Part shown: positions 1 through 64,000 of the stretch, piece by piece
Layout: the number at the start of each line of letters is the position of its first letter
Numbering within the stretch: position 1 is the stretch's first letter
Origin: an uncultured Lachnospiraceae bacterium
Lineage (GTDB): Bacteria; Bacillota; Clostridia; Lachnospirales; Lachnospiraceae
Assembly (NCBI GenBank): GCA_905235745.1
Contig: CAJOMN010000005.1
Span: 1-64,000 of the forward strand
Length of the DNA: 64,000 nucleotides
Direction of reading: 5' to 3'
Position numbers and translations under genes: made by a program
The notes under the pieces: generated by a model
What the model saw: only the letters and a program-made list of their open reading frames with translations
Told to the model about the DNA's origin: nothing
Databases searched by the model: none

Positions 1-4
1 CGGT

Positions 5-98
5 ATATGTTGCGAGGTGTCTGCGAAGCAGACGGAGTCCTCGCTACACCGCGAGCCTCCATTCGGCGAAGCCGAATTCAAATGGCGAGCGTCCTTGT
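5..98 (+). repeat. Structured repeat element, copy A (two-hairpin type)
   Basis: Two hairpin domains. Domain 1 has outer stem GCGAGG (12-17) with CCTCGC (39-44) enclosing GTCTGC-GAA-GCAGAC (19-33). Domain 2 begins CACCGCGAG, has CGC (50-52) with GCG (89-91), opposed GA/GA dinucleotides, GCC/GGC, then ATTCGGC-GAA-GCCGAAT (61-77), and ends CCTTGT (93-98). The same architecture with different bases in the stems recurs at 42266-42464, and domain 1 recurs on the minus strand at 6636-6675. No protein is plausible here. It lies upstream of the tRNA cluster. Function unknown. Confidence 0.6.
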
Positions 99-105
99 GT
101 AGAGG

Positions 106-139
106 CGACATTTCCGTAGCGGCAGCGAAGGAAATGTTG
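106..139 (+). other. 10-bp hairpin upstream of tRNA-Val
   Basis: CGACATTTCC (106-115) pairs with GGAAATGTTG (130-139) around a 14-nt loop. The overlapping bases ATGTTGGTTGT (134-144) are also the inverse complement of ACAACCAACAT (269-279) beyond tRNA-Val, so the tRNA sits inside a larger inverted repeat. A role in precursor folding or processing is an inference. Confidence 0.45.
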
Positions 140-170
140 GTTGTGAATCAAGAGTTGGTCTTGAGCATAA

Positions 171-243
171 GGGATCTTAGCTCAGCTGGGAGAGCATCTG
201 CCTTACAAGCAGAGGGTCATAGGTTCGAGCCCTATAGGTCCCA
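171..243 (+). tRNA. tRNA-Val (TAC)
   Basis: A full cloverleaf of 73 nt. Acceptor GGGATCT (171-177) pairs with AGGTCCC (236-242), and the discriminator is A243. The anticodon loop CTTACAA gives anticodon TAC, and the T-arm carries GGTTCGAGCC. CCA is not encoded. Confidence 0.95.
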
Positions 244-275
244 CTAAATTAGTACCTTGGTATGATAAACAACCA

Positions 276-328
276 ACATTCACCTATCGGTGAATGTCGC
301 CGTGTCATGATTGCGATGCAATCATGAC
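276..328 (+). other. Two consecutive perfect hairpins between tRNA-Val and tRNA-Thr
   Basis: ACATTCACC (276-284) pairs with GGTGAATGT (289-297) around TATC. GTCATGATTGC (304-314) pairs with GCAATCATGAC (318-328) around GAT. Neither is followed by a T-run, and the next tRNA starts 4 nt later, so they are unlikely to be terminators. They could be processing signals within one tRNA transcript, which is an inference. Confidence 0.55.
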
Positions 329-332
329 AAAT

Positions 333-405
333 GCCGATGTGGCTCAATTGGCAGAGCAGCTGATTTGTAATCAGCAGGTTATCGGTTCGAGTCCGATCAT
401 CGGCT
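333..405 (+). tRNA. tRNA-Thr (TGT)
   Basis: Acceptor GCCGATG (333-339) pairs with CATCGGC (398-404), and the discriminator is T405. The anticodon loop TTTGTAA gives TGT. The length is 73 nt and CCA is not encoded. Confidence 0.95.
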
Positions 406-428
406 TATGCCTTGTATTTAAGGCAATA

Positions 429-466
429 CTATAGTAAACGCATTTAATAGATTCGTTCACTATAAT
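429..466 (+). promoter_or_regulatory. Inverted TATAGTAAACG / CGTTCACTATA motif before tRNA-Tyr
   Basis: TATAGTAAACG (430-440) and CGTTCACTATA (454-464) are imperfect inverse complements 13 bp apart. The right half contains a TATAAT -10-like box (461-466), 5 bp before tRNA-Tyr. GATTCGTTCACTATA recurs exactly at 41348-41362, and a close palindrome precedes gmhA at 45833-45856. It could be an operator, a promoter or both. Confidence 0.4.
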
Positions 467-471
467 AATAT

Positions 472-553
472 GGGAGAGTTCCCGAGTGGCCAAAGGGGAC
501 AGACTGTAAATCTGCTGGCGATGCCTTCAGTGGTTCGAATCCACTCTCTCCCA
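472..553 (+). tRNA. tRNA-Tyr (GTA)
   Basis: Acceptor GGGAGAG (472-478) pairs with CTCTCCC (546-552), and the discriminator is A553. The anticodon loop CTGTAAA gives GTA. The long variable arm makes it class II and 82 nt long. Confidence 0.95.
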
Positions 554-559
554 TTTCGT

Positions 560-633
<74 letters not shown>

Positions 634-656
634 TTTTTGAATATTTACTTAATCAG

Positions 657-680
657 GTCGGATAATGTCCGGCTTTTTTT
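657..680 (+). terminator. Rho-independent terminator of the tRNA cluster
   Basis: GTCGGA (657-662) pairs with TCCGGC (668-673) and is followed by seven T residues. Confidence 0.85.
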
Positions 681-681
681 G

Positions 682-710
682 TTTACTTGAAAAGTAAATT
701 ATATTATAAT
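682..710 (+). promoter_or_regulatory. Promoter of the O-acyltransferase cluster
   Basis: TTTACT (682-687), 17 bp and TATAAT (705-710) form a sigma-A promoter. The predicted start is near 717, which excludes the upstream ATG at 715 and supports the ATG at 751. An inverted repeat TTTACTT/AAGTAAA (682-698) overlaps the -35 box. Confidence 0.65.
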
Positions 711-750
711 TTGTATGTTAGTATATGATAACATAGAGCAAGGGTTTCTG

Positions 751-2307
751 ATGCAGGTTATTTCGCTCGATTTTTTTATATTCTTTCTGATTGTCAGTTT
801 AGTATATTTTGTATTACCGGCTAAAGCGCAGTGGGTGTGGCTCCTGATCGCCAGTCTTGTATTTTATTACAGCCATATGTATTATTCGGTTGCGGGATGT
901 ATTATTTTTCTTGCGATCGTTCTTGTCAATTGGGCCGGTTCGCAGCATATGGGTGATGGTCATCCCAAAAGCAAACAGGCATATTTATTTACTCTCATAT
1001 TTGATATAGCTGCACTTGCTCTCTTTAAGTATTCACGTTTTTTGTATGAGATAATACTTGCAGCAGGGAGATTATTCAAAGTTAATCTGTCTAATGACAT
1101 ATGCGGGCTGATAGTATACTATACTCAGGAAAACTGTCCCGATAAAATTTCTTATTTTATGCTCATTCTCATCGCATATATTACGGATGTGTACTGGCAA
1201 AAGAGCAGGGCACTCAGGAATCCCGCCAAAACACTTCTGTTCGTATCGTATTTTCCTCTTATGACTTCGGGTCCCATTGTTACATTTGAGCAGATGGAAA
1301 ACCAGCTTTTTGGAGAAAAGCACAGGTTTTCTTATGACAGGTATGTACGGGGAACGGAAAGAGTACTATGGGGGCTCTTTAAGAAAATGGTTATCTCGGA
1401 GCGCCTCGCAGTCATAGTATCAAGGATATATGATTATTATGAGGTTTATAACGGTCTCTATATTTTCGTAGCGGCTGCTTCGTTTGCCATACAGCTGTAT
1501 TGTGATTTTTCGGGACTGATGGACATAGTTCTGGGCATTTCCGAAGTACTTGGCATCTATCTTCCGGAAAACTTCGACACACCGTTCTATTCGGTTAATC
1601 TGTCGGAATTCTGGAGAAGATGGCATATCACGCTGGGCGCTTTTTTGCGGGATTATGTTCTCTATCCGGTCCAGAGGAGCAAAGGATTCAGGAATATGCG
1701 TAAATGGTGCAAAAATCATTTGGGCAGGGGATATGAGAAGAAATATAATATTCCGCTGTATCTGAGTCTTCTGATATCATGGTTTCTTATCGGACTATGG
1801 CATGGCGGAGGCTGGAATTACATATTCGGCGTAGGCCTGTATATGTGGGCGGTTATAGTTATAGGAGACCTGCTGTCGCCGTTCTTTGCCTGGCTGGTCA
1901 GGGTACTTCATATTAACACCGGATGCGCTTCATACACATTTTTCCAAAGAGTGAGAACATTTGCGTTATTTATGTTCGGTCTGTCATTCTTCAGGGCGGA
2001 AACACTTAAGGACGGATTTTTGATGTGGAAATCGGCATTCTTCAGGTTCAATCCTTGGATTTTCTTTGATGAGAGTCTGTTTAATCTGGGGCTTGACCGG
2101 AGAGAATGGGGAATACTTGCTTTCGGACTGCTCGTGCTCTTTATCGTATCATACATATCTCAAAAAAGAGACGTGAGGGATTATATCCGGGAACAGAATT
2201 TTGTTGCAAGGCTCGCCGTGTTTGCCGTTTTGTTTGTAATGGTAATAGTATACGGATACTATGGAGCCGATTTTAACGCTGCTGATTTTATCTACGGTAG
2301 ATTTTAG
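751..2307 (+). CDS. MBOAT family O-acyltransferase (AlgI/DltB-like)
   Basis: A polytopic membrane protein of 518 aa with about ten hydrophobic segments. The MBOAT core is clear: FDTPFYSVNLSEFWRRWHIT, then LRDYVLYP and GLWHGGGWN, where His-351 of LWHG is the conserved catalytic-site residue of the family. MBOAT proteins of this class pass acyl groups across the membrane to extracellular polymers. The ATG at 751 is chosen because AGCAAGGG lies 6-8 nt upstream and the predicted transcription start is after the ATG at 715. It is followed 3 bp later by an SGNH-type partner, the standard AlgI/AlgX or DltB/DltD arrangement. The substrate cannot be told; a cell-surface glycan is inferred. Confidence 0.9.
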   Translation: MQVISLDFFIFFLIVSLVYFVLPAKAQWVWLLIASLVFYYSHMYYSVAGCIIFLAIVLVNWAGSQHMGDGHPKSKQAYLFTLIFDIAALALFKYSRFLYEIILAAGRLFKVNLSNDICGLIVYYTQENCPDKISYFMLILIAYITDVYWQKSRALRNPAKTLLFVSYFPLMTSGPIVTFEQMENQLFGEKHRFSYDRYVRGTERVLWGLFKKMVISERLAVIVSRIYDYYEVYNGLYIFVAAASFAIQLYCDFSGLMDIVLGISEVLGIYLPENFDTPFYSVNLSEFWRRWHITLGAFLRDYVLYPVQRSKGFRNMRKWCKNHLGRGYEKKYNIPLYLSLLISWFLIGLWHGGGWNYIFGVGLYMWAVIVIGDLLSPFFAWLVRVLHINTGCASYTFFQRVRTFALFMFGLSFFRAETLKDGFLMWKSAFFRFNPWIFFDESLFNLGLDRREWGILAFGLLVLFIVSYISQKRDVRDYIREQNFVARLAVFAVLFVMVIVYGYYGADFNAADFIYGRF

Positions 2308-2310
2308 CAT

Positions 2311-3639
2311 ATGGAAAACAGATCAAAGCTCATCAATTTCATAAAAGCAGTGATCATCATAGCAACGGCGGTAATAATAGTGACCGGTGCACTTGCAATT
2401 CTTATGATCAAAAGCGAGGACGGTATCAACCAGTTTCAGGCCTATTACAAGCAGCCTGCGAACTCGGTAGATGTGATCTTTTCCGGCAGTTCCAAAGTGT
2501 ACTGTGATATTGCAACGGGGGTTTTGTGGAATAATTACGGGATAGCGGCCTTTGATCTGGCAGGCGCCGAGGCACCGTCATGGGTATCTTATTATCAGCT
2601 TAAGGAGGCGCTCAGGACCCAGAGGCCGAAAGTCATCTGCTATGAGGTTTCGGTCGCGGCGATGTTCACCACTCTCTATCAGGCCGATAACTGGGCAACT
2701 GACAACAGTTACGGAATGAAATGGAACAGTAACAGGATCGATCAGCTTAAGGTTAATTCGGAAAACGAGGATGTGTTCCGTACCAGATTGAACCCGTTTA
2801 ATATCATGCACGGCAGGTACAAGGATCTTGAGGAAAATGATTTTGTCAACCTGAGGAATACGGTTAAATATAAGGGATTCGACCCGAGAGAGGCGACCGT
2901 TCAAAAGGACGAACCGGATATAGATGATATCACGGATACAGTGCCGTGCTCGGAAAAAGAAGAAGAGTATTTCAGAAAGATCATAGAGCTGGCAAAACAG
3001 GAAGATATCCCCATAATATTGTTTGCATCTCCCTACGGCGTTTCTGAAGAAGAAGTGAAGATACTTAATTATGTTGGAACAATAGCAGACGATGAAGGTG
3101 TGGAATTCATTGATTTTAACAGACTGTATGATGAGATCGGTATGGATTTTTCCTCTGATATTGCAGACGGCGGACATCTGAATTACAGTGGAAACTATAA
3201 ATTCACGGACTATTTCGGAGCTTTATTGAAGGAGAAATATGATATACCGGATCATCGCGGAGACGATAAATATGTCTCATGGGAATGGGATGCGGTTCAT
3301 CAGGATTATGCAAGGTGTGATCTTAATATATTAAACAGTGAAGATGCCACGGAAATTCTGAACATGACACAGAACGGATATATAGTATTTGCCACAAACG
3401 GGGACAAAGCGTATATAATAGACAACGGACAGGTAGTATCGGAAGGTGAAGGCGATGCCGGATTCCGGCTGCCATATACGAGCGGGAATGATTCGTTTTT
3501 GTTTACCGAATGGAATAACAAGGGAGAGCGAATGATATCATTGTTTGTAAATGATGAAGAATATATTGAATACTATGGAAATATACTGTTTATATATGAT
3601 ACCATTAACGGGAACTATGTTAGATCAATTTATTACTGA
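2311..3639 (+). CDS. SGNH-fold O-acylation partner protein (DltD/AlgX-like)
   Basis: The protein has 442 aa with one N-terminal membrane anchor (about residues 10-33) and an extracellular body. SGNH hydrolase signatures are visible: FSGSSK near residues 58-62 (nucleophile Ser) and DGGHLN with Asp-286 and His-289 in the catalytic D-x-x-H position. Such proteins take the acyl group exported by the upstream MBOAT protein and place it on the polymer. It starts 3 bp after the MBOAT stop and is surely co-transcribed. The last 110 or so residues, past the SGNH core, look like an extra beta-rich region that I do not recognise. Confidence 0.75.
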   Translation: MENRSKLINFIKAVIIIATAVIIVTGALAILMIKSEDGINQFQAYYKQPANSVDVIFSGSSKVYCDIATGVLWNNYGIAAFDLAGAEAPSWVSYYQLKEALRTQRPKVICYEVSVAAMFTTLYQADNWATDNSYGMKWNSNRIDQLKVNSENEDVFRTRLNPFNIMHGRYKDLEENDFVNLRNTVKYKGFDPREATVQKDEPDIDDITDTVPCSEKEEEYFRKIIELAKQEDIPIILFASPYGVSEEEVKILNYVGTIADDEGVEFIDFNRLYDEIGMDFSSDIADGGHLNYSGNYKFTDYFGALLKEKYDIPDHRGDDKYVSWEWDAVHQDYARCDLNILNSEDATEILNMTQNGYIVFATNGDKAYIIDNGQVVSEGEGDAGFRLPYTSGNDSFLFTEWNNKGERMISLFVNDEEYIEYYGNILFIYDTINGNYVRSIYY

Positions 3640-3641
3640 AT

Positions 3642-4742
3642 ATGAGTCAGACTAAACGTTTGGAATATCTTGATATGGCAAAGGGCATTGGTATCTTTTT
3701 TGTTGCTCTCGGACATATGGAAGATATCGCTACGGGAACCCGTGTGTGGATATCTTCCTTTCATATGCCGCTCTTTTTTATCATTTCGGGAATACTGATG
3801 GCGGTTAAGGATGAGCCGTCGAAAGACCTGAAGGAAACAGTAACAAAAAAGTTCAGAGGTATCATCATCCCGTATTTATGGTTTTCTCTAAGCTATTTTG
3901 TCATCGATATTCTCAATCTTAATGTTATACAGAATATCGATCTTAGAACATTTATTGTTGATACGATCGACTCCGTTACTTTCTACGGAATGAGTGTGCT
4001 GTGGTTTCTGCCGGCGCTGTTTCTGGCATCGGTCGGGTTCTTATATCTTAAGAAAAGATTTCCCGACAAGTTCGTGATACCCGGAATCTTTGTGATAGCG
4101 GCCGTATCATATGCGATAAAGCTTCAGTTTGCCAAATTATATGCCGCGAACGAAGAATCGATACTGATAACTTCTCTTATCAATATCGTATATATATTTC
4201 TTCGTGCGGCGATCGCACAAAGTTTTGTCGGAAGCGGATATTACGTAAAACGTCTGTTTGACAGACAGACCGTGCGCAGGGCAGCAATCACAAGCTTTAC
4301 GGAATCCGCGGCGGGAGAGCTTATAATCGGAATTATATTGCTTGCGGTCAATATGGCACTTGCGCAGCAAAACGGCTGTGCGGATCTGAGAAATATCATA
4401 TTGAATAATATGTTTATATACTACCTGGCGGCCTTTTTCGGATGCTTCGGGATCATTCTGATATGTAAATCCTTACCGCCTGTTAAGCTTATTACTTATT
4501 ACGGCCGCAATTCGATCATTGTAATGGCCTGTCATGTTAATTATTATTTTCTGTATGCCGGGATCAGGCTTGCGTGGCTGGTGGATTCAGTCAATAAGCA
4601 CGCAAAGCACTATGTATTTGTTGCGGTTGTAATGATAACTGTATTTGCGCTGTCAGCGGCAGCCATAGAGGTCATAAACCGGTTTTTCCCGTTTGTTCTC
4701 GGGAAAAAGACCATCAGCGCATCGAGGATCCGTAATGTCTGA
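3642..4742 (+). CDS. Acyltransferase family 3 membrane protein
   Basis: The protein has 366 aa with about ten membrane segments. It opens with KRLEYLDMAKGIGIFFVALG and then His-25, the conserved N-terminal signature of acyltransferase-3 enzymes (OafA/NodX/WecH type). These use acyl-CoA in the cytoplasm to O-acetylate lipid-linked or surface sugars. It follows the SGNH gene after 2 bp. The next gene is a paralogue with the same opening motif, so this is probably an old tandem duplication. Confidence 0.85.
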   Translation: MSQTKRLEYLDMAKGIGIFFVALGHMEDIATGTRVWISSFHMPLFFIISGILMAVKDEPSKDLKETVTKKFRGIIIPYLWFSLSYFVIDILNLNVIQNIDLRTFIVDTIDSVTFYGMSVLWFLPALFLASVGFLYLKKRFPDKFVIPGIFVIAAVSYAIKLQFAKLYAANEESILITSLINIVYIFLRAAIAQSFVGSGYYVKRLFDRQTVRRAAITSFTESAAGELIIGIILLAVNMALAQQNGCADLRNIILNNMFIYYLAAFFGCFGIILICKSLPPVKLITYYGRNSIIVMACHVNYYFLYAGIRLAWLVDSVNKHAKHYVFVAVVMITVFALSAAAIEVINRFFPFVLGKKTISASRIRNV

Positions 4743-5871
4743 TAATAAAAGACTCGACTATCTTGATATGACAAAAGGACTCGGAATGATACTCGTTCTG
4801 ATCGGGCATCTTCAGGGAGATTCGATATTTACGTTTTCTCCGTATATACAGCCTTTGTGCGTGTATATCTTTTCATTTCACATGCCGATGTTCTTTATTG
4901 TCTCGGGAATACTCATAGCGGTAAAGAACGAAGAGATAAAACCGTTTAAGGATGTGGCAGTATCAAGATTCCGCGGGATCATGATACCATATTACTGGTT
5001 TTCCCTGTTCTACATGATCGTTGTTGTGACGGCTCTTATCAATGGTGAGATCGCAGTACAGACTCTGTATCTGAACATATGGTATGTTCTTAGCGGATAC
5101 GGGATGAACGTGCTATGGTTCCTGCCCGCACTGTATCTTGGAGAACTTTTGTTTATCCGGATTCGCAGAAAGATAAGAGATGATGTTCCTTTCGTAACAG
5201 TTATCGTGTTAATGAATGCGATAGTATATCTTCTGGCTTATTTTGCCGGAATTGCAAAGTATCCGACTCCTTTTGCCGAAAGAGTTCATGATCTTATTAT
5301 CGTGGTACTCAGACCTGTTCTTGTGTGCGGATTTATTGCTATAGGGTATTACATGCATAAACTGCTCAGAAAGGGAACGCGGATCGGAGACTTTTTCAAT
5401 AAACCCGAATTGAATGCGAAAGGAAAAATAAGCTTCAAATACAGGGCTGCATATATAGTTCTCGGGCTGATGCTTTTCGGAGTATGTTTTGCGTTTTTCA
5501 GGGTAAATAACGGGATTGATTTTCGCTCGCTTGCATTCAGGAATGTCTTTTTCTTTTTCCTGTGCGCGCTATCGGGAAGCTTTGGCATGATATCATTGTG
5601 CAAAGGGCTGCCGAGGATTCCGCTGTTTTGTTATTGGGGGAAAGGGTCACTGATATTCATGGCCACCCATAATTCGCAGAAGGTGCTTACGTTTTCGTTA
5701 AAGACGGCAATGTACGTCAACCAGTACCTTACAAGAGCCAGAGGATATATATGTTATGCGATTGTTATAGTGATAATAACCGCTTATTCAACCTTCATGA
5801 TATGGCTGATCAGCCGGTATTTTCCGTTTATCACAGGCAAGCCCTATAAGCTGCCGTGGAAGAAAAAATAA
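4735..5871 (+). CDS. Acyltransferase family 3 membrane protein (paralogue)
   Basis: The protein has 378 aa from the ATG at 4735, overlapping the previous stop by 8 bp. Its N-terminus KRLDYLDMTKGLGMILVLIG followed by His-25 matches its neighbour almost position by position, and it again has about ten membrane segments. An upstream in-frame start at 4693 lies wholly inside the previous gene and is rejected. Two acyltransferase-3 enzymes beside an MBOAT/SGNH pair suggest a surface polymer modified at several positions. Confidence 0.85.
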   Translation: MSDNKRLDYLDMTKGLGMILVLIGHLQGDSIFTFSPYIQPLCVYIFSFHMPMFFIVSGILIAVKNEEIKPFKDVAVSRFRGIMIPYYWFSLFYMIVVVTALINGEIAVQTLYLNIWYVLSGYGMNVLWFLPALYLGELLFIRIRRKIRDDVPFVTVIVLMNAIVYLLAYFAGIAKYPTPFAERVHDLIIVVLRPVLVCGFIAIGYYMHKLLRKGTRIGDFFNKPELNAKGKISFKYRAAYIVLGLMLFGVCFAFFRVNNGIDFRSLAFRNVFFFFLCALSGSFGMISLCKGLPRIPLFCYWGKGSLIFMATHNSQKVLTFSLKTAMYVNQYLTRARGYICYAIVIVIITAYSTFMIWLISRYFPFITGKPYKLPWKKK

Positions 5872-5894
5872 ATGTATGAACAAGGAGCGGGTTT

Positions 5895-6584
5895 ATGGGT
5901 AATTTAATCACATCATGCGATCTTGTATATCTGTTCAGAATATTACTTGCGATGGTGGCGGGCGGAGTGATTGGCTATGAAAGGGAATACCACGTGAAAG
6001 TCGCCGGGCTTCGTACCCACATCCTGATAGCCATGGCATCCGCGCTTATGATGATAATATCCAAATATGCGTTCTATGATGTACTGACAGAAGGCTATCC
6101 CGGGCTCGGCCTGGACGTATCGCGTGTGGCAGCGGGAATTATAGCGGGAATGGGTATATTTTCCGGCGGAATCGTATTTATCGGCAAAAGGGGAAATGTA
6201 TCGGGACTCACGACCGCAGCAGGCATCTGGGCAACTATCGGAATAGGAATGGTTATCGGTGCAGGGATGTATACTGTCGGTATAGGGTCTGTAATACTGG
6301 TCGAGCTTGTTCAGTTGCTGCTCAGGCATGATCTGTCAGTATATCGCCACGGAATTACGGTGATGGCAGATTTTGAAATTGAGAATTCCCAAAGTGATTA
6401 TAACAGGGTGGTAAATAGCCTTGAATCTGATAAAGTGAAGCTGTCATCGATCAAATGGAATAATGATGACAACGGAAAGACGATGCTGAGGATACAGATC
6501 GAATTCGACAAGAATTACAAAAGGGATGAGGTAGTCAGTATATTAAATAGAATCGAGGGTATCAGAGGTTTTGAATTGCTGTAG
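5895..6584 (+). CDS. MgtC/SapB family membrane protein
   Basis: The protein has 229 aa. The N-terminal membrane half carries GGVIGYEREYHVKVAGLRTH and GMGIFSGGIVFIGKRGNVSG, the glycine-rich signatures of MgtC/SapB. The C-terminal 80 residues are a soluble ACT-like cap (HGITVMADFEI onward). In other bacteria MgtC proteins act in survival at low magnesium and control the F-ATPase; the role here is unknown. AAGGAGCGGG lies before the ATG. It is 23 bp after the acyltransferase gene and may be on the same message, with tRNA-Ser following. Confidence 0.88.
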   Translation: MGNLITSCDLVYLFRILLAMVAGGVIGYEREYHVKVAGLRTHILIAMASALMMIISKYAFYDVLTEGYPGLGLDVSRVAAGIIAGMGIFSGGIVFIGKRGNVSGLTTAAGIWATIGIGMVIGAGMYTVGIGSVILVELVQLLLRHDLSVYRHGITVMADFEIENSQSDYNRVVNSLESDKVKLSSIKWNNDDNGKTMLRIQIEFDKNYKRDEVVSILNRIEGIRGFELL

Positions 6585-6589
6585 GAATA

Positions 6590-6618
6590 TTGACGCGGCA
6601 GGATAATTTGTATATAAT
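6590..6618 (+). promoter_or_regulatory. Promoter of tRNA-Ser
   Basis: TTGACG (6590-6595), 17 bp and TATAAT (6613-6618). The predicted start near 6625 gives a leader of about 50 nt that carries the hairpin at 6636-6668. Confidence 0.8.
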
Positions 6619-6635
6619 CCAATGACGGGATTGCA

Positions 6636-6675
6636 GTGAGGACTCCGTCTGCTACGCAGCCACCTCACAACATAT
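6636..6675 (-). repeat. Half copy of the structured repeat element, antisense, in the tRNA-Ser leader
   Basis: On the minus strand, ATATGTTGTGAGG and then CTGC-GTA-GCAG and GACGGAGTCCTCAC match domain 1 of the element at 5-44 almost base for base. The C-to-T change in GCGAGG is matched by the G-to-A change in CCTCGC. Domain 2 is absent. The hairpin abuts the first base of tRNA-Ser. Confidence 0.6.
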
Positions 6676-6761
6676 GCAGACGTATCGAAGTGGTCATAAC
6701 GGGGCGCACTCGAAATGCGTTTGCCCTCCGGGGCACGAGGGTTCGAATCCCTCCGTCTGCG
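6676..6761 (+). tRNA. tRNA-Ser (CGA)
   Basis: Acceptor GCAGACG (6676-6682) pairs with CGTCTGC (6754-6760), and the discriminator is G6761, as in serine tRNAs. The anticodon loop CTCGAAA gives CGA. The long variable arm gives 86 nt. Confidence 0.95.
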
Positions 6762-6774
6762 CTTTGAAGAGAAT

Positions 6775-6810
6775 GCGGAAACCATTGATTTTACTAAGGT
6801 TTCCGTGTTC
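6775..6810. terminator. Terminator between tRNA-Ser and the convergent aldo/keto reductase
   Basis: GCGGAAACC (6775-6783) pairs with GGTTTCCGT (6798-6806). On the plus strand it is followed by GTTCTATTT, a weak T-tract. It may serve both converging transcripts. Confidence 0.55.
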
Positions 6811-6827
6811 TATTTGTCACCCTTTTA

Positions 6828-7733
6828 TCACTTAGGGTCGAAAAAAGGATAATCACTGACTGCTGCAAGATGCCCGGACAGCAGTTGTCTGTCTGCATCG
6901 GACAGAGGATCGTCGATCATTTCGTCGATATGCTCCACCGCAAATTTAAAGTGGTCAAAATTACCGGGCGGGATGATAGTATCCACGTCAAGCGACAGGG
7001 CATACCTGACCGCCGCCATGAGAAGATCGCTCTCGTCTTTTACATCAAAAGGCCGGCACCACGATTTGGGATAGCTCGAAGCATATCTGTCCTCATCATC
7101 TTTCCAGCTCCGTTCGATCATGGATTTCATGCATAGTACACCGACACCCTTTTTGCGCGCCGCCTCAAGCAGGTCGTTTCCCATTTTGTATGCCATGTTA
7201 AGGTGCCAGTTGAATGGGAATAAGACCGTGTCAAACGGGTAATACTCGAGTGCTTTTAATGCCACGCTTTCACTATGGGCTGTGATTCCTACCTTGCGTG
7301 CGATCCCCTGCTGTTTCATATATGTCAGCAGTTCCATTACACCGCCCGGACCGAATGCGGTCTCAAGCTCTTCCATCGTACTTAGTGCATGAAGCTGGTA
7401 TACATCGAAATAATCCGTTTTCAGCATTCTGAGTGATTCACGCATTTCCTGTTCAGCCTGTTCGCGAACCCTGTGCTGTGTTTTGCATGCGAGGAAAACT
7501 TTTTTTCTGTAGGGCGCAAGGGAATTCCCGAGCATTTCCTGGGCATTACCGTATGATGGAGCCACGTCAAAATAATTGACACCATGTTCTATTGCGTATG
7601 ACACATAATAATCGGACTTCTTCTGGCCATCCTCATAGATCACCCGATCATCCAGAAAAGAGGAAGATACTATGCCTCCGTAGACGACTCTTGAAACTTC
7701 ATATCCTGTATTTCCCAAATTGCGGTATTTCAT
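6828..7733 (-). CDS. Aldo/keto reductase
   Basis: The protein has 301 aa. NADPH-dependent aldo/keto reductase fold: GNTGYEVSRVVYGG at the N-terminus and catalytic tetrad residues visible as Asp-56 and Tyr-61 (FDVAPSYG), Lys-84 (ACKTQ) and His-115 (QLHAL). Family members reduce aldehydes or ketoses in the cytoplasm. It is the last gene of a minus-strand series of glycoside and sugar-acid genes, 108 bp after the GH36-like gene, so a keto-sugar substrate is likely but not provable. Confidence 0.88.
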   Translation of the reverse strand: MKYRNLGNTGYEVSRVVYGGIVSSSFLDDRVIYEDGQKKSDYYVSYAIEHGVNYFDVAPSYGNAQEMLGNSLAPYRKKVFLACKTQHRVREQAEQEMRESLRMLKTDYFDVYQLHALSTMEELETAFGPGGVMELLTYMKQQGIARKVGITAHSESVALKALEYYPFDTVLFPFNWHLNMAYKMGNDLLEAARKKGVGVLCMKSMIERSWKDDEDRYASSYPKSWCRPFDVKDESDLLMAAVRYALSLDVDTIIPPGNFDHFKFAVEHIDEMIDDPLSDADRQLLSGHLAAVSDYPFFDPK

Positions 7734-7841
7734 TCATTCCTCCCTATATTGATCCCAATACGATATCCGTGTGCATTCTGCCGGAAACTATACTTCTTAA
7801 GTGCCGAAGCCAGAAGCGATGTCTCGAATTTTGGTATCCTC

Positions 7842-9347
7842 CTACCAGTTGTATTCTTTTATTCCTTCAAAGGTATTCCATTTTGCCGGGGTTATTTTCT
7901 CTTTCCAGTCAAGAGGAACTGCAGGTGTCTGATTATGGGAAGCCCGTTTATAGGCAGCCCTCAGTTCTATCTCCATATCCGGGGTAAGAGTACCCGGTCT
8001 TACCGATACGAAGAATGGTGTAGCGCTTATTGACAACAATTCGAGCCACTGCCTGTTCTTTTCCCGGGGGATCTTATCGGTAAGAGCGGCACAATCCGCG
8101 TCCGCGGCAAAAAAAGCGCCATGCTGGGGCATACGGAACGCCAGCGTGTTTATTCCCATCTTACGGGTTCTTTCCCATTCGATACCGCTTGTATCATCAC
8201 CTGTACGGTTGACTTCCATGAGTCCGGCTCCGAGATGTCCGATACAGTTACATCCGAGAATAAGCATATCCCCCGCCGCATCACGTATTGCCCGGTAACA
8301 ATCCGTAATGATCTCAGCCGTGGTTCGCGACGTATCCTTAAATCTCCATTTATCTTTTGTAAGATCCGTCCCCATTTCAAAACCCCACATACCGAATATA
8401 TCGTATGTGGAAAAATCATGTTTGATCAGTTCGAACCCCCAATCCCTGATACGGCAGATGTCCTTTTTAACATGATCGATGACTTCCGGAACCGAAATAT
8501 CAAGAACATTATCATCACGTTCCGATCTCCAGCCGGAGGGAATGTCGTCAGATATGTCAAGTAATGGACGGAACCAGATTCCGGGGCGCACATCCAGCTT
8601 CTTCATATCGGATGCCAGGCGTGCCATATCACCGTAATCACGGTTTCCGCCGTTCCACGGACCACCGTTATATGACGGAGTATGCGCCATCTGCCATCCG
8701 TCGTCGATCACCATAAAAGGCCGGTTAGCAATGCCTTCGGTCATGTATTTAAGATATTCGCAGTCCCTTAGGATGTCATCACGGGAGCTGATCCCGTAAG
8801 CATAGTACCAGTTATTGCATCCGTACAGAGGTGCATCGGGAAATAATGGATCATCACAAAGTGCTTCGCAAAAATCATGTGCTGCGGTATATGCATCCGT
8901 ATCCTCATATTTGCGCATGATAATGTCCGCCATCTTTAAAATGCGCCCTTTAAGCATAACGGCTTCGCTTCCGTTTCGCACGTCAAGATGAAGGACAAGG
9001 TCATTTCCCCTGATCTCCCAGTAACACATGGCACCTGGGCGAACCTTTACCCCGAAACCGATGATGCACTCCCCTCTGTCATCGATAAAATACCAGGGCA
9101 TTACACGCGATTCGCACCTGCATTTCCAGAAAAGATCTCCGTATGCCCGCTCCCATGTATCCGCGAGAAGCTTCCCGGCATCCTTCATTATGTCTTTCCA
9201 TATAAGCGATACTTCCTTTATCGGAAGATTTCCCGCGTCAAGGAATGCGGACAGAACATCTTCTTTAAGGTCGAGCCTGACAATTTGTCCGTCTTCGTCA
9301 GGTAAGACCTCATCAGGCAAGATAAGTATATTCTGCGAGTTATTCAT
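7842..9347 (-). CDS. GH36-like glycoside hydrolase (alpha-galactosidase clan)
   Basis: The protein has 501 aa and no signal peptide, so it is cytoplasmic. TIM-barrel motifs of clan GH-D are visible: NNWYYAYG (178-185), FMVIDDGWQ (211-219), IKHDF with Asp-311 as the probable nucleophile, and RTGDDTSG (381-388) supplying the probable acid/base. It is shorter than classical GH36 alpha-galactosidases (about 700 aa), with a reduced N-terminal beta domain. Its start overlaps the preceding reductase stop by 4 bp, so the two are translationally coupled. The exact substrate is unknown. Confidence 0.72.
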   Translation of the reverse strand: MNNSQNILILPDEVLPDEDGQIVRLDLKEDVLSAFLDAGNLPIKEVSLIWKDIMKDAGKLLADTWERAYGDLFWKCRCESRVMPWYFIDDRGECIIGFGVKVRPGAMCYWEIRGNDLVLHLDVRNGSEAVMLKGRILKMADIIMRKYEDTDAYTAAHDFCEALCDDPLFPDAPLYGCNNWYYAYGISSRDDILRDCEYLKYMTEGIANRPFMVIDDGWQMAHTPSYNGGPWNGGNRDYGDMARLASDMKKLDVRPGIWFRPLLDISDDIPSGWRSERDDNVLDISVPEVIDHVKKDICRIRDWGFELIKHDFSTYDIFGMWGFEMGTDLTKDKWRFKDTSRTTAEIITDCYRAIRDAAGDMLILGCNCIGHLGAGLMEVNRTGDDTSGIEWERTRKMGINTLAFRMPQHGAFFAADADCAALTDKIPREKNRQWLELLSISATPFFVSVRPGTLTPDMEIELRAAYKRASHNQTPAVPLDWKEKITPAKWNTFEGIKEYNW

Positions 9348-10951
9348 AAATATTTTTGAAGGCTCCTCCTGACGGCACCGGGCGCGCTGATCTGGTATCT
9401 TACTATTTCCTCTATCCTGTCACCTATACCTGCCTCATACAGATCCGATCCGAAGATGTTTGCATTTGATAATATGGGTCTAAGATTTCCCTGAAGGCTT
9501 TCGGGATTCCCGAATTCAACCCCGGAAAGAGCCGTCTTCATATCTTCCGCCATCGGATCGGGAGATAGTTCAAATGTATCTCCGTTATCGTCTACGGCAA
9601 GCAGATACCTTATCCATCCCGCGATCGCAAGGGGTATTCCTTTCAGAGCGGCAGCACTCCCATCCCTTTTTACATAAGCCTTAACGGTTTCTCCGAAACG
9701 TATCCCGACCATCTGTGATATATCGACAGCAATCCTTGCACTTGTATCACCCAGATAAGGATTGGTAAATCTTTCATTTATAACCTCGTCCAGAAATTCC
9801 TTAGGTGAGAGTATCCCCGGATCTTCCACAACAGGCAGGCCTTCGGTATATCCCACGATTTTGGCCAGCTTCAACAGGTCTTCATCCCTCATCGCATCCG
9901 AAAACAGTTCATATCCGAACATGCATGCATAGGTGCAAAGTGCAGTGTGTATCGGGTTTAAGCATACAGTTACCTTCATACGCTCGGCACGCCTTACGGT
10001 TTCCCTGTCCGCCATATAGACGCCTGCCTTCTCGAGCTGTGGCCGTCCGTTAGGGAAAGAATCCTCGATCACAAGATACTGTGCTTCCTCTGCATTTGCA
10101 AAAGGAGATATATATGTATGTTTATCCGTAATGACCGCTTCCATATCTTCAACTCCCAGACGAGCAAGTTCTTCCGCGACATTTTCCAGCGGGCGCGGCG
10201 TTATCTTATCAATCATGGTCCAGGGAAAAGTCACTTCGTTGCCGTCAGTGAGCCACTTTAAAAATGACGGATCCGTAAACCCGCGTTGTGTCCATTTGTC
10301 CGCGATATCACAGACACTTTCCTGAAGCTTCCGGCCGTTCTGGGAAACATTATCCATGGAAACAAGTGCAAGAGGCAGATGTCCTGCCTGATACCGTTTA
10401 TACAGCATTGCCGTAACTATACCGATTATTCCCACGGGTGCTTCGGGACCGTTCTCGATATCCTTCCGTACAAAGCTGAAGTACTCACCATCCGCATTCT
10501 TCAGCGCATATCCCTTTTCCGTGATCGTAAATGACACAAGCTGAAGTGACGGTGAAGCAAATACTTCACCGAGCCTTTCCAGTCCTTTGTTATCGCCATC
10601 TTCAATCTTTATTGATTCTGAGATCGAACCCAGTACCTTCTTTTCCCTGTTGCCGTCATTATGCATGGTCACAGCAAGAACGAGGTTATCGTGGGGTATG
10701 TATATCTTGTCGATAATATCCGTATCATAGGTCTCAACGCAGGTGATCCCCCTGTTCATGCTGCCGTCTGAAAGCAGCTTCTCGGCGATAGTACCGAGAA
10801 AAATACGAAAGATATTGCCGGCTCCCATATGAACCCATACCGGGGATTCGGCAGCTTTTCGGGAAGATGCTTCAACATCATAGGACGGAAGAGCGATCCC
10901 TGCCGCCTGCCATGCAGTGGTATCCTTTATTCCTTCATAATTCAGTTTCAT
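9344..10951 (-). CDS. Mannitol dehydrogenase family protein (fructuronate/tagaturonate reductase type)
   Basis: The protein has 535 aa. The N-terminal Rossmann part has HMGAGNIFR. The C-terminal part has the polyol long-chain dehydrogenase signature KVTVCLNPIHTAL (Lys, Asn and His of the active site). The family includes mannitol dehydrogenase, UxuB and UxaB. Length and context next to glycosidases favour a hexuronate or keto-sugar reductase, but the sequence does not separate them. GGGAGG lies 8 nt before the ATG. The gene lies 12 bp after the lipoprotein gene and overlaps the GH36-like gene. Confidence 0.8.
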   Translation of the reverse strand: MKLNYEGIKDTTAWQAAGIALPSYDVEASSRKAAESPVWVHMGAGNIFRIFLGTIAEKLLSDGSMNRGITCVETYDTDIIDKIYIPHDNLVLAVTMHNDGNREKKVLGSISESIKIEDGDNKGLERLGEVFASPSLQLVSFTITEKGYALKNADGEYFSFVRKDIENGPEAPVGIIGIVTAMLYKRYQAGHLPLALVSMDNVSQNGRKLQESVCDIADKWTQRGFTDPSFLKWLTDGNEVTFPWTMIDKITPRPLENVAEELARLGVEDMEAVITDKHTYISPFANAEEAQYLVIEDSFPNGRPQLEKAGVYMADRETVRRAERMKVTVCLNPIHTALCTYACMFGYELFSDAMRDEDLLKLAKIVGYTEGLPVVEDPGILSPKEFLDEVINERFTNPYLGDTSARIAVDISQMVGIRFGETVKAYVKRDGSAAALKGIPLAIAGWIRYLLAVDDNGDTFELSPDPMAEDMKTALSGVEFGNPESLQGNLRPILSNANIFGSDLYEAGIGDRIEEIVRYQISAPGAVRRSLQKYL

Positions 10952-10963
10952 GATTGCCTCCCA

Positions 10964-12808
10964 TTATTCTCTTACATACACATCCACGGTATATGTGCAA
11001 TCCTCTGCTTCAACGGTAATGACGCTCACTCCTTCCTGAAGCGGGGTGATCTTACCGTCTCTTCCTACAGTGCATACGGAAGTATCAGATGATCTGAATC
11101 TGATATTGTTGGAATTAAGTTCATATCCCGACAGTTCGTGTATGTCATAATCATCAAATACTGCCATGGGTCTGATTTTTACTATCACGGGTTCATATAA
11201 GCTTATATCATATTTATCGCACATCGGATAAAACGTCCTGATATGCGAATCATCATATTCGTCGGGCAGTATCTTTACACAGATTTCCCTTCGAAGCCCT
11301 TTATATTCGACACCTACCGTCGTTACGCCTTCCCGGGTCGGAAGGAGTGTATTGTCATCCGCCATCTCCAGATAATCGTGATCGTACGTCTCTATTCTGA
11401 TCTTATCCGAACCTATACTGCTCTTCTGCCTGTAGCTGTTCATCAGATAATATACGATGTTAACAGGCTCATCTATATGTGTTGTGTATGTGAGACGATC
11501 AGTCAACAGCATTATCGGCTCCTGACCAAGCAGCGATTCATCAATGACGATCTTCTGTTTCAGATTCTCCTTTCCGTCCTCGGAATTGTCGATCTCATCT
11601 GTATAGTCTATCCTGACGGGCACAAATCTTGTAGCCCACATTCCCCATTTTGATTCGCCCGAACCCGAGTATGCATAACCTATGAGCGATTCGTCATCGC
11701 TTCCGATATGACCGTATTCATCAGTCATCAGACCGCAGTTGTGGCAGCCGGTTATGACCCCGGTGTTTTGCTCGGACACGCGGACATAATTGATCCCGTC
11801 ATTTGACTCATAGTAAAGCAGACAACTGTCATCCTTGAATCTTCTGTTTGTCGTAAGAGCAAGGAATTTGCGGCTGTCTTCAAGATAGGCCACATCCCAT
11901 GAATCCGAATCCTCATATGTATAATCATTTACATCCGTGCAGTCATTTCTGAAGACGGAGATTCCTTCGTAATTCAGATTTGACGGCCATGACGGATCAG
12001 TAAGGTCTGCCGTATGAACGCGAGTTGCCCTGACCCATCCCAATACTTCCGAAAAGGAATCGAGGGTACTGTATACATACAATGTATTATCCACTGCAAC
12101 GAAGCTCGGCTCGCCGACACCCCATCCTATCTCCACGCCGTTATAATATAATATCGGAACAGGGTTTCCTCCCCAGCCACTTCCGTTCCACTTCTCATAC
12201 GGACCGTCGGGATTCCGGGATCTTGCAAGAAACAGATTGTTGCATAGTCCTTCCTTACTAATGGTTCCTGTGTATCCTAGATAGTAGTATCCTTCATAAT
12301 AGAATACATCCGGATCACATACCGATTGATAATCAACCGAACCCGGAGTGGGCGACAGAACTACCTTCTCATCACCCCATGTGCTTCCACCGTCGTCCGA
12401 ATGTCTGTAGGTTATCCAGTCATATTCCTTCTTACCGTCTCCGGGCGATGCAAACCACGCATCAACACTGCCGTCCTCATTCTTTATGATCGAAGGACCG
12501 TATCGATAATCGAGCTTGCCGCTCCTCCAAATGGCAAATACATCATTTCCCTCTCCCTCAAGAGTCAGTCTTATATGCTTATCGGCAAGAGCACTGTTAT
12601 ATTCTTCTCCGGAACCTTCATCTTCTGATACATCAGACAGCTCATCGTCCGCATTTTCTTCCGCATCAGACAATCCGGTCTCATGATCGTTCCCGATGGT
12701 TTCCACTGTTTCCATAGAAGGAACTTCTGCCGGTTCGCCCGAGCAGGCAGCAAGTGTAATGATCGCAACAAGCAATGTTAATTGTATGATTTTCTGTGAC
12801 CTGTACAT
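10964..12808 (-). CDS. Lipoprotein with beta-propeller glycosidase-like domain and bacterial Ig-like C-terminus
   Basis: The protein has 614 aa. The signal peptide ends in lipobox LAAC (Cys-22), followed by an acidic Ser/Glu linker, so it is exported and lipid-anchored. Residues about 80-400 look like a GH43/GH32-type five-blade propeller: YRYGPSIIKNEDGS, HSDDGGSTW and CDPDVFYYEGYYYLGYTG. The last 170 residues contain a Big_2-like fold ending GVSVITVEAEDCTYTV. It probably binds or trims an external glycan and feeds the downstream cytoplasmic enzymes. I cannot assign catalytic residues with confidence, so it might be a binding protein. Confidence 0.65.
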   Translation of the reverse strand: MYRSQKIIQLTLLVAIITLAACSGEPAEVPSMETVETIGNDHETGLSDAEENADDELSDVSEDEGSGEEYNSALADKHIRLTLEGEGNDVFAIWRSGKLDYRYGPSIIKNEDGSVDAWFASPGDGKKEYDWITYRHSDDGGSTWGDEKVVLSPTPGSVDYQSVCDPDVFYYEGYYYLGYTGTISKEGLCNNLFLARSRNPDGPYEKWNGSGWGGNPVPILYYNGVEIGWGVGEPSFVAVDNTLYVYSTLDSFSEVLGWVRATRVHTADLTDPSWPSNLNYEGISVFRNDCTDVNDYTYEDSDSWDVAYLEDSRKFLALTTNRRFKDDSCLLYYESNDGINYVRVSEQNTGVITGCHNCGLMTDEYGHIGSDDESLIGYAYSGSGESKWGMWATRFVPVRIDYTDEIDNSEDGKENLKQKIVIDESLLGQEPIMLLTDRLTYTTHIDEPVNIVYYLMNSYRQKSSIGSDKIRIETYDHDYLEMADDNTLLPTREGVTTVGVEYKGLRREICVKILPDEYDDSHIRTFYPMCDKYDISLYEPVIVKIRPMAVFDDYDIHELSGYELNSNNIRFRSSDTSVCTVGRDGKITPLQEGVSVITVEAEDCTYTVDVYVRE

Positions 12809-12832
12809 TTCATCCTATTTCCTTAACCTGTA

Positions 12833-13339
12833 TTATTCTATAGTAGTAAGGGCATTTGCCGCCTGCCCGATAATATGCTTCCATTCATCACACAGTTTTT
12901 CACAAGACCAGGCAGCATTTGCGGGACTTGTGGAAGGAAGGCATACAGCCTCACGCCCGATCAATGGTCTTGTATACTTCTGATAGTATTTGTACGCCGT
13001 CCTGCCATTGACGTATATTGCCCTGATGTCAGCTCCCTGTATGATCACATTCAGATCGTTGGGTGTGACATTTCTGATACTGGCATCGGAGGAGCCTTCA
13101 ATATCACATGAGGCGATAACGTCCCACACCGCGATCCTGTTGCGGATCAGGAATTCCTGCTTTTCATCAATTGTCTGCGGGGGATCTTCACCGAATACAA
13201 ATGATATGACATTCCAAAAACGGTTTTGCGGATGTCCATAGTAGAATGCGGTCTCCCTTGACTTGACAGACGGAAAGCTGCCAAGAATGAGGATCCTCGA
13301 ATCACTGTTATATACTGGCGGTATTGGGTGGGTGATCAT
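12833..13339 (-). CDS. DNA-deoxyinosine / uracil-DNA glycosylase (UDG superfamily, family 6 type)
   Basis: The protein has 168 aa. Motifs of the hypoxanthine-DNA glycosylase branch: ILILGSFPSVKSRE, YYGHPQNRFWNVI and the C-terminal LPSTSPANA loop. The enzyme excises deaminated bases to start base-excision repair. It lies 24 bp upstream of the lipoprotein gene on the same strand, though the functions look unrelated. No Shine-Dalgarno sequence is seen; TACTATACAT directly precedes the ATG. Confidence 0.88.
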   Translation of the reverse strand: MITHPIPPVYNSDSRILILGSFPSVKSRETAFYYGHPQNRFWNVISFVFGEDPPQTIDEKQEFLIRNRIAVWDVIASCDIEGSSDASIRNVTPNDLNVIIQGADIRAIYVNGRTAYKYYQKYTRPLIGREAVCLPSTSPANAAWSCEKLCDEWKHIIGQAANALTTIE

Positions 13340-13377
13340 ATGTATAGTAAGACCATTTCAGAGCAGTTGAGCAACTG

Positions 13378-13630
13378 TCAAATTCTCCTGACTATCCAAT
13401 CATTAATTGTACGTTCCCGGGAATCAAAATTGATCCCTACTTTCAGTAGTGTTCGGTTATCTGCTGCGTAGGGTTTGTCATATCCCGCTTCTTATGTCAA
13501 AATTAGAACTCTTGAAATACGGCGCACCCTGCTGTATAAGCCTGTATATATATTCGGTTTTATCCACATACAGGAATCCTTCTGTCCTTAGCTTTTCAAA
13601 ATCCTGTATCCCTATGGGCAGCTTTCTCAT
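13378..13630 (-). pseudogene. Gutted AAA-ATPase-like (PD-(D/E)XK-associated) gene remnant
   Basis: GGAGG and ATG at 13630 open an intact N-terminus (RKLPIGIQDFEKLRTEGF, then YVDKTEYIYRLIQQGAPYF), the hallmark of the large AAA-ATPase-like family that carries a C-terminal nuclease-like domain. After residue 39 the family sequence stops and the frame ends at 13478. In another frame the family's C-terminal end follows directly (GYDKPYAADNRTLLKVGINF, then DSRERTINDWIV), ending at 13378. The middle 400 or more residues, including the Walker motifs, have been lost by internal deletion. Confidence 0.75.
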
Positions 13631-13762
13631 ACTGTCCTCCATACCTTGTCACGTCTCTGTTCTATGCATTTTCGCTATCATTCTGATTATATCGCCTGAG
13701 CGCACCATAGGCAACAGGATCAGGAGCGGCCGGACAGAATACTGTTAATACTGTTATAGGAT

Positions 13763-13789
13763 TTGTCAATATGATACAATTATTACAAT
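13763..13789 (+). promoter_or_regulatory. Candidate cas9 promoter
   Basis: TTGTCA (13763-13768) and TACAAT (13784-13789) are 15 bp apart. An extended -10 alternative TGATACAAT lies at 13772-13780. Either would give a cas9 leader of about 220 nt running antisense through the whole tracrRNA. This is the weakest link of the CRISPR annotation. Confidence 0.35.
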
Positions 13790-13847
13790 AAATAAACTAA
13801 TCGCATTCACTATGATTCGCCTAAATATGTATGGGAGAAAATCAAGA

Positions 13848-13977
13848 GAAAATAAAAAAGGCTTCCAATAAAGAAACCCTTTTTATTACACACCATGTGT
13901 ATCCGGACAAAGCCGGTGAGTTGAGTAAACTTTTATTTGAACTCACAGTGCTGTTTCATAGGGGACTATGATCAGCA
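13848..13977 (-). ncRNA. tracrRNA
   Basis: The plus strand at 13936-13966 reproduces the CRISPR repeat (CAGTGCTgTTTCATAGGGGACT, one mismatch, with a diverged 5' part), so the minus-strand transcript carries the anti-repeat. Reading on in the minus direction are hairpins GTGAGTT/AACTCAC (13916-13946), CCGG-CTTTGT-CCGG, TACACA-TGG-TGTGTA and a terminator with six T residues. The predicted length is about 125 nt. It lies directly upstream of cas9, transcribed away from it, and is antisense to any long cas9 leader. Confidence 0.88.
13854..13887 (-). terminator. tracrRNA terminator, possibly bidirectional
   Basis: On the minus strand AAAAAGG-G-TTTC pairs with GGAA-G-CCTTTTT around TTTATT and is followed by a T-run. 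In the plus direction the same stem (one extra mismatch) is followed by TTTTTATT, so it could also attenuate a cas9 transcript started near 13790. Confidence 0.75.
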
Positions 13978-13982
13978 ACATT

Positions 13983-14011
13983 ATAGTAATATATCATTGG
14001 GAGGTTGTCAA
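13983..14011 (-). promoter_or_regulatory. tracrRNA promoter
   Basis: On the minus strand TTGACA (14006-14011), 17 bp and TACTAT (13983-13988). The predicted start is near 13976, about 10 nt before the anti-repeat. The -35 box lies between the cas9 ribosome binding site and its GTG start. Confidence 0.7.
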
Positions 14012-14014
14012 TCT

Positions 14015-17000
14015 GTGAAAGAAAGCAAAAAATACTACATTGGGTTGGATATTGGTACGGATTCAGTAGGTTACGCTGCTTGCGACGAACAGTATAATTT
14101 GCTGAAATTTCGGGGAGAACCGGCTTGGGGAGTTACGGTATTTGACAAAGCGAGCTTAAACAGTGAAAGAAGAAGTTTCAGGTCGGGGCGAAGGCGACTG
14201 GATAGACGGCAGCAAAGGGTATTATTTTTACAGGAACTATTTGCGCCTGAGATTGCAAAGAAGGATGAAAGGTTTTTTATCAGATTATCTGAAAGTGGAA
14301 TGTGGCGTGAAGATGTAAATGATCGCTATATTTTCTTTAATGATCCCGATTTTAATGATAAAGATTATTTTGATACATATCCTACTATCCATCATTTGCT
14401 TGTGGATCTAATGGACAGCAATGAGCCTCATGATGTAAGACTTGTTTATCTTGCTTGTGCGTGGCTGGTTGCACACAGAGGTCATTTTCTTAGCAATGTA
14501 AATGAAGACAGCATAGATGAAATAAAAGAAATATCTTCTGTGTATCTCAATTTCAGAGATTATTTTGTCTCCAATGGCTATGACGTGCCGTGGGGTGATA
14601 TTAATATTGAGGAATTGGGTTCATGTCTTAAATCTAAAAACGGTGTTACAGCTAAATCCAAAAGATTAATTGAAATATTGTTAAACGGACAAAAGCCATC
14701 CAAGGAAACCAGAGAAGAATTCCCGTTCAGTCAGGATGCGATCATCAAACTTTTGGCAGGAGGGAAGTGTAAACCGAAAGATATCTTCCAAAAAGAAGAA
14801 TACAGTGAACTGGAATCAATCTCTCTTGGCATGACCGATGAAAAATTCGAAGAGCTTGCGGGTGCTTTGAATGAGGATTTTGAACTTATAGATGCCTTGA
14901 GGCGATTGTACGATTGGTCGGTATTGGCAGATTCCCTTGGTGATTTCAATTCCGTATCACATGCTAAAGTGAAAATTTATGAACAGCACGAAGCAGATTT
15001 AAAGACTCTTAAATTCTTCATCAGAAAATATCGTAAAAAAGATTATGATGACATTTTCAGGAAAATAGAAAAGGGTAAGGCTAATTATGTGGCCTATACG
15101 CTTCATTCTGATGAGAAGAATCAGTCAGAATTAAAGAGCACAAATATAACCGATTTTTCCAAATATATATTAAAAACTGTAGGCGATATAGTTCCCGAAG
15201 ATTCGGAAAGAGACACATATGAGGATATGGTGAGGAGGCTTAAAGAGGAAACTTTTCTTCCCAAGCAGCGTGTTACGGACAACCGTGTTATTCCCAATCA
15301 GTTATATCTTTATGAATTAAAGAAGATTTTAAAGAATGCTTCCGGATATCTTGCTTTTCTGAATAATAAAGATGAGGATGGACTGACAGTTTCGGATAAG
15401 ATTATTTCCATTTTTAAATTTAAACTTCCTTATTATGTGGGTCCTTTAAACACCAATTCGGAATTCTCATGGTTGTCTCGCAAAGCAGGAAGAATTACTC
15501 CGTGGACATACACCATGATGATAGATATGGATCAAAGCGAGGAAGAATTTATCCGGAAGATGACCAATCAATGCACATATCTTCCCGGAGAGCATGTCCT
15601 TTCCAAGGATTCTTTGTGCTATCATAAATTTATGGTTCTCAATGAATTAAATAATCTTCGAATCGATGGAAGAAAGATAACCGTTGAAATGAAGCAGGAG
15701 ATTTATGAAGATCTTTTCATGAAAAAAAGAAGAGTCACTCAAAAGGCTCTTCTGGATTTTTGCATAAGCAGAGGGTACATAGATAAGGACAGAAAAGACA
15801 TAAAAGATATCTTTACGGGGATAGATACTGATTTTAAAGCAAATCTGATGCCGCAGATTGCTTTCAAGGGACTTATGGAATCAGGTGCCCTTTCCGAAGA
15901 GGATGTGGAACATATAATTGAGAGGGCTTCATATGCTGAAGACAAGAATCGACTGAGCAGATGGTTAAAGAAGGAATATCCGAACTTGCCAGAGGAGGAT
16001 ATTAAGTATATCTGTTCCCTAAGGATTAAGGACTTCGGACGGTTATCGCGCAGATTCTTGACGGTATTGGAAGGTATTGATAAGAGTACCGGTGAAGTGA
16101 CGACCATAATGCGAGTGTTATGGGAAACCAATTATAACCTTATGGAGATATTGTCGGATAGATTTACATTTAATGAGGTTATCGAGACATATTGCAAAGA
16201 TTATTATTCGGAACATCCACATACACTGGGTGACAGACTTGATGAGATGTATGTTTCCAATGCTGTGAAGCGCCCTATCTATCGAACTCTGGACATTGTC
16301 AAGGATCTTCAGAAAGCTTTTGGCGAACCTTCAAAGATTTTCATTGAAATGACCCGTGGTGCATCTGAAGAGCAAAAGGGTAAGAGAACAAAATCCAGAT
16401 ATCAACAGTTATTGGATCTTTATTCCGAATGTAAGGATGAGGATGTCAGAGATCTGAAAAAAGAGCTTGAAAATCTTGGTGAGTATGTTGAAAACAGGTT
16501 GCAGGGAGACCGACTCTACCTTTATTTCATGCAGTTCGGGAAGAGCGCATACAGCGAAACGATGATCAACTTGGAAGATTTAATGGCCGGATCCAAGGAT
16601 TACGACATAGACCACATATATCCGCAGGCTTATGTGAAAGATGACAGTATAATCAATAACAAGGTTCTTGTACTTTCAAAAGAAAATGGCGAGAAAAAGG
16701 ATGTTTATCCCATTAAATCAGGGATTCAGAACAAGATGAAAGCAACATGGAACTATTGGAGAGCCGTCGGTACTCTGAGTGATGAGAAGTATCGAAGACT
16801 TACAAGAACAACTCCATTTTCAGAGGATGAGAAGTACGGATTTATTAACAGGCAGCTCACGGAAACCTCTCAGTCCACGAAAGCGGTGGCTCTGCTCTTA
16901 AAAGATAAATTTCCGGATGCAGAGATAGTTTATACCAAGGCAAAGCTTGCCTCGGAATTCCGACAGGAGTATGAGATTTACAAGTCGAGAAGTTTTAACG

Positions 17001-18100
17001 ACTTACATCATGCCGTGGATGCATATCTCAATATAGTAACAGGTAACGTTTATAACTCAAGATTTACAAAGAAATATTTTAATGTAAATGAACAGTACAG
17101 CGTTAAGACCAAGACTCTTTTTGAAAAGAAGGTAATGCTCGGAGATGTCGCGGTTTGGGATCCGGGTACCATGAAAGACAGAGTCATTAATACAGCAAGA
17201 AGAAATACTGCTCATTTCACAAAATATGCGTTTTTTAAAACCGGCGGCCTGTTTGATCAGATGCCGGTAAAACGGGCGGAAGGACTCGTGCCCAGAAAAG
17301 CCGGACTTCCGACGGAAAAATATGGTGGATATAATAAGGCCGGAGTTATGTTCTTTATTCCGGTGAAATATGTTGCCGGAAACAAAAGAGAATTGTTGAT
17401 AATGTCTGTAGAATTGCTTTATGGGAAGAGATTCCTGTCAGATCCGGAATTTGCCAAAGAGTATTCCGTTAAGAGGATTAAGGCGATAACCGGCAGGGAT
17501 GCAAGTGAAGTGTCTTTCCCCATGGGAATGAGACCGTGGAAAGTTAATACGGTTTTATCATTGGACGGCTTTAGAATTTGCATTGCCGGAATCAGCAACG
17601 GCGGAAAAACTTTGATTGCGCAGCCAATAATTCAGTTTTCGGCGAATGATTACTGGAAATTCTATGTAAAAAAACTGGATGCATTTGTTGAGAAAAAGTC
17701 TAAGAATTCAAAATATATTTACGATCAGGAATTTGATAAGGTATCAAAAGATGATAACCTTAAGCTTTATGATCTGTATATCGATAAGCTGACTAATTCA
17801 ATCTATCGATTGCGTATTAATAATCCCGTCAAGATTTTGGAAGAAGGACGTGAAAAGTTCATTGCGCTGGATATCTTTGAGCAGTGTAGGACTCTTTTAA
17901 ATATACAGCAGGTTTTTGGCAGAGTGACTGGAGGATGTGATCTTCAAGCTATTGGAGGAAAACAGCATAGCGCCTCGACTGGAGTTCTTAGTTCTTCTGT
18001 TACAAGTTGGAAAAAGAACTTTTTCGAGGTAAGGTTGATAGATCAGTCAGCTTCGGGCTTGTGGGAGAAGCAGACCGATAATATTTTGGAATACTTATGA
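14015..18100 (+). CDS. cas9: CRISPR-associated endonuclease Cas9 (type II-A)
   Basis: The protein has 1361 aa, close to the 1368 of the Streptococcus pyogenes enzyme. The GTG at 14015 is chosen because GGGAGG precedes it by about 10 nt and the protein then opens KKYYIGLDIGTDSVG like other Cas9 proteins. An in-frame TTG at 13937 lies inside the anti-repeat and is rejected. Catalytic residues are present: RuvC-I Asp-12, RuvC-II Glu-778 (IFIEMTRG), HNH His-867 (DIDHIYPQ) and Asn-882, RuvC-III His-999 and Asp-1002 (LHHAVDAYLN). The arginine-rich bridge helix follows RuvC-I (ERRSFRSGRRRLDRRQQR). The gene looks more A+T-rich than its chromosomal neighbours, consistent with transfer. The PAM cannot be read from sequence. 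Confidence 0.97.
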   Translation: MKESKKYYIGLDIGTDSVGYAACDEQYNLLKFRGEPAWGVTVFDKASLNSERRSFRSGRRRLDRRQQRVLFLQELFAPEIAKKDERFFIRLSESGMWREDVNDRYIFFNDPDFNDKDYFDTYPTIHHLLVDLMDSNEPHDVRLVYLACAWLVAHRGHFLSNVNEDSIDEIKEISSVYLNFRDYFVSNGYDVPWGDINIEELGSCLKSKNGVTAKSKRLIEILLNGQKPSKETREEFPFSQDAIIKLLAGGKCKPKDIFQKEEYSELESISLGMTDEKFEELAGALNEDFELIDALRRLYDWSVLADSLGDFNSVSHAKVKIYEQHEADLKTLKFFIRKYRKKDYDDIFRKIEKGKANYVAYTLHSDEKNQSELKSTNITDFSKYILKTVGDIVPEDSERDTYEDMVRRLKEETFLPKQRVTDNRVIPNQLYLYELKKILKNASGYLAFLNNKDEDGLTVSDKIISIFKFKLPYYVGPLNTNSEFSWLSRKAGRITPWTYTMMIDMDQSEEEFIRKMTNQCTYLPGEHVLSKDSLCYHKFMVLNELNNLRIDGRKITVEMKQEIYEDLFMKKRRVTQKALLDFCISRGYIDKDRKDIKDIFTGIDTDFKANLMPQIAFKGLMESGALSEEDVEHIIERASYAEDKNRLSRWLKKEYPNLPEEDIKYICSLRIKDFGRLSRRFLTVLEGIDKSTGEVTTIMRVLWETNYNLMEILSDRFTFNEVIETYCKDYYSEHPHTLGDRLDEMYVSNAVKRPIYRTLDIVKDLQKAFGEPSKIFIEMTRGASEEQKGKRTKSRYQQLLDLYSECKDEDVRDLKKELENLGEYVENRLQGDRLYLYFMQFGKSAYSETMINLEDLMAGSKDYDIDHIYPQAYVKDDSIINNKVLVLSKENGEKKDVYPIKSGIQNKMKATWNYWRAVGTLSDEKYRRLTRTTPFSEDEKYGFINRQLTETSQSTKAVALLLKDKFPDAEIVYTKAKLASEFRQEYEIYKSRSFNDLHHAVDAYLNIVTGNVYNSRFTKKYFNVNEQYSVKTKTLFEKKVMLGDVAVWDPGTMKDRVINTARRNTAHFTKYAFFKTGGLFDQMPVKRAEGLVPRKAGLPTEKYGGYNKAGVMFFIPVKYVAGNKRELLIMSVELLYGKRFLSDPEFAKEYSVKRIKAITGRDASEVSFPMGMRPWKVNTVLSLDGFRICIAGISNGGKTLIAQPIIQFSANDYWKFYVKKLDAFVEKKSKNSKYIYDQEFDKVSKDDNLKLYDLYIDKLTNSIYRLRINNPVKILEEGREKFIALDIFEQCRTLLNIQQVFGRVTGGCDLQAIGGKQHSASTGVLSSSVTSWKKNFFEVRLIDQSASGLWEKQTDNILEYL

Positions 18101-18987
18101 GTTGGCGGACTGTTATTATAGACAGCCAATCGAAGCTGGATTATAAAATGGGATATCTTGTCGTTCGAGGCCTGGAAACAAAGAGGGTATTGCTTGATGA
18201 GGTAGCGGTTTTGGTGATAGAGAATCCGGCGGTATCAATGACGGGATTTCTTATCGCCGCTCTTACCGAAAAAAAGATCAAGGTTATTTTCTGCGATGAA
18301 AAAAGAAATCCCATATCGGAGCTTGTACCACATCATGGCTGTCATGATTGCTCGGGAAAGATTCGAACCCAGATAGGCTGGAATGATAATATCAAATCAC
18401 TTATATGGCAGGAAATAATAAGTGAAAAGATCAGGAAGCAGGCGGGCTTTTTGCGTGAACTCGGCATGGACAAGCAGGCGGAAATGCTCATGAGCTACAT
18501 TGGTCAGGTTGAGCTTCTTGATGCAACTAACCGGGAAGGTCATGCTGCAAAAGTTTATTTTAATGCTTTATTCGGGATGGAGTTCACGAGGAGTGCAGAC
18601 ATACCGGTCAATGCTGCATTAAATTATGGATACAGTATCATACTCTCCGCATTTAACAGAGAGATTGCAGCAAACGGTTACCTTACTCAGCTCGGCATAT
18701 TTCATAGCAACATGTTTAATCCGTTTAATCTGTCGAGCGATTTTATGGAGCCTTTCAGGATTATCGTAGACAGATATGTTCATAATCTGAATCCGGTCAG
18801 ATTTGAAAAAGAAGAAAAGCATGAAATATACAGGATACTGGACGAAAAAGTCCTGATAGATGGGCAAAAGCAGTTTCTGGGCAATGCCATAAAGATTTAT
18901 GTCAAAAGTGTTTTGGATGCACTTAATGATAATGATCCCGGCTGTATTAAGTTTTACAGAGCAGAAGAGGAAAATGAGTGGATTTAG
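18097..18987 (+). CDS. cas1: CRISPR integrase Cas1 (type II)
   Basis: The protein has 296 aa. It overlaps the cas9 stop as ATGA. It forms the spacer-integration complex with Cas2. Metal-ligand residues expected for the family are visible: Glu-147 (NREGHAAKVYFNALFG), His-203 (LGIFHSN) and Asp-215/Glu-218 (SSDFMEPF). Length is normal for type II Cas1. Confidence 0.96.
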   Translation: MSWRTVIIDSQSKLDYKMGYLVVRGLETKRVLLDEVAVLVIENPAVSMTGFLIAALTEKKIKVIFCDEKRNPISELVPHHGCHDCSGKIRTQIGWNDNIKSLIWQEIISEKIRKQAGFLRELGMDKQAEMLMSYIGQVELLDATNREGHAAKVYFNALFGMEFTRSADIPVNAALNYGYSIILSAFNREIAANGYLTQLGIFHSNMFNPFNLSSDFMEPFRIIVDRYVHNLNPVRFEKEEKHEIYRILDEKVLIDGQKQFLGNAIKIYVKSVLDALNDNDPGCIKFYRAEEENEWI

Positions 18988-19297
18988 ATTTATGCGGATG
19001 CTGGTCTTTTTTGATCTTCCGACTTTAACCATGGAAGATAAAAGAAATTACAGGCTTTTTAGGAAAACTCTTATAAAAAATGGATTTATCATGCTGCAGG
19101 AATCAGTATATTGCAGAATGATGACCAGCCCCTCAATGGAAAAATCTCTCAAGAAAGCAGTTACTGATAATAAACCTCCGGATGGGATAGTGCAGCTTTT
19201 ATTGGTAACCGAGAAACAGTTTAATAACATGGAATATGTTGTGGGGCAGTATCAGGGCGATGTTGTCGATTCAGAAGAGAGGCTGATAATACTGTGA
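18974..19297 (+). CDS. cas2: CRISPR-associated endoribonuclease/adaptation protein Cas2
   Basis: The protein has 107 aa from the ATG at 18974 (SGFRFMRMLVFFDLPT), the typical type II-A N-terminus, with the ferredoxin-like first strand and conserved Asp in FFDLP. An upstream in-frame ATG at 18899 lies deep inside cas1 and is rejected. It overlaps cas1 by 14 bp and csn2 by 4 bp, so all four genes form one tightly coupled operon. Confidence 0.95.
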   Translation: MSGFRFMRMLVFFDLPTLTMEDKRNYRLFRKTLIKNGFIMLQESVYCRMMTSPSMEKSLKKAVTDNKPPDGIVQLLLVTEKQFNNMEYVVGQYQGDVVDSEERLIIL

Positions 19298-19965
19298 ATT
19301 TGAAACTGTCAGGTATTGAGCATATTATTGATTGCGGCAACTCTGCGTATATAAATTCGGTTGTTATAGAGAGCCCAAGGCTTCTGTGCGAAGTCCTGAT
19401 GGATCTTGAATGCCAGATCCAGGGGGATGACGGCAAATCTGTGGTTTCGGAAAATGATAAAGTATTACCTACGGCAAAGTGTCTTGAAGTGCATACACGG
19501 TTTGTCCCTTTTGAATTAAATCAAAAGAATCTTATAAATAAGGCAACTGCTAAATTGATAGAAATCGCATTAGACGAAGAAAACTACATGCAGTCTTCGG
19601 AATTGGTGGGTGATCTTGAACGATATCTCATGAATTTGAGCATAGGGCTTACCGGGAGTATTGATACCTCAAAGGTGTCAATAGAAAACTTAATTAAGAA
19701 TTCCGGTCTAACATTTGTTGATGACTACAGTTTGCTGTCTGAAAAATTATTGGACTATTTTGAGTTGGTTCGCGAGTACGATCAGGACAAGATATTTGTA
19801 CTTTTAAATCTGAGGAGTTTTTTATCAACCAATGAACTTCAACAATTCGTTGATGAAATATTACTTAGAAGATTTCAGGTAGTTTTAATAGAAAGCACAG
19901 AATACTCTTTGCTTGATAAAGAAAAAAGACTTCTCATAGACGATTCACTATGTGAAATATGCTAA
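19294..19965 (+). CDS. csn2: Type II-A adaptation protein Csn2
   Basis: The protein has 223 aa from a GTG that overlaps the cas2 stop. Size and position are those of the tetrameric, Ca-dependent DNA-end-binding ring Csn2, about 220 aa in Streptococcus. Csn2-like features are the helical middle and the DQDKIFVLLNLRSFLS strand region. Its presence defines the locus as subtype II-A. Similarity to named Csn2 proteins is low by eye, as is usual for this family. Confidence 0.88.
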   Translation: MNLKLSGIEHIIDCGNSAYINSVVIESPRLLCEVLMDLECQIQGDDGKSVVSENDKVLPTAKCLEVHTRFVPFELNQKNLINKATAKLIEIALDEENYMQSSELVGDLERYLMNLSIGLTGSIDTSKVSIENLIKNSGLTFVDDYSLLSEKLLDYFELVREYDQDKIFVLLNLRSFLSTNELQQFVDEILLRRFQVVLIESTEYSLLDKEKRLLIDDSLCEIC

Positions 19966-20038
19966 AATCACTGCAGTATTCCTCTTGGGTATTGCTTTCG
20001 GATGGTAGCAGGCCATTTTCCCTGAATTATGATTTGGG
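19966..20038 (+). promoter_or_regulatory. CRISPR leader
   Basis: A 73-bp non-coding stretch between the csn2 stop and the first repeat, ending GATTTGGG. New spacers should enter at this end. No strong promoter is seen; crRNA may come from read-through of the cas operon or from a promoter not recognisable by eye. Confidence 0.6.
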
Positions 20039-20862
20039 GTTTGAGAGCAGTGCTATTTCATAGGGGACTCAAACTATATTCCCGACAAGGCAATAGTTGA
20101 CCTGTTTGAGAGCAGTGCTATTTCATAGGGGACTCAAACCGAATAATCGCTCGGCGAGCGCTCCCACCGTTTGAGAGCAGTGCTATTTCATAGGGGACTC
20201 AAACGACAGGGGCATGGCAATAGTTAAGCTCGCAGTTTGAGAGCAGTGCTATTTCATAGGGGACTCAAACTATAAAATTAAAAAAAAACAAAGTAACTAG
20301 TTTGAGAGCAGTGCTATTTCATAGGGGACTCAAACGTATTTATCAAACGTCGGGCGATCTAACTGGTTTGAGAGCAGTGCTATTTCATAGGGGACTCAAA
20401 CTTTAAAGCATCACCGGATAAACCACAACCGTTTGAGAGCAGTGCTATTTCATAGGGGACTCAAACATCTGGCTCCGACGAAAGGATTTTACATCGAGTT
20501 TGAGAGCAGTGCTATTTCATAGGGGACTCAAACGCAGAAATGCCAGTATTTGCTACCATACAAGTTTGAGAGCAGTGCTATTTCATAGGGGACTCAAACG
20601 ATTGCGTACTGATTAGAGCTACTGGCTCTGTTTGAGAGCAGTGCTATTTCATAGGGGACTCAAACGGGAGCAAGGGCGAGTATGTTTTACATTGGGTTTG
20701 AGAGCAGTGCTATTTCATAGGGGACTCAAACTTCTCGAAGAATGTGGTTGACAACACCCTGTTTGAGAGCAGTGCTATTTCATAGGGGACTCAAACTTGT
20801 GTTGCTATCCCCTTCATTACTCTCCTGTTTGAGAGCAGTGCTATTTCATAGGGGACTCAAAC
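20039..20862 (+). CRISPR. CRISPR array, 13 repeats and 12 spacers
   Basis: The 36-bp repeat begins GTTTGAGAGCAGTGC and ends ATAGGGGACTCAAAC. All 13 copies look identical, including the last. Spacers are 29-31 bp. Repeats start at 20039, 20104, 20169, 20235, 20300, 20366, 20431, 20498, 20564, 20630, 20696, 20761 and 20827. GTTTGAG/CTCAAAC at the repeat ends are inverse complements. The repeat matches the anti-repeat beside cas9. Spacer 4 (20271-20299) is A-rich and of low complexity. Spacers 1 and 3 share GGCAATAGTT. The absence of decayed repeats at the distal end suggests a young or recently trimmed array. Confidence 0.98.
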
Positions 20863-20913
20863 CACGCGACACTGTTTAGAAGAAAAAACTGCAATTTTTT
20901 ATAAAAAAACTCC

Positions 20914-20942
20914 TTTACAATACGTAATATTACGTATATAAT
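20914..20942 (+). promoter_or_regulatory. hicAB promoter with palindromic operator
   Basis: TTTACA (20914-20919), exactly 17 bp and TATAAT (20937-20942). The spacer is almost wholly an 18-bp perfect palindrome, ATACGTAATATTACGTAT (20920-20937), which is an ideal binding site for a dimeric autorepressor such as HicB. Confidence 0.8.
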
Positions 20943-20967
20943 AAAATCGCAGCAAGGAGTTAAGACA

Positions 20968-21153
20968 ATGAAAGTTTCCGAGATGGTCAGGAAAATCAAA
21001 AAGATTGGTTGCTACATCACAGACCACGGTAAGAGGCACGATGAATGGTACAGCCCGGTAACAGGTAAGAAGTTCAGAGTACCAAGACACCAATCACAAG
21101 AACTTCCGACAGGCACAGCAGACAGCATAGCAAGGGATGCGGGGCTTAAATAG
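20968..21153 (+). CDS. hicA: HicA family mRNA interferase toxin
   Basis: The protein has 61 aa with a double-stranded-RNA-binding-like fold of the HicA/YcfA family: MKVSEMVRKIKKIGCYITDH, then KRHDEWY with the probable catalytic His-24, and the terminal VPRHQSQELPTGTADSI. It cleaves mRNA when free of HicB. AAGGAGT lies 7 nt before the ATG. The order toxin then antitoxin and the 42-bp gap fit the family. A GGGGCT/AGCCCC hairpin covers its stop (21140-21156). Confidence 0.9.
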   Translation: MKVSEMVRKIKKIGCYITDHGKRHDEWYSPVTGKKFRVPRHQSQELPTGTADSIARDAGLK

Positions 21154-21195
21154 CCCCAACACCCTCATTGCCTAAGTATAGAAAAGGAGGCAGTT

Positions 21196-21585
21196 ATGGC
21201 TAAATATGTTTATCCGGCAATCTTCACACGTGAGAAAAAAGGTTTTTCTGTAGTATTCAAGGACTTGGAAGGGTGTTATACATGCGGAGACACACTTGAG
21301 GAGGCCATTGAAATGGCGGAAGATGTACTTGCATTCACTCTTTACAGCTACGAGAAGGATAAAAGGGACATTCCGGATGCGAGCGAGAACTTCGAACTGG
21401 GGGAGAATGATTTTGTCAATTATATTCGTTGCAACACTGAGGAATATCACAGAATGCACAACAACAAAGCTGTAAAGAAGACGCTGTCAATACCGGAATG
21501 GCTTAATGAGAAGGCAACGGACGCGGGCCTGAACTTTTCGCAGGTATTACAGGAGGCCCTAAAAGAGAGACTCGACATCGCGTAA
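21196..21585 (+). CDS. hicB: HicB family antitoxin
   Basis: The protein has 129 aa. The N-terminal partial RNase-H-like domain is typical (YPAIFTREKKGFSVVFKDLE, then GCYTCGDTLEEAIEMAED). The C-terminus VKKTLSIPEWLNEKA to FSQVLQEALKERL is a ribbon-helix-helix DNA-binding domain. It neutralises HicA and should repress the operon through the palindrome at 20920-20937. AAAAGGAGG is a very strong ribosome binding site, as expected for excess antitoxin. Confidence 0.93.
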   Translation: MAKYVYPAIFTREKKGFSVVFKDLEGCYTCGDTLEEAIEMAEDVLAFTLYSYEKDKRDIPDASENFELGENDFVNYIRCNTEEYHRMHNNKAVKKTLSIPEWLNEKATDAGLNFSQVLQEALKERLDIA

Positions 21586-21609
21586 AGCATACAGGCGAAT
21601 ATTATTTAG

Positions 21610-21637
21610 AAAAGCATCGGAGATCCGGTGCTTTTTT
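21610..21637 (+). terminator. Rho-independent terminator of hicAB
   Basis: AAAAGCATCGG pairs with CCGGTGCTTTT (one G-T pair) and runs into six T residues. Confidence 0.88.
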
Positions 21638-21651
21638 ATTGGAAAACAGAC

Positions 21652-21759
21652 ATGGCAAGACCTTCAAAATCAGCGGCGGTCATAAAGCTCGAAAAAAGCA
21701 AAGATCGCAGGACAAAACAAGAACTTGCCAAAAGAGAAAGAGCTTTGGATTTATCCTAA
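21652..21759 (+). pseudogene. Phage terminase small-subunit N-terminal remnant
   Basis: A 35-codon frame opening MARPSKSAAVIKLEKSKDRR and continuing TKQELAKRERA before a stop. This matches the start of phage small-terminase proteins found next to head genes, which are usually 120-150 aa. Nothing phage-like follows. It is read as a leftover of a prophage or satellite that may also have carried hicAB. The short length keeps confidence moderate. Confidence 0.5.
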
Positions 21760-21802
21760 TATTTATGTTTTTAAATAAGCATCCGTGCTTAAAGATACTT
21801 TA

Positions 21803-23080
21803 TTATTCTTCATCGTCACTGTCGGATTCATCGTCTTTACTTGTATCATCGTCATCTTCAGTGCCGTCATCATTGTCAGAACTGCCACTATCAGAATCGG
21901 TATTGCCCGTATTACTATTGTCGGTAACATCTACATTTGTTGATGTTGAAGTATTTGGATCAATTTCATTATTATCTTCATAGTAACTATCCGGTATAAG
22001 TGTATCCGTCGGAGCCGGTGTCGGCGTAGCCGTAGCCGGAATCCCTTCCATCATCATATTCATGAGCTCCTGCAGTTTTTCGGCATCGATCTCGGAGCCA
22101 TCGTCCATTGTAACTATAGTATTGTTCGGATTTGGTTTCACATAGTGAACCACGTATTCTCCGTCATCCGAAATACCGGGAACGGGGTGTTTGACTATGT
22201 AATCAAATATTGCCTTACATCCCGCACTGCTGTAATGAAGCCCGTCACCGCCATTGTATTCGCGCTTCACCTGCCCGTCAGTTCCCGTCAGGAGTTCTGA
22301 AATGTCAAGATAGAATATATGCTTGTCTTTTGCCGTATCAAGCAGAAAATCATTGTATTTATTTATCCATGAATTCTGCACGGTCTTCTTGTATGGCCCG
22401 TTGTCGTCAACAGGACCGATCGACATGAGAACTATATTGGAATTGGGGGACAGTTCCATAACTTTATCGATCAGATCTTCAAATGTGGTCTTGTAATGTT
22501 CTTCACTCGGATCGTTTATTCCGTTGACACCGAGAGCGATATATATGACAGGTGCCTGATGTGATGCAAGGTATGATTTTAATGTATATTGTTTACCGGC
22601 ATTATTGACAAAAGTATTGCTCATAAATGACGGGTGGGAAATACCTATCTGTGCAAGGGCGGCATCATCGTTGATAAGGCCGTAATTGACCATGGCAACG
22701 GTTCTCGAATCTCCGAGGAATACACAGCGGTTAATGTATCCGTCCTTAGCGTCCTCTTTGAGAGCAAGTACAGTTGTATCGGCAGTGCTGTTAATCTTTG
22801 TATCGGCAGAGGCGCTTTCGACTATGGTTATTTCAAGTTCTTCGGATGATTCGGTATTTGCCACGTTATTTTCAATAGGTATTTCAAAACCGGTATATTC
22901 GCCGGCATTATCTTCGGAGGATATGATTCTGGGCACAATGATAATAAGAGATGCCGCAATGACAACTCCGACAGTAGACACGGTGATTACTAATAATTCT
23001 TTTTTGCTTAAGCCGATGCCTTTCCGGAGCTTTCTTGCACTCCTGTTAAAAAGGCTCTTAAGCGATCTTAGAATTTTCAT
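21803..23080 (-). CDS. Membrane-anchored SGNH/GDSL hydrolase with acidic tail
   Basis: About 425 aa. One membrane anchor sits near residues 30-50 with a basic N-terminus, so the bulk is outside. SGNH blocks are visible: FLGDSRTV (Ser nucleophile), ALGVNGIND and GDGLHYS (Asp and His). The last 50 residues are almost only Asp, Ser, Glu, Asn and Thr, like a disordered cell-surface spacer. The likely role is deacylation or acylation of a surface glycan. A GTG 6 bp upstream is an alternative start; neither has a clear Shine-Dalgarno sequence. The gene follows the P-ATPase stop by 11 bp and is probably coupled to it. Confidence 0.82.
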   Translation of the reverse strand: MKILRSLKSLFNRSARKLRKGIGLSKKELLVITVSTVGVVIAASLIIIVPRIISSEDNAGEYTGFEIPIENNVANTESSEELEITIVESASADTKINSTADTTVLALKEDAKDGYINRCVFLGDSRTVAMVNYGLINDDAALAQIGISHPSFMSNTFVNNAGKQYTLKSYLASHQAPVIYIALGVNGINDPSEEHYKTTFEDLIDKVMELSPNSNIVLMSIGPVDDNGPYKKTVQNSWINKYNDFLLDTAKDKHIFYLDISELLTGTDGQVKREYNGGDGLHYSSAGCKAIFDYIVKHPVPGISDDGEYVVHYVKPNPNNTIVTMDDGSEIDAEKLQELMNMMMEGIPATATPTPAPTDTLIPDSYYEDNNEIDPNTSTSTNVDVTDNSNTGNTDSDSGSSDNDDGTEDDDDTSKDDESDSDDEE

Positions 23081-23091
23081 AAACACCGATA

Positions 23092-25173
23092 TTATAGCAT
23101 ATTTTCATCATCTGTGGATTCTCTGACCGATATCTTGGTTGTTGTAAATGAGAACAGGCGAAGTGCATTTGTTATGACGAAAATGCTCGAGATGCTCATT
23201 GCGGCGGCGCAGAACATCGGGTTTAAGAGCCATCCGAATGCCCTGTAGAAGCATCCGGCGGCAAGCGGAATACCAATGATATTATAGGAAATAGCCCAGA
23301 CCAGATTCTGGTGTATTATTCTGAGGGTTTCTTTTGACAGCCTGACGGAATCGACTGCCGCAACAAGACTGTCTCTGATAAGAACGACATCAGCGGCATC
23401 GATCGCCACATCCGTTCCGGCGCCTATTGCGATCCCGGTGTCTGCAACGGTAAGAGCCGGAGCATCGTTAACGCCGTCTCCGATCATTGCAACCCTTCCG
23501 GTTTCCTTAAGCTTCTGGACTATTGCCGCTTTTTCATCCGGCATGACTTCCGATATGACATCATCCGCTTCTATTCCGAGCTGTGAGCCGACCGATTCGG
23601 AGGCGGCAAGGTTGTCACCCGTTACCATGCAGACATGTATTCCTTCATTTCGAAGTGCATGAACCGCGGCATAGCTTTCATCTTTGATATCGTCGGATAC
23701 GGCGATCACTCCGAGCATTCCGGAATCCGAAGCAAACAGTGTAGGTGTTTTGCCTTCCGCCAGGAATGAATTTACCGCCGATGAGAATTCATTATTGAAT
23801 TTTGCATTGTTATCACCCAATAGGGATTCCGCGATAAATGATTCGTTTCCGGCATAGACCGTATGATTGCTGCCCGCAAGGACGAGATCAGCCCTGATTC
23901 CTTTTCCGGGTATCGATTCAAAGTTGGTTGTCTCCATAACCGGAACGAAACGGCTTGACGCGAACGAACATATTGCTTTCGCGACGGGATGTTCGCTTTT
24001 GCTCTCAAGAGCGTAAGCAATGGATAACAGAAGATCGCGGTGCTCAATATCGCCTTCCGTACTGATTATATCCGTTACCTTCGGTTCGCCTGTAGTGAGA
24101 GTACCGGTCTTATCGACTACGACTATCTCGGTTTTCCCCGCTGATTCTATGGACTGGGCGGTCTTATACAGTATGCCGTGCCGGCTGCCGACGGTGGTTC
24201 CTGCCATTATCGAAACCGGAGCCGCAAGCGAAAGTGCGCACGGACAACTGACTATGAGTACGGATATAGCCCTGGAAAGCGAAAATCCTATCTCAAAGCC
24301 GCTTATGTGCCAGAAGACAAACGTTATGACGGACAGAACTATGACAACAAAAATGAAATAACAGGAGATCTTGTCTGCATGCCTGGAAATGGGAGCTTCG
24401 CCCGATGAACTGTCGGATACCATCTGCACTATTCTTGAAAAAGCGGTATCGCTGCCGACATTAGTAGCGCGGCATGTCAGAAATCCGGTCAGATTAATCG
24501 TTGAGGCCGAAACACTCATACCGGGTTCCTTATCGACTGGCATTGATTCACCTGTTAACGACGATTCGTTGACCGCGCTTGTTCCCGATTCGATTATCCC
24601 GTCAACGGGAACACTCATACCGGGCTTGAGAACAAAAATATCCCCTGTTTTGACATCGTCGATCGCTGTCTCGACTTCCCTGCCGTCTACAAGAAGAAGC
24701 GCGGTTTTCGGGGACATATCCGACAGGTCCTGAAGAGCATTTGATGTTCTGCCCATTGCGGCCTTTTCGAGAACCTTTCCTGCCGCGACAATGGTCAGTA
24801 TCAGGGCGCATGATTCAAAATACAGTTCATTCTCTCCGGTGTATTCCCCGGAGTTCTTATAGAATATGATATTTAAAAGAGATATTACGGTACTGTATAT
24901 AAATGCCGCCGATGCTCCGAGAACAACAAGGCAATCCATATTCGGCGAGAGGTGGAACAGTGATGCAAAACCTCCCGCAAGCAGATGCCGGTTAATGAAT
25001 ATGACCGAAAGAGACAGCAGCATTTGAATGATGTACAATAGAACCGGATTGCTTCTCAACACCCCGGGGAAAGGCAGATTAAGAAGACCGTGTCCCGTCG
25101 ACAGGTAGAAGAGTATGAGTGTCAGGACTGCCGACAGTACGAGATCCTGCTGCATTTTCTTTTGATCGGTCAT
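23092..25173 (-). CDS. Copper-type heavy-metal P1B ATPase
   Basis: The protein has 693 aa. P-type ATPase landmarks in order: TGES (208-211), the metal-binding CPC of VSCPCAL (310-312), the phosphorylated Asp-354 in DKTGTLT, the SEHP motif (His-395, Pro-396), VTGDN and GDGVNDAPAL. CPC with a C-terminal pair of membrane segments points to Cu(I) export (CopA type). Unlike most CopA proteins, no N-terminal CxxC heavy-metal domain is visible. AAAGGA precedes the ATG. A 22-bp inverted repeat upstream is a candidate operator. Confidence 0.9.
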   Translation of the reverse strand: MTDQKKMQQDLVLSAVLTLILFYLSTGHGLLNLPFPGVLRSNPVLLYIIQMLLSLSVIFINRHLLAGGFASLFHLSPNMDCLVVLGASAAFIYSTVISLLNIIFYKNSGEYTGENELYFESCALILTIVAAGKVLEKAAMGRTSNALQDLSDMSPKTALLLVDGREVETAIDDVKTGDIFVLKPGMSVPVDGIIESGTSAVNESSLTGESMPVDKEPGMSVSASTINLTGFLTCRATNVGSDTAFSRIVQMVSDSSSGEAPISRHADKISCYFIFVVIVLSVITFVFWHISGFEIGFSLSRAISVLIVSCPCALSLAAPVSIMAGTTVGSRHGILYKTAQSIESAGKTEIVVVDKTGTLTTGEPKVTDIISTEGDIEHRDLLLSIAYALESKSEHPVAKAICSFASSRFVPVMETTNFESIPGKGIRADLVLAGSNHTVYAGNESFIAESLLGDNNAKFNNEFSSAVNSFLAEGKTPTLFASDSGMLGVIAVSDDIKDESYAAVHALRNEGIHVCMVTGDNLAASESVGSQLGIEADDVISEVMPDEKAAIVQKLKETGRVAMIGDGVNDAPALTVADTGIAIGAGTDVAIDAADVVLIRDSLVAAVDSVRLSKETLRIIHQNLVWAISYNIIGIPLAAGCFYRAFGWLLNPMFCAAAMSISSIFVITNALRLFSFTTTKISVRESTDDENML

Positions 25174-25217
25174 AATGAATCCTTTCGTGTTCTACACAAT
25201 ATTTTCCAAACAAATGA

Positions 25218-25242
25218 ATTATACTACAAAATATGGTAGTAT
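25218..25242. promoter_or_regulatory. Inverted repeat between the P-ATPase and ptsI
   Basis: ATACTAC (25221-25227) and GTAGTAT (25236-25242) are perfect inverse complements 8 bp apart. A minus-strand TATAAT (25218-25223) for the ATPase gene overlaps the left arm, so a repressor here would block it. CopY/BlaI-type repressors use ACTACA-like half-sites; the assignment is inference. Confidence 0.45.
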
Positions 25243-25286
25243 AGGTAGTAATAAATCTTGAAAGGATCTGTTGCTGCGGAGGGCAT

Positions 25287-26909
25287 ATGGTTACGCTAAA
25301 GGGAACAAAAGTCGTATCGGGAATAGTCATAGGAAGGCTTTTCGTATATATGCATCCCGATAAGCATATATCCAGAGCGACCGTGGAAGATACGGATGCC
25401 CAGCTAAAGCTGTTTGAGGATGCCAGAAATAAAGCGATCAGTCAACTGGAAGAGCTGTATGATTCTTCCGTCCCTTATCTGGGAGAGACGAACGCATCGA
25501 TCTTTGTCGCGCAGGAAATGCTGCTTGAGGACGGCAAATATATCAGCTTTGTCAGGAAACAGATAGAAGAGTCCAGACTCAATGCGGCGTATGCCGTAGT
25601 TCTTGCATCGGATGAGTTTTCCCGGCTGTTTACATCAATAGAAGATAAATATATGCAGAGTCATGTGGCGGATGTGCGTGATGTATCCGAACGTCTGCTC
25701 AGGATACTGTGCGGAGCCGAGGGAGAAATGGTGCTGCCGCAGGAGCCGTGCATATACGCGTCGGATGATTTCAGCGCAGGTGATATTGTGGGTTTTAACC
25801 GTGACAATGTTCTCGGATTAGCGACCATGTTCGGATCCCAGGTCAGCCATGCGTCGATCCTTGCCGGAACAATGGGCATTCCCTCGATCATAGGACTGGG
25901 TCAGGAGATGCTATCCATATACGACGGCAGGTGCGCGATACTTGACGGGCAAAGCGGCGAGCTGATCATAGATCCGGATAAGAAAACGCTGGAACGGATG
26001 AAGAAAAAACAGAAGGAGTACGAAGAACATCAGAAGATGCTGCTGCTCCTTAAGGGCAAGAATAATATTACCAGGGGCGGTAAATACATTAATGTCTATG
26101 CAAATATCGGAAGCGCGGAAGGCGTTGAAACGGCGCTCATGTACGATGCCGGCGGAATAGGACTGTTCAGGAGCGAGTTCATATATATTGAGTCTCTTAC
26201 ATACCCGACGGAAGAAGAGCAGTTTAATATTTACAGGGAAGTTCTCGAGAAAATGCGGGGCAGAAAGGTCATAATCAGGACTCTGGATCTTGGTACGGAC
26301 AAACAGGCGTCGTATTTCAGACCAGAAAAAGAGAACAATCCCGCACTCGGATACCGTGCGGTCAGGATCAGCCTTGCGCAGCCCGGTATATTTAAGACCC
26401 AGCTTCGCGCACTGTTTCGCGCATCCGTATTCGGAAACCTTGATATAATGTTTCCTCTTATAATCTCTGTTGAAGAGATCCGGCAGATCAAGGATATCAT
26501 CAGGGAGGTAACGGCAGAGCTTGACAGCGATAATATTGAATACAGCAGGGATGTCAGGCTGGGGATCATGATCGAGACTCCCGCTGCCGTAATGATAAGT
26601 GAAGAGCTTGCAGGAGAGGTTGATTTCTTCAGCATAGGAACAAATGACCTGACGCAGTTCACACTTGCTATTGACCGTCAGAATCCCAAACTTGAGACAT
26701 ACTTCAATTCGATACATCCGGCTGTCATGAAAATGATAGAAATAACGGTAAACAATGCGCATAAGGCTGGTATACCCGTTGATATATGCGGAGAAGCGGC
26801 GGCAGATCTGACCCATACTCAGGATTTTATCAATATGGGAATAGATGCACTGTCCGTTGCGCCCAACATGGTTCTCCCGCTTCGGAAGAAGATAAGGGAA
26901 TGTGACTGA
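25287..26909 (+). CDS. ptsI: Phosphoenolpyruvate-protein phosphotransferase (PTS enzyme I)
   Basis: The protein has 540 aa, slightly short of the usual 570. Order of domains: HPr-binding helical part, the swivelling phosphohistidine domain with His-188 in SQVSHASILAGTMGIPS (family GGxTSHxAI; the first residues differ), and the PEP-binding barrel (GGIGLFRSEF, GTNDLTQF, DICGEAA). It takes phosphate from PEP and gives it to HPr to start sugar import. No HPr gene is adjacent. GCGGAGGGC lies before the ATG. Confidence 0.93.
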   Translation: MVTLKGTKVVSGIVIGRLFVYMHPDKHISRATVEDTDAQLKLFEDARNKAISQLEELYDSSVPYLGETNASIFVAQEMLLEDGKYISFVRKQIEESRLNAAYAVVLASDEFSRLFTSIEDKYMQSHVADVRDVSERLLRILCGAEGEMVLPQEPCIYASDDFSAGDIVGFNRDNVLGLATMFGSQVSHASILAGTMGIPSIIGLGQEMLSIYDGRCAILDGQSGELIIDPDKKTLERMKKKQKEYEEHQKMLLLLKGKNNITRGGKYINVYANIGSAEGVETALMYDAGGIGLFRSEFIYIESLTYPTEEEQFNIYREVLEKMRGRKVIIRTLDLGTDKQASYFRPEKENNPALGYRAVRISLAQPGIFKTQLRALFRASVFGNLDIMFPLIISVEEIRQIKDIIREVTAELDSDNIEYSRDVRLGIMIETPAAVMISEELAGEVDFFSIGTNDLTQFTLAIDRQNPKLETYFNSIHPAVMKMIEITVNNAHKAGIPVDICGEAAADLTHTQDFINMGIDALSVAPNMVLPLRKKIRECD

Positions 26910-26988
26910 TATATTGAATGCGTAATGCATCATGTGTTATCTTTAATGCGTTTACTATAAATGATCATAAAGCGGATGGGAGAGATAT

Positions 26989-28473
26989 ATGAAGACAGGA
27001 TTTGACAATGAAAAATATCTGAAGATGCAGTCGGAGCATATCCTTGAAAGGATAGGAAAATTCGGAGACAAGCTGTATCTGGAGTTCGGAGGGAAATTGT
27101 ATGATGATTATCATGCGTCAAGAGTGCTTCCCGGATTCGAACCCGACAGTAAGCTGAGGATGCTGATGCAGCTTAAAGATCAGGCGGAGATCGTGATCGT
27201 TATCTCTGCGATGGATATAGACCGTAAGAAGGTCAGGGGTGATATCGGGATCACATATGACGAGGATGTCCTGAGGCTCAAGCAGTTGTTCGAAGACATG
27301 GGGCTGTATGTCTCTTCGGTTGTCGTTACGCATTTTACCGGGCAGGAGACGGCCAAGAAGTTCAAGGAGCGTATGCGGAAGAGAAACATCAATGTCTACA
27401 TGCATTATTTCATTGAAGGTTATCCGTCCAACATCCCGTTTATCATGAGTGATGAAGGATTCGGCAAGAACGATTATATTATCACGACAAAACCTCTCGT
27501 TGTAGTAACAGCTCCCGGTCCCGGAAGCGGTAAAATGGCAACGTGCCTGTCCCAGCTTTATCATGAGAACAAGCGCGGGATCAAGGCGGGATATGCCAAG
27601 TTCGAGACGTTCCCGATATGGAACATCCCGCTCAAGCATCCGATCAATCTGGCATACGAAGCGGCGACGGCGGATCTTGACGACGTCAATATGATCGATC
27701 CATTTCATCTGGAGGCGTACAAAGAGACGACGGTCAACTACAACAGGGATATTGAGATATTCCCGGTGCTGAACGCCATGTTTGAAGAGATATACGGGCT
27801 AAGTCCGTACAAATCGCCCACCGATATGGGCGTCAATATGGCCGGCAACTGTATAATAGATGATGACATATGCTGTGAAGCATCAAAGCAGGAGATAATC
27901 AGAAGATACTACACGACGCTCAACAGGGTTGTTGAAGAAAAAGCCAATGAAAGTGAAGTGCTTAAGATAGATTTCCTGATGAAGCAGGCAGGGATAACCA
28001 CAGACTACAGAAAGGTTACGGTTGCCGCGAACGACCGAGCTCTTAAGCTGGGAGTTCCGACTGCCGCAATAGAGCTTGAGGACGGCACGATCATCACAAG
28101 CAAGACAACGGATCTTCTCGGGGCGTCAGCGGCGCTTTTGCTCAATGCGCTCAAATATCTGGGCGGTATCGATCATGATACCCATCTGATATCCCCCGAA
28201 GCGATCGAACCTATCGCGGAACTGAAAGTAAAGTTCCTCGGCGGCAGGAATCCCAGGCTTCATACAGATGAAGTCCTAATAGCGCTATCGATCGCTTCAA
28301 TATCCGATGAGAACGCTAAGATCGCCCTGTCACAGATACCGAAGCTCAAGGGACTCCAGGCGCATACGTCGGTGATGCTGTCGCCTGCCGATATACGGAC
28401 GTTCAAACGTCTCGGTATCGATGTTACGAGTGAACCTGTCAGGACAGTTAAGAAGAAGGATAAGGAGGCATAA
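26989..28473 (+). CDS. DUF1846 family protein
   Basis: The protein has 494 aa. Recognised by its opening KTGFDNEKYLKMQSEHILER, the RVLPGFEP region and TAPGPGSGKMATCLSQLYHE, which resembles a nucleotide-binding loop. The family is widespread in Firmicutes and Actinobacteria, is cytoplasmic, and has no established reaction. It overlaps the next gene by one base (TAATG), so the two are co-translated. The partner nucleotidyltransferase suggests a role around an activated sugar or metabolite. Confidence 0.85.
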   Translation: MKTGFDNEKYLKMQSEHILERIGKFGDKLYLEFGGKLYDDYHASRVLPGFEPDSKLRMLMQLKDQAEIVIVISAMDIDRKKVRGDIGITYDEDVLRLKQLFEDMGLYVSSVVVTHFTGQETAKKFKERMRKRNINVYMHYFIEGYPSNIPFIMSDEGFGKNDYIITTKPLVVVTAPGPGSGKMATCLSQLYHENKRGIKAGYAKFETFPIWNIPLKHPINLAYEAATADLDDVNMIDPFHLEAYKETTVNYNRDIEIFPVLNAMFEEIYGLSPYKSPTDMGVNMAGNCIIDDDICCEASKQEIIRRYYTTLNRVVEEKANESEVLKIDFLMKQAGITTDYRKVTVAANDRALKLGVPTAAIELEDGTIITSKTTDLLGASAALLLNALKYLGGIDHDTHLISPEAIEPIAELKVKFLGGRNPRLHTDEVLIALSIASISDENAKIALSQIPKLKGLQAHTSVMLSPADIRTFKRLGIDVTSEPVRTVKKKDKEA

Positions 28474-29387
28474 TGGATAAACCTGTACTTGTCATCATGG
28501 CAGCGGGCATGGGGTCGCGTTACGGCGGACTCAAGCAGATAGATACTGTTGATGATGAAAATGATAAAATAATAGATTTTTCCATATTCGACGCTATGCG
28601 TGCCGGCTTTGAGAAGGTAGTATTCATAATCAAGCGGGAAGATCACGAGCTTTTCAAAGAAGCTGTTGGCGATGCTGTTGCAAGCCATATAAAGATCGAA
28701 TATGTATTTCAGGAGCTGACCGATATTCCGGAGGGTGAACAATTCTACAGCAGCCGCACCAAGCCGTATGGAACCGCGCATGCCGTCAGAAGTGCAAGAA
28801 ATGTCGTACACGGACCTTTTGCGGTGATCAATGCGGATGATTTTTACGGAAGGGAAGCGTTTAAGCGGATATACGATTATCTTGTCACATCAAACCGAGA
28901 GCCCGGGAATTACTGTATGGTCGGATATAAGCTTGGGAACACGCTTACCGAAAACGGGTCTGTCAGCCGGGGGATATGTTCGGTGGATGAAAACGGAAAT
29001 CTTGTTGATATCGTAGAGAGGACCAAGATCATCCGTACAGAAGACGGCGCTGCGTATACCGAGAACGGCAGCGATTATATACCCATTTCTCCGGATACGA
29101 TCACAAGCATGAACATATGGGGATTTGGCGAGGATTTTCTTGCGGAACTTGATGATGCGTTTGCAAGGTTCTACAGGGAAGAGCTGCCGCATAATATCGA
29201 AAAGGCCGAGTGCTATCTGCCGTTTGTCGTCGACGGCATGATAAGGTCTGGCAGGGCAAGGGTACAAGTGCTTTCTTCATCCGACAAATGGTTCGGAGTT
29301 ACATACAAAGAAGACAGGGAATATGTCAGGAGCAGGATCGCCGGATTAAAACAACAGGGCGTGTATCCCCGATATCTGTGGCAATAG
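28473..29387 (+). CDS. Sugar-phosphate nucleotidyltransferase-like protein
   Basis: The protein has 304 aa. A Rossmann-like nucleotidyltransferase: the N-terminal signature is VIMAAGMGSRYGGLKQ in place of the usual GGxGTRL, with the metal-binding Asp in VINADDFYG. Such enzymes make NDP-sugars from sugar 1-phosphates. Translational coupling to the DUF1846 gene implies a shared pathway. Substrate unknown. Confidence 0.82.
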   Translation: MDKPVLVIMAAGMGSRYGGLKQIDTVDDENDKIIDFSIFDAMRAGFEKVVFIIKREDHELFKEAVGDAVASHIKIEYVFQELTDIPEGEQFYSSRTKPYGTAHAVRSARNVVHGPFAVINADDFYGREAFKRIYDYLVTSNREPGNYCMVGYKLGNTLTENGSVSRGICSVDENGNLVDIVERTKIIRTEDGAAYTENGSDYIPISPDTITSMNIWGFGEDFLAELDDAFARFYREELPHNIEKAECYLPFVVDGMIRSGRARVQVLSSSDKWFGVTYKEDREYVRSRIAGLKQQGVYPRYLWQ

Positions 29388-29396
29388 CAAGGGATA

Positions 29397-30443
29397 TTAA
29401 TGGAAGGATACTTCGTGGTCGTAAGCGGCAACGTCCTCGGAAAATTTCAAGAGCGTGTCATATGAAGTTTCTTCTGTTACCTCGCACTTACCGTCGCGCA
29501 TGCACTCGTATATGTAGTGACTGATGTCCTTGGAAAAGTGCGAGTAATCCTTGTAATTGTCAAGATCCGTTATGATATCCCAGTTATCCTGAAAATAGAA
29601 TATGCGAACGTTATCATAATCAAGGAGAGCGTTGAAAACCTCATTCTGCGCACATATCTCAGCCGTCAATCTGCCACGCAGGATACAGTCGTCCCAATAG
29701 AGAATGCTGTACGGGGGCGAATAGAAGATGAAGGTTACATCGGGACGGGCTTCTATATATGGCTTCATACCGGCAAGAAATTCATCGACATATTCATAAT
29801 ACGCATTAAAGCGCTCCTCTTCCTGCTGCTGCATCAGTCTGAATGGCAGATAGGTTGCCCTTGCCACATACTTGTCGAATCTGTATCTGTCTGCCCAGAC
29901 GTAGGCGCTGTCTGCGGAAAACCCGTTTGTTATGTTGTTGATTATAAACTGCGGAAGAAATACGAATGTCACCGATTTGTTCCACAGATAGTATATGTCA
30001 TCGGAGATATCGTCATTTTCAAGATATTCGGGTATCGTTGTCGGATACTCGTCGGGATTGTGAAGCAGCAGATAATTGTCAAGAGAGATGATAACGCGTT
30101 TGGTATCGGGCTTGGACAGTACAACGTTCAGGAGTCTTGAATAATCGTCAAAATGGGCTCCCTGCATTGACAGCTTAACCGTATCGTTTCCGATGATGCC
30201 GTCGTCGAACCATCCGGCCTCGAAGTTTTCGCTCATGGACGAGCCGACTATCGCGGTGTCGTAGTGCATGTTTTTGGCGACACCGATCTGCTGACCGCGC
30301 TCTTCGGTCTCTGCCGCGGCCAGACCGAAGAACGGCGCGTGATAATGTACAAACGGATCTATTATCACCGTAAGCGCCGCAATTATCAGAAGAACACCGA
30401 CAGAGTATGCAATTGATCTTATAAAGTATTGTTTGTTTGTCAT
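29397..30443 (-). CDS. SGNH-like O-acylation partner protein
   Basis: The protein has 348 aa. A single N-terminal membrane segment (about 10-28) and then an extracellular domain with AIVGSSMSENF (Ser in residues 67-71) and a C-terminal DYSHF carrying the Asp and His of the SGNH triad. It lies 3 bp after the MBOAT gene and is its probable polymer-acylating partner. This is the second MBOAT/SGNH pair of the window, and its sequence is clearly different from the pair at 751-3639. Confidence 0.72.
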   Translation of the reverse strand: MTNKQYFIRSIAYSVGVLLIIAALTVIIDPFVHYHAPFFGLAAAETEERGQQIGVAKNMHYDTAIVGSSMSENFEAGWFDDGIIGNDTVKLSMQGAHFDDYSRLLNVVLSKPDTKRVIISLDNYLLLHNPDEYPTTIPEYLENDDISDDIYYLWNKSVTFVFLPQFIINNITNGFSADSAYVWADRYRFDKYVARATYLPFRLMQQQEEERFNAYYEYVDEFLAGMKPYIEARPDVTFIFYSPPYSILYWDDCILRGRLTAEICAQNEVFNALLDYDNVRIFYFQDNWDIITDLDNYKDYSHFSKDISHYIYECMRDGKCEVTEETSYDTLLKFSEDVAAYDHEVSFH

Positions 30444-30446
30444 GAT

Positions 30447-31925
30447 CTAAAAATTAACGTATATGAATTCGGCAACCTCGGACAGCGACAATACCGACCA
30501 GGCAAACAGGATAACCGTGACCGCGACCATCCTGCCGGATGCTTTAAAGCCGTCGCACCGCTGCCGCATTGTTTTGGAAAATGCCGCAAAGTACAAGGCT
30601 GCGGCTATGAGTGCGATCCATATGAAACATCCGCTGTAGAACGTAAGATCGGGCGCCGCTTTTAATACCAACCACTGCACCAGCTGGAACTCTGCCGGTA
30701 TGCATACGGCAATAAGCGAACTGTTCAGCGGGATGAATCCGCCTGTAAATAACTGCTTCAGCATGTCAAGCGCTACAACGGTATCGTCGGCTCTGAAGAA
30801 CACCCATGCAAGGTTAACGAAAGCAAACGTTACGATCCAGCGAAGCGCTTTCGGGAGTTTAGTGCTGACGGGAGTAACGACTTTACTGATTATCATACCG
30901 ACACCGTGGATCAGTCCCCACAGAACAAAATGCGTTGCGGCTCCGTGCCACAGACCGCTTACAAGAAAGATGAACAGGTTGTTCAGATATGTTCTTATCT
31001 TTCCTTTCCTGTTTCCGCCCATCGGAATATACAGATAATTCCGGAAAAACCTCGTCAGTGAGATATGCCATCTCTTCCAGAATTCCGTTATCGAAAGGGA
31101 ATGGTAAGGACCGTCGAAGTTTTCGCACAGATCAAGATTGAGCATCAGGCATATACCGGAGGCCAGATCGCAGTATCCCGAAAAATCAAAGTAGATCTGG
31201 AGTGTATAGGAAAGGATCACGAGGAGTGAATCGGGTGTTCCGAGATTCGGAATATTAGCATACCCGATATCGACAAATTTGCCGAGGCTGTCCGCAAGAA
31301 GCAGTTTTTTGGACAGTCCGAGGGTAAATCTGTAGAAGCCCTTTGCCATATTGTCATAGCTTATCCGTTTTCTTGCCGGATCGTTGAACTGCGGGATCAT
31401 CTCGCTTGTAAGAGCGATAGGGCCTACGGTTATCTTCGGGAAAAAGCTTATGAACAGAAGATAATCGAGAATCGAATATGTAACGTCGGGGTCGCGGTAT
31501 GAGTCAACCACATACGCTATCTGTGAAAAGGTAAAATAACTGATACCTACCGGGACGACTATTGCTTCAAACGAAAATGACGGACCGCCTCCACTTTCTA
31601 TAAGCTGCTGTATATATGACAGATATCTGCAATAGACAAGCATCGCGATATCCAGTACAACACCGGTGATCATTGCTGCCTTTCGCACATGCCGGGGACG
31701 GCTCCCCTTAAGGGCGAACGTTGCGATCAGATAGTTTACCCCGGCAGATATCATAAGAGCCGCAAGTCCTTTTATGCCGGGTGACAACATGGCATAGAAT
31801 ACGATCGAAGCCGTCAGCAGAACTGCTTTACCGAGAGTATACTTATCCCTCAGGGTGGCTGCCCAGTACAGAATAACCGTGACCGGCAGAAATATGAAGA
31901 TGAATGAATACGATGGAAGATACAT
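30447..31925 (-). CDS. MBOAT family O-acyltransferase (AlgI-like)
   Basis: The protein has 492 aa with about eleven membrane segments. AlgI-type signatures: FSQIAYVVDSYR, YFDFSGYCDLA, FDGPYHSLSITEFWKRWHIS, FFRNYLYIPMGGN, and LWHGAATHFVLWG with the conserved His-327. Unlike the first MBOAT gene it has the classic YIPMGGNRKG loop of alginate and cellulose acetylation systems. It transfers acyl groups to the outside for the SGNH protein encoded just downstream. Confidence 0.92.
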   Translation of the reverse strand: MYLPSYSFIFIFLPVTVILYWAATLRDKYTLGKAVLLTASIVFYAMLSPGIKGLAALMISAGVNYLIATFALKGSRPRHVRKAAMITGVVLDIAMLVYCRYLSYIQQLIESGGGPSFSFEAIVVPVGISYFTFSQIAYVVDSYRDPDVTYSILDYLLFISFFPKITVGPIALTSEMIPQFNDPARKRISYDNMAKGFYRFTLGLSKKLLLADSLGKFVDIGYANIPNLGTPDSLLVILSYTLQIYFDFSGYCDLASGICLMLNLDLCENFDGPYHSLSITEFWKRWHISLTRFFRNYLYIPMGGNRKGKIRTYLNNLFIFLVSGLWHGAATHFVLWGLIHGVGMIISKVVTPVSTKLPKALRWIVTFAFVNLAWVFFRADDTVVALDMLKQLFTGGFIPLNSSLIAVCIPAEFQLVQWLVLKAAPDLTFYSGCFIWIALIAAALYFAAFSKTMRQRCDGFKASGRMVAVTVILFAWSVLSLSEVAEFIYVNF

Positions 31926-31959
31926 GTGTTAATATCCTCAGGAACCAGAATCGTGACAA

Positions 31960-31968
31960 ATTATAACA
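31960..31968 (-). promoter_or_regulatory. Extended -10 promoter of the second MBOAT operon
   Basis: On the minus strand TGTTATAAT (TG-N-TATAAT, -10 hexamer 31960-31965). No good -35 box is seen. Confidence 0.5.
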
Positions 31969-31996
31969 CATACACAGAAAAATCACATCTTATAAG

Positions 31997-32025
31997 TTGA
32001 TTTTACGCGTCTTTATAACTATAAT
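31997..32025 (+). promoter_or_regulatory. ftsH promoter
   Basis: TTGATT (31997-32002), 17 bp and TATAAT (32020-32025). The leader carries a small hairpin ACCCGG-TGA-CCGGGT (32042-32056). Confidence 0.75.
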
Positions 32026-32091
32026 AAATCGACAACCCATCACCCGGTGACCGGGTTATTGTACAGGATGGTCAATTCGGAGGACACTCAT

Positions 32092-34059
32092 ATGGACAAT
32101 CAGAATAATAATTCCGGAAATAACAATAAAAATAATAAACAGAACCAGCAGATGCTGCTGGTCATCATTGTTGTTTCCATCGTGTTATTTGTAATCCTTT
32201 CATATATGAGATCAATGTTATCGAGTGCTACAAATCAGAAGATAACATATGATGAATTCATAGAAAAAGTGGAAAGCGGTGAAGTGGAAAGCGTGACCAT
32301 AGGGGATGATGAGATCACGATAGTACCCAAAGGACAGGAAAATGTATATGTTCCGATGACGTATTATACGATCCCGGTATATGACGATTCACTGCCGGAC
32401 AGGCTCCTTAATGCCGGAGTCACATTCGAACAGGAAGAATCGGATTCTTCATCGCTGATCATCTCGTTCGTATTGTCGTATATTCTGCCGATACTTATAT
32501 TCTGGCTCATAATCAGCTTCTTTATGCGCAGAATGGGCGGAGGCGGAATTATGGGCGTCGGAAAGAGCAACGCCAAAATGTATATCCAGAAAGAAACGGG
32601 AGTCACGTTCAAGGACGTTGCCGGTCAGGATGAGGCAAAGGAATCTTTGCAGGAGGTTGTTGATTTTCTCCATAATCCCGGCAAGTATGTCAAGATCGGT
32701 GCAAAGCTTCCGAAGGGCGCACTTCTGGTCGGCCCTCCCGGAACCGGCAAGACCCTTCTTGCCAAAGCGGTCGCGGGTGAAGCGCATGTGCCCTTCTTTT
32801 CGCTTGCGGGTTCCGATTTTGTAGAGATGTATGTCGGCGTCGGAGCGTCGCGTGTAAGGGATCTGTTCAAGGATGCCCAGAAAAACGCACCCTGTATCGT
32901 ATTTATTGATGAGATAGACGCAATAGGAAAATCAAGGGATTCACGTTACGGCGGCGGTAATGACGAGAGAGAGCAGACGCTTAACCAGCTCCTGTCGGAA
33001 ATGGACGGATTCGATACCGCAAAGGGTATAATGATACTGGCGGCGACAAACAGACCCGAGATACTTGATAAGGCGCTGCTGCGTCCCGGCAGATTTGACC
33101 GGAGGATCATCGTTGATAAGCCGGATCTTAAAGGACGTAAAGAGACTCTTAAGGTTCATTCCAAGGATGTTCTTCTTGACGATTCGGTTGATTTTGACGA
33201 GATAGCGCTTGCGACTGCGGGTGCCGTAGGATCCGATCTTGCCAATATGATCAACGAGGCCGCCATAAATGCGGTCAAGCAGGGAAGAGAGGCGGTTAAC
33301 CAGGCGGATCTTCTCGAAGCGATAGAGGTCGTTATGATGGGTAAAGAGAAGAAAGACCGCATAATGACCAAGAAGGAGCGCAGGATAGTATCTTATCACG
33401 AGATAGGTCATGCATTGGCATCGGCACTTCAGAAGAATACCGATCCTATACAGAAGATAACGATAGTCCCGAGAACGATGGGTGCTCTCGGTTACGCATG
33501 GTATGTACCCGAGGAGGAAAAGCATCTGGAGTCCAAGGAAGAGCTGTACGAACAGATTGTTACCGCTCTTGCGGGACGCGCAGCCGAGGAACTGATATTT
33601 GCCTCGATCACAAACGGCGCCAGCAACGATATAGAAAAGGCAACGGATCTTGCAAGGGCTATGGTCACAAGATTCGGAATGTCGGAACGGTTCGGACTGA
33701 TCAAGCTTGAAAGTGTTGAGGATCAGTACCTGAGCGGACGCGTAGTCATGGAATGTGCTGATGAAACGGCAGCGGGCGTTGATGAGGAAGTAATGAGGAT
33801 ACTTTCGCAGGCATACGAGGAGGCGAAACGTCTTCTTAACGAGAACAGGGATCTGCTTGACAGGCTGGCGGCCTATCTTCTCGAGAAAGAGAGCATCACC
33901 GGCAAACAGTTCATGGAGATATTCCGGACAAAATATCCCGATGACGAGACCGACGAAGAATCCGAAGATGAAACAGAGGATAATGATGTGCAGCCCGCAG
34001 CAGCAGGTATAGATCATGACATCGTTCAAAAGGGAATTACAGTTGACGAAACAGTATGA
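32092..34059 (+). CDS. ftsH: ATP-dependent zinc metalloprotease FtsH
   Basis: The protein has 655 aa from the ATG at 32092, which has GGAGG 9 nt upstream; an earlier in-frame start at 32047 has none. An Asn/Gln-rich N-terminus is followed by two membrane segments around an extracytoplasmic domain, an AAA domain with GPPGTGKT (214-221) and the SRH region, and the zinc site HEIGH (436-440). A membrane-bound hexamer that degrades misfolded and short-lived proteins. The acidic C-terminal tail is usual. Confidence 0.97.
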
Positions 34060-34145
34060 TTTTTAAGAGAAAAGAATCAAACGGGAATACATATGCCGGC
34101 GCGCTTGGAGAGACAAGCCCTTAATAAATCCATTATTATAAAGGG

Positions 34146-34189
34146 GAACCCTGCGTTTTGTCATCGTACAGGATTGCAGGGTTCTTTTT
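34146..34189 (+). terminator. ftsH terminator
   Basis: GAACCCTGC (34146-34154) pairs with GCAGGGTTC (34176-34184), followed by TTTTT. Confidence 0.88.
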
Positions 34190-34211
34190 GCGTTCTCTGC
34201 CGGAAGATATA

Positions 34212-34220
34212 TGGTAATAT
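34212..34220 (+). promoter_or_regulatory. Extended -10 box directly before uvrC (leaderless candidate)
   Basis: TGGTAATAT has its -10 hexamer at 34215-34220, and only six bases separate it from the uvrC ATG. Transcription would start at or beside the ATG. No Shine-Dalgarno sequence is present upstream. Confidence 0.5.
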
Positions 34221-34226
34221 ATAGAC

Positions 34227-36110
34227 ATGAACAAAAGGGATTTTGACATTGAGGAGGAACTGAATAAACTGCCCAAAAGCCCGGGCGTTTATATGATGCA
34301 CGACAAGGATGATGTCATAATATATGTAGGAAAAGCAGTCATCTTACGGAATCGTGTAAGATCATATTTTCGCGAAAGCACCAAAAAGAGCGTCAAGATA
34401 CAGCAGATGGTCAGGAACATCGCATGGTTCGAGTATGTTGTTACGGATTCCGAACTTGAAGCTCTTGTTCTCGAGAATAATCTTATCAAGGAAAATCAGC
34501 CCAAATACAACACGATGCTCAAGGATGACAAAACCTATCCGTACATCAAAGTAACCGTCGCGGATGATTTCCCCCGGATCGTGATGTGCCGCAAGGTCGT
34601 CAAGGATAATGCAAGGTATTTTGGCCCGTTTACGTCAGGTGAAGCAGTAAGGGAGACTATAGACCTTTTGCGAAGAGTGTATAAGGTCAGGGGCTGCAGG
34701 ATGAAGATCTCTCCTTCCGATGATAAGGAAAACGGAGGGGCAAGGAAGTGCCTGTATTATCATATGGGGCAGTGCCAGGCGCCGTGCGACGGTCTTGTGA
34801 GCACGGAAGAATACAGACAGAATATAGAGAAGGTGCTGGATTTTCTGGGCGGTGATCACAGAGAGGTTACACGGGAGCTTACGGATAAAATGCAGGCCGC
34901 CTCGGATGCGATGGACTATGAGAAGGCAATAGAGTACAGGGATCTGATCGAAAGCGTCAGGAAGGTATCCGAGAAACAGAAGATTACAGATACAGGTGAT
35001 GAGAACAGGGATGTCATAGCATTGGCGGGTAACGATGAATCCGTTATCGTCCAGATGTTCTTCATAAGGGGCGGCAGGATAGTCGGAAGAGAACATTATT
35101 ATATGCAGCATGCCGGAGAAGAGTCCGAAGAGGATATTCTGGCGGCATTTCTTGTGCAGTTCTATTCGGGTGCGCCCTTTATCCCCAAGGAGATACTGCT
35201 GTCCGCAGAGCCGTCGGGCAGGGAGCTTATCGAAGAGTGGATGAGCCGGCAGATGGGCTCGAAGGTTAATATCACGATCCCGCAAAAGGGGAAAAAGGAT
35301 AAGCTTGTATTGCTGGCAAAAGAAAATGCCCGGATCAAACTTGATCAGGACATTGAGAAGCTGAAGAGGGATCACGACAGAACTAAAGGTGCGGTCGAGG
35401 AGATCGAAAAGATCACGGGACTGTCCGGTATCCATCGCATGGAAGCTTATGATATATCGAATATAAGCGGCTTTGAATCGGTCGGATCAATGGTAGTGTA
35501 CGAGGACGGGCGACCCAAGCCCAACGAATACAGGAAGTTCAAGATCAGGTCGGTTGAGGGTCCGAACGATTATGCGAGCATGGAAGAAGTGCTGACAAGA
35601 AGATTCGAACATGGTCTTAAAGAAAGAGATGGTACAGATACACCCGGTAAGTTCTCGAAATTTCCTGATCTTATCCTCATGGACGGAGGAAGGGGACAGG
35701 TTAATATATGCGAAGAAGTGCTGGATGATCTCGGGCTGGATATTCCTGTCTGCGGCATGGTCAAGGATGATAATCACAGGACAAGAGGACTGTATTACAA
35801 TAATGTGGAGCTGCCTATATCATCATCGTCGGAAGGATTCCACCTGATCACAAGGATACAGGATGAAGCGCACAGATTTGCGATCACTTTTCACAGGAAG
35901 CTTCGCAGCAGTCAGCAGGTTCATTCCATACTTGACGATATTCCGGGAATCGGTCCCGCGCGGCGTAAATCACTGATGAGATCCTTTGAATCTCTTGATG
36001 ATATCAAAGAGGCCTCGGAAGAGGAACTGGAAGCACTGGAGAGTTTTAACCGGCAGGCGGCAAGGTCTGTATACGAATTCTTCCACAAGACCGGCAATGA
36101 CAATGAATAA
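34227..36110 (+). CDS. uvrC: Excinuclease ABC subunit C
   Basis: The protein has 627 aa, normal for UvrC. Domains: GIY-YIG nuclease (GVYMM to IYVGKA) making the 3' incision, a Cys-containing middle (CLYYHMGQCQAPCDG), a UvrB-binding UVR motif (MDYEKAIEYRDLI), an RNase-H-like endonuclease for the 5' incision, and C-terminal helix-hairpin-helix motifs (IPGIGPARRKSLM). The start fits the family (FDIEEELNKLPKSPGVY) but lacks a Shine-Dalgarno sequence. Confidence 0.97.
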   Translation: MNKRDFDIEEELNKLPKSPGVYMMHDKDDVIIYVGKAVILRNRVRSYFRESTKKSVKIQQMVRNIAWFEYVVTDSELEALVLENNLIKENQPKYNTMLKDDKTYPYIKVTVADDFPRIVMCRKVVKDNARYFGPFTSGEAVRETIDLLRRVYKVRGCRMKISPSDDKENGGARKCLYYHMGQCQAPCDGLVSTEEYRQNIEKVLDFLGGDHREVTRELTDKMQAASDAMDYEKAIEYRDLIESVRKVSEKQKITDTGDENRDVIALAGNDESVIVQMFFIRGGRIVGREHYYMQHAGEESEEDILAAFLVQFYSGAPFIPKEILLSAEPSGRELIEEWMSRQMGSKVNITIPQKGKKDKLVLLAKENARIKLDQDIEKLKRDHDRTKGAVEEIEKITGLSGIHRMEAYDISNISGFESVGSMVVYEDGRPKPNEYRKFKIRSVEGPNDYASMEEVLTRRFEHGLKERDGTDTPGKFSKFPDLILMDGGRGQVNICEEVLDDLGLDIPVCGMVKDDNHRTRGLYYNNVELPISSSSEGFHLITRIQDEAHRFAITFHRKLRSSQQVHSILDDIPGIGPARRKSLMRSFESLDDIKEASEEELEALESFNRQAARSVYEFFHKTGNDNE

Positions 36111-36152
36111 TGCCCCGGTCGTCATGCGGTGTTTGAGCAGAGGATTTTCATA

Positions 36153-36181
36153 TTCAAATAGCTCGGGGTATATGGTATACT
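36153..36181 (+). promoter_or_regulatory. hprK operon promoter
   Basis: TTCAAA (36153-36158), 17 bp and TATACT (36176-36181), with an extended -10 TGG. A CACTATAAAC motif follows at 36196-36205, similar to those at 454, 26951, 41354 and 45850. Confidence 0.5.
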
Positions 36182-36215
36182 GACTATAATTTATTCACTA
36201 TAAACGGAGGTACAT

Positions 36216-37151
36216 ATGGGATCTGTTTCAGTTGGTGAAGTAATTAACAAATTAAAACTGGTTAATCTGACACCGGATATTGATGTGGAAGAAATAAAGA
36301 TCACCCAGCCCGATATCAACCGTCCGGCACTTCAGCTCGCAGGATTTCTGGAGCATTTTGAACGTGGCAGGGTACAGATCATAGGCTTTGTTGAATACAC
36401 TTATATGAACAAGCTTGACGAGTCGGTCAAGAGGGAGCGGTACGAGAACGTTTTGTGTGATGAAACGCCGTGCTATGTATTCTGCCGTGATCTTCAGCCT
36501 GATGAATTGTTCCTGGAAATCGCCCGGGAACATAATGTTGCGGTTCTTATGTCGCATAAGAGCACATCGAACCTTATGGCGGAGATAATCAGGTGGCTTA
36601 ATGTGGAGCTTGCCCCGTGCATTTCCGTACACGGCGTGCTTGTCGATGTATACGGTCAGGGAGTGCTGATCACCGGAGAAAGCGGTATCGGTAAGTCGGA
36701 AGCAGCTCTTGAACTGGTTAAGCGCGGACACAGACTGGTGAGTGATGATGTGGTCGAGATCCGGAAGGTAAGCGATGATACCCTTATAGGTTCGGCTCCC
36801 GACATTACACGACATCTGATCGAACTGCGCGGTATAGGAATTGTCGATGTCAAAATGCTTTTCGGTGTTTCTTCCGTAAGAGATACGCAGAGCATTGATC
36901 TTGTAATACGGCTCGAGGAGTGGGACAAAGATAAGGAATACGACCGGATCGGTCTTGAAGAGGAATATACGGAATATCTCGGGAATAAAGTCGTATGCCA
37001 CAGTATTCCGATCAGACCGGGTCGTAATCTTGCGATAATCTGCGAATCTGCCGCAGTAAACTTCAGACAGAAGAAGATGGGATACAATGCGGCACAGGAA
37101 TTGTATTCAAGATTCCAGAATTCAATGAAAACGAGAGAAGAGGATGACTGA
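36216..37151 (+). CDS. hprK: HPr kinase/phosphorylase
   Basis: The protein has 311 aa. Walker A GESGIGKS (154-161) and conserved His-139 in SVHG. It phosphorylates Ser-46 of HPr and Crh to drive CcpA-type catabolite repression and reverses this with phosphate. Its neighbours are a ROK sugar kinase, murB, whiA and a Crh-like HPr at 39926, so a substrate for it is encoded in the same operon. GGAGG precedes the ATG. Confidence 0.97.
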   Translation: MGSVSVGEVINKLKLVNLTPDIDVEEIKITQPDINRPALQLAGFLEHFERGRVQIIGFVEYTYMNKLDESVKRERYENVLCDETPCYVFCRDLQPDELFLEIAREHNVAVLMSHKSTSNLMAEIIRWLNVELAPCISVHGVLVDVYGQGVLITGESGIGKSEAALELVKRGHRLVSDDVVEIRKVSDDTLIGSAPDITRHLIELRGIGIVDVKMLFGVSSVRDTQSIDLVIRLEEWDKDKEYDRIGLEEEYTEYLGNKVVCHSIPIRPGRNLAIICESAAVNFRQKKMGYNAAQELYSRFQNSMKTREEDD

Positions 37152-38101
37152 TGAGCAAAAGAGTATTTGGAGTTGACATAGGCGGGACTACCGTTAAGAT
37201 GGGATTCTTTTCATCAGAGGGCGATCTTCTTGACAAGTGGGAGATTCCTACAAGAACGGAAAACAACGGAGCCAACATACTGCCCGATATTGCCGGATCG
37301 ATCAGGAAGAAAATGGATTCCGAAGGTCTGACGGAGAATGATATAGTCGGAATAGGTATCAGTTGTCCGGGACCTGTTGACGATAAAGGGGTAGTTCATA
37401 AATGTGTTAATCTCGGATGGGGTAATTTTAATGTCGGAGATGAGATGCGTAAGAATATCGATCTTCCCGTATTTGCCGGTAACGATGCCAATGCTGCCGC
37501 ATTGGGTGAAGTATGGAAAGGCGGCGGAAGCGGCCGGGAGAATGTTGTCGTTGTAACGCTTGGCACAGGAGTAGGCGGCGGTATCATCATAAACGGAAAA
37601 GTACTGTCGGGATCGCAAGGATCGGGCGGAGAAATAGGGCATATCCATATAAACGACAATGAAGACGAAAAATGCGGGTGCGGCAATTACGGTTGTCTTG
37701 AGCAATATGCATCCGCAACGGGCATAGTAAGGCTTGCCGGAAGAAAGCTGGCATCGGACAGCAGACCATCCGCTTTAAGAGATAAGACATTGACTGCTAA
37801 AGAAGTATTTGACTTGGCCAAGGACGGAGATGTTCTTGCAAACGAGATCGTTGAAGAATTCGGTGAGGTGCTTGGGAAAGGGCTTGCAAATGTTGCGGGC
37901 GTGGTCAATCCCGAACTGATCGTTATCGGAGGCGGGGTCAGCAAGGCCGGTCAGATCGTGATCGATGTTGTCAAAAAGAATTACGTAAAATATGTTTTTC
38001 ACGGAAGCAGGGGATCTGAATTTGCGCTTGCGACGCTCGGAAACGACGCCGGAATATACGGGTCTGCAAAGCTTGTGATCGATGGAGTAAAGCGGGCTTG
38101 A
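37151..38101 (+). CDS. glcK: ROK family glucokinase
   Basis: The protein has 316 aa. The ATP-binding start GVDIGGTTVKMG, the sugar and phosphate loops (GNDANAAALGE, LGTGVGGGIIING), and the zinc-binding cluster EIGHIHI with CGCGNYGCLEQYAS mark a bacterial ROK glucokinase. It makes glucose 6-phosphate, which matters for the catabolite signal read by HprK. It overlaps hprK (TGATG) and the next gene. Confidence 0.9.
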   Translation: MSKRVFGVDIGGTTVKMGFFSSEGDLLDKWEIPTRTENNGANILPDIAGSIRKKMDSEGLTENDIVGIGISCPGPVDDKGVVHKCVNLGWGNFNVGDEMRKNIDLPVFAGNDANAAALGEVWKGGGSGRENVVVVTLGTGVGGGIIINGKVLSGSQGSGGEIGHIHINDNEDEKCGCGNYGCLEQYASATGIVRLAGRKLASDSRPSALRDKTLTAKEVFDLAKDGDVLANEIVEEFGEVLGKGLANVAGVVNPELIVIGGGVSKAGQIVIDVVKKNYVKYVFHGSRGSEFALATLGNDAGIYGSAKLVIDGVKRA

Positions 38102-39021
38102 CAGAGGATATAGCTGAAAAACTTAAGAGCGTAACTGCGGCATCCAATATCCATACCGATGAGGATATGGGAAAGCATACGACTTTCAGGGCCGGCGGGA
38201 AGGCAGACGTATATGTTACACCGCAGAGTATCAGGGAGGCGACAGATATTGTCCGCCTTCTTTTAGCGAACGAAGTCTCCTATACGGTTATGGGAAACGG
38301 AAGCAATCTGCTCGTATCCGATAAAGGATACAGGGGATGCATTGTTTCCATGTTGGACGCGGCAGGAGATATTAAGGTCTGTGACAATGTGATCAGCGCA
38401 GGAGCGGGAGCGATGCTGTCTAAGGTGGCAAATGCCGCATATGAAAACGCTCTTACCGGAATGGAATTTGCATCGGGTATTCCCGGATCGCTCGGCGGTG
38501 CCGTTGTGATGAACGCCGGGGCGTACGGCGGCGAGATGAAAGACATTATAACATCGGTTACGATGTTTGACTGCATGACAGGAGATACCGTGATCTTAAG
38601 TACGGATGAAATGAGGTTCGGATACAGGACGAGTATCGCCAAAGAACATTCATATGTTGTACTGGAGGCACAGCTTGAATTTGCCCGGGGCGACAGGAGC
38701 GAAATAAAGCTCAGGATGGAGGATTTTGCACAGCGCCGCAAGGACAGGCAGCCGCTTGAATTTCCAAGTGCCGGAAGCACGTTCAAGCGTCCGGAAGGCC
38801 ATTTTGCGGGGAAGCTGATCGAGGATGCAGGTCTTGGGGGATATTCGGTCGGAGGCGCGCAGGTATCGGAAAAGCATTGCGGATTTGTCATTAATAAGGG
38901 CGGTGCCCGGGCGGATGATATTATAGAACTTATTAATTATGTCAGGGAAAAGGTCTATAATACGTCCGGTATAATGCTTGAGCCGGAAGTGGTGATCCTC
39001 CGGGATCCGGCAAGAGGATAA
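38098..39021 (+). CDS. murB: UDP-N-acetylenolpyruvoylglucosamine reductase
   Basis: The protein has 307 aa from a TTG that overlaps the preceding stop by 4 bp. FAD-binding domain (TTFRAGGKADVYVTP, GNGSNLLV, GGAVVMNAGAYGGEM) and the type II MurB C-terminal catalytic part (FPSAGSTFKRPEGHFAG, then GGYSVGGAQVS). It reduces the enolpyruvyl product of MurA, whose gene is at 56351, to UDP-MurNAc. Confidence 0.96.
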   Translation: MTEDIAEKLKSVTAASNIHTDEDMGKHTTFRAGGKADVYVTPQSIREATDIVRLLLANEVSYTVMGNGSNLLVSDKGYRGCIVSMLDAAGDIKVCDNVISAGAGAMLSKVANAAYENALTGMEFASGIPGSLGGAVVMNAGAYGGEMKDIITSVTMFDCMTGDTVILSTDEMRFGYRTSIAKEHSYVVLEAQLEFARGDRSEIKLRMEDFAQRRKDRQPLEFPSAGSTFKRPEGHFAGKLIEDAGLGGYSVGGAQVSEKHCGFVINKGGARADDIIELINYVREKVYNTSGIMLEPEVVILRDPARG

Positions 39022-39026
39022 TTACA

Positions 39027-39929
39027 ATGTCATTTTCCTCAAATATCAAAGATGAACTGGAACGGGTAACCGGCACTGCAAGACACTGTCAGCTTGCCGA
39101 AATGGCTGCGGTTTATGACTTTTGCGCCAAGCATTCGGAAGAAAATGACGGTAAAATTGTTATTTCTTCCGAAAATGAACTGGCAGTCAGAAAATTCTTT
39201 ACTTTACTGATAAAAACATTTAATATGAATAAAGACTGTACGGAAGATTCGCCGATGTACAGTAAAAAAGGTTCATATTACATACTTGAGATAGATGACC
39301 GGGCAAAGGCCGAAGAGGTCAGGTCGGCGATCATGGTTACGACGAATACGATGAAGTCGTGCTGCAGACGCGCATATATAAGAGGCGCTTTTCTTGCCGC
39401 CGGATCCGTGAGCAATCCCGAGAAATCATATCATTTGGAAATAGTGTGCCAGGATGAGAGACAGGCGCGCTTTTTGTGTGAACTGCTTGCAAGCTTTGAG
39501 ATAGACGCCAAAACCATAATTCGCAAGAAATATCATGTTCTGTATGTTAAGGATGGAACCAAGATAGTAGAAACGCTGAATGTTATGGGTGCGCACGTTG
39601 CCCTGATGGACTTCGAGAACATGAGGATCCTCAAGGAAATGCGCAATAGCGTTAACAGGAAAGTCAATTGCGAGACTGCCAATATCGGCAAGACAGTTAA
39701 TGCCGCCCAAAGGCAGATCGAGGATATCAGGCTGCTGATGGAAACGGATGAGTACCGTGATCTGTCCAGTGCCCTCAAGGAAATGGCGGATCTTAGGATA
39801 GCGTATCCGGAAGCTACACTGAAGGAACTCGGAGAATTAAGCACACCTACTTTGGGAAAATCAGGAGTTAATCATAGACTTCGCAAATTGTCCCAATTGG
39901 CGGAGAAAACTAAAGGAGGAGAATTATGA
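39027..39929 (+). CDS. whiA: WhiA DNA-binding regulator
   Basis: The protein has 300 aa. N-terminal LAGLIDADG-homing-endonuclease-like domain (RRAYIRGAFLAAGSVSNPEK) and C-terminal helix-turn-helix (LKELGELSTPTLGKSGVNHR), the unmistakable WhiA layout. It affects chromosome segregation and division in Bacillus. In Bacillus the order is rapZ, yvcK, whiA, crh. Here rapZ and yvcK are missing between murB and whiA, but whiA and a Crh-like gene remain adjacent, overlapping by 4 bp. Confidence 0.95.
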   Translation: MSFSSNIKDELERVTGTARHCQLAEMAAVYDFCAKHSEENDGKIVISSENELAVRKFFTLLIKTFNMNKDCTEDSPMYSKKGSYYILEIDDRAKAEEVRSAIMVTTNTMKSCCRRAYIRGAFLAAGSVSNPEKSYHLEIVCQDERQARFLCELLASFEIDAKTIIRKKYHVLYVKDGTKIVETLNVMGAHVALMDFENMRILKEMRNSVNRKVNCETANIGKTVNAAQRQIEDIRLLMETDEYRDLSSALKEMADLRIAYPEATLKELGELSTPTLGKSGVNHRLRKLSQLAEKTKGGEL

Positions 39930-40180
39930 CAAGAAAAGAAACGGTTATCCGTCTTGAAAACGGGCTTGAAGCAAGACCGATAGCTTTGCTCGTTCAGGTA
40001 GCCAGCCAGTATGAGAGCTCGGTATATATCGAGTATGGCGATAAGAGGGTAAATGCAAAGAGCATAATGGGAATGATGACACTTGTCCTTGTGGCAGGTG
40101 ATACCGTAACGGTAACAGCGGACGGATCCGATGAAGAAACGGCGGTAGATGCGGTTGTTACATATTTAGCGGGAGAATAA
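39926..40180 (+). CDS. HPr-like protein lacking the phosphocarrier histidine (Crh-like)
   Basis: The protein has 84 aa with the HPr fold. Where HPr has His-15 (GLHARP) this protein has Glu-15 (NGLEARP), so it cannot relay PTS phosphate. Ser-46 in NAKSIMGMM, the HprK target, is kept. Crh of Bacillus subtilis likewise lacks His-15 (Gln there) and lies directly after whiA. A purely regulatory role, phosphorylated by the HprK of the same operon, is inferred. AAAGGAGGAG precedes the ATG inside whiA. Confidence 0.88.
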   Translation: MTRKETVIRLENGLEARPIALLVQVASQYESSVYIEYGDKRVNAKSIMGMMTLVLVAGDTVTVTADGSDEETAVDAVVTYLAGE

Positions 40181-40198
40181 AGCCCCTAAAAAGGGAGG

Positions 40199-40351
40199 AT
40201 GCCAAGTAGCGTGCTACTTGGCATTTATTATGAAAAAGTATTCGCAATGTTTTGGCTCATCTCTTATGGTGTTAGTATAGTTCACATAAATGTATAAAAA
40301 ATGTTCCACAAATGAAAAGTATATAAATTAAATATGAACAAATTATGAACA
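40199..40351 (+). repeat. Hairpin plus AT-rich module, copy 1 (also the probable terminator of the hprK operon)
   Basis: ATGCCAAGTAG-CGTG-CTACTTGGCAT (40199-40224) is a perfect 11-bp hairpin followed by TTATTATGAAAAAGTA. About 100 bp on, AAATATGAACAAA and TTATGAACA follow (40330-40351). The same order of parts, with a different but equally perfect stem, occurs at 53416-53536. No gene is present in 40181-40404. Confidence 0.55.
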
Positions 40352-40404
40352 TGTGTTTCGTGAAATTGCATCAAATCATATGTGAGAAATAGTGAAAAAA
40401 CACA

Positions 40405-41349
40405 ATGGAAATGGACGATATTAACGCAAATCTGTCACATATTGCAATAATTGTTGACAAAAATACACCCAAAGACCCCATACTGGCATTTTGCACAAAC
40501 ATCACAAACGAAAGACCTGAAATCAGGTTTACATATCTACATTATGACAACCAAATCCGTGAAAACGATATCGCGTGTTTGGTAAATCTAACCAGTTCAC
40601 CCGGAGAAAATACCGATACGTTATTCATAATTACCGATTCCGAACCGGTAACGGAGTATACAGATCAAAACGGGATCGCTGCAGCGGCGCTCTATACGGA
40701 ATCCAACCGAAAATGCGGCTTTTCAAAGGTTTTATACTGTATTGAAGATATAGAATTCATGTCATATGAACGGATCAACAGGATGTGGCAGAGGCGTTTC
40801 GGGATCCCGTGGATCATAACGGTTACCGACCGCCTTGTGATAAGAGAGCAGACAATAGAAGACATACCTGCATTGTATGAAGTATACTCCGATGCGGATG
40901 CTGCAAGATATATGGAGGATCTGTACGATGACCCTGTCAGGGAAGCGGAGTATATGCGGGAATATATCAATAATCAGTACAGGTTTTTTGAATACGGCGT
41001 ATGGGCGCTTACCCTCAGGGAGAGCGGAAAGCTTATAGGAAGGGCAGGTCTTGCTGTAAGAGAGGGGTATGATGCCCCGGAGATAGGATATATTATCGGT
41101 AAGCCCTACAGAGAATGCGGATATGCGAAGGAGGGGGTAGCCGCAATAATCGAATATGCATGGAAGGAACTGAACGTGCATGATCTTATCGCTTTTACCA
41201 GGCAGAAAAACACGGCAAGTATAAAGCTGCTGGAGAGCCTCGGGTTTGAAAGGGAAAAGAGAGTCAGGATAAAAGGCGGATATCATGATATGTATGTTTT
41301 GACCTCGACTTCATATGATGATACAATATTAAACAGTGAGCGAATATGA
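40405..41349 (+). CDS. GNAT family N-acetyltransferase with extra N-terminal domain
   Basis: The protein has 314 aa. The C-terminal 175 residues are a GNAT domain of the RimJ/RimL type: LVIREQTIEDIPALYEVYSD, GRAGLAVREG, IGYIIGKPYRECGYAKEGVAA with the acetyl-CoA loop, and NTASIKLLESLGFE. The first 140 residues form a separate alpha/beta domain that looks like a degenerate Rossmann or HAD-type fold without visible catalytic residues. The acceptor is unknown. No Shine-Dalgarno sequence precedes the ATG. It stands alone downstream of the AT-rich module. Confidence 0.8.
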   Translation: MEMDDINANLSHIAIIVDKNTPKDPILAFCTNITNERPEIRFTYLHYDNQIRENDIACLVNLTSSPGENTDTLFIITDSEPVTEYTDQNGIAAAALYTESNRKCGFSKVLYCIEDIEFMSYERINRMWQRRFGIPWIITVTDRLVIREQTIEDIPALYEVYSDADAARYMEDLYDDPVREAEYMREYINNQYRFFEYGVWALTLRESGKLIGRAGLAVREGYDAPEIGYIIGKPYRECGYAKEGVAAIIEYAWKELNVHDLIAFTRQKNTASIKLLESLGFEREKRVRIKGGYHDMYVLTSTSYDDTILNSERI

Positions 41350-41362
41350 TTCGTTCACTATA
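41348..41362 (+). promoter_or_regulatory. GATTCGTTCACTATA motif before the degenerate GGDEF gene
   Basis: A 15-bp exact copy of the motif at 450-464. Here it overlaps the stop of the GNAT gene and lies 28 bp before the next ATG. See the recurring-motif finding. Confidence 0.35.
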
Positions 41363-41389
41363 GTTTTGCAGGCATAATTGGAGTGGATC

Positions 41390-42271
41390 ATGAGTGGAGA
41401 GAAGAAAAGATCCGTAAGTGCCGGACACGGCGGGTTTGTTTCATATTTAGGCATCGTATTGATGCTACTGTCATTCGTCCTTGCAGTGGTGATCACCAGT
41501 TCAACGGGAAGCGATTATTTTTCCGAAAACATAATCATGACTCTGGCGCTCGCAGTGTCTGTGATCATTACCGTTGCGGGAAATCTTGTTGTCGCTGTCA
41601 TAGTTGCCGCCGTTGCAACTGTCGTATTTGCGGGATTGAAGATATATTCGCTCATATCGCTTCAGAGCGATTTTCCGCCGGTATCTTTCTTGTGGATACT
41701 GCTTCCCGCAATGTGCGTTACGGGAATTGCTCTGTATATTAAGCGGTATACACCGCTTGTGCTTGAAAACGCTCTTCTCAGGAAGCAGATTTCCGAGCTT
41801 GTAATGATCGATCCGGTTACGGGCCTCTATAATCTCAGAAGCATGTTCATGGATATTCAGACACAGGTCTCTTATGCGGAGAGAAACGGCAGCCCTATAT
41901 CGCTTATGATATTAAGACTGCGTTATCCCGCTGAAATGAAAAAGGTTCTGAAACCTGACCAGTATGAAAAGGTAGTCAAACAGTTATCACTTCTTATAGT
42001 TGATACGGTCCGCCTGGAAGACCGTGTATATTCGCTCGATGAAAACGGCGGGTTCGGGATCATTCTCACCTGTGACAGAAACGGCACCAAGATCGTTGAG
42101 AAGAGACTGAGAGACAAGCTTAAAGATTATTCATGGTTTGAAGGAATATCCGACAAGCAGATACGCACAGAGGTTAAGATCGGTTATCTGCAATATGACA
42201 AAGACAAATATAAACGCAACGCAAACAGCTTCAAAGAAGATGTAGAAGATGAAGTAGAGTATGATATGTAG
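41390..42271 (+). CDS. Membrane protein with degenerate GGDEF domain
   Basis: The protein has 293 aa from the ATG at 41390 (GGAG upstream; a TTG at 41378 is the alternative). Three to four membrane segments fill the first 120 residues. A diguanylate-cyclase-like domain follows: IDPVTGLYNLRSMF is the normal N-terminal signature, but the catalytic GGDEF loop reads DENGGFGIIL (217-226), so the metal-binding acidic pair is lost. The C-terminal strand region KIGYLQYD is kept. Probably a non-catalytic sensor. The stop TAG lies inside the structured repeat that follows. Confidence 0.72.
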   Translation: MSGEKKRSVSAGHGGFVSYLGIVLMLLSFVLAVVITSSTGSDYFSENIIMTLALAVSVIITVAGNLVVAVIVAAVATVVFAGLKIYSLISLQSDFPPVSFLWILLPAMCVTGIALYIKRYTPLVLENALLRKQISELVMIDPVTGLYNLRSMFMDIQTQVSYAERNGSPISLMILRLRYPAEMKKVLKPDQYEKVVKQLSLLIVDTVRLEDRVYSLDENGGFGIILTCDRNGTKIVEKRLRDKLKDYSWFEGISDKQIRTEVKIGYLQYDKDKYKRNANSFKEDVEDEVEYDM

Positions 42272-42362
42272 ACAGGAGGGGCCCGCCGAAGGTGGGAAGA
42301 GCCTGTCTGCACCGCGAGGCCCATTCGACGAAGTCGAAATAAAAATGGCCGAGCGACCTTGT
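42266..42362 (+). repeat. Structured repeat element, copy B1
   Basis: A 97-nt unit. Domain 1: GACAGG (42271-42276) pairs with CCTGTC around CCCGCC-GAA-GGTGGG. Domain 2: CACCGCGAG, GGCC/GGCC with opposed GA/GA, TTCGAC-GAA-GTCGAA, ending CGACCTTGT. It begins on the ATG-TAG end of the preceding gene. It is identical to copy B2 102 bp on and similar in plan, with compensating stem changes, to copy A at 5-98. Confidence 0.7.
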
Positions 42363-42367
42363 TAATA

Positions 42368-42464
42368 ATGTAGACAGGAGGGGCCCGCCGAAGGTGGGAA
42401 GAGCCTGTCTGCACCGCGAGGCCCATTCGACGAAGTCGAAATAAAAATGGCCGAGCGACCTTGT
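42368..42464 (+). repeat. Structured repeat element, copy B2
   Basis: Base-for-base identical to 42266-42362, with a 5-nt gap TAATA between the two. Its end is followed by ATGCATAGACAGGAGG, the start of a third copy, which here serves as the ribosome binding site of the epimerase gene. Confidence 0.7.
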
Positions 42465-42485
42465 ATGCATAGACAGGAGGGACAT
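42465..42485 (+). promoter_or_regulatory. Repeat-derived ribosome binding site of the epimerase gene
   Basis: TAGACAGGAGGGACAT (42470-42485) carries the Shine-Dalgarno sequence of the TTG-started epimerase. The same 16 bases precede the transaldolase gene (46437-46452), and TAGACAGGAGG opens each repeat copy. CCTGTCT inside copy B2 could pair with AGACAGG here and hide the site. Confidence 0.5.
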
Positions 42486-43445
42486 TTGAAATATTTTATT
42501 ACAGGCGGAGCCGGCTTTATCGGCTCGAACATGGCCGACAGGCTTTTGTCGGAACCCGGAAACGAAGTAGTTGTTTACGACAATTTCAGCACCGGAAGGC
42601 ATGAATTCCTAGAGGAAGCAGGCAGGAACGACAGATTCACCCTGATAGAAGGCGATACCCTCGACCTTGAAGCGCTGACAGCAGCAATGAAGGGGTGTGA
42701 TTTTGTATTTCATTTTGCTGCCAATGCGGACGTCAGAATGGGATGCGAGCATCCGCGGAAGGATCTCGAGCAGAATACGATAGCTACCTATAACGTTCTT
42801 GAAGCAATGCGTGCAAACGGGATCAATAGAATAGGATTTTCCTCGACGGGTTCCGTGTACGGAGAGGCCGAGGTGATCCCGACTCCCGAGAACGCGCCGT
42901 TCCCTGTTCAGACGTCCCTTTACGGAGCGTCGAAGCTTGCCTGCGAAGGATTGCTTGCCGCCTATGCCGAAGGTTTCGGTTTTACGGTGTATATATTCAG
43001 ATTTGTTTCGATCCTCGGAGAGCGCTATACGCACGGACATGTGTTTGATTTTTGCAAGAAGCTTTCGGATGATCCGACGAAGCTTCATATACTCGGAGAC
43101 GGACATCAGAAAAAATCATACCTGTATGTCGGAGACTGTATGGAAGCGATACTCACGGTGATCAGGAACGCAAAAGAGAAGGTCAACATATATAATCTCG
43201 GAACGGATGAATATGTCGAGGTTAACGATTCGGTAGGTTTTATATGCAATAAGCTGGGAGTTTCGCCCACGTTCTCATATGAAGGCGGCGAGAGGGGATG
43301 GATCGGCGACAATCCGTTCATATATCTTGACACTTCCAAGGTAAGATCCCTCGGATGGAAACCGAAAGCGACCATCGAAGAAGGTGTTATCAAGACAGTC
43401 GAGTATCTGCAGGTGAACCCGTGGGTGTTTGCGGCAAGGGATTAA
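42486..43445 (+). CDS. NAD-dependent sugar epimerase/dehydratase (GalE-like)
   Basis: The protein has 320 aa from a TTG at 42486 with AGGAGG 5 nt upstream; a farther upstream in-frame ATG would run through the repeat. Extended short-chain dehydrogenase: KYFITGGAGFIGSN binds NAD, FSSTGSVYG and YGASKLA (Tyr and Lys) are catalytic. It heads the heptose cluster, so its substrate is probably an activated heptose or hexose used in the same surface glycan. It could be a 4-epimerase or a heptose epimerase; the sequence alone does not say. Confidence 0.85.
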   Translation: MKYFITGGAGFIGSNMADRLLSEPGNEVVVYDNFSTGRHEFLEEAGRNDRFTLIEGDTLDLEALTAAMKGCDFVFHFAANADVRMGCEHPRKDLEQNTIATYNVLEAMRANGINRIGFSSTGSVYGEAEVIPTPENAPFPVQTSLYGASKLACEGLLAAYAEGFGFTVYIFRFVSILGERYTHGHVFDFCKKLSDDPTKLHILGDGHQKKSYLYVGDCMEAILTVIRNAKEKVNIYNLGTDEYVEVNDSVGFICNKLGVSPTFSYEGGERGWIGDNPFIYLDTSKVRSLGWKPKATIEEGVIKTVEYLQVNPWVFAARD

Positions 43446-43467
43446 TAAGGCACCGGGAGATTAGGAA

Positions 43468-44442
43468 ATGATCATTGCAAGAAGTCCATTAAGAATAACA
43501 CTCGGAGGCGGCGGGACCGATCTTCCGTCATATTATGAGGAAAGAGAGGGGTTCCTGATCTCTGCCGCTATTGACAAATACGTCTATATCACTCTTCACG
43601 AAACATTTGAGAAGGGTTATTTTCTCAAGTATTCCAAGTTTGAAAAATGCGACAGCATAGATGATATCCAGCATCCGATAATCCGCGAAGCATTAAGGAT
43701 GCTTGACTGGAAGAGGCCGTGTCTTGAAGTATGTTCCATGGCGGATATCCCTGCGGGAACCGGGCTCGGATCATCAAGCTCCTTTACAACGGCGCTTCTT
43801 CGTGCCCTGCACACGATGCAGGGAAATATCGTATCCACACGTACTCTTGCGGAGGAAGCCTGTGAGATTGAGATGAACCGGCTCAAAGAGCCTATCGGCA
43901 AGCAGGATCAGTATATCGCCAGCTACGGCGGCATCACCTGTATGAACTTTCATAAGGACGGATACGTCTGGGTCGACCCGTTAAGGATCTCGGATGAGAC
44001 GCTGTATAATCTTGAAGACAACCTGATACTGTATTTTACGGGATTTTCGCGTTCCGCGGGTAATATATTGAAGGAACAGAATGACAAGAGCAAAGAGCAC
44101 AACGAGGATATGCTGAAGAATCTTGACTTCGTAAAGAACCTCGGATATCAGAGCAAAGAGGCCTTGGAAAAGGGCGATCTTGATACATTTGCCGATATTA
44201 TGAACACTCACTGGGAATACAAGAAAAAACGTTCCGGCGGAATGAGCAATCCGAAGATCGATGAATGGTATGATATGGCGCTGGCAAACGGAGCACAGGG
44301 CGGTAAGATGATCGGCGCCGGCGGCGGCGGATTCCTGATGTTCTATGTCAAGGACAAGGCAAGGCTGCGCGATGCCATGAGGAATACCGGAATGAGTGAG
44401 GTCAGATTCAGATTCGAAAAGGAAGGATCCAGAGTCTTATGA
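43468..44442 (+). CDS. hddA: D-glycero-alpha-D-manno-heptose 7-phosphate kinase (HddA-like GHMP kinase)
   Basis: The protein has 324 aa. GHMP kinase motifs: IARSPLRITLGGGGTDLPSY, the ATP loop DIPAGTGLGSSSSF and the C-terminal GGKMIGAGGGGFLMFY. The RSPLRITLGGGGTDLPSYY opening is that of HddA/FucK-type kinases. With gmhA, the GmhB-like domain and the nucleotidyltransferase next to it, a heptose 7-phosphate substrate (giving the 1,7-bisphosphate) is likely. It overlaps the next start by 4 bp. Confidence 0.85.
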   Translation: MIIARSPLRITLGGGGTDLPSYYEEREGFLISAAIDKYVYITLHETFEKGYFLKYSKFEKCDSIDDIQHPIIREALRMLDWKRPCLEVCSMADIPAGTGLGSSSSFTTALLRALHTMQGNIVSTRTLAEEACEIEMNRLKEPIGKQDQYIASYGGITCMNFHKDGYVWVDPLRISDETLYNLEDNLILYFTGFSRSAGNILKEQNDKSKEHNEDMLKNLDFVKNLGYQSKEALEKGDLDTFADIMNTHWEYKKKRSGGMSNPKIDEWYDMALANGAQGGKMIGAGGGGFLMFYVKDKARLRDAMRNTGMSEVRFRFEKEGSRVL

Positions 44443-45749
44443 TGAATCCTGCCGACGTTCAGGTTGTGGTGCTGATGGGAGGCCTTGGCACCAGGTTGAA
44501 GAACTACACAAAGGACTGCCCCAAGTCGCTTGTCGAAGTGTGCGGCAGACCTTTCTTTGATTATCAGCTTGAACTGCTCATGGCGTGGGGATTTAGGAAG
44601 TTCCTGTTCCTTATCGGATACAGGGCCGATATGATCGAGGAATATTACGGGGACGGGAGCAGCTGCGGAATATCCATAAGATACAGCTATGACGGAGAAA
44701 AGCTCCTTGGAACGGGAGGAGCCGTAAGGCGCGCTTACGACAGCCTCGAGGATGATTTTCTGCTGATCTACGGCGATTCGTTCATGGATATAGATTATTC
44801 GGAAATGCTGTACCGCTACCGGAAAGGGAAGGAAGCGGGGGCAGAGGCTCTTATGAGCGTATTGCGCAATAACGACCGCTTCGATAAGAGCAATGTCGTT
44901 ATGGACGGCAGCAGGCTCGTGTTATATGACAAGAATAATACGACGCCGGATATGGAATATATCGATTACGGCGCCTGTATGTACGAAAAATCGTTGTTTG
45001 CACCTTACGGAGAGGACGAGGCGTTTGATATTGCCGGGATACAGCATGAACTGTCCGTAAAGGGAAAGATCACGGCAATGGTCGTAACAAAGCGTTTCTA
45101 TGAGATAGGAAGTCCTGCGTCTCTTTCCGAATTCTCCCGGTATGTTACAAAAAGGTACAGTGAAGATCATCCCGCGGTGTTTGTTGACAGGGACGGAGTT
45201 GTCAACGAGATAGTATGGAATGATGATATCGAGCAGCTTGACAGTCCGATGAAGGTCTCGCAGTTTGTATTTTTGCCGGACGTGGTCGAAGCACTCAGAA
45301 TGCTGAAGGAAAAGGGATATTATATATTCATAGTGACCAATCAGCCCGGAGCTGCCAAGGGGAAGACGGATCTTGAGACCCTGTACGATATTAACACTTA
45401 TATGCTTGATGCTCTTGCAGCGGAAGGGGTGGAGATCGACGATCTGTTCATGTGCCCGCATTATCCGAAGGAGCTTGCGCGTACCAAAGAGAAATTCCTG
45501 ATAAAGCAGTGCAGCTGCCGGAAGCCGGAGCCCGGACTCATATACAGGGCGATGAGGAAGTATTCAATCGATATGTCCGCATCATATATGATAGGAGATT
45601 CGTGCTCGGATGTGACCGCCGGTGCAAGTGTCGGACTGCAGACGATATTTATCGGCGACCTCAAATGCGATCTGTGTAAAAAGCTTGGCAGTATTACCCC
45701 GACGTATATTGCCAAAGATCTGTTCGAAGCAGCATCAATAGTCCGATGA
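44439..45749 (+). CDS. Fusion of heptose-1-phosphate nucleotidyltransferase and heptose bisphosphate phosphatase
   Basis: The protein has 436 aa with two enzymes in one chain. Residues 1-235: nucleotidyltransferase (VVLMGGLGTRLKNYTKDCPK, YGDSFMDIDY), HddC-like, making the NDP-heptose. Residues 245-436: HAD phosphatase of the GmhB type (FVDRDGVVNE, IVTNQPGAAKG, the zinc loop CPHYPKEL to CSCRKPEPG, and MIGDSCSDV). Together with HddA and GmhA these cover the four activation steps of GDP-D-glycero-alpha-D-manno-heptose. In most species the two are separate genes. The guanosine specificity is inferred from the pathway. Confidence 0.87.
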   Translation: MMNPADVQVVVLMGGLGTRLKNYTKDCPKSLVEVCGRPFFDYQLELLMAWGFRKFLFLIGYRADMIEEYYGDGSSCGISIRYSYDGEKLLGTGGAVRRAYDSLEDDFLLIYGDSFMDIDYSEMLYRYRKGKEAGAEALMSVLRNNDRFDKSNVVMDGSRLVLYDKNNTTPDMEYIDYGACMYEKSLFAPYGEDEAFDIAGIQHELSVKGKITAMVVTKRFYEIGSPASLSEFSRYVTKRYSEDHPAVFVDRDGVVNEIVWNDDIEQLDSPMKVSQFVFLPDVVEALRMLKEKGYYIFIVTNQPGAAKGKTDLETLYDINTYMLDALAAEGVEIDDLFMCPHYPKELARTKEKFLIKQCSCRKPEPGLIYRAMRKYSIDMSASYMIGDSCSDVTAGASVGLQTIFIGDLKCDLCKKLGSITPTYIAKDLFEAASIVR

Positions 45750-45832
45750 TCACGGAGATGCCGCATTACATATTTTGCTTGGAAATGGGGATCATCCCCT
45801 TCTGAGATACTGTCATATTGTTTGGAAATAAG

Positions 45833-45858
45833 TATAGTAAACACATGTTTACTATAAT
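45833..45858 (+). promoter_or_regulatory. Palindromic operator/promoter of gmhA
   Basis: TATAGTAAAC-ACAT-GTTTACTATA (45833-45856) is a perfect inverted repeat. Its right arm contains a TATAAT -10 box (45853-45858) 24 bp before the gmhA ATG, followed by AAAAGGAGGG. Related half-sites occur at 430-464, 26950-26960, 36193-36205 and 41348-41362. Confidence 0.5.
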
Positions 45859-45881
45859 ACAGGGAAAAGGAGGGAACAATT

Positions 45882-46439
45882 ATGACAAAAGAGTACATTG
45901 ATCAGTACCTTGACGAGACCGTTCGGATAGCGCAGACGGTGTCAAAGGAAGAGATCGGAAAGGGTATTGAGATTCTTCGCGAGACGAAGAAGAACGGGGG
46001 AAGGCTGTTTATCCTCGGAGTCGGCGGAAGTGCGGCAAATGCCTCACATGCGGTCAATGATTTCAGAAAGATCGGGGGAATAGAGACATATGCTCCTACC
46101 GACAATGTTTCTGAACTGACGGCAAGAACCAATGACGAAGGCTGGGAAACAACATTTACGGAATGGCTGAAATGCAGCCATTTGAACGGGAAGGATTCCG
46201 TAATGGTGTTCTCGGTCGGAGGCGGAAGCATGACAACTTCTCTTAACATTGTAAATGCGCTCAAGCTTGCAAAGGAGCGCGGCTCGAAGATCATTTCCAT
46301 TGTCTCGAGGGACGGTGGTTATTCAAGGCAGGTCAGCGATGCGTGTGTTCTGATCCCGGTTGTTGATGATGCAAGGATTACTCCGCATGCCGAAGGATGG
46401 CAGGGAGTAATATGGCATTTAATGGTAAACGCAATGTAG
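45882..46439 (+). CDS. gmhA: Phosphoheptose isomerase (SIS domain)
   Basis: The protein has 185 aa, one SIS domain. LFILGVGGSAANASHAVNDF and VFSVGGGSMTTSLNIVNALK bind the sugar phosphate, and ARITPHAEGWQ matches the metal and catalytic end of GmhA. It converts sedoheptulose 7-phosphate to D-glycero-D-manno-heptose 7-phosphate. The gene directly downstream encodes a transaldolase that can supply sedoheptulose 7-phosphate. It ends ATG-TAG within the TAGACAGGAGGGACAT motif. Confidence 0.9.
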   Translation: MTKEYIDQYLDETVRIAQTVSKEEIGKGIEILRETKKNGGRLFILGVGGSAANASHAVNDFRKIGGIETYAPTDNVSELTARTNDEGWETTFTEWLKCSHLNGKDSVMVFSVGGGSMTTSLNIVNALKLAKERGSKIISIVSRDGGYSRQVSDACVLIPVVDDARITPHAEGWQGVIWHLMVNAM

Positions 46440-46456
46440 ACAGGAGGGACATACGA

Positions 46457-47176
46457 ATGAATTCGAACGATCTTACAATTGCGATATACGCTGACGGGGC
46501 GGATATCGAGGCTATGAAAGCCGAATATAAAAAAGGAATAGTAAAAGGATTTACAACGAACCCTACACTCATGAAGAAGGCAGGGGTTAAGGATTATGTT
46601 ACTTTTGCAAGAGAATGTGTGAAGGAAATACCGGATCTTCCGCTGTCTCTTGAGGTCTTTGCGGATGATTTTCCCGGAATGGAAGAGGAAGCAAGGATCA
46701 TATGCGGACTTGGACAGAATGTCTATGTCAAGATACCGGTCACGAATTCAAAAGGCGAGTCAAGCATACCTCTTATCAGGAAGCTGTCGGCGGATGGCCT
46801 GAAGCTCAACGTTACGGCTATCCTGACGATGGAGCAGATAGAGCAGACGGTAGATGCATTTGCCGATGGGACGGATAATATAGTATCAATCTTTGCCGGA
46901 AGGATCATGGACACGGGAGTCGACGCAGTACCGATGATGAAGAAAGCCGGGCAGATCGCGGCAGCAAAGCCCGGAACCCAGACACTCTGGGCAAGCTGCA
47001 GGGAGGTCTATAATATCATTCAGGCTCAGGAAGCCGGTACCGATATCATTACCGTTACCAATCCGATCCTTGCAAAGCTTCCGAACCTCGGTAAGGATCT
47101 GACGCAGCTCTCGCTTGAGACGGTTCAGATGTTTGTGAATGATGGCAGGAGTCTCGGATACAGTATCCGTGCGTGA
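46457..47176 (+). CDS. Transaldolase (small, fructose-6-phosphate aldolase-like)
   Basis: The protein has 239 aa from the ATG at 46457, with AGGAGGG 9 nt upstream; an earlier in-frame ATG at 46397 lies inside gmhA. KGFTTNPTLMKKAG is the transaldolase signature, and VYVKIPVTN holds the Schiff-base Lys-92. Placement after gmhA points to making sedoheptulose 7-phosphate for heptose synthesis, though a general pentose-phosphate role cannot be excluded. Confidence 0.9.
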   Translation: MNSNDLTIAIYADGADIEAMKAEYKKGIVKGFTTNPTLMKKAGVKDYVTFARECVKEIPDLPLSLEVFADDFPGMEEEARIICGLGQNVYVKIPVTNSKGESSIPLIRKLSADGLKLNVTAILTMEQIEQTVDAFADGTDNIVSIFAGRIMDTGVDAVPMMKKAGQIAAAKPGTQTLWASCREVYNIIQAQEAGTDIITVTNPILAKLPNLGKDLTQLSLETVQMFVNDGRSLGYSIRA

Positions 47177-47252
47177 TTTTCTTGTTAAGTTGCATAATAA
47201 TCGCGTATATTATTCGGTTTTGTGGTAATTATTCACAAAAATATGCAAAAAG

Positions 47253-47281
47253 TTGACAAAACCGCATAACTGCGATATATT
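47253..47281 (+). promoter_or_regulatory. Promoter of the KPA-repeat protein gene
   Basis: TTGACA (47253-47258), 17 bp and TATATT (47276-47281), close to consensus, predicting a leader of about 75 nt. Confidence 0.8.
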
Positions 47282-47361
47282 TTACGATATGTATAAAGGT
47301 TTTGCTTAATTTTAGTGTATTTCTATGAGGATAAAGGCAACTTGAAAGGAGAATTCTAGTT

Positions 47362-47976
47362 ATGTCAGAAGTAAAGAAACCCTCTGTAACAGTTAAGAAG
47401 ACTGTTGTTACAGAACCTGAGAAGGCTAAAGAAGCTATCAAGGCAGCAGTAGCAGAACAGAAGGCAGCAGCACCCGCTAAGGCAGCAGCACCCGCTAAGG
47501 CAGCAACACCCGCAAAGACAGCAGCACCTGCTAAGAAGGCACCCGCCAAGAAGGCACCTGCCAAGAAGGCACCTGCCAAGAAGGCAGCAGCACCCGCCAA
47601 GAAGGCAGCACCCGCTAAGAAGGCAGCACCCGCTAAGAAGGCAGCACCTGCCAAGAAGGCAGCACCCGCTAAGAAGGCAGCACCTGCCAAGAAGGCAGCA
47701 CCTGCTAAGAAGGCACCCGCCAAGAAGGCAGCTGCAAAGAAGACAGTTGTTAAGACAAATGCTGTATTTGCGATCAGTGATACTAAGAATATATCAGCAG
47801 ATGCACTTCTCAAGCAGTATCTCAAGACAGCAAAGGATCGTGCTAAATATGATCTCGGTATCAAGGTTTCCGATATCAAGAGCATTGATATCTATCTGAA
47901 CATTGCTGAACAGAAGGTTTACAGCGTTATCAACGGAGAAGTTAACGATTCATTTGATATGTATTTCGATTTCTGA
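47362..47976 (+). CDS. Ala/Lys/Pro-repeat histone-H1-like protein with conserved C-terminal domain
   Basis: The protein has 204 aa. Residues about 35-130 are tandem PAKKAA/PAKKAP repeats, strongly basic and disordered, like eukaryotic H1 tails or bacterial nucleoid H1-like proteins. The C-terminal 70 residues (AVFAISDTKNISADALLKQY to NDSFDMYFDF) form a small acidic domain which I associate with DUF6465 of Lachnospiraceae. DNA compaction is an inference. It has a strong promoter, AAAGGAG and a strong terminator, which suggests high expression. The GCAGCACC(C/T)GC(C/T)AAGAAG DNA repeats are prone to copy-number change. Confidence 0.75.
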   Translation: MSEVKKPSVTVKKTVVTEPEKAKEAIKAAVAEQKAAAPAKAAAPAKAATPAKTAAPAKKAPAKKAPAKKAPAKKAAAPAKKAAPAKKAAPAKKAAPAKKAAPAKKAAPAKKAAPAKKAPAKKAAAKKTVVKTNAVFAISDTKNISADALLKQYLKTAKDRAKYDLGIKVSDIKSIDIYLNIAEQKVYSVINGEVNDSFDMYFDF

Positions 47977-48005
47977 TCCGCCCATCGCAAAAGACAGATG
48001 ATTGT

Positions 48006-48035
48006 ACGGGGACTAGTGATAGTCCCCGTTTTTTT
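48006..48035 (+). terminator. Terminator of the KPA-repeat gene
   Basis: ACGGGGACTA (48006-48015) pairs with TAGTCCCCGT (48020-48029), followed by a run of T. Confidence 0.92.
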
Positions 48036-48048
48036 CGGAGGTTAACAG

Positions 48049-50325
48049 ATGATCAAATTGCATGACGGGGGAGTGTTTCTTGTCGGAGGGCAGCAGATAG
48101 TATCCGATAAGGACGGGTCATTTCAAAATGCCGGATTTTCAAAGGAAGAGGCATCCAAAGGCACGATAGCATATGGTATTTTGTCGGAACACAATACATC
48201 CGGCAGCATGGATAAGCTCAGGATCAGATTCGATAAGCTTACATCCCATGATATCACGTACGTGGGTATCATTCAGACAGCCCGTGCGTCGGGATTGGAG
48301 AAGTTCCCTGTTCCGTATGTACTGACGAACTGCCACAACAGTCTGTGCGCAGTCGGCGGAACCATTAATGAAGATGACCATATGTTCGGATTGACGTGTG
48401 CCAGGAAATACGGTGGCATTTACGTTCCTCCCCATCAGGCCGTGATCCATCAGTTTGCAAGGGAAATGCTCGCCGGCGGCGGAAAAATGATCCTCGGATC
48501 TGATTCGCACACAAGATACGGCGCACTTGGGACAATGGCAATGGGCGAGGGCGGTCCCGAGCTGGTAAAGCAGCTTCTCGGTCGTACCTATGACATTGAC
48601 CGGCCGGGAGTAGTTGCGGTATATCTGACAGGAGAGCCAAGATGCGGAGTAGGGCCGCAGGATGTGGCGCTTGCTATTATAGGTGCAGTGTTTGAGAGCG
48701 GATACGTAAAGAATAAAGTCATGGAATTTGTCGGTCCGGGAGTCGCATCATTAAGCGCCGATTTTCGTATCGGAGTCGATGTAATGACAACGGAGACCAC
48801 ATGCCTGTCATCAATCTGGCAGACAGACGAAACAATAAGGGAATTCTATGCCGTTCACGGAAGAGAAAACGATTACAAAGAGCTTGCGCCCAAAGAAGTG
48901 GTCTATTACGACGGAATGATCGAAGTTGATCTGTCGGATATCGAGCCGATGATCGCAATGCCGTTCCACCCGAGCAATACATACACTATAGACGAGGTCA
49001 ATTCGAATCTTGAGGATATCCTCCGGGATGTGGAAGCAAAGGCCGCTGTTTCACTTGATAATGCGGTTCCCTATAAACTGACGGATAAGATCAGAGACGG
49101 GAGATTCTACGTTGAACAGGGAATAGTTGCCGGATGCGCCGGAGGAGGATTTGAGAATATCTGCGCGGTTTCGGATATTCTTGACGGAAAGAACATCGGT
49201 GCAGGAGAATTCACATTAAGCGTGTATCCGGCATCAATGCCGATATACATGGAACTTATCAGAAACGGCTGCGCGGCAAGGCTGCTTGAGACAGGTGCCG
49301 TCCTTAAGACCGCTTTTTGCGGACCGTGCTTTGGCGCGGGTGATACGCCGGCAAATAACGCGTTCTCCATCAGGCATTCGACCAGAAACTTCCCGAACAG
49401 GGAGGGAAGCAAGCTTCAGAGCGGCCAGATATCTTCGGTTGCCCTTATGGATGCAAGATCCATCGCAGCAACAGCCGCAAACAAGGGCTATCTTACAAGC
49501 GCAACTAAGCAGATAGAAAAGGATACACTCAGAAAATACAGGTATTCGTTCGACAGCACGATATATGCGAACAGGGTGTTTGATTCAAAGGGCATTGCCG
49601 ACCCGTCGCAGGAGATACATTTCGGACCGAACATCAAGGACTGGCCTGTAATGAAGCCCCTGCCGGAAAATCTTCTGCTGAAGGTCGTATCGGAGATACA
49701 TGATCCGGTCACGACAACGGACGAGCTGATCCCGTCAGGAGAAACATCGTCCTACAGATCCAATCCGCTCGGTCTTGCCGAGTATGCGCTGTCCCGTAAG
49801 GATCCGCAATATGTGGGTCGCGCAAAAGAAGTCAAGGCAGCAGAGGATGCAAGGGCTGCCGGACAGGATCCGTGTGATGTTCTTGCCGAGATCCGGCCGG
49901 TGATGGATGCTGTCAGATCGAAGTATCCGGATGCTGACGGGAACAACACGGGTATAGGCTCTACGATCTTTGCGGTAAAGCCCGGTGACGGTTCGGCAAG
50001 AGAGCAGGCGGCAAGCTGTCAGAAGGTTCTCGGAGGCTGGGCAAATATTGCCAATGAATATGCGACCAAGAGATACCGCAGCAACCTCATTAACTGGGGA
50101 ATGCTTCCGTTTATTATAGACAAGGGCGATTTGCCGTTTGCAAACCTGGATTATTTGTTTGTTCCGAAAATCAGAGACGCGGTAGAGAAAAAGCTTTCGG
50201 ATATCGAAGCCTATGTTGTACGAAACGGCGGTCTTGAGAAGTTCACGCTTCACATGGCGGAGCTTACCGATGACGAGAGAGAGATTATTGAGAAAGGCTG
50301 CCTGATCAATTATTACGCATCATAG
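48049..50325 (+). CDS. Aconitase-family hydratase
   Basis: The protein has 758 aa. An aconitase-superfamily enzyme with Fe-S cluster cysteines in [15 protein letters not shown], the substrate loop [21 protein letters not shown], and a C-terminal swivel domain ([20 protein letters not shown]). The opening [15 protein letters not shown] differs from classical AcnA/AcnB and matches a clade annotated simply as hydratase, present in many Clostridia. It may act as aconitase or on a related acid. Its 3' end overlaps the convergent HAD gene by 13 bp. Confidence 0.82.
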
Positions 50326-50972
50326 GAAGGATAGAGGACATCGGAAAACTTTTCTATGATCCGGCTTCCGGAGGGAGCCGCGGCAAGAACGTTTTCAATA
50401 TTCATCTGTGACCATTTTACGAGCGCAAAATCAACGCCGGCGTTTTTGGCACACATCGCATCGGGAACCGCGTCCCCTATATAGATAACACGGTTCATAT
50501 CCTCTATGCCCGCAATCTTTGCGGCAGCAATGATTGGATCCGGTGCGGGCTTGTGCCTGTCGGTATCATTCTGGCATATCGTTACATCAAAGAAATCATC
50601 AAGCCCTTTCAGCCGGAGTGTGGTCTTTGCCGAAACGAACCGTTTGCTCGTGACGAAGCCCTGTAATATCCCAAGATCCCTGATCTTGTACAGCTCGGTG
50701 ATAACACCGTCAAAAAGAGGTATTTCGTCATTTTCGAGAAGGACTTTGTTATGCGCCAGATATGCTTCCATAAGCGCTTGTGCCGTGTCCTTGTCATGCA
50801 TCATAAATGTTTCGGCAAGAGGTTTTCCTATGTAGCTTTTCAGATCATCATCGGATCTGTCGCAGTGTCCCATGACATCATTATATGCGAGCTTAATACA
50901 CTTTAAGATCATGGGGATCGAATCCCAGATCGTACCGTCAAGGTCATATAATATCAGATCATATCTATTCAT
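50313..50972 (-). CDS. HAD family phosphatase (phosphoglycolate phosphatase-like)
   Basis: The protein has 219 aa. HAD motifs: [13 protein letters not shown] (nucleophile Asp), FVTSKRF, a Lys in RHKPAPDP, and [18 protein letters not shown]. The helical cap fits Gph/PgmB-type enzymes. No Shine-Dalgarno sequence; an extended -10 box ends exactly 6 nt before the ATG, so the message is probably leaderless. Confidence 0.87.
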
Positions 50973-50978
50973 GGTATT

Positions 50979-50987
50979 ATTGTAACA
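50979..50987 (-). promoter_or_regulatory. Extended -10 promoter directly before the HAD gene
   Basis: On the minus strand TGTTACAAT, with the -10 hexamer at 50979-50984 and six bases to the ATG. Confidence 0.5.
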
Positions 50988-50995
50988 TAAGTGTC

Positions 50996-51029
50996 AAAGG
51001 GGACGGTTTTTGACATAACCGTCCCCTTT
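50996..51029. terminator. Strong 13-bp hairpin terminator
   Basis: AAAGGGGACGGTT (50996-51008) pairs perfectly with AACCGTCCCCTTT (51017-51029). It lies just downstream of the gene at 51045-52118 (minus) and just upstream of the HAD promoter, so it separates the two. Confidence 0.75.
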
Positions 51030-51044
51030 TGAACCCTTTGAAAG

Positions 51045-52118
51045 CTACTGCGCCAGATCAAGGTGCTGGACAGTTCCGATCATGCCGCTTTCATAGAGAA
51101 ATATTCCGGTCCGGCGTATCCGCGCTTTTGTCTCGTTTGTTGCAAGGTCGTTAAGAGAGAAGTCCGTTGAAGCGCTTTGAGTACAGATCGCCCCGACATC
51201 GCGATCCTTCAGTCTGACAAGCTCCTGAGTGCCGTCTTCTTTGATATATGCGATCACAAGCCTGTCAAATATCTCGTCCGCTTCGTCGATCCACCCGTTG
51301 CCGTCCGAATCATAGGCGGCAAGATCCGCAAAACCGTTGCCTGAGGATGTACCGAACAGTTCGCTCCCGTCATTTATTATCCCGTCGTTATTCAGATCGA
51401 GCGCGAGATAACCGCTTGACGGGGAGAGGGCGGCAATCTCTTCCGCCTCGCCGTCGCAGTCGAGATCAAACCGTATACTGACGTCGGAAACTTCAGCTAT
51501 GGACGAGTCGAGATTAATAACAAGCGGATCGGTAAACGTTCGAAGTGTTGTTATGTTCTCCTCATAATACTGAGTAAAACTCCTGCTCATCGTAAGCTCA
51601 AGATCAAAATCGAGTTCCCTTCCGTCTCCGGTTATGACCTTCCCCGTTCCCCTAAAGCTTGTCTCCTCGGCTTCGGATCTGCAGAACTGGTACGTTTGCG
51701 TAACCTCGGATACCATCGTATCTGCTCCGCCGCCCATGGATGCTGTTATACCCGTTCCGTCATGGTGGTTTGCGGCTCCGAAGAGCATATATAACAGAAA
51801 CTGTATACACTCCACCCTAATGCGGTTCATTGCGTCCTGCTGAAGCTTTGTCTCATAAGAGTCACTTGCGGCAAACGCCCGCATTTTGCTAAAGATGCTG
51901 TCAAAATCATTCCTTGCATTTTGTGCATCCGCTTTGTCCGAAAGATCCTCCTCGTCACCTTCGGTCTGTGAAACATCATGTTTCCCCCGTGCGCCGTATG
52001 TATCGGCAAGAATCCCGGGAAATGCGAGGATACTTCCCGATGTACCGGTCTTTTGCGCACTTACAGAAGTATAAGTTCTGGCGGATTCCATTCCTATACT
52101 GCTGTCCTTGATGTACAA
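51045..52118 (-). CDS. Uncharacterised protein with EF-hand-like calcium loops
   Basis: The protein has 357 aa from a TTG with GGAGGG upstream. No signal peptide or membrane segment. The N-terminal 110 residues are Ser/Asp-rich and open with SIGMESARTYTSVS. The C-terminal half carries two DxDxDG-like loops, LDLNNDGIINDGSELFG and YDSDGNGWIDEADEIFD, and a DLDCDGEAEEIA stretch of the kind seen in RTX and VCBS-type calcium-binding proteins. Those are normally secreted, and how this one would leave the cell is unclear. Function unknown. Confidence 0.6.
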   Translation of the reverse strand: MYIKDSSIGMESARTYTSVSAQKTGTSGSILAFPGILADTYGARGKHDVSQTEGDEEDLSDKADAQNARNDFDSIFSKMRAFAASDSYETKLQQDAMNRIRVECIQFLLYMLFGAANHHDGTGITASMGGGADTMVSEVTQTYQFCRSEAEETSFRGTGKVITGDGRELDFDLELTMSRSFTQYYEENITTLRTFTDPLVINLDSSIAEVSDVSIRFDLDCDGEAEEIAALSPSSGYLALDLNNDGIINDGSELFGTSSGNGFADLAAYDSDGNGWIDEADEIFDRLVIAYIKEDGTQELVRLKDRDVGAICTQSASTDFSLNDLATNETKARIRRTGIFLYESGMIGTVQHLDLAQ

Positions 52119-52164
52119 ATAATCCCTCCTTCATAAAATGTTCAGCATGGATCATCAGCACAAA

Positions 52165-52199
52165 CAAAAAAGAACGGATATTCCCGTAAGAATCCGTTC
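52165..52199 (-). terminator. Terminator of the small gene at 52281
   Basis: GAACGGAT (52172-52179) pairs with ATCCGTTC (52192-52199). On the minus strand it is followed by TTTTTT. Confidence 0.8.
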
Positions 52200-52280
52200 G
52201 AAATGTTATGCCTATCCATGCAGTCTGATATTTGGTTACAATAGATATATCGGATGATTATAAGAAATCATTAGTCTGTT

Positions 52281-52544
52281 TCAGTCTTCTTCGAGAACCG
52301 AGAATTCAAGATAGTCAAAAGGGATCTCTTCAATGAAGCTGTCCTGATAGAATCTGACCTTTGAAAATCTCTTGAAGTCAGATATGTTGGAATCAAGCCA
52401 TATAGGTCTTCCTATGTCAAAATCATAACTGATCCGGTCTATCGCATCGAAAACCTTGTGTGTTCTCGTATCGTTTTCGCTGTTTGTGATGACCTCGTCC
52501 CTTATCATTCGGTTGTCTTTGAAAGTACGCGCCCAGAATTTCAT
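52281..52544 (-). CDS. Small uncharacterised protein (87 aa)
   Basis: Soluble, 87 aa, rich in Asp, Phe and Arg, opening KFWARTFKDNRMIRDEVI and ending in an acidic VLEED. I do not recognise a family. It is supported as a gene by a near-consensus promoter, a private terminator and no competing frame. The -10 box is 6 nt before the ATG and there is no Shine-Dalgarno sequence, so the mRNA is predicted to be leaderless. Confidence 0.65.
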   Translation of the reverse strand: MKFWARTFKDNRMIRDEVITNSENDTRTHKVFDAIDRISYDFDIGRPIWLDSNISDFKRFSKVRFYQDSFIEEIPFDYLEFSVLEED

Positions 52545-52550
52545 GGAATG

Positions 52551-52579
52551 ATTATATGATGATTATGTCAAAAGGTCAA
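52551..52579 (-). promoter_or_regulatory. Promoter giving a leaderless mRNA for the 87-aa protein
   Basis: On the minus strand TTGACC (52574-52579), 17 bp and TATAAT (52551-52556), then exactly six bases to the ATG. Confidence 0.7.
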
Positions 52580-52721
52580 AGCATGGGGGAACAGCACTGC
52601 TTAACGGATCGAGAGCGCAATGTAACCGTATAATTGTAATTGTTAATAATCCGTGAAATGATTCAAGATTATCATTTTATATGTTATAATACCTTCGACA
52701 TTTTTATTGGGGGTAGGATTT

Positions 52722-53375
52722 TTGGAAGTAGATTTTAGCAGCAAGGAGCAGGATATTACGTGGGAGGAGATCATCCTTCTTCACAATTCGGCTCTTAAAG
52801 AGATAGGAACAAAGCTGGAGATACTCAATGATGAGTTCCAGCATATTCACCAGTATAATCCGATAGAACACATCAAGTCACGCATCAAGTCGCCTGAATC
52901 GATCGTCCGTAAGCTCAAGAAAAAAGGCTATGATGTAACTCTTGAAAACATGGTCAAGTATGTGAATGATATTGCGGGTATACGTATTATCTGTTCATTC
53001 ACCTCGGATATATACAGAATCGCCAATATGCTGAGCAAGCAGAACGATATCAAGGTACTGTCGGTCAAGGACTACATTGAGAGTCCGAAGGAAAGCGGCT
53101 ACAAGAGCTACCATATGCTCGTGAGCGTTCCGATATACCTGTCGGATTCGGTTGTCGATACCAAGGTAGAGATCCAGATCAGGACGATCGCAATGGATTT
53201 CTGGGCGAGCCTGGAGCACAAGATGAACTATAAGTTCGACAGTGATGCGCCTGAAGAGATCAAGAAAGAGCTGTACGAATGTGCGATAATGGTTGAGCAG
53301 CTTGACGACCGTATGCTCATCATCAACGATAAGATCCAGAGAGCCCAAAAAGAAGAAGCAAAGTGGGTAATGTAG
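52722..53375 (+). CDS. Small alarmone synthetase (RelQ-type GTP pyrophosphokinase)
   Basis: The protein has 217 aa from the TTG at 52722, with GGGGGTAGGA upstream; an in-frame TTG at 52707 precedes that site and is less likely. Single RelA/SpoT synthetase domain: HIKSRIKSPESIVRKLKKKG, NDIAGIRIIC, ESGYKSYH and EIQIRTIAMDFWASLEHKM. No hydrolase, TGS or ACT domain. It makes (p)ppGpp in response to cell-envelope or nutrient stress. It ends ATG-TAG inside a remnant of the structured repeat. Confidence 0.92.
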   Translation: MEVDFSSKEQDITWEEIILLHNSALKEIGTKLEILNDEFQHIHQYNPIEHIKSRIKSPESIVRKLKKKGYDVTLENMVKYVNDIAGIRIICSFTSDIYRIANMLSKQNDIKVLSVKDYIESPKESGYKSYHMLVSVPIYLSDSVVDTKVEIQIRTIAMDFWASLEHKMNYKFDSDAPEEIKKELYECAIMVEQLDDRMLIINDKIQRAQKEEAKWVM

Positions 53376-53406
53376 ATAGGAGAGCCCCCGCGACAAACCT
53401 TATTAA
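53370..53406 (+). repeat. Probable remnant of the structured repeat element
   Basis: ATGTAGATAGGAGAGCCC at the end of the synthetase gene resembles the element start (ATGTAGACAGGAGGGGCCC). GCGACAAACCTTATTAAAATG then resembles its end (GCGACCTTGTTAATAATG). The middle would be deleted. The similarity is short, so this is tentative. Confidence 0.35.
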
Positions 53407-53415
53407 AATGAGGAG

Positions 53416-53536
53416 TGGCCAGGTGGATGAGAGTCACCTGGCCAATATTATGAAAAAATACATCTGGTTGTTTGGAGAATTCTCTCCAATGGAGATGTTA
53501 ATAACATACCATTCAAATATGAATAAATTATGAACA
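53416..53536 (+). repeat. Hairpin plus AT-rich module, copy 2
   Basis: TGGCCAGGTG (53416-53425) pairs with CACCTGGCCA (53435-53444) and is followed by TATTATGAAAAAATA (53446-53460), one base different from copy 1. TTGGAGA-ATTC-TCTCCAA (53472-53489) is a further hairpin. AAATATGAATAAA and TTATGAACA (53515-53536) match copy 1 at 21 of 22 bases. The rest of 53376-53733 holds no gene apart from an AT-rich stretch and GCAGG-AA-CCTGC. Confidence 0.55.
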
Positions 53537-53733
53537 AGCTATGAATATATAGTAAATGTTTCTAAACGACATAAAAATAATAGCCATATTGTTATGCACA
53601 TTGCACAAAACAAAATATACTATCATTGGCAGGAACCTGCTATCAGCAAGGTTGTGTTTTGATATGAATAATGGTACAATCTACTATGTTGAACGGACTT
53701 GATCCGTTTGTTTTGGCACTCCGGGAGGTAGAG

Positions 53734-54669
53734 ATGGACGGATTCAGAGAAAGGTTAAACGGAAGATATGACAGATCGGGGATGAGAGGTTCGGGATATG
53801 ACCGTGTTTCTCAGGATGACCGGTATGAAAGCGACAGATTTGACAGGGCATCCAGAAGGGGAGCGGGAGACGGATTGTCCCAGGATGCTTTAAGCGATGC
53901 TGTTAACGAGGTTATAACCAGATCCAATCGTGAACAGCTTGGTATTATAGCGGATTATTTTGATGAAGCAAAAGCGGACAGGATGGAATCCGAAAGAGCG
54001 ATCATAGATGCTTTCTCTCACAGCGGTGCGGGCTCATCCGGTTCTTTGGCAGGTAATGCATCCGGATCTGCGGTTCCGATCCTTGTTGACGAGCAGAACA
54101 GGGAAACACTGGAAAGGATCGAAAAAGTTGCGGGACGTAATGCAGAGCTGCTTGGTGAGAGCGGCAATAAGCTTGAGAACAATTCCCAGACCCTTAGCGA
54201 GATAGCAGGTTCCATCGGTAAGCTGATATCTTCATCGGAAGATACTAAACGGCAGATCGCGGAAAGTGTTTCATCACCGATACAGGATCTTGCGGGCAAG
54301 GAAGATGAGATAATAGGCGCTGTAGGCGATAACAGAGCCATATTGAATATGATCCGCCAGGATGTCCTTAACGGATTTGCAAAAGGTGAAGCAGCAGAGG
54401 AAGAGGCGGCAGAGAAGCCGGCTTTGCTCACTGCCGAGGCAGCGGATAATTATTATAAAGAGTTAGAGGATCATGTTCACAAAGAGTGCGTAAAATGCTA
54501 CAGGAACGTTCAATCCGCACTTACCGAACAAAACGAGGAGACAGCCAAAGGACTTGGAAAATCGGTTTCCGGTATGAGGATAATGGTTCTTATCACACTG
54601 ATCCTCAGTGCGATCAATCTTCTGATCACGGTATTGGGACATTTTCTGCCGGGTATCTTTCCGTATTGA
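53734..54669 (+). CDS. Uncharacterised coiled-coil protein with C-terminal membrane anchor
   Basis: The protein has 311 aa from the ATG at 53734 with GGGAGG 7 nt upstream. An in-frame ATG at 53671 adds 21 residues but lacks a ribosome binding site. The N-terminus is rich in Arg, Asp, Gly and Tyr, the middle (about 90-240) is helical with heptad-like NRETLERIEKVAGRNAELLG and NNSQTLSEIAGSIGKL, and the last 30 residues (MRIMVLITLILSAINLLITV) are a tail anchor. Family not recognised. The M23 hydrolase starts 12 bp later, so an envelope role in the same operon is plausible. Confidence 0.6.
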   Translation: MDGFRERLNGRYDRSGMRGSGYDRVSQDDRYESDRFDRASRRGAGDGLSQDALSDAVNEVITRSNREQLGIIADYFDEAKADRMESERAIIDAFSHSGAGSSGSLAGNASGSAVPILVDEQNRETLERIEKVAGRNAELLGESGNKLENNSQTLSEIAGSIGKLISSSEDTKRQIAESVSSPIQDLAGKEDEIIGAVGDNRAILNMIRQDVLNGFAKGEAAEEEAAEKPALLTAEAADNYYKELEDHVHKECVKCYRNVQSALTEQNEETAKGLGKSVSGMRIMVLITLILSAINLLITVLGHFLPGIFPY

Positions 54670-54681
54670 TCTGTTACAGGA

Positions 54682-56259
54682 ATGAGTTTTTTTACCAAAT
54701 ACGTCAACATTATTAAATATTCACATTACTTGGCAATGCTGGGAACAGCATTGCTAATTTTTGTGTGTGCTCCCGGAATACAGAAAATGGAAGAATCAGG
54801 GAGCAACAAGGTCAGCGTATTTATAAACGGAACACAGGTAGGCACTGTAAAGGATGCTGCCGAGGTCGACGGAATGATACTCGAAGCAAGAAGAAGGATC
54901 GCCGGCAGCAGCGATAATCTGGTACTTGCCGATTCCGAAGTCGTACTTTCCGGATCAACGGATGTTGTCGGGCAGGTGGATGACAGGGAAGTGATCATCG
55001 ACAATATTTACAACGTTCTGTCCGAAAGCGTCATGAAGACCAAGCAGCCCGCATTTGAGGTTAAGATCAACGAATTTACGGTTAATCTTGCTACTATAGA
55101 TGATGTCATTGCATTGCTTAACGCATCAAAGGCCGAATACGATCCGGATTCGGAGTGGAAAGTCTGGCTTGTTACGGACAATTCACGGGAGCTTAATGTA
55201 ATGACAACCAGGATTGAGAAAGTATCAAAAGAGCAGGTTCAGACCATTGACAAGCCTGTTGTATTTCCGAAGGGCGGCGCGCTTCTTAGGATGGAGGAGA
55301 TATATGATGCGGCATTTACCCGGAAAGAGGGTAATACATTTGAGTTCGGAGTCAGAAATATAGATTTTGATGAAAATGTGGAAGTGGTGCAGGCATATGT
55401 GGATGCCGACAAGATCAGTACTCTTGAAGACGCGATAGAAGCAGTAACCAAGACAAGTGAAAAGAACAGGAAATATGAGGTTGTATCGGGAGATACACTT
55501 GGAGCCATAGCCCAGAAGAATGATATGTCCATTGATGACATCATCAAGCTTAATTCCGAGAGCATTCCGGATGACAAAGCGACTCTCAGGGTCGGAGACG
55601 AGATAACAATATATTCTCCGGAGCCGGAACTTTCCGTAGTCAGGACCGAGAGAAGATATTATGAAGAGAATTATGATGCCGATGTTATATATATCGATAA
55701 TGATGAATGGTATACGAACCAGACAGAGGTAATCCAACAGCCGGTTACCGGGTACAGAAAAGTGGTGGCCGATATCACATACAGGAATGCGGAACTGATC
55801 AATACCGATATCCTCTACGAGGATGTCACGGTAAAGCCGGTCGCCAAAATAGTCAAGCGCGGGACCAAGATTCCTCCCACATACGTATATCCCGTATGGG
55901 GAAGGCTGTCATCGGGCTTTGGCAGAAGAAAGGCTCCGAAGAAGGGTGCAAGTACATATCATAAGGGTGTTGACCTGGCAGTTCCGATAGGAACCGCGGT
56001 AATGGCATCGCGCGGAGGTACCGTGACCCGTGCCGGTTGGGGAAGCGGATACGGATATTGCGTGTATATCCAGCATCCGGATGGCGTTAGTACAAGGTAC
56101 GGACATTTAAGCAAAGTACTCGTCAAGGTCGGGCAGACAGTTTCCCAGGGAGAGAAGATCGCCCTGAGTGGGAATACGGGCGTTTCGACTGGTCCGCATC
56201 TGCATTTTGAGATACTGATAGGGGGATCACAAGTAAATCCGCTCAATTATCTGCAATGA
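54682..56259 (+). CDS. M23 family cell-wall endopeptidase with LysM and G5 domains
   Basis: The protein has 525 aa. One N-terminal membrane segment (about 12-30), a long extracellular stalk, LysM (about 266-312: YEVVSGDTLGAIAQKNDMS), G5-type repeat (about 325-395, QPVTGYRKVVADITYRN), and a C-terminal M23 peptidase with YHKGVDLAVPIG and TGPHLHFEIL (zinc His and Asp residues present). It should cut peptidoglycan cross-bridges during growth or division. MurA is encoded 92 bp downstream. Confidence 0.92.
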   Translation: MSFFTKYVNIIKYSHYLAMLGTALLIFVCAPGIQKMEESGSNKVSVFINGTQVGTVKDAAEVDGMILEARRRIAGSSDNLVLADSEVVLSGSTDVVGQVDDREVIIDNIYNVLSESVMKTKQPAFEVKINEFTVNLATIDDVIALLNASKAEYDPDSEWKVWLVTDNSRELNVMTTRIEKVSKEQVQTIDKPVVFPKGGALLRMEEIYDAAFTRKEGNTFEFGVRNIDFDENVEVVQAYVDADKISTLEDAIEAVTKTSEKNRKYEVVSGDTLGAIAQKNDMSIDDIIKLNSESIPDDKATLRVGDEITIYSPEPELSVVRTERRYYEENYDADVIYIDNDEWYTNQTEVIQQPVTGYRKVVADITYRNAELINTDILYEDVTVKPVAKIVKRGTKIPPTYVYPVWGRLSSGFGRRKAPKKGASTYHKGVDLAVPIGTAVMASRGGTVTRAGWGSGYGYCVYIQHPDGVSTRYGHLSKVLVKVGQTVSQGEKIALSGNTGVSTGPHLHFEILIGGSQVNPLNYLQ

Positions 56260-56350
56260 TTTTTGTATAATTTGTCATATTCTCCAAAAAAAGGTTCTTC
56301 TATTGAATCGGTTATTTATGAGGATTATAATACACTTTGAGGTGTGAAAA

Positions 56351-57643
56351 TTGGAGCAATACGTTATAAAGGGCGGAAGCCCTTTGGCGGGCGAGGTTGA
56401 GATCGGGGGAGCCAAGAATGCAGCGCTTGGTATTTTAGCTGCTTCGGTAATGACAACCGAGCCTGTTATAATTGAAAATCTGCCGGATGTTCGCGATACC
56501 GCCGTTCTTATACAGGCTATGGAGAGCATAGGAACAGTTGTTGACAGAATAGACCGGCATACCGTCAGGGTTAATGCGGCCAACATTTCCTCATACACGA
56601 TTGATGACGGATATATCAAGAAGATCAGAGCCTCATATTATATGCTCGGTGCTCTGCTCGGAAGATTCAGGACGGCGGAGGTTGCGCTTCCCGGAGGATG
56701 TAATATCGGAAGCCGGCCGATCGACCAGCACCTTAAAGGGTTCAGAGCTCTCGGTGCAAAGGTTGAGGTATCAAGAGGCATGATATCCGCCAGGACCGAT
56801 AATCTTTGCGGAAATCATATTTATATGGATGTTGTTACTGTAGGCGCAACGATAAACATTATGCTTGCAGCAACTCTCGCATCCGGCATGACGATCATAG
56901 AGAATGCGGCCAAAGAGCCCCATGTAGTTGATATAGCCAATTTCCTCAACAGCATGGGCGCCAGCATAAAGGGTGCCGGTACCGATGTTATCAGGATAAA
57001 GGGTGTGGAGAAGCTTCACGGGACTACGTATTCCATCATTCCCGACCAGATCGAGGCAGGAACTTTCATGTTTGCGTCTGCCATTACAAAAGGGGATGTC
57101 ATGATCAAAAACGTTATCCCCAAGCACCTGGAATCGATCAGTGCCAAGCTGATAGAGATCGGATGTGAGATAGAAGAGTTTGATGACTGTCTGAGAGTTG
57201 CGGCTCCCAGAAGATTGTCCAATACCCAGGTCAAGACTTTGCCGTACCCGGGATTTCCGACGGATATGCAGCCACAGATCGCCGCAACGCTTGCGCTGTC
57301 GGTTGGTACGAGTATAGTGACCGAGAGTATATTTGAAAACAGATTCAAATATGTCAGCGAGCTTCAGAGAATGGGAGCTGACATCAAGGTTGAGGGAAAT
57401 ACTGCGATAATTGAGGGAGTGGACTGTTTTACCGGTGCTGTTATATCTGCTCCGGATCTTCGCGCGGGAGCGGCGCTTGTTCTGGCGGCGCTCGCTGCAG
57501 ACGGTGTTTCGGTTATCGAAGATATCGAGTATATTGAAAGAGGGTATGAAGATTTTCCCGAAAAGCTTGCGGCGCTTGGTGCATCGATCGAGCGGGCGGA
57601 AACTGAAAGAGATATTCAAAAGTTCAAATTAAAGGTCGGATAA
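56351..57643 (+). CDS. murA: UDP-N-acetylglucosamine 1-carboxyvinyltransferase
   Basis: The protein has 430 aa from a TTG with GAGGTG upstream. EQYVIKGGSPLAGEVEIGGA is the family start. LPGGCNIGSRPIDQH holds the catalytic Cys-117, which also means it should be fosfomycin-sensitive. First committed step of peptidoglycan synthesis; the product goes to MurB (38098). Confidence 0.95.
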   Translation: MEQYVIKGGSPLAGEVEIGGAKNAALGILAASVMTTEPVIIENLPDVRDTAVLIQAMESIGTVVDRIDRHTVRVNAANISSYTIDDGYIKKIRASYYMLGALLGRFRTAEVALPGGCNIGSRPIDQHLKGFRALGAKVEVSRGMISARTDNLCGNHIYMDVVTVGATINIMLAATLASGMTIIENAAKEPHVVDIANFLNSMGASIKGAGTDVIRIKGVEKLHGTTYSIIPDQIEAGTFMFASAITKGDVMIKNVIPKHLESISAKLIEIGCEIEEFDDCLRVAAPRRLSNTQVKTLPYPGFPTDMQPQIAATLALSVGTSIVTESIFENRFKYVSELQRMGADIKVEGNTAIIEGVDCFTGAVISAPDLRAGAALVLAALAADGVSVIEDIEYIERGYEDFPEKLAALGASIERAETERDIQKFKLKVG

Positions 57644-57670
57644 GCACCTTATTATAAGAGGATAATATCT

Positions 57671-58765
57671 GTGAAGAGAGTACGGATATCCGATCTTCGT
57701 CCCGGAATGAAAACGGGCGAGGATGTGTATTCATATAACAATCAAATGATTGTTCCGAGGGGCTCGGTTCTTGATGACAAAATGATCACCCGTCTTGAGT
57801 TCTATTCGGTACTGGCTGTCCGTATTGCCGATGAAGAAGGCGATGGCGAGGAAGCTGTGCCTGCCGGCGAACAAGAGATAATCAATACCACTGCTTATTC
57901 GGAAAAGGTCAAAAACAGCAAACAGTTCAAAAAGTTCGAAAAATCATTTCTTGAGACTACAGAGGATTTTAAAAGCAGGTTTACGGATATTGCCGAGAAC
58001 GGCAGCGAGATCAACAGCAGGGAGATGATCGACAGCATAACCGGCCTTGTATCTGACGATGGGACCGGACCTTCCGTTTTTGATATGCTTCATAATATGC
58101 GGCAGTACGACGATCTTACATATATGCATTCGATGAATGTTGCCCTTATATGTAATGTGTTTGCGAAATGGCTGGGAATGTCCAAAGAGGAGATCGACAT
58201 ACTGACGCTCGGCGGTCTGCTTCATGACATAGGCAAGCTCAAGATCCCCGATAACATAATCAGGAAACCTGACAAGTTATCTCCGGCTGAGTACAATATA
58301 ATCAAGACACATCCGCTTCAGGGCTATAACATTCTGAAGGACAAGAATATAGATGAAAACGTCAAGCAATGTGCGCTGATGCATCATGAAAGATGTGATG
58401 GATCGGGCTATCCGTTAGGGGTCACTTCGGACAAGATCAACCGGTATGCCAAGATAGTATCTATCGCGGATGTTTATGATGCTATGACAGCGGCAAGGGT
58501 ATACAGAGGTCCGCTTTGTCCGTTCAAGGTTATAGGAATCTTTGAGTCGGAGGGTCTTCATAAGTATGACGGACATTATATCCTGACATTTCTGGAACAT
58601 ATCGCAACCACATATATGAACAACAGGGTACGTCTTAACAACGGGATGGAAGGCGATGTCATATTCATGAACAGGAACCAGTATTCCAGACCGATGCTGC
58701 AGTGCGGCGACAAGTTCATAGATCTTTCGAGAGAGCCCGAACTGTATATAGAGACTTTTGTTTGA
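57671..58765 (+). CDS. HD-GYP domain protein (putative c-di-GMP phosphodiesterase)
   Basis: The protein has 364 aa from a GTG with AGAGGA upstream. The N-terminal domain (RISDLRPGMKTGEDVY) is common in HD-GYP proteins. HD motif His-185 and Asp-186 (LLHDIGKLKIP) and GYP at 246-248 (CDGSGYPLG) are intact, so it should linearise c-di-GMP. No signal peptide, so cytoplasmic. Its stop overlaps the LicD gene by one base, which may place the LicD enzyme under the same control. Confidence 0.9.
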   Translation: MKRVRISDLRPGMKTGEDVYSYNNQMIVPRGSVLDDKMITRLEFYSVLAVRIADEEGDGEEAVPAGEQEIINTTAYSEKVKNSKQFKKFEKSFLETTEDFKSRFTDIAENGSEINSREMIDSITGLVSDDGTGPSVFDMLHNMRQYDDLTYMHSMNVALICNVFAKWLGMSKEEIDILTLGGLLHDIGKLKIPDNIIRKPDKLSPAEYNIIKTHPLQGYNILKDKNIDENVKQCALMHHERCDGSGYPLGVTSDKINRYAKIVSIADVYDAMTAARVYRGPLCPFKVIGIFESEGLHKYDGHYILTFLEHIATTYMNNRVRLNNGMEGDVIFMNRNQYSRPMLQCGDKFIDLSREPELYIETFV

Positions 58766-60993
58766 TGAATCCGGAATTTTATGAAGATGAAGTTATAGAG
58801 GGATTTTATGTTCCGTCCATGCTGAAGCTGGCATGGGGTGCGCAGATGGATGTACTGAATGAAACAGACATTATCTGCAGGAGACATAATATCCCTTATT
58901 TTGCGGATTGGGGAACACTTCTTGCCGCTATCCGCCATAGCGGTTACATCCCGTGGGATGATGACGTTGACATTTCCATGCGGCGCGCAGATTACGAGAG
59001 GTTTATTCAATATGCCGCAGACGAACTGCCTGACGGATTCAAGGTCATGACCTATAGTAATCATCCGGGACACCATTTCTTTGTTGCCAGAATTGTCGGC
59101 AAACCCAGAATTTGCTTTGAAGAAGAACACCTGAAGAGATTCCACGCATTTCCGTATATTGCGGGGATCGACCTGTTTGTACTCGATAACGTTTGCCGGG
59201 ACCGGAACAGGGAGAGGCTCAAGTCCAAAAAGGCCGAATATGTCATTACCGTTGCGGACAATATAGCGGACGGGGACAAATCAGGACGCGAAGCGGAGGA
59301 GCTTCTGAAGCAGTGTGAACGCTATACCGGCAGGCGTATAGACAGAAGACTGAAAGGGGAAGAACTGCGCATCAGGATGTATGAACTTGCCGCGGAGCTC
59401 TTTGCTTCGATCCCCGATGAAAAAAGCGATGCGCTCGTCCAGATGATGCCTTACGGTATGTACGGAAATGAAAGGTATATACCGAAGGAATATTACCGGG
59501 AGACGGTACGCCTTCCCTACATGGATACGACCATCTCCGTTCCGCTGTGTTATGACGCGGTAATGCGGCAAAAGTTCGGCAATTATATGGTGATCCGTAA
59601 AGCGGGCGCCGGACACGATTATCCTTTCTTTTACGGGCAGCATAAGCAGCTTCAGGAGGCTCTTGATTTTGAATATCCGGCGTATAAGGCCGGTCCAAAC
59701 GACATACTTGATGCTCCGGTGCGCCATCCGGGTATCAAGGAAAAATCGAGGGATTACGCGGATAAGATCACCTGTCTGTGTGACCGGATAGCTGCCGGGG
59801 ATACGGGGAGTGCGGCTGCGCTTCAGCAGGCAGCCATCGAGTTCGGGACATACATAGAGTCTGTATACGGGGAAGGGTATGTTACCGTAGGATTTCTTGA
59901 AGAACTGTGCGAACTGGCTTACAGGAGTTCGGAGGGTGAAGATGTTTCGGACAGAATCGGAAACTGTGCTGCCGGACTTGCCGGAAGCGTTGATAACGAT
60001 ATACTGCACAGACATGACATAGTATTTATGCCGTTTGCGGCGAAACACTGGAAATACATGGAGAAGCTGTACAGGCATTACGTTGATGACGGAACGTATA
60101 ATGTAATGGTTGTTCCGCTGCCATACTATTATAAAGGATGGGACGGAGCGCCGACAGACGAGATATTTGATCCGGGAGAATATCCGGATGACATTCGGCC
60201 GATCGATCGCAATGATATTGATCTTGAGGAGATGCATCCGGACAGGATCGTTATACAGAACCCGTTTGATGAGTGGAATAATGTCATGACCATCCCTCCG
60301 GAAATGTATTCTTCAACGATCAGGCAGTATACTGATGAGCTCGTATATGTTCCCTTCTTTGTGACGGATGATTTTACGAAGGATGACGAACGTGAATATG
60401 TCAACATGGATCACTATGTATGTATGCCCGGAGTCATAAATGCCGATACCGTGATTCTTCCTTCAGAAGTACTGAAGAATACATACACAGAGAAAATCAT
60501 GGAGTTTGTCCGCTCTTCCGACGAGCAGGTAAAAACAGCGCTTGAAAACAAGATCTGTGTCCTGCCGGAATATATATGCGGCGCGGGTGATGACCCGGCA
60601 GGCGGGATTACAGATTCCGCAGATGGAAAGAAGACCATCATGTTGTATACAACAATAAGCTTTCTTGCGGAAAATAAGGGCAGGGCAATCGATAAACTAA
60701 GAAGAACCTTCGATCTGTTTATGGAGAATGCGGATAAGATAAGAGTTGTGTGGGTGACACAGGGGATCAGAGACTATCTGCCGCTGCTTGACAGGCAGAC
60801 AGCGGAAGATTTTCTGGAGGTTAAGGAAAGGTTCGATGCAGGCGGTATCGGTGAATACAGGGAAGATGCAGGAAGGTGCGAAAACAGACAATATGCCGCA
60901 TCCTCCGATGCATATTACGGGGATCCGTCATCTGCTGCACTGCAATTTATCTACATGCACAAGCCTGTCATGATATGGAATGCGGATATATGA
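58765..60993 (+). CDS. LicD family phosphotransferase with C-terminal unknown domain
   Basis: The protein has 742 aa from the ATG at 58765; an in-frame upstream start at 58702 is inside the HD-GYP gene. Residues 1-280 are LicD: IPYFADWGTLLAAIRHSGYI and then PWDDDVDI, with the metal-binding Asp triplet. LicD enzymes attach phosphocholine or similar groups to surface glycans. Residues about 400-640 form a second alpha/beta domain (FMPFAAKHWKYMEKLYRHYV, DRIVIQNPFDEWN) resembling the N-terminal part of CDP-glycerol glycerophosphotransferases, but I cannot assign it firmly. Confidence 0.8.
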   Translation: MNPEFYEDEVIEGFYVPSMLKLAWGAQMDVLNETDIICRRHNIPYFADWGTLLAAIRHSGYIPWDDDVDISMRRADYERFIQYAADELPDGFKVMTYSNHPGHHFFVARIVGKPRICFEEEHLKRFHAFPYIAGIDLFVLDNVCRDRNRERLKSKKAEYVITVADNIADGDKSGREAEELLKQCERYTGRRIDRRLKGEELRIRMYELAAELFASIPDEKSDALVQMMPYGMYGNERYIPKEYYRETVRLPYMDTTISVPLCYDAVMRQKFGNYMVIRKAGAGHDYPFFYGQHKQLQEALDFEYPAYKAGPNDILDAPVRHPGIKEKSRDYADKITCLCDRIAAGDTGSAAALQQAAIEFGTYIESVYGEGYVTVGFLEELCELAYRSSEGEDVSDRIGNCAAGLAGSVDNDILHRHDIVFMPFAAKHWKYMEKLYRHYVDDGTYNVMVVPLPYYYKGWDGAPTDEIFDPGEYPDDIRPIDRNDIDLEEMHPDRIVIQNPFDEWNNVMTIPPEMYSSTIRQYTDELVYVPFFVTDDFTKDDEREYVNMDHYVCMPGVINADTVILPSEVLKNTYTEKIMEFVRSSDEQVKTALENKICVLPEYICGAGDDPAGGITDSADGKKTIMLYTTISFLAENKGRAIDKLRRTFDLFMENADKIRVVWVTQGIRDYLPLLDRQTAEDFLEVKERFDAGGIGEYREDAGRCENRQYAASSDAYYGDPSSAALQFIYMHKPVMIWNADI

Positions 60994-61031
60994 CAAATTT
61001 ACGGCAAAACATATAAAAACAGTATAGATTG

Positions 61032-61060
61032 TGGTACAATTACGTTGCCGGTATACCGGC
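61032..61060 (+). promoter_or_regulatory. Extended -10 promoter and palindrome before the DUF805 gene
   Basis: TGGTACAAT (61032-61040) is followed after 6 bp by the perfect 14-bp palindrome GCCGGTATACCGGC (61047-61060) at the predicted transcription start. It may be an operator or a 5' hairpin. Confidence 0.45.
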
Positions 61061-61093
61061 ATACAGCCAAGAAAAGCCGGATAGGAGAGGAAT

Positions 61094-61444
61094 ATGTCAT
61101 TTGCGAAATCAATCAAAACTGTATTTACCAAATATGCGGATTTTAAGGGAAGAGCAAGAAGAAGCGAATACTGGTGGTTTACGCTTGCATACGCTATTGT
61201 AATGGGAATTCTGTCTGCTTTTGCCCGGGGGTCAGTCGTAATGACGATCATCTGTGTTCTGGCAGGTCTTGCGTGCCTGCTTCCAAAGCTCGGTGTATCC
61301 GTCAGAAGGCTTCATGATATAGGCAGGAGCGGATGGTGGCTTCTGATATGCCTTACGTGCGTGGGATTGATCATCGTTATCATATGGGAATGCATGGATT
61401 CACAGCCGGGAGAGAACAAATACGGTTCCAATCCCAAGGAATAA
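61094..61444 (+). CDS. DUF805 family small membrane protein
   Basis: The protein has 116 aa with three membrane segments. Hallmarks: FKGRARRSEYWWF near the start and VRRLHDIGRSGWW in the middle, then a short C-terminal QPGENKYG. Members are common inner-membrane proteins of unknown function. GGAGAGG precedes the ATG. Confidence 0.9.
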   Translation: MSFAKSIKTVFTKYADFKGRARRSEYWWFTLAYAIVMGILSAFARGSVVMTIICVLAGLACLLPKLGVSVRRLHDIGRSGWWLLICLTCVGLIIVIIWECMDSQPGENKYGSNPKE

Positions 61445-61470
61445 ACCGGGTTGTGTCATTGTATATTAAG

Positions 61471-61497
61471 GGGCTCTTCACCGCAGGCGGAGAGCCC
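61471..61497 (+). terminator. Hairpin after the DUF805 gene
   Basis: GGGCTCT (61471-61477) pairs with AGAGCCC (61491-61497), followed by a weak TTT. It may only partly terminate before the GH3 gene. Confidence 0.5.
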
Positions 61498-61514
61498 TTT
61501 GAAGAAAGGATTAT

Positions 61515-63752
61515 ATGGATTCGAGGATAAGATCGATCGTTAAAAAACTGACGCTTGAAGAAAAGGTTAGCCTTTGTTCCGGATCAGACGACTGGCATAC
61601 GAAGGAAATAGAGCGCCTGGGAATACCGGCTGTTATGGTCAGCGACGGTCCGGGCGGGCTTCGCAAACAGGATCCGGATGCAGAGGATCACAGGGTTGAT
61701 AACAGCATAAAGGCCGTGTGCTTTCCCGCAGCCGTCAACCTTGCCGCTTCTTTTGATACCGAAATCGTGCGCAGCGTGGGAGAAACGCTCGGCGAGGAAT
61801 GCCAGGCGGAAAACATCGCGGCATTGCTCGGCCCCGGTATTAATATCAAGAGATCTCCTCTGTGCGGCAGGAATTTTGAATACTATTCAGAAGATCCGTA
61901 TCTGGCCGGTAAGATCGCGGCAGCTTATATAAACGGTGTCCAGTCAAAGGGAGTGGGCACGTCGCTCAAGCATTTTTGCGCCAACAATCAGGAATATCGC
62001 CGTAACAGTTACGATTCGAGAATAGATGAGAGAACACTTCGGGAAATATATCTGAAGGGGTTTGAAATAGCGGTCAGGGAATCCCGGCCGTGGACTGTCA
62101 TGTGCGCATACAATATGGTCAACGGTGTGCAGATGTCCGAGAACCGCAGACTTCTTACAGAAATATTAAGAGACGAATGGGGATTTGAGGGAATGACGGT
62201 CAGCGACTGGGGCGCGGTCAGAAACCGTGTACGCGGCATAGCCGCCGGTCTTGATCTTGAAATGCCTTATTCCGGCGGAGCGTATGATGATCTCGTCATC
62301 TCGGCGGTACGTTCGGGAGAACTTCCCGAGACCGATCTGGATGCGTGCGTTGAAAGAATACTGGATTTTGTATTCAAAGCCGTTGACAATCATAATGCGG
62401 AAGCAAAATGGGACAAGGACAGGGATCACATATATGCCCGCAGTGTGGCTGATGAATGCATGGTATTGCTTAAAAACGAGAACCATGTTCTTCCTGTTAA
62501 GAGTGATGAATACGTTCTGTTTGTGGGAGGGTTTGCCCGGAATCCCCGTTTTCAGGGAGGAGGAAGCTCGCACGTCAATTGCACGAAGATTGACTCGGAA
62601 CTGTTTGCAGCGCAGGGTAATTCCAAAGTAATGTACGAAGAGGGATTCGCGTCTGAAAATGACAGTGTGGACCGGGTCAGATTTGACAGAGCTGTCAGGG
62701 CTGCCCAGTCAGTGGAAAAAGTCGTTGTCTTTGCCGGACTTCCCGAACAGTATGAAAGCGAAGGTTATGACAGAGCGCATATGGATCTTCCCCGGGTTCA
62801 GAACGATCTGATTGAGGCGATCGCGGCAGTCAACCCGCATGTGATAGTTGTGCTTGAAAACGGATCTCCCGTTACGATGCCATGGATAGACAAGGTTGAG
62901 GGTGTGCTTGAGACATATCTGTGCGGTGAAGGCGTCGGAGTATCTACATTCAGGACTCTGTACGGTACAAGCAATCCATCCGGACGCCTGCCTGAGACAT
63001 TCCCGTTAAGGCTTGAAGACAATCCCTCATATATTGATTTTTCGGGAGATGTTACGGAAATTGATTATCGTGAGGGAATATTTACCGGGTACAGGTATTA
63101 TACGAAGAAAAAGATGCCTGTTCTGTTTCCGTTCGGTTACGGGCTGTCATACAGCAGTTTTACATACGGACTGATGAATTGTGACAGGGAAAGCATGAAG
63201 GATAACGAGACCGTCGAAGTCACGGTTGATGTTATCAATGAAAGCAGTGTGCCCGGCAAGGAAGTTGTTCAACTGTATGTTGAGCCTGATATTCCGAATA
63301 CCGGGATCGTAAGAGCCGTCCGTGAGCTTAAAGGGTTCACGAAGGTATTCCTGGATGCCCACGAGAAGAAGACGGTCAGATTTGTACTTGATAAGAGTGC
63401 GTTTGCATATTACGACACGGATATCTCGGACTGGTATGTCGAACCGGGAGATTACAGGATCGAGATATGCAGAAATGCTGACGAGGTCATAGAGGAGAAG
63501 GTAATAAACGTCGTACCGAAGAAGCCCAAAAAGATTATCTATGATGAGAATTCAATATACAAGGATCTGAAAGTGGATCATCAGGCATGGAGGATTGTGA
63601 AGCCTTATTTTGATATGTTTATAGCCCAAGAAGGTATTTCTGATCCTGATGAGTGCCTTGCTGACATGACATTGCGCAGTATTGTAGGTATGAGCCGCGG
63701 AAAGATTACATATACGCAAATGAGAGAGCTGATTGACAGACTGAATAAGTGA
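61515..63752 (+). CDS. GH3 family beta-glucosidase
   Basis: The protein has 745 aa and no signal peptide, so intracellular. GH3 N-terminal barrel (LTLEEKVSLCSG, VMVSDGPGGLR, KHFCANNQEYRR), nucleophile Asp-231 in TVSDWGA, the C-terminal sandwich domain, and a fibronectin-III-like end (PGKEVVQLYVEP). It hydrolyses beta-linked gluco-oligosaccharides taken into the cell. A C-terminal extension of about 80 residues after the Fn3 part (HQAWRIVKPYFDMF) is seen in the BglB-type clostridial enzymes. AAAGGA precedes the ATG. Confidence 0.92.
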   Translation: MDSRIRSIVKKLTLEEKVSLCSGSDDWHTKEIERLGIPAVMVSDGPGGLRKQDPDAEDHRVDNSIKAVCFPAAVNLAASFDTEIVRSVGETLGEECQAENIAALLGPGINIKRSPLCGRNFEYYSEDPYLAGKIAAAYINGVQSKGVGTSLKHFCANNQEYRRNSYDSRIDERTLREIYLKGFEIAVRESRPWTVMCAYNMVNGVQMSENRRLLTEILRDEWGFEGMTVSDWGAVRNRVRGIAAGLDLEMPYSGGAYDDLVISAVRSGELPETDLDACVERILDFVFKAVDNHNAEAKWDKDRDHIYARSVADECMVLLKNENHVLPVKSDEYVLFVGGFARNPRFQGGGSSHVNCTKIDSELFAAQGNSKVMYEEGFASENDSVDRVRFDRAVRAAQSVEKVVVFAGLPEQYESEGYDRAHMDLPRVQNDLIEAIAAVNPHVIVVLENGSPVTMPWIDKVEGVLETYLCGEGVGVSTFRTLYGTSNPSGRLPETFPLRLEDNPSYIDFSGDVTEIDYREGIFTGYRYYTKKKMPVLFPFGYGLSYSSFTYGLMNCDRESMKDNETVEVTVDVINESSVPGKEVVQLYVEPDIPNTGIVRAVRELKGFTKVFLDAHEKKTVRFVLDKSAFAYYDTDISDWYVEPGDYRIEICRNADEVIEEKVINVVPKKPKKIIYDENSIYKDLKVDHQAWRIVKPYFDMFIAQEGISDPDECLADMTLRSIVGMSRGKITYTQMRELIDRLNK

Positions 63753-63766
63753 GGGAGGAAAAGAAG

Positions 63767-64000
63767 ATGTTTTATCGAAGATCTCAGTTATGTACCGGGA
63801 AAGCGGGCATACGGCTGGCAGCAGCGATCGTGGCTGTCGCCGGATTAACACTTGCCGGATGTTCTTCCGATAAGGTACTTACCGAAGAAGCGGCAGGGGC
63901 GGTTGATGAAAGCAGCGTTGAAGCGGCAGAATCCGGCAAGACCGGAGATGACGCATTAGCCGGACAGATCAATACCATTGAACGCAGGAGATTACTGCCC
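63767..64000 (+). CDS. Lipoprotein, 5' part only (runs off the window)
   Basis: 78 codons visible, open at the window end. GGGAGG precedes the ATG. The signal peptide ends in lipobox LAGC (Cys-32) followed by an Ala/Glu/Ser-rich linker, so it is an exported lipoprotein. Too little is present for a family call. It starts 14 bp after the GH3 gene, so a role in saccharide capture or use is possible. Confidence 0.75.
   Translation, partial: MFYRRSQLCTGKAGIRLAAAIVAVAGLTLAGCSSDKVLTEEAAGAVDESSVEAAESGKTGDDALAGQINTIERRRLLP

Follow-up and report, generated by a model that had tools for sequence, protein, structure and literature searches.

Within the window, the 64,000-nucleotide stretch of Lachnospiraceae DNA analysed here, a gene of 297 aa counted from its longest start (41378..42271, + strand) is followed by a sugar-nucleotide epimerase-like gene of 319 aa (42486..43445, + strand), named from the earlier note and by inspection, for which 34 of 37 genomes of the genus contain matches at E ≤ 1e-60. 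Between them lie two 97-nt units on the + strand (unit 1, 42266..42362; unit 2, 42368..42464), which a repeat comparison of the window showed to be 100% identical at a spacing of 102 bp, as the earlier note had described, and which were both recovered by the covariance model introduced below with 95.9 bits. The 5′ end of unit 1, referred to as R (42266..42280, + strand), holds AGGAGGG as well as the TAG (42269-42271) on which the 297-aa reading frame terminates; the noted start of the unit on ATG-TAG was thus verified, and a start on a stop codon proved common in the family. Behind unit 2 a partial third start, R′ (42467..42481, + strand), has 11 of 14 letters in common with unit 2's own start and represents the Shine-Dalgarno sequence of the TTG at 42486. 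The sequence TAGACAGGAGGG is present three times, at 42269, 42371 and 42470, the third copy preceding the TTG at 42486, in agreement with the proposal that this partial start serves the epimerase as ribosome binding site.

Folding of unit 1 yielded two hairpin domains, the first formed by TGTAGACAGG and CCTGTCTGCA with an inner CCCGCC-GAA-GGTGGG, and the second by CGC/GCG, GGCC/GGCC and TTCGAC-GAA-GTCGAA. By inspection, the window units terminate in CCTTGT, behind which the next unit or a Shine-Dalgarno sequence begins rather than the T run expected after the hairpin of an intrinsic terminator. No inverted pairs of at least 12 nt were found in 41500-43500, so that the terminal inverted repeats of a MITE are absent at the locus. 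An Rfam scan of the whole window brought only five tRNAs to gathering level. In line with the earlier note, which knew no named family with this layout, the unit belongs to no Rfam family, the only Rfam neighbour being a sub-threshold match to GA-cis (RF02987) with 14.9 bits at the locus, 19.5 bits at the best place elsewhere in the same genome and a cut-off of 34.7.

A further copy of the unit is located at the start of the window (7..98, + strand, 76.6 bits), with a tRNA cluster downstream of it. Contig C16 opens with the same 92 nt (G000 C16:7-98), and the assembly probably broke in the repeat, leaving identical copies at two contig starts. In addition, the R-like 15-mer ATGTAGACAGGAGGG occurs without a unit at 46434..46448 (+ strand; DNA search E 0.77, 15/15 letters), upstream of a reading frame resembling a transaldolase; the DNA search detected solo R-identical 15- to 17-mers of this kind, lacking the rest of the unit, also at G000 C6:14375-14389 and C14:80262-80278. 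Apart from the units, the window contains a CRISPR-like array of a 36-nt repeat (GTTTGAGAGCAGTGCTATTTCATAGGGGACTCAAAC) with spacers of ~30 nt (20039-20862), and a 204-aa reading frame (47362-47976) with lysine/alanine/proline-rich AAPAKK tandem repeats and a histone H1-like composition.

Searching the genome from which the window derives on the DNA level revealed diverged copies of the unit, the best one outside the window locus with 83% identity (E 2.5e-23). Twelve of the own-genome copies were aligned and used to build a covariance model, which at E ≤ 1 matched 35 places in this genome. For 26 of the matches E was below 1e-10; these include two identical copies located at contig ends. This search, suggested by the earlier note, demonstrated that the unit is not unique to the site. 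Scanning 41 genomes at E ≤ 0.01 yielded matches in 15, all within the genus, and none in the 16 genomes outside it. At E ≤ 1e-5, 13 of 37 genus genomes hold 15-38 copies and the remaining 24 hold 0-3. The 13 unit-rich genomes are exactly those with an epimerase at least 90% identical to ours; among the 24 unit-poor genomes, an epimerase match is absent from three and partial in one. Tandem pairs with equal scores are also present in G043 and G045. An exact 20-mer core of the unit was found in 16 stretches from named genomes, 15 of them Lachnospiraceae MAGs and one a Deltaproteobacteria MAG (L098), which was treated as a chance match since the model did not detect it at E ≤ 0.001. Spread by phages was rejected, as viral_contigs contained no exact match to a 17-mer core.

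The predicted fold of a single unit (102 nt folded) reached −44.1 kcal/mol compared to −28.1 ± 3.3 for shuffled sequences (z = −4.8, 0 of 200 as low). In the alignment of the 12 own-genome copies, for which the ends were chosen by hand and MAFFT was used, two-sided changes occurred at 17 of 26 pairs versus 5.3 in shuffles and 1-4 in slid structures. The larger alignment consisted of all 82 model matches, corresponding to 70 distinct rows, some of them partial or seen twice; it was fitted to the covariance model and is therefore biased towards it, whereas the 12-copy alignment was not. Here, two-sided changes were present at 24 of 26 pairs versus 14.2 in shuffles and 5-11 in slid structures, 98.3% of the cells were paired versus 79.2% in shuffles, and the covariation score was 0.408 versus 0.107 in shuffles and 0.05 or less in slides. 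These data strongly support the two-hairpin fold, and with it the two domains per unit seen in the earlier note, though part of the covariation in P1 could stem from palindrome-correcting mutation. G-U cells outnumbered A-C cells (64 versus 6), with 54 of the 64 G-U cells coming from two P1 columns, an excess that modestly favours folding of this strand as RNA. The 3′ ends of the units are not sharp, with a consensus of about GCGWCCTT.

The genomic placement was analysed for 63 copies, which remained after 11 already-listed repeats and 8 partial or degenerate matches had been removed from the 82 model matches; they comprise all clear own copies and the best-scoring ones of the relatives and are not a random sample. 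For the docking count identical copies were counted once (62), and for the R′ count one more copy with a short flank was dropped (62). A codirectional reading frame of at least 120 aa ends between −150 and +25 nt from the 5′ end of the unit for 33 copies; its stop lies at −6 to +14 in 25 of these, at −89 or beyond in 8, and never between −88 and −7. On the 5′ side, 11 copies have a tRNA within 300 nt, ten of them at a distance of −1 to 3 nt and the eleventh, the second copy of a tandem, 143 nt away. Five of the ten docked copies are in sense orientation at the 3′ end of the tRNA (three representing one tRNA-Thr site in three genomes), and five are antisense at the 5′ end. On the 3′ side, a tRNA follows five copies within 300 nt, the gaps being 10, 27, 72, 72 and 80 nt.

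An Rfam scan of 16 loci chosen by eye gave eight matches. Units directly abut the 3′ end of RNase P RNA (L080), the 3′ end of SRP RNA (L090), a cobalamin riboswitch, overlapping the end of the model by 15 nt (L069), and, in antisense, an FMN riboswitch (L094), while one unit lies 13 nt behind an S10 leader (L041). In L083 (G001) and L071 (G005) the unit is inserted inside RNase P RNA; according to the alignment, it occupies a hairpin loop in L083 and leaves the remaining RNA intact (306.9 bits). In L105, the RNA is unrelated and far from its unit. Taken together, the placement follows a rule: the 5′ end of a unit lies at a stop codon or at the border of a tRNA, an RNase P or SRP RNA, or a riboswitch. 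The tie to a heptose cluster suggested earlier turned out to be incidental: other copies adjoin rplB, which one unit of the same genome (L049) directly precedes, as well as thrS, rlmL and a ketopantoate reductase gene (all named by inspection).

Comparison with sister species, akin to the strain comparison proposed in the earlier note, revealed filled as well as empty orthologous junctions. At the epimerase junction, where the start of the gene was recognised at 15 of 30 loci (two outside the clade), three of the 13 clade genomes contain full units as judged by eye, namely ours with two units, G020 and G045. Hairpin-1-only repeats or fragments are present in G041, G005 and G007, and seven clade genomes carry no unit, with R-type stop/Shine-Dalgarno sequences in G043, G010, G022 and G001. 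For the other junctions, which were picked because ours is filled and for which full units were judged by eye, a full unit was found at rplB in 3 of 11 genomes, at thrS in 4 of 11 plus one deletion derivative (G043), at the gene after L039 in 2 of 13, at rlmL in 2 of 11, and at the panE-like (ketopantoate-reductase-like) gene in 1 of 7 plus two remnants. The gene after L043 was excluded from the tally because most of its homologs have another upstream gene; judged by eye, full units are present there in G000 and G043 and a 3′ remnant in G010. At the gene after L039, the sequence of the empty sister sites is GGCTGATAGGAGG in G043 and AACTGACAGGAGG in G041, and ours has GCTGATAGGAGG on either side of the unit. 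Such states are compatible with an R-body unit being gained or lost between direct repeats. The units are thus present or absent at orthologous sites, a pattern that gain and loss would both produce, and empty sites can be excisions, because several of them already carry an R-like stop/Shine-Dalgarno sequence.

Hairpin-1-only repeats upstream of the epimerase were observed in L141 (G005, four in tandem), L140 (G041) and L163 (G014). Their stems pair differing local stop/Shine-Dalgarno sequences (GTAATAAGG, GTCATAAGG).

The first 14 letters of the unit recur with at least 12 matches 1-5 nt behind its 3′ end in 15 of 62 copies, and the remaining 47 copies have no close R′. For these 15 cases, none of 200 shuffled flanks equalled the match, and the R of the copy itself gave a better fit than the R of other copies did on average, although some of these fitted equally well. 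The length of R′ varies from a short Shine-Dalgarno sequence to stretches extending into hairpin 1 (L079, L080, L095, L099). The earlier note had considered a mobile non-coding element that duplicates its target. The mobile behaviour of the structured repeat is in line with our results, and at the window locus the direct repeat indeed supplies the ribosome binding site; as to the duplication, R/R′ pairs occur at 15 of 62 copies, a single R-like copy is present at the empty sister sites of two loci, and R′ may be a truncated tandem unit. Integration by a single crossover at AGGAGG was rejected, as it fails to explain that R and R′ also match to the left of AGGAGG. As a separate observation, the R′ AGGAGG is predicted to pair mostly with the tail of the unit (about GCGWCCTT) at L035 (0.64), L036 (0.83) and L040 (0.80), and little or not at all with it at most other sites.

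We consider it likely that the units represent a clade-specific, non-autonomous mobile repeat that is maintained in folded single-stranded form, most likely as RNA. A unit is built as R-body, with a 5′ R (about ATGYWGAYAGGAGGG), the rest of hairpin 1, and hairpin 2 ending in about GCGWCCTT. R forms the first strand of hairpin 1 and in many cases holds the stop codon of the upstream gene together with AGGAGG. New units would land immediately 3′ of functional sequence, such as stop codons or the borders of tRNAs and other RNAs, presumably mobilised in trans by an enzyme working on the folded strand, the RNA being the form under selection. In about a quarter of the examined copies a partial second copy trails the unit, resulting in R-body-R′. 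At operon junctions, such an R′ can be taken over by the next gene as its ribosome binding site, and this renewed supply of AGGAGG as Shine-Dalgarno sequence might make insertions tolerable. Finally, recombination or slippage between R and R′ could add units, as in the R-body-R-body-R′ arrangement of the window, or delete them.

A possible role, one that is compatible with mobility, is that of an intercistronic module recruited by the host, in which the hairpins, whatever they derive from, would act on the RNA level in insulation or in the processing or stability of mRNA. In favour of such a module are the docking of units at stop codons and behind tRNA, RNase P and SRP RNA genes, the covariation of the fold and the transcription and decay data on bcr repeats given in the passages on the Bacillus cereus group (PMC3446304). 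The antisense position of five of the ten tRNA-docked copies at tRNA 5′ ends and the erratic presence among sister species, however, argue against it, and overall we regard it as a tentative alternative. It is doubtful that the unit is a REP-type palindrome mobilised by a REP-associated Y1 transposase. The family does consist of hairpins in tens of copies, and matches to Y1 transposases were obtained in 14 of 25 genomes searched, including two in ours. Nevertheless, no unit was detected around the ten Y1 genes examined, that is, the two own genes and eight others, five of the ten belonging to unit-rich genomes (two own, G001, G010, G015); moreover, G005 and G007 are unit-rich but without a Y1 match, and inspection of the copies did not reveal a fixed tetranucleotide tag.

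A more specific extension of the mobile-repeat model, which we think unlikely, would assign the 3′ strand of P1 (CCUGUCUGCA and local variants) the role of a target guide. During mobilisation it would pair with a stop-codon/Shine-Dalgarno sequence in place of its own R, upon which the element would insert flush at the gene end and gain its R flanks; GA-cis and the family of 97-nt units would then represent separate lineages of a single kind of mobile element that is guided by nucleic acid and seeks out gene ends.

The earlier note had also proposed a translational switch, in which CCTGTCT within a unit would have two alternative partners, the AGACAGG of the same unit and that of the next, including the real ribosome binding site, and would thereby regulate the downstream gene. 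The complementarity is present in the window, and the site is predicted to be less open with the units (0.14-0.78 unpaired per base) than without them (0.68-0.90). Blocking the upstream R, however, left the accessibility in the predicted ensemble unchanged (0.14-0.78 versus 0.15-0.80). Across 17 R′ sites (at least 11 of 14 letters), the predicted access rose, fell or stayed the same upon blocking of R, with no consistent folding response, and the site's pairing with the unit body amounted to 0.07 or less at 13 of them and 0.33-0.49 at four. In addition, a close R′ is absent from most copies, as described above, and copies adjoin tRNAs, RNase P and SRP RNA, some of them in antisense. A switch is thus very improbable; because the family is spread and sits at gene ends, the unit appears to be a mobile non-coding element rather than a dedicated switch. 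A ligand-sensing riboswitch or leader of one pathway, as might be concluded from the conserved fold and the frequent position upstream of genes, can practically be dismissed in view of the varied neighbours, the tRNA and antisense contexts and the insertion in RNase P RNA, and was rejected since there is no conserved class of downstream genes.

The family of 97-nt units, which we favour as a mobile repeat, adds a structured repeat for which, as for its relation to GA-cis and its docking rule, the open-licence literature searched on intergenic repeats and GA-cis yielded no earlier description. Its precise arrival at gene ends poses a testable question, and the copies beside rplB and inside RNase P RNA represent natural experiments. 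Group-restricted structured intergenic repeats are a known kind of element, an example being bcr1-bcr18 of the Bacillus cereus group, which are described as group-restricted intergenic repeats, some MITE-like, some with conserved RNA structure and many transcribed (PMC3446304). The share of bcr copies lying within an mRNA is reported as 50.9% in one and 40.0% in the other of two Bacillus cereus strains, and among bcr1-bcr3 only bcr3 correlated with decay rate, according to the passages on these repeats (PMC3446304). By description, bcr1-bcr18 resemble our family in being group-restricted repeat families; docking at stop codons and duplication of the Shine-Dalgarno sequence are features of our family that do not appear in the bcr passages (PMC3446304). 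REP/BIME palindromes, described as extragenic hairpin repeats in many copies (PMC2817692, PMC3733652), share the hairpins and the high copy number with our family, and probably the extragenic position. In contrast to them, our family has a two-domain unit of 97 nt, head-to-tail tandems and no adjacent Y1 transposase among the genes examined.

The closest counterpart is GA-cis, and the Rfam neighbour itself was shown to have the habits of a spreading repeat. Its model exceeded the cut-off in 14 of 41 genomes, all within the genus, with sub-cut-off matches in two genomes outside the genus and in three control genomes. At E ≤ 1e-5, 23 of the 37 genus genomes contain GA-cis, the maximum being 19 copies; the genomes of the 13-genome clade have only 0-3, and there was no match in the genome of the window or in 14 control genomes. 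Among 20 GA-cis copies, several of which come from one site in different genomes, a codirectional stop is located at −5 to +4 in nine and at +17 to +29 in six, and is lacking in five; five of the 20 are followed by at least 10 of their own first 12 letters, a count given without a shuffle control. GA-cis differs from our unit in sequence and stem layout, and it is common outside our clade. Reportedly, GA-cis goes back to a 2017 paper. On the other hand, both have two hairpins, AGGAGG near the 5′ end and tandem runs, the first hairpin of GA-cis carries a CGAAG loop as in our unit, and the two share the genus and the placement at junctions, the latter being a habit rather than a criterion for one family. 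In G015, a GA-cis copy is directly followed by a unit of the 97-nt family. GA-cis and the 97-nt family look like variants of a single kind of element, each specific to its lineage.
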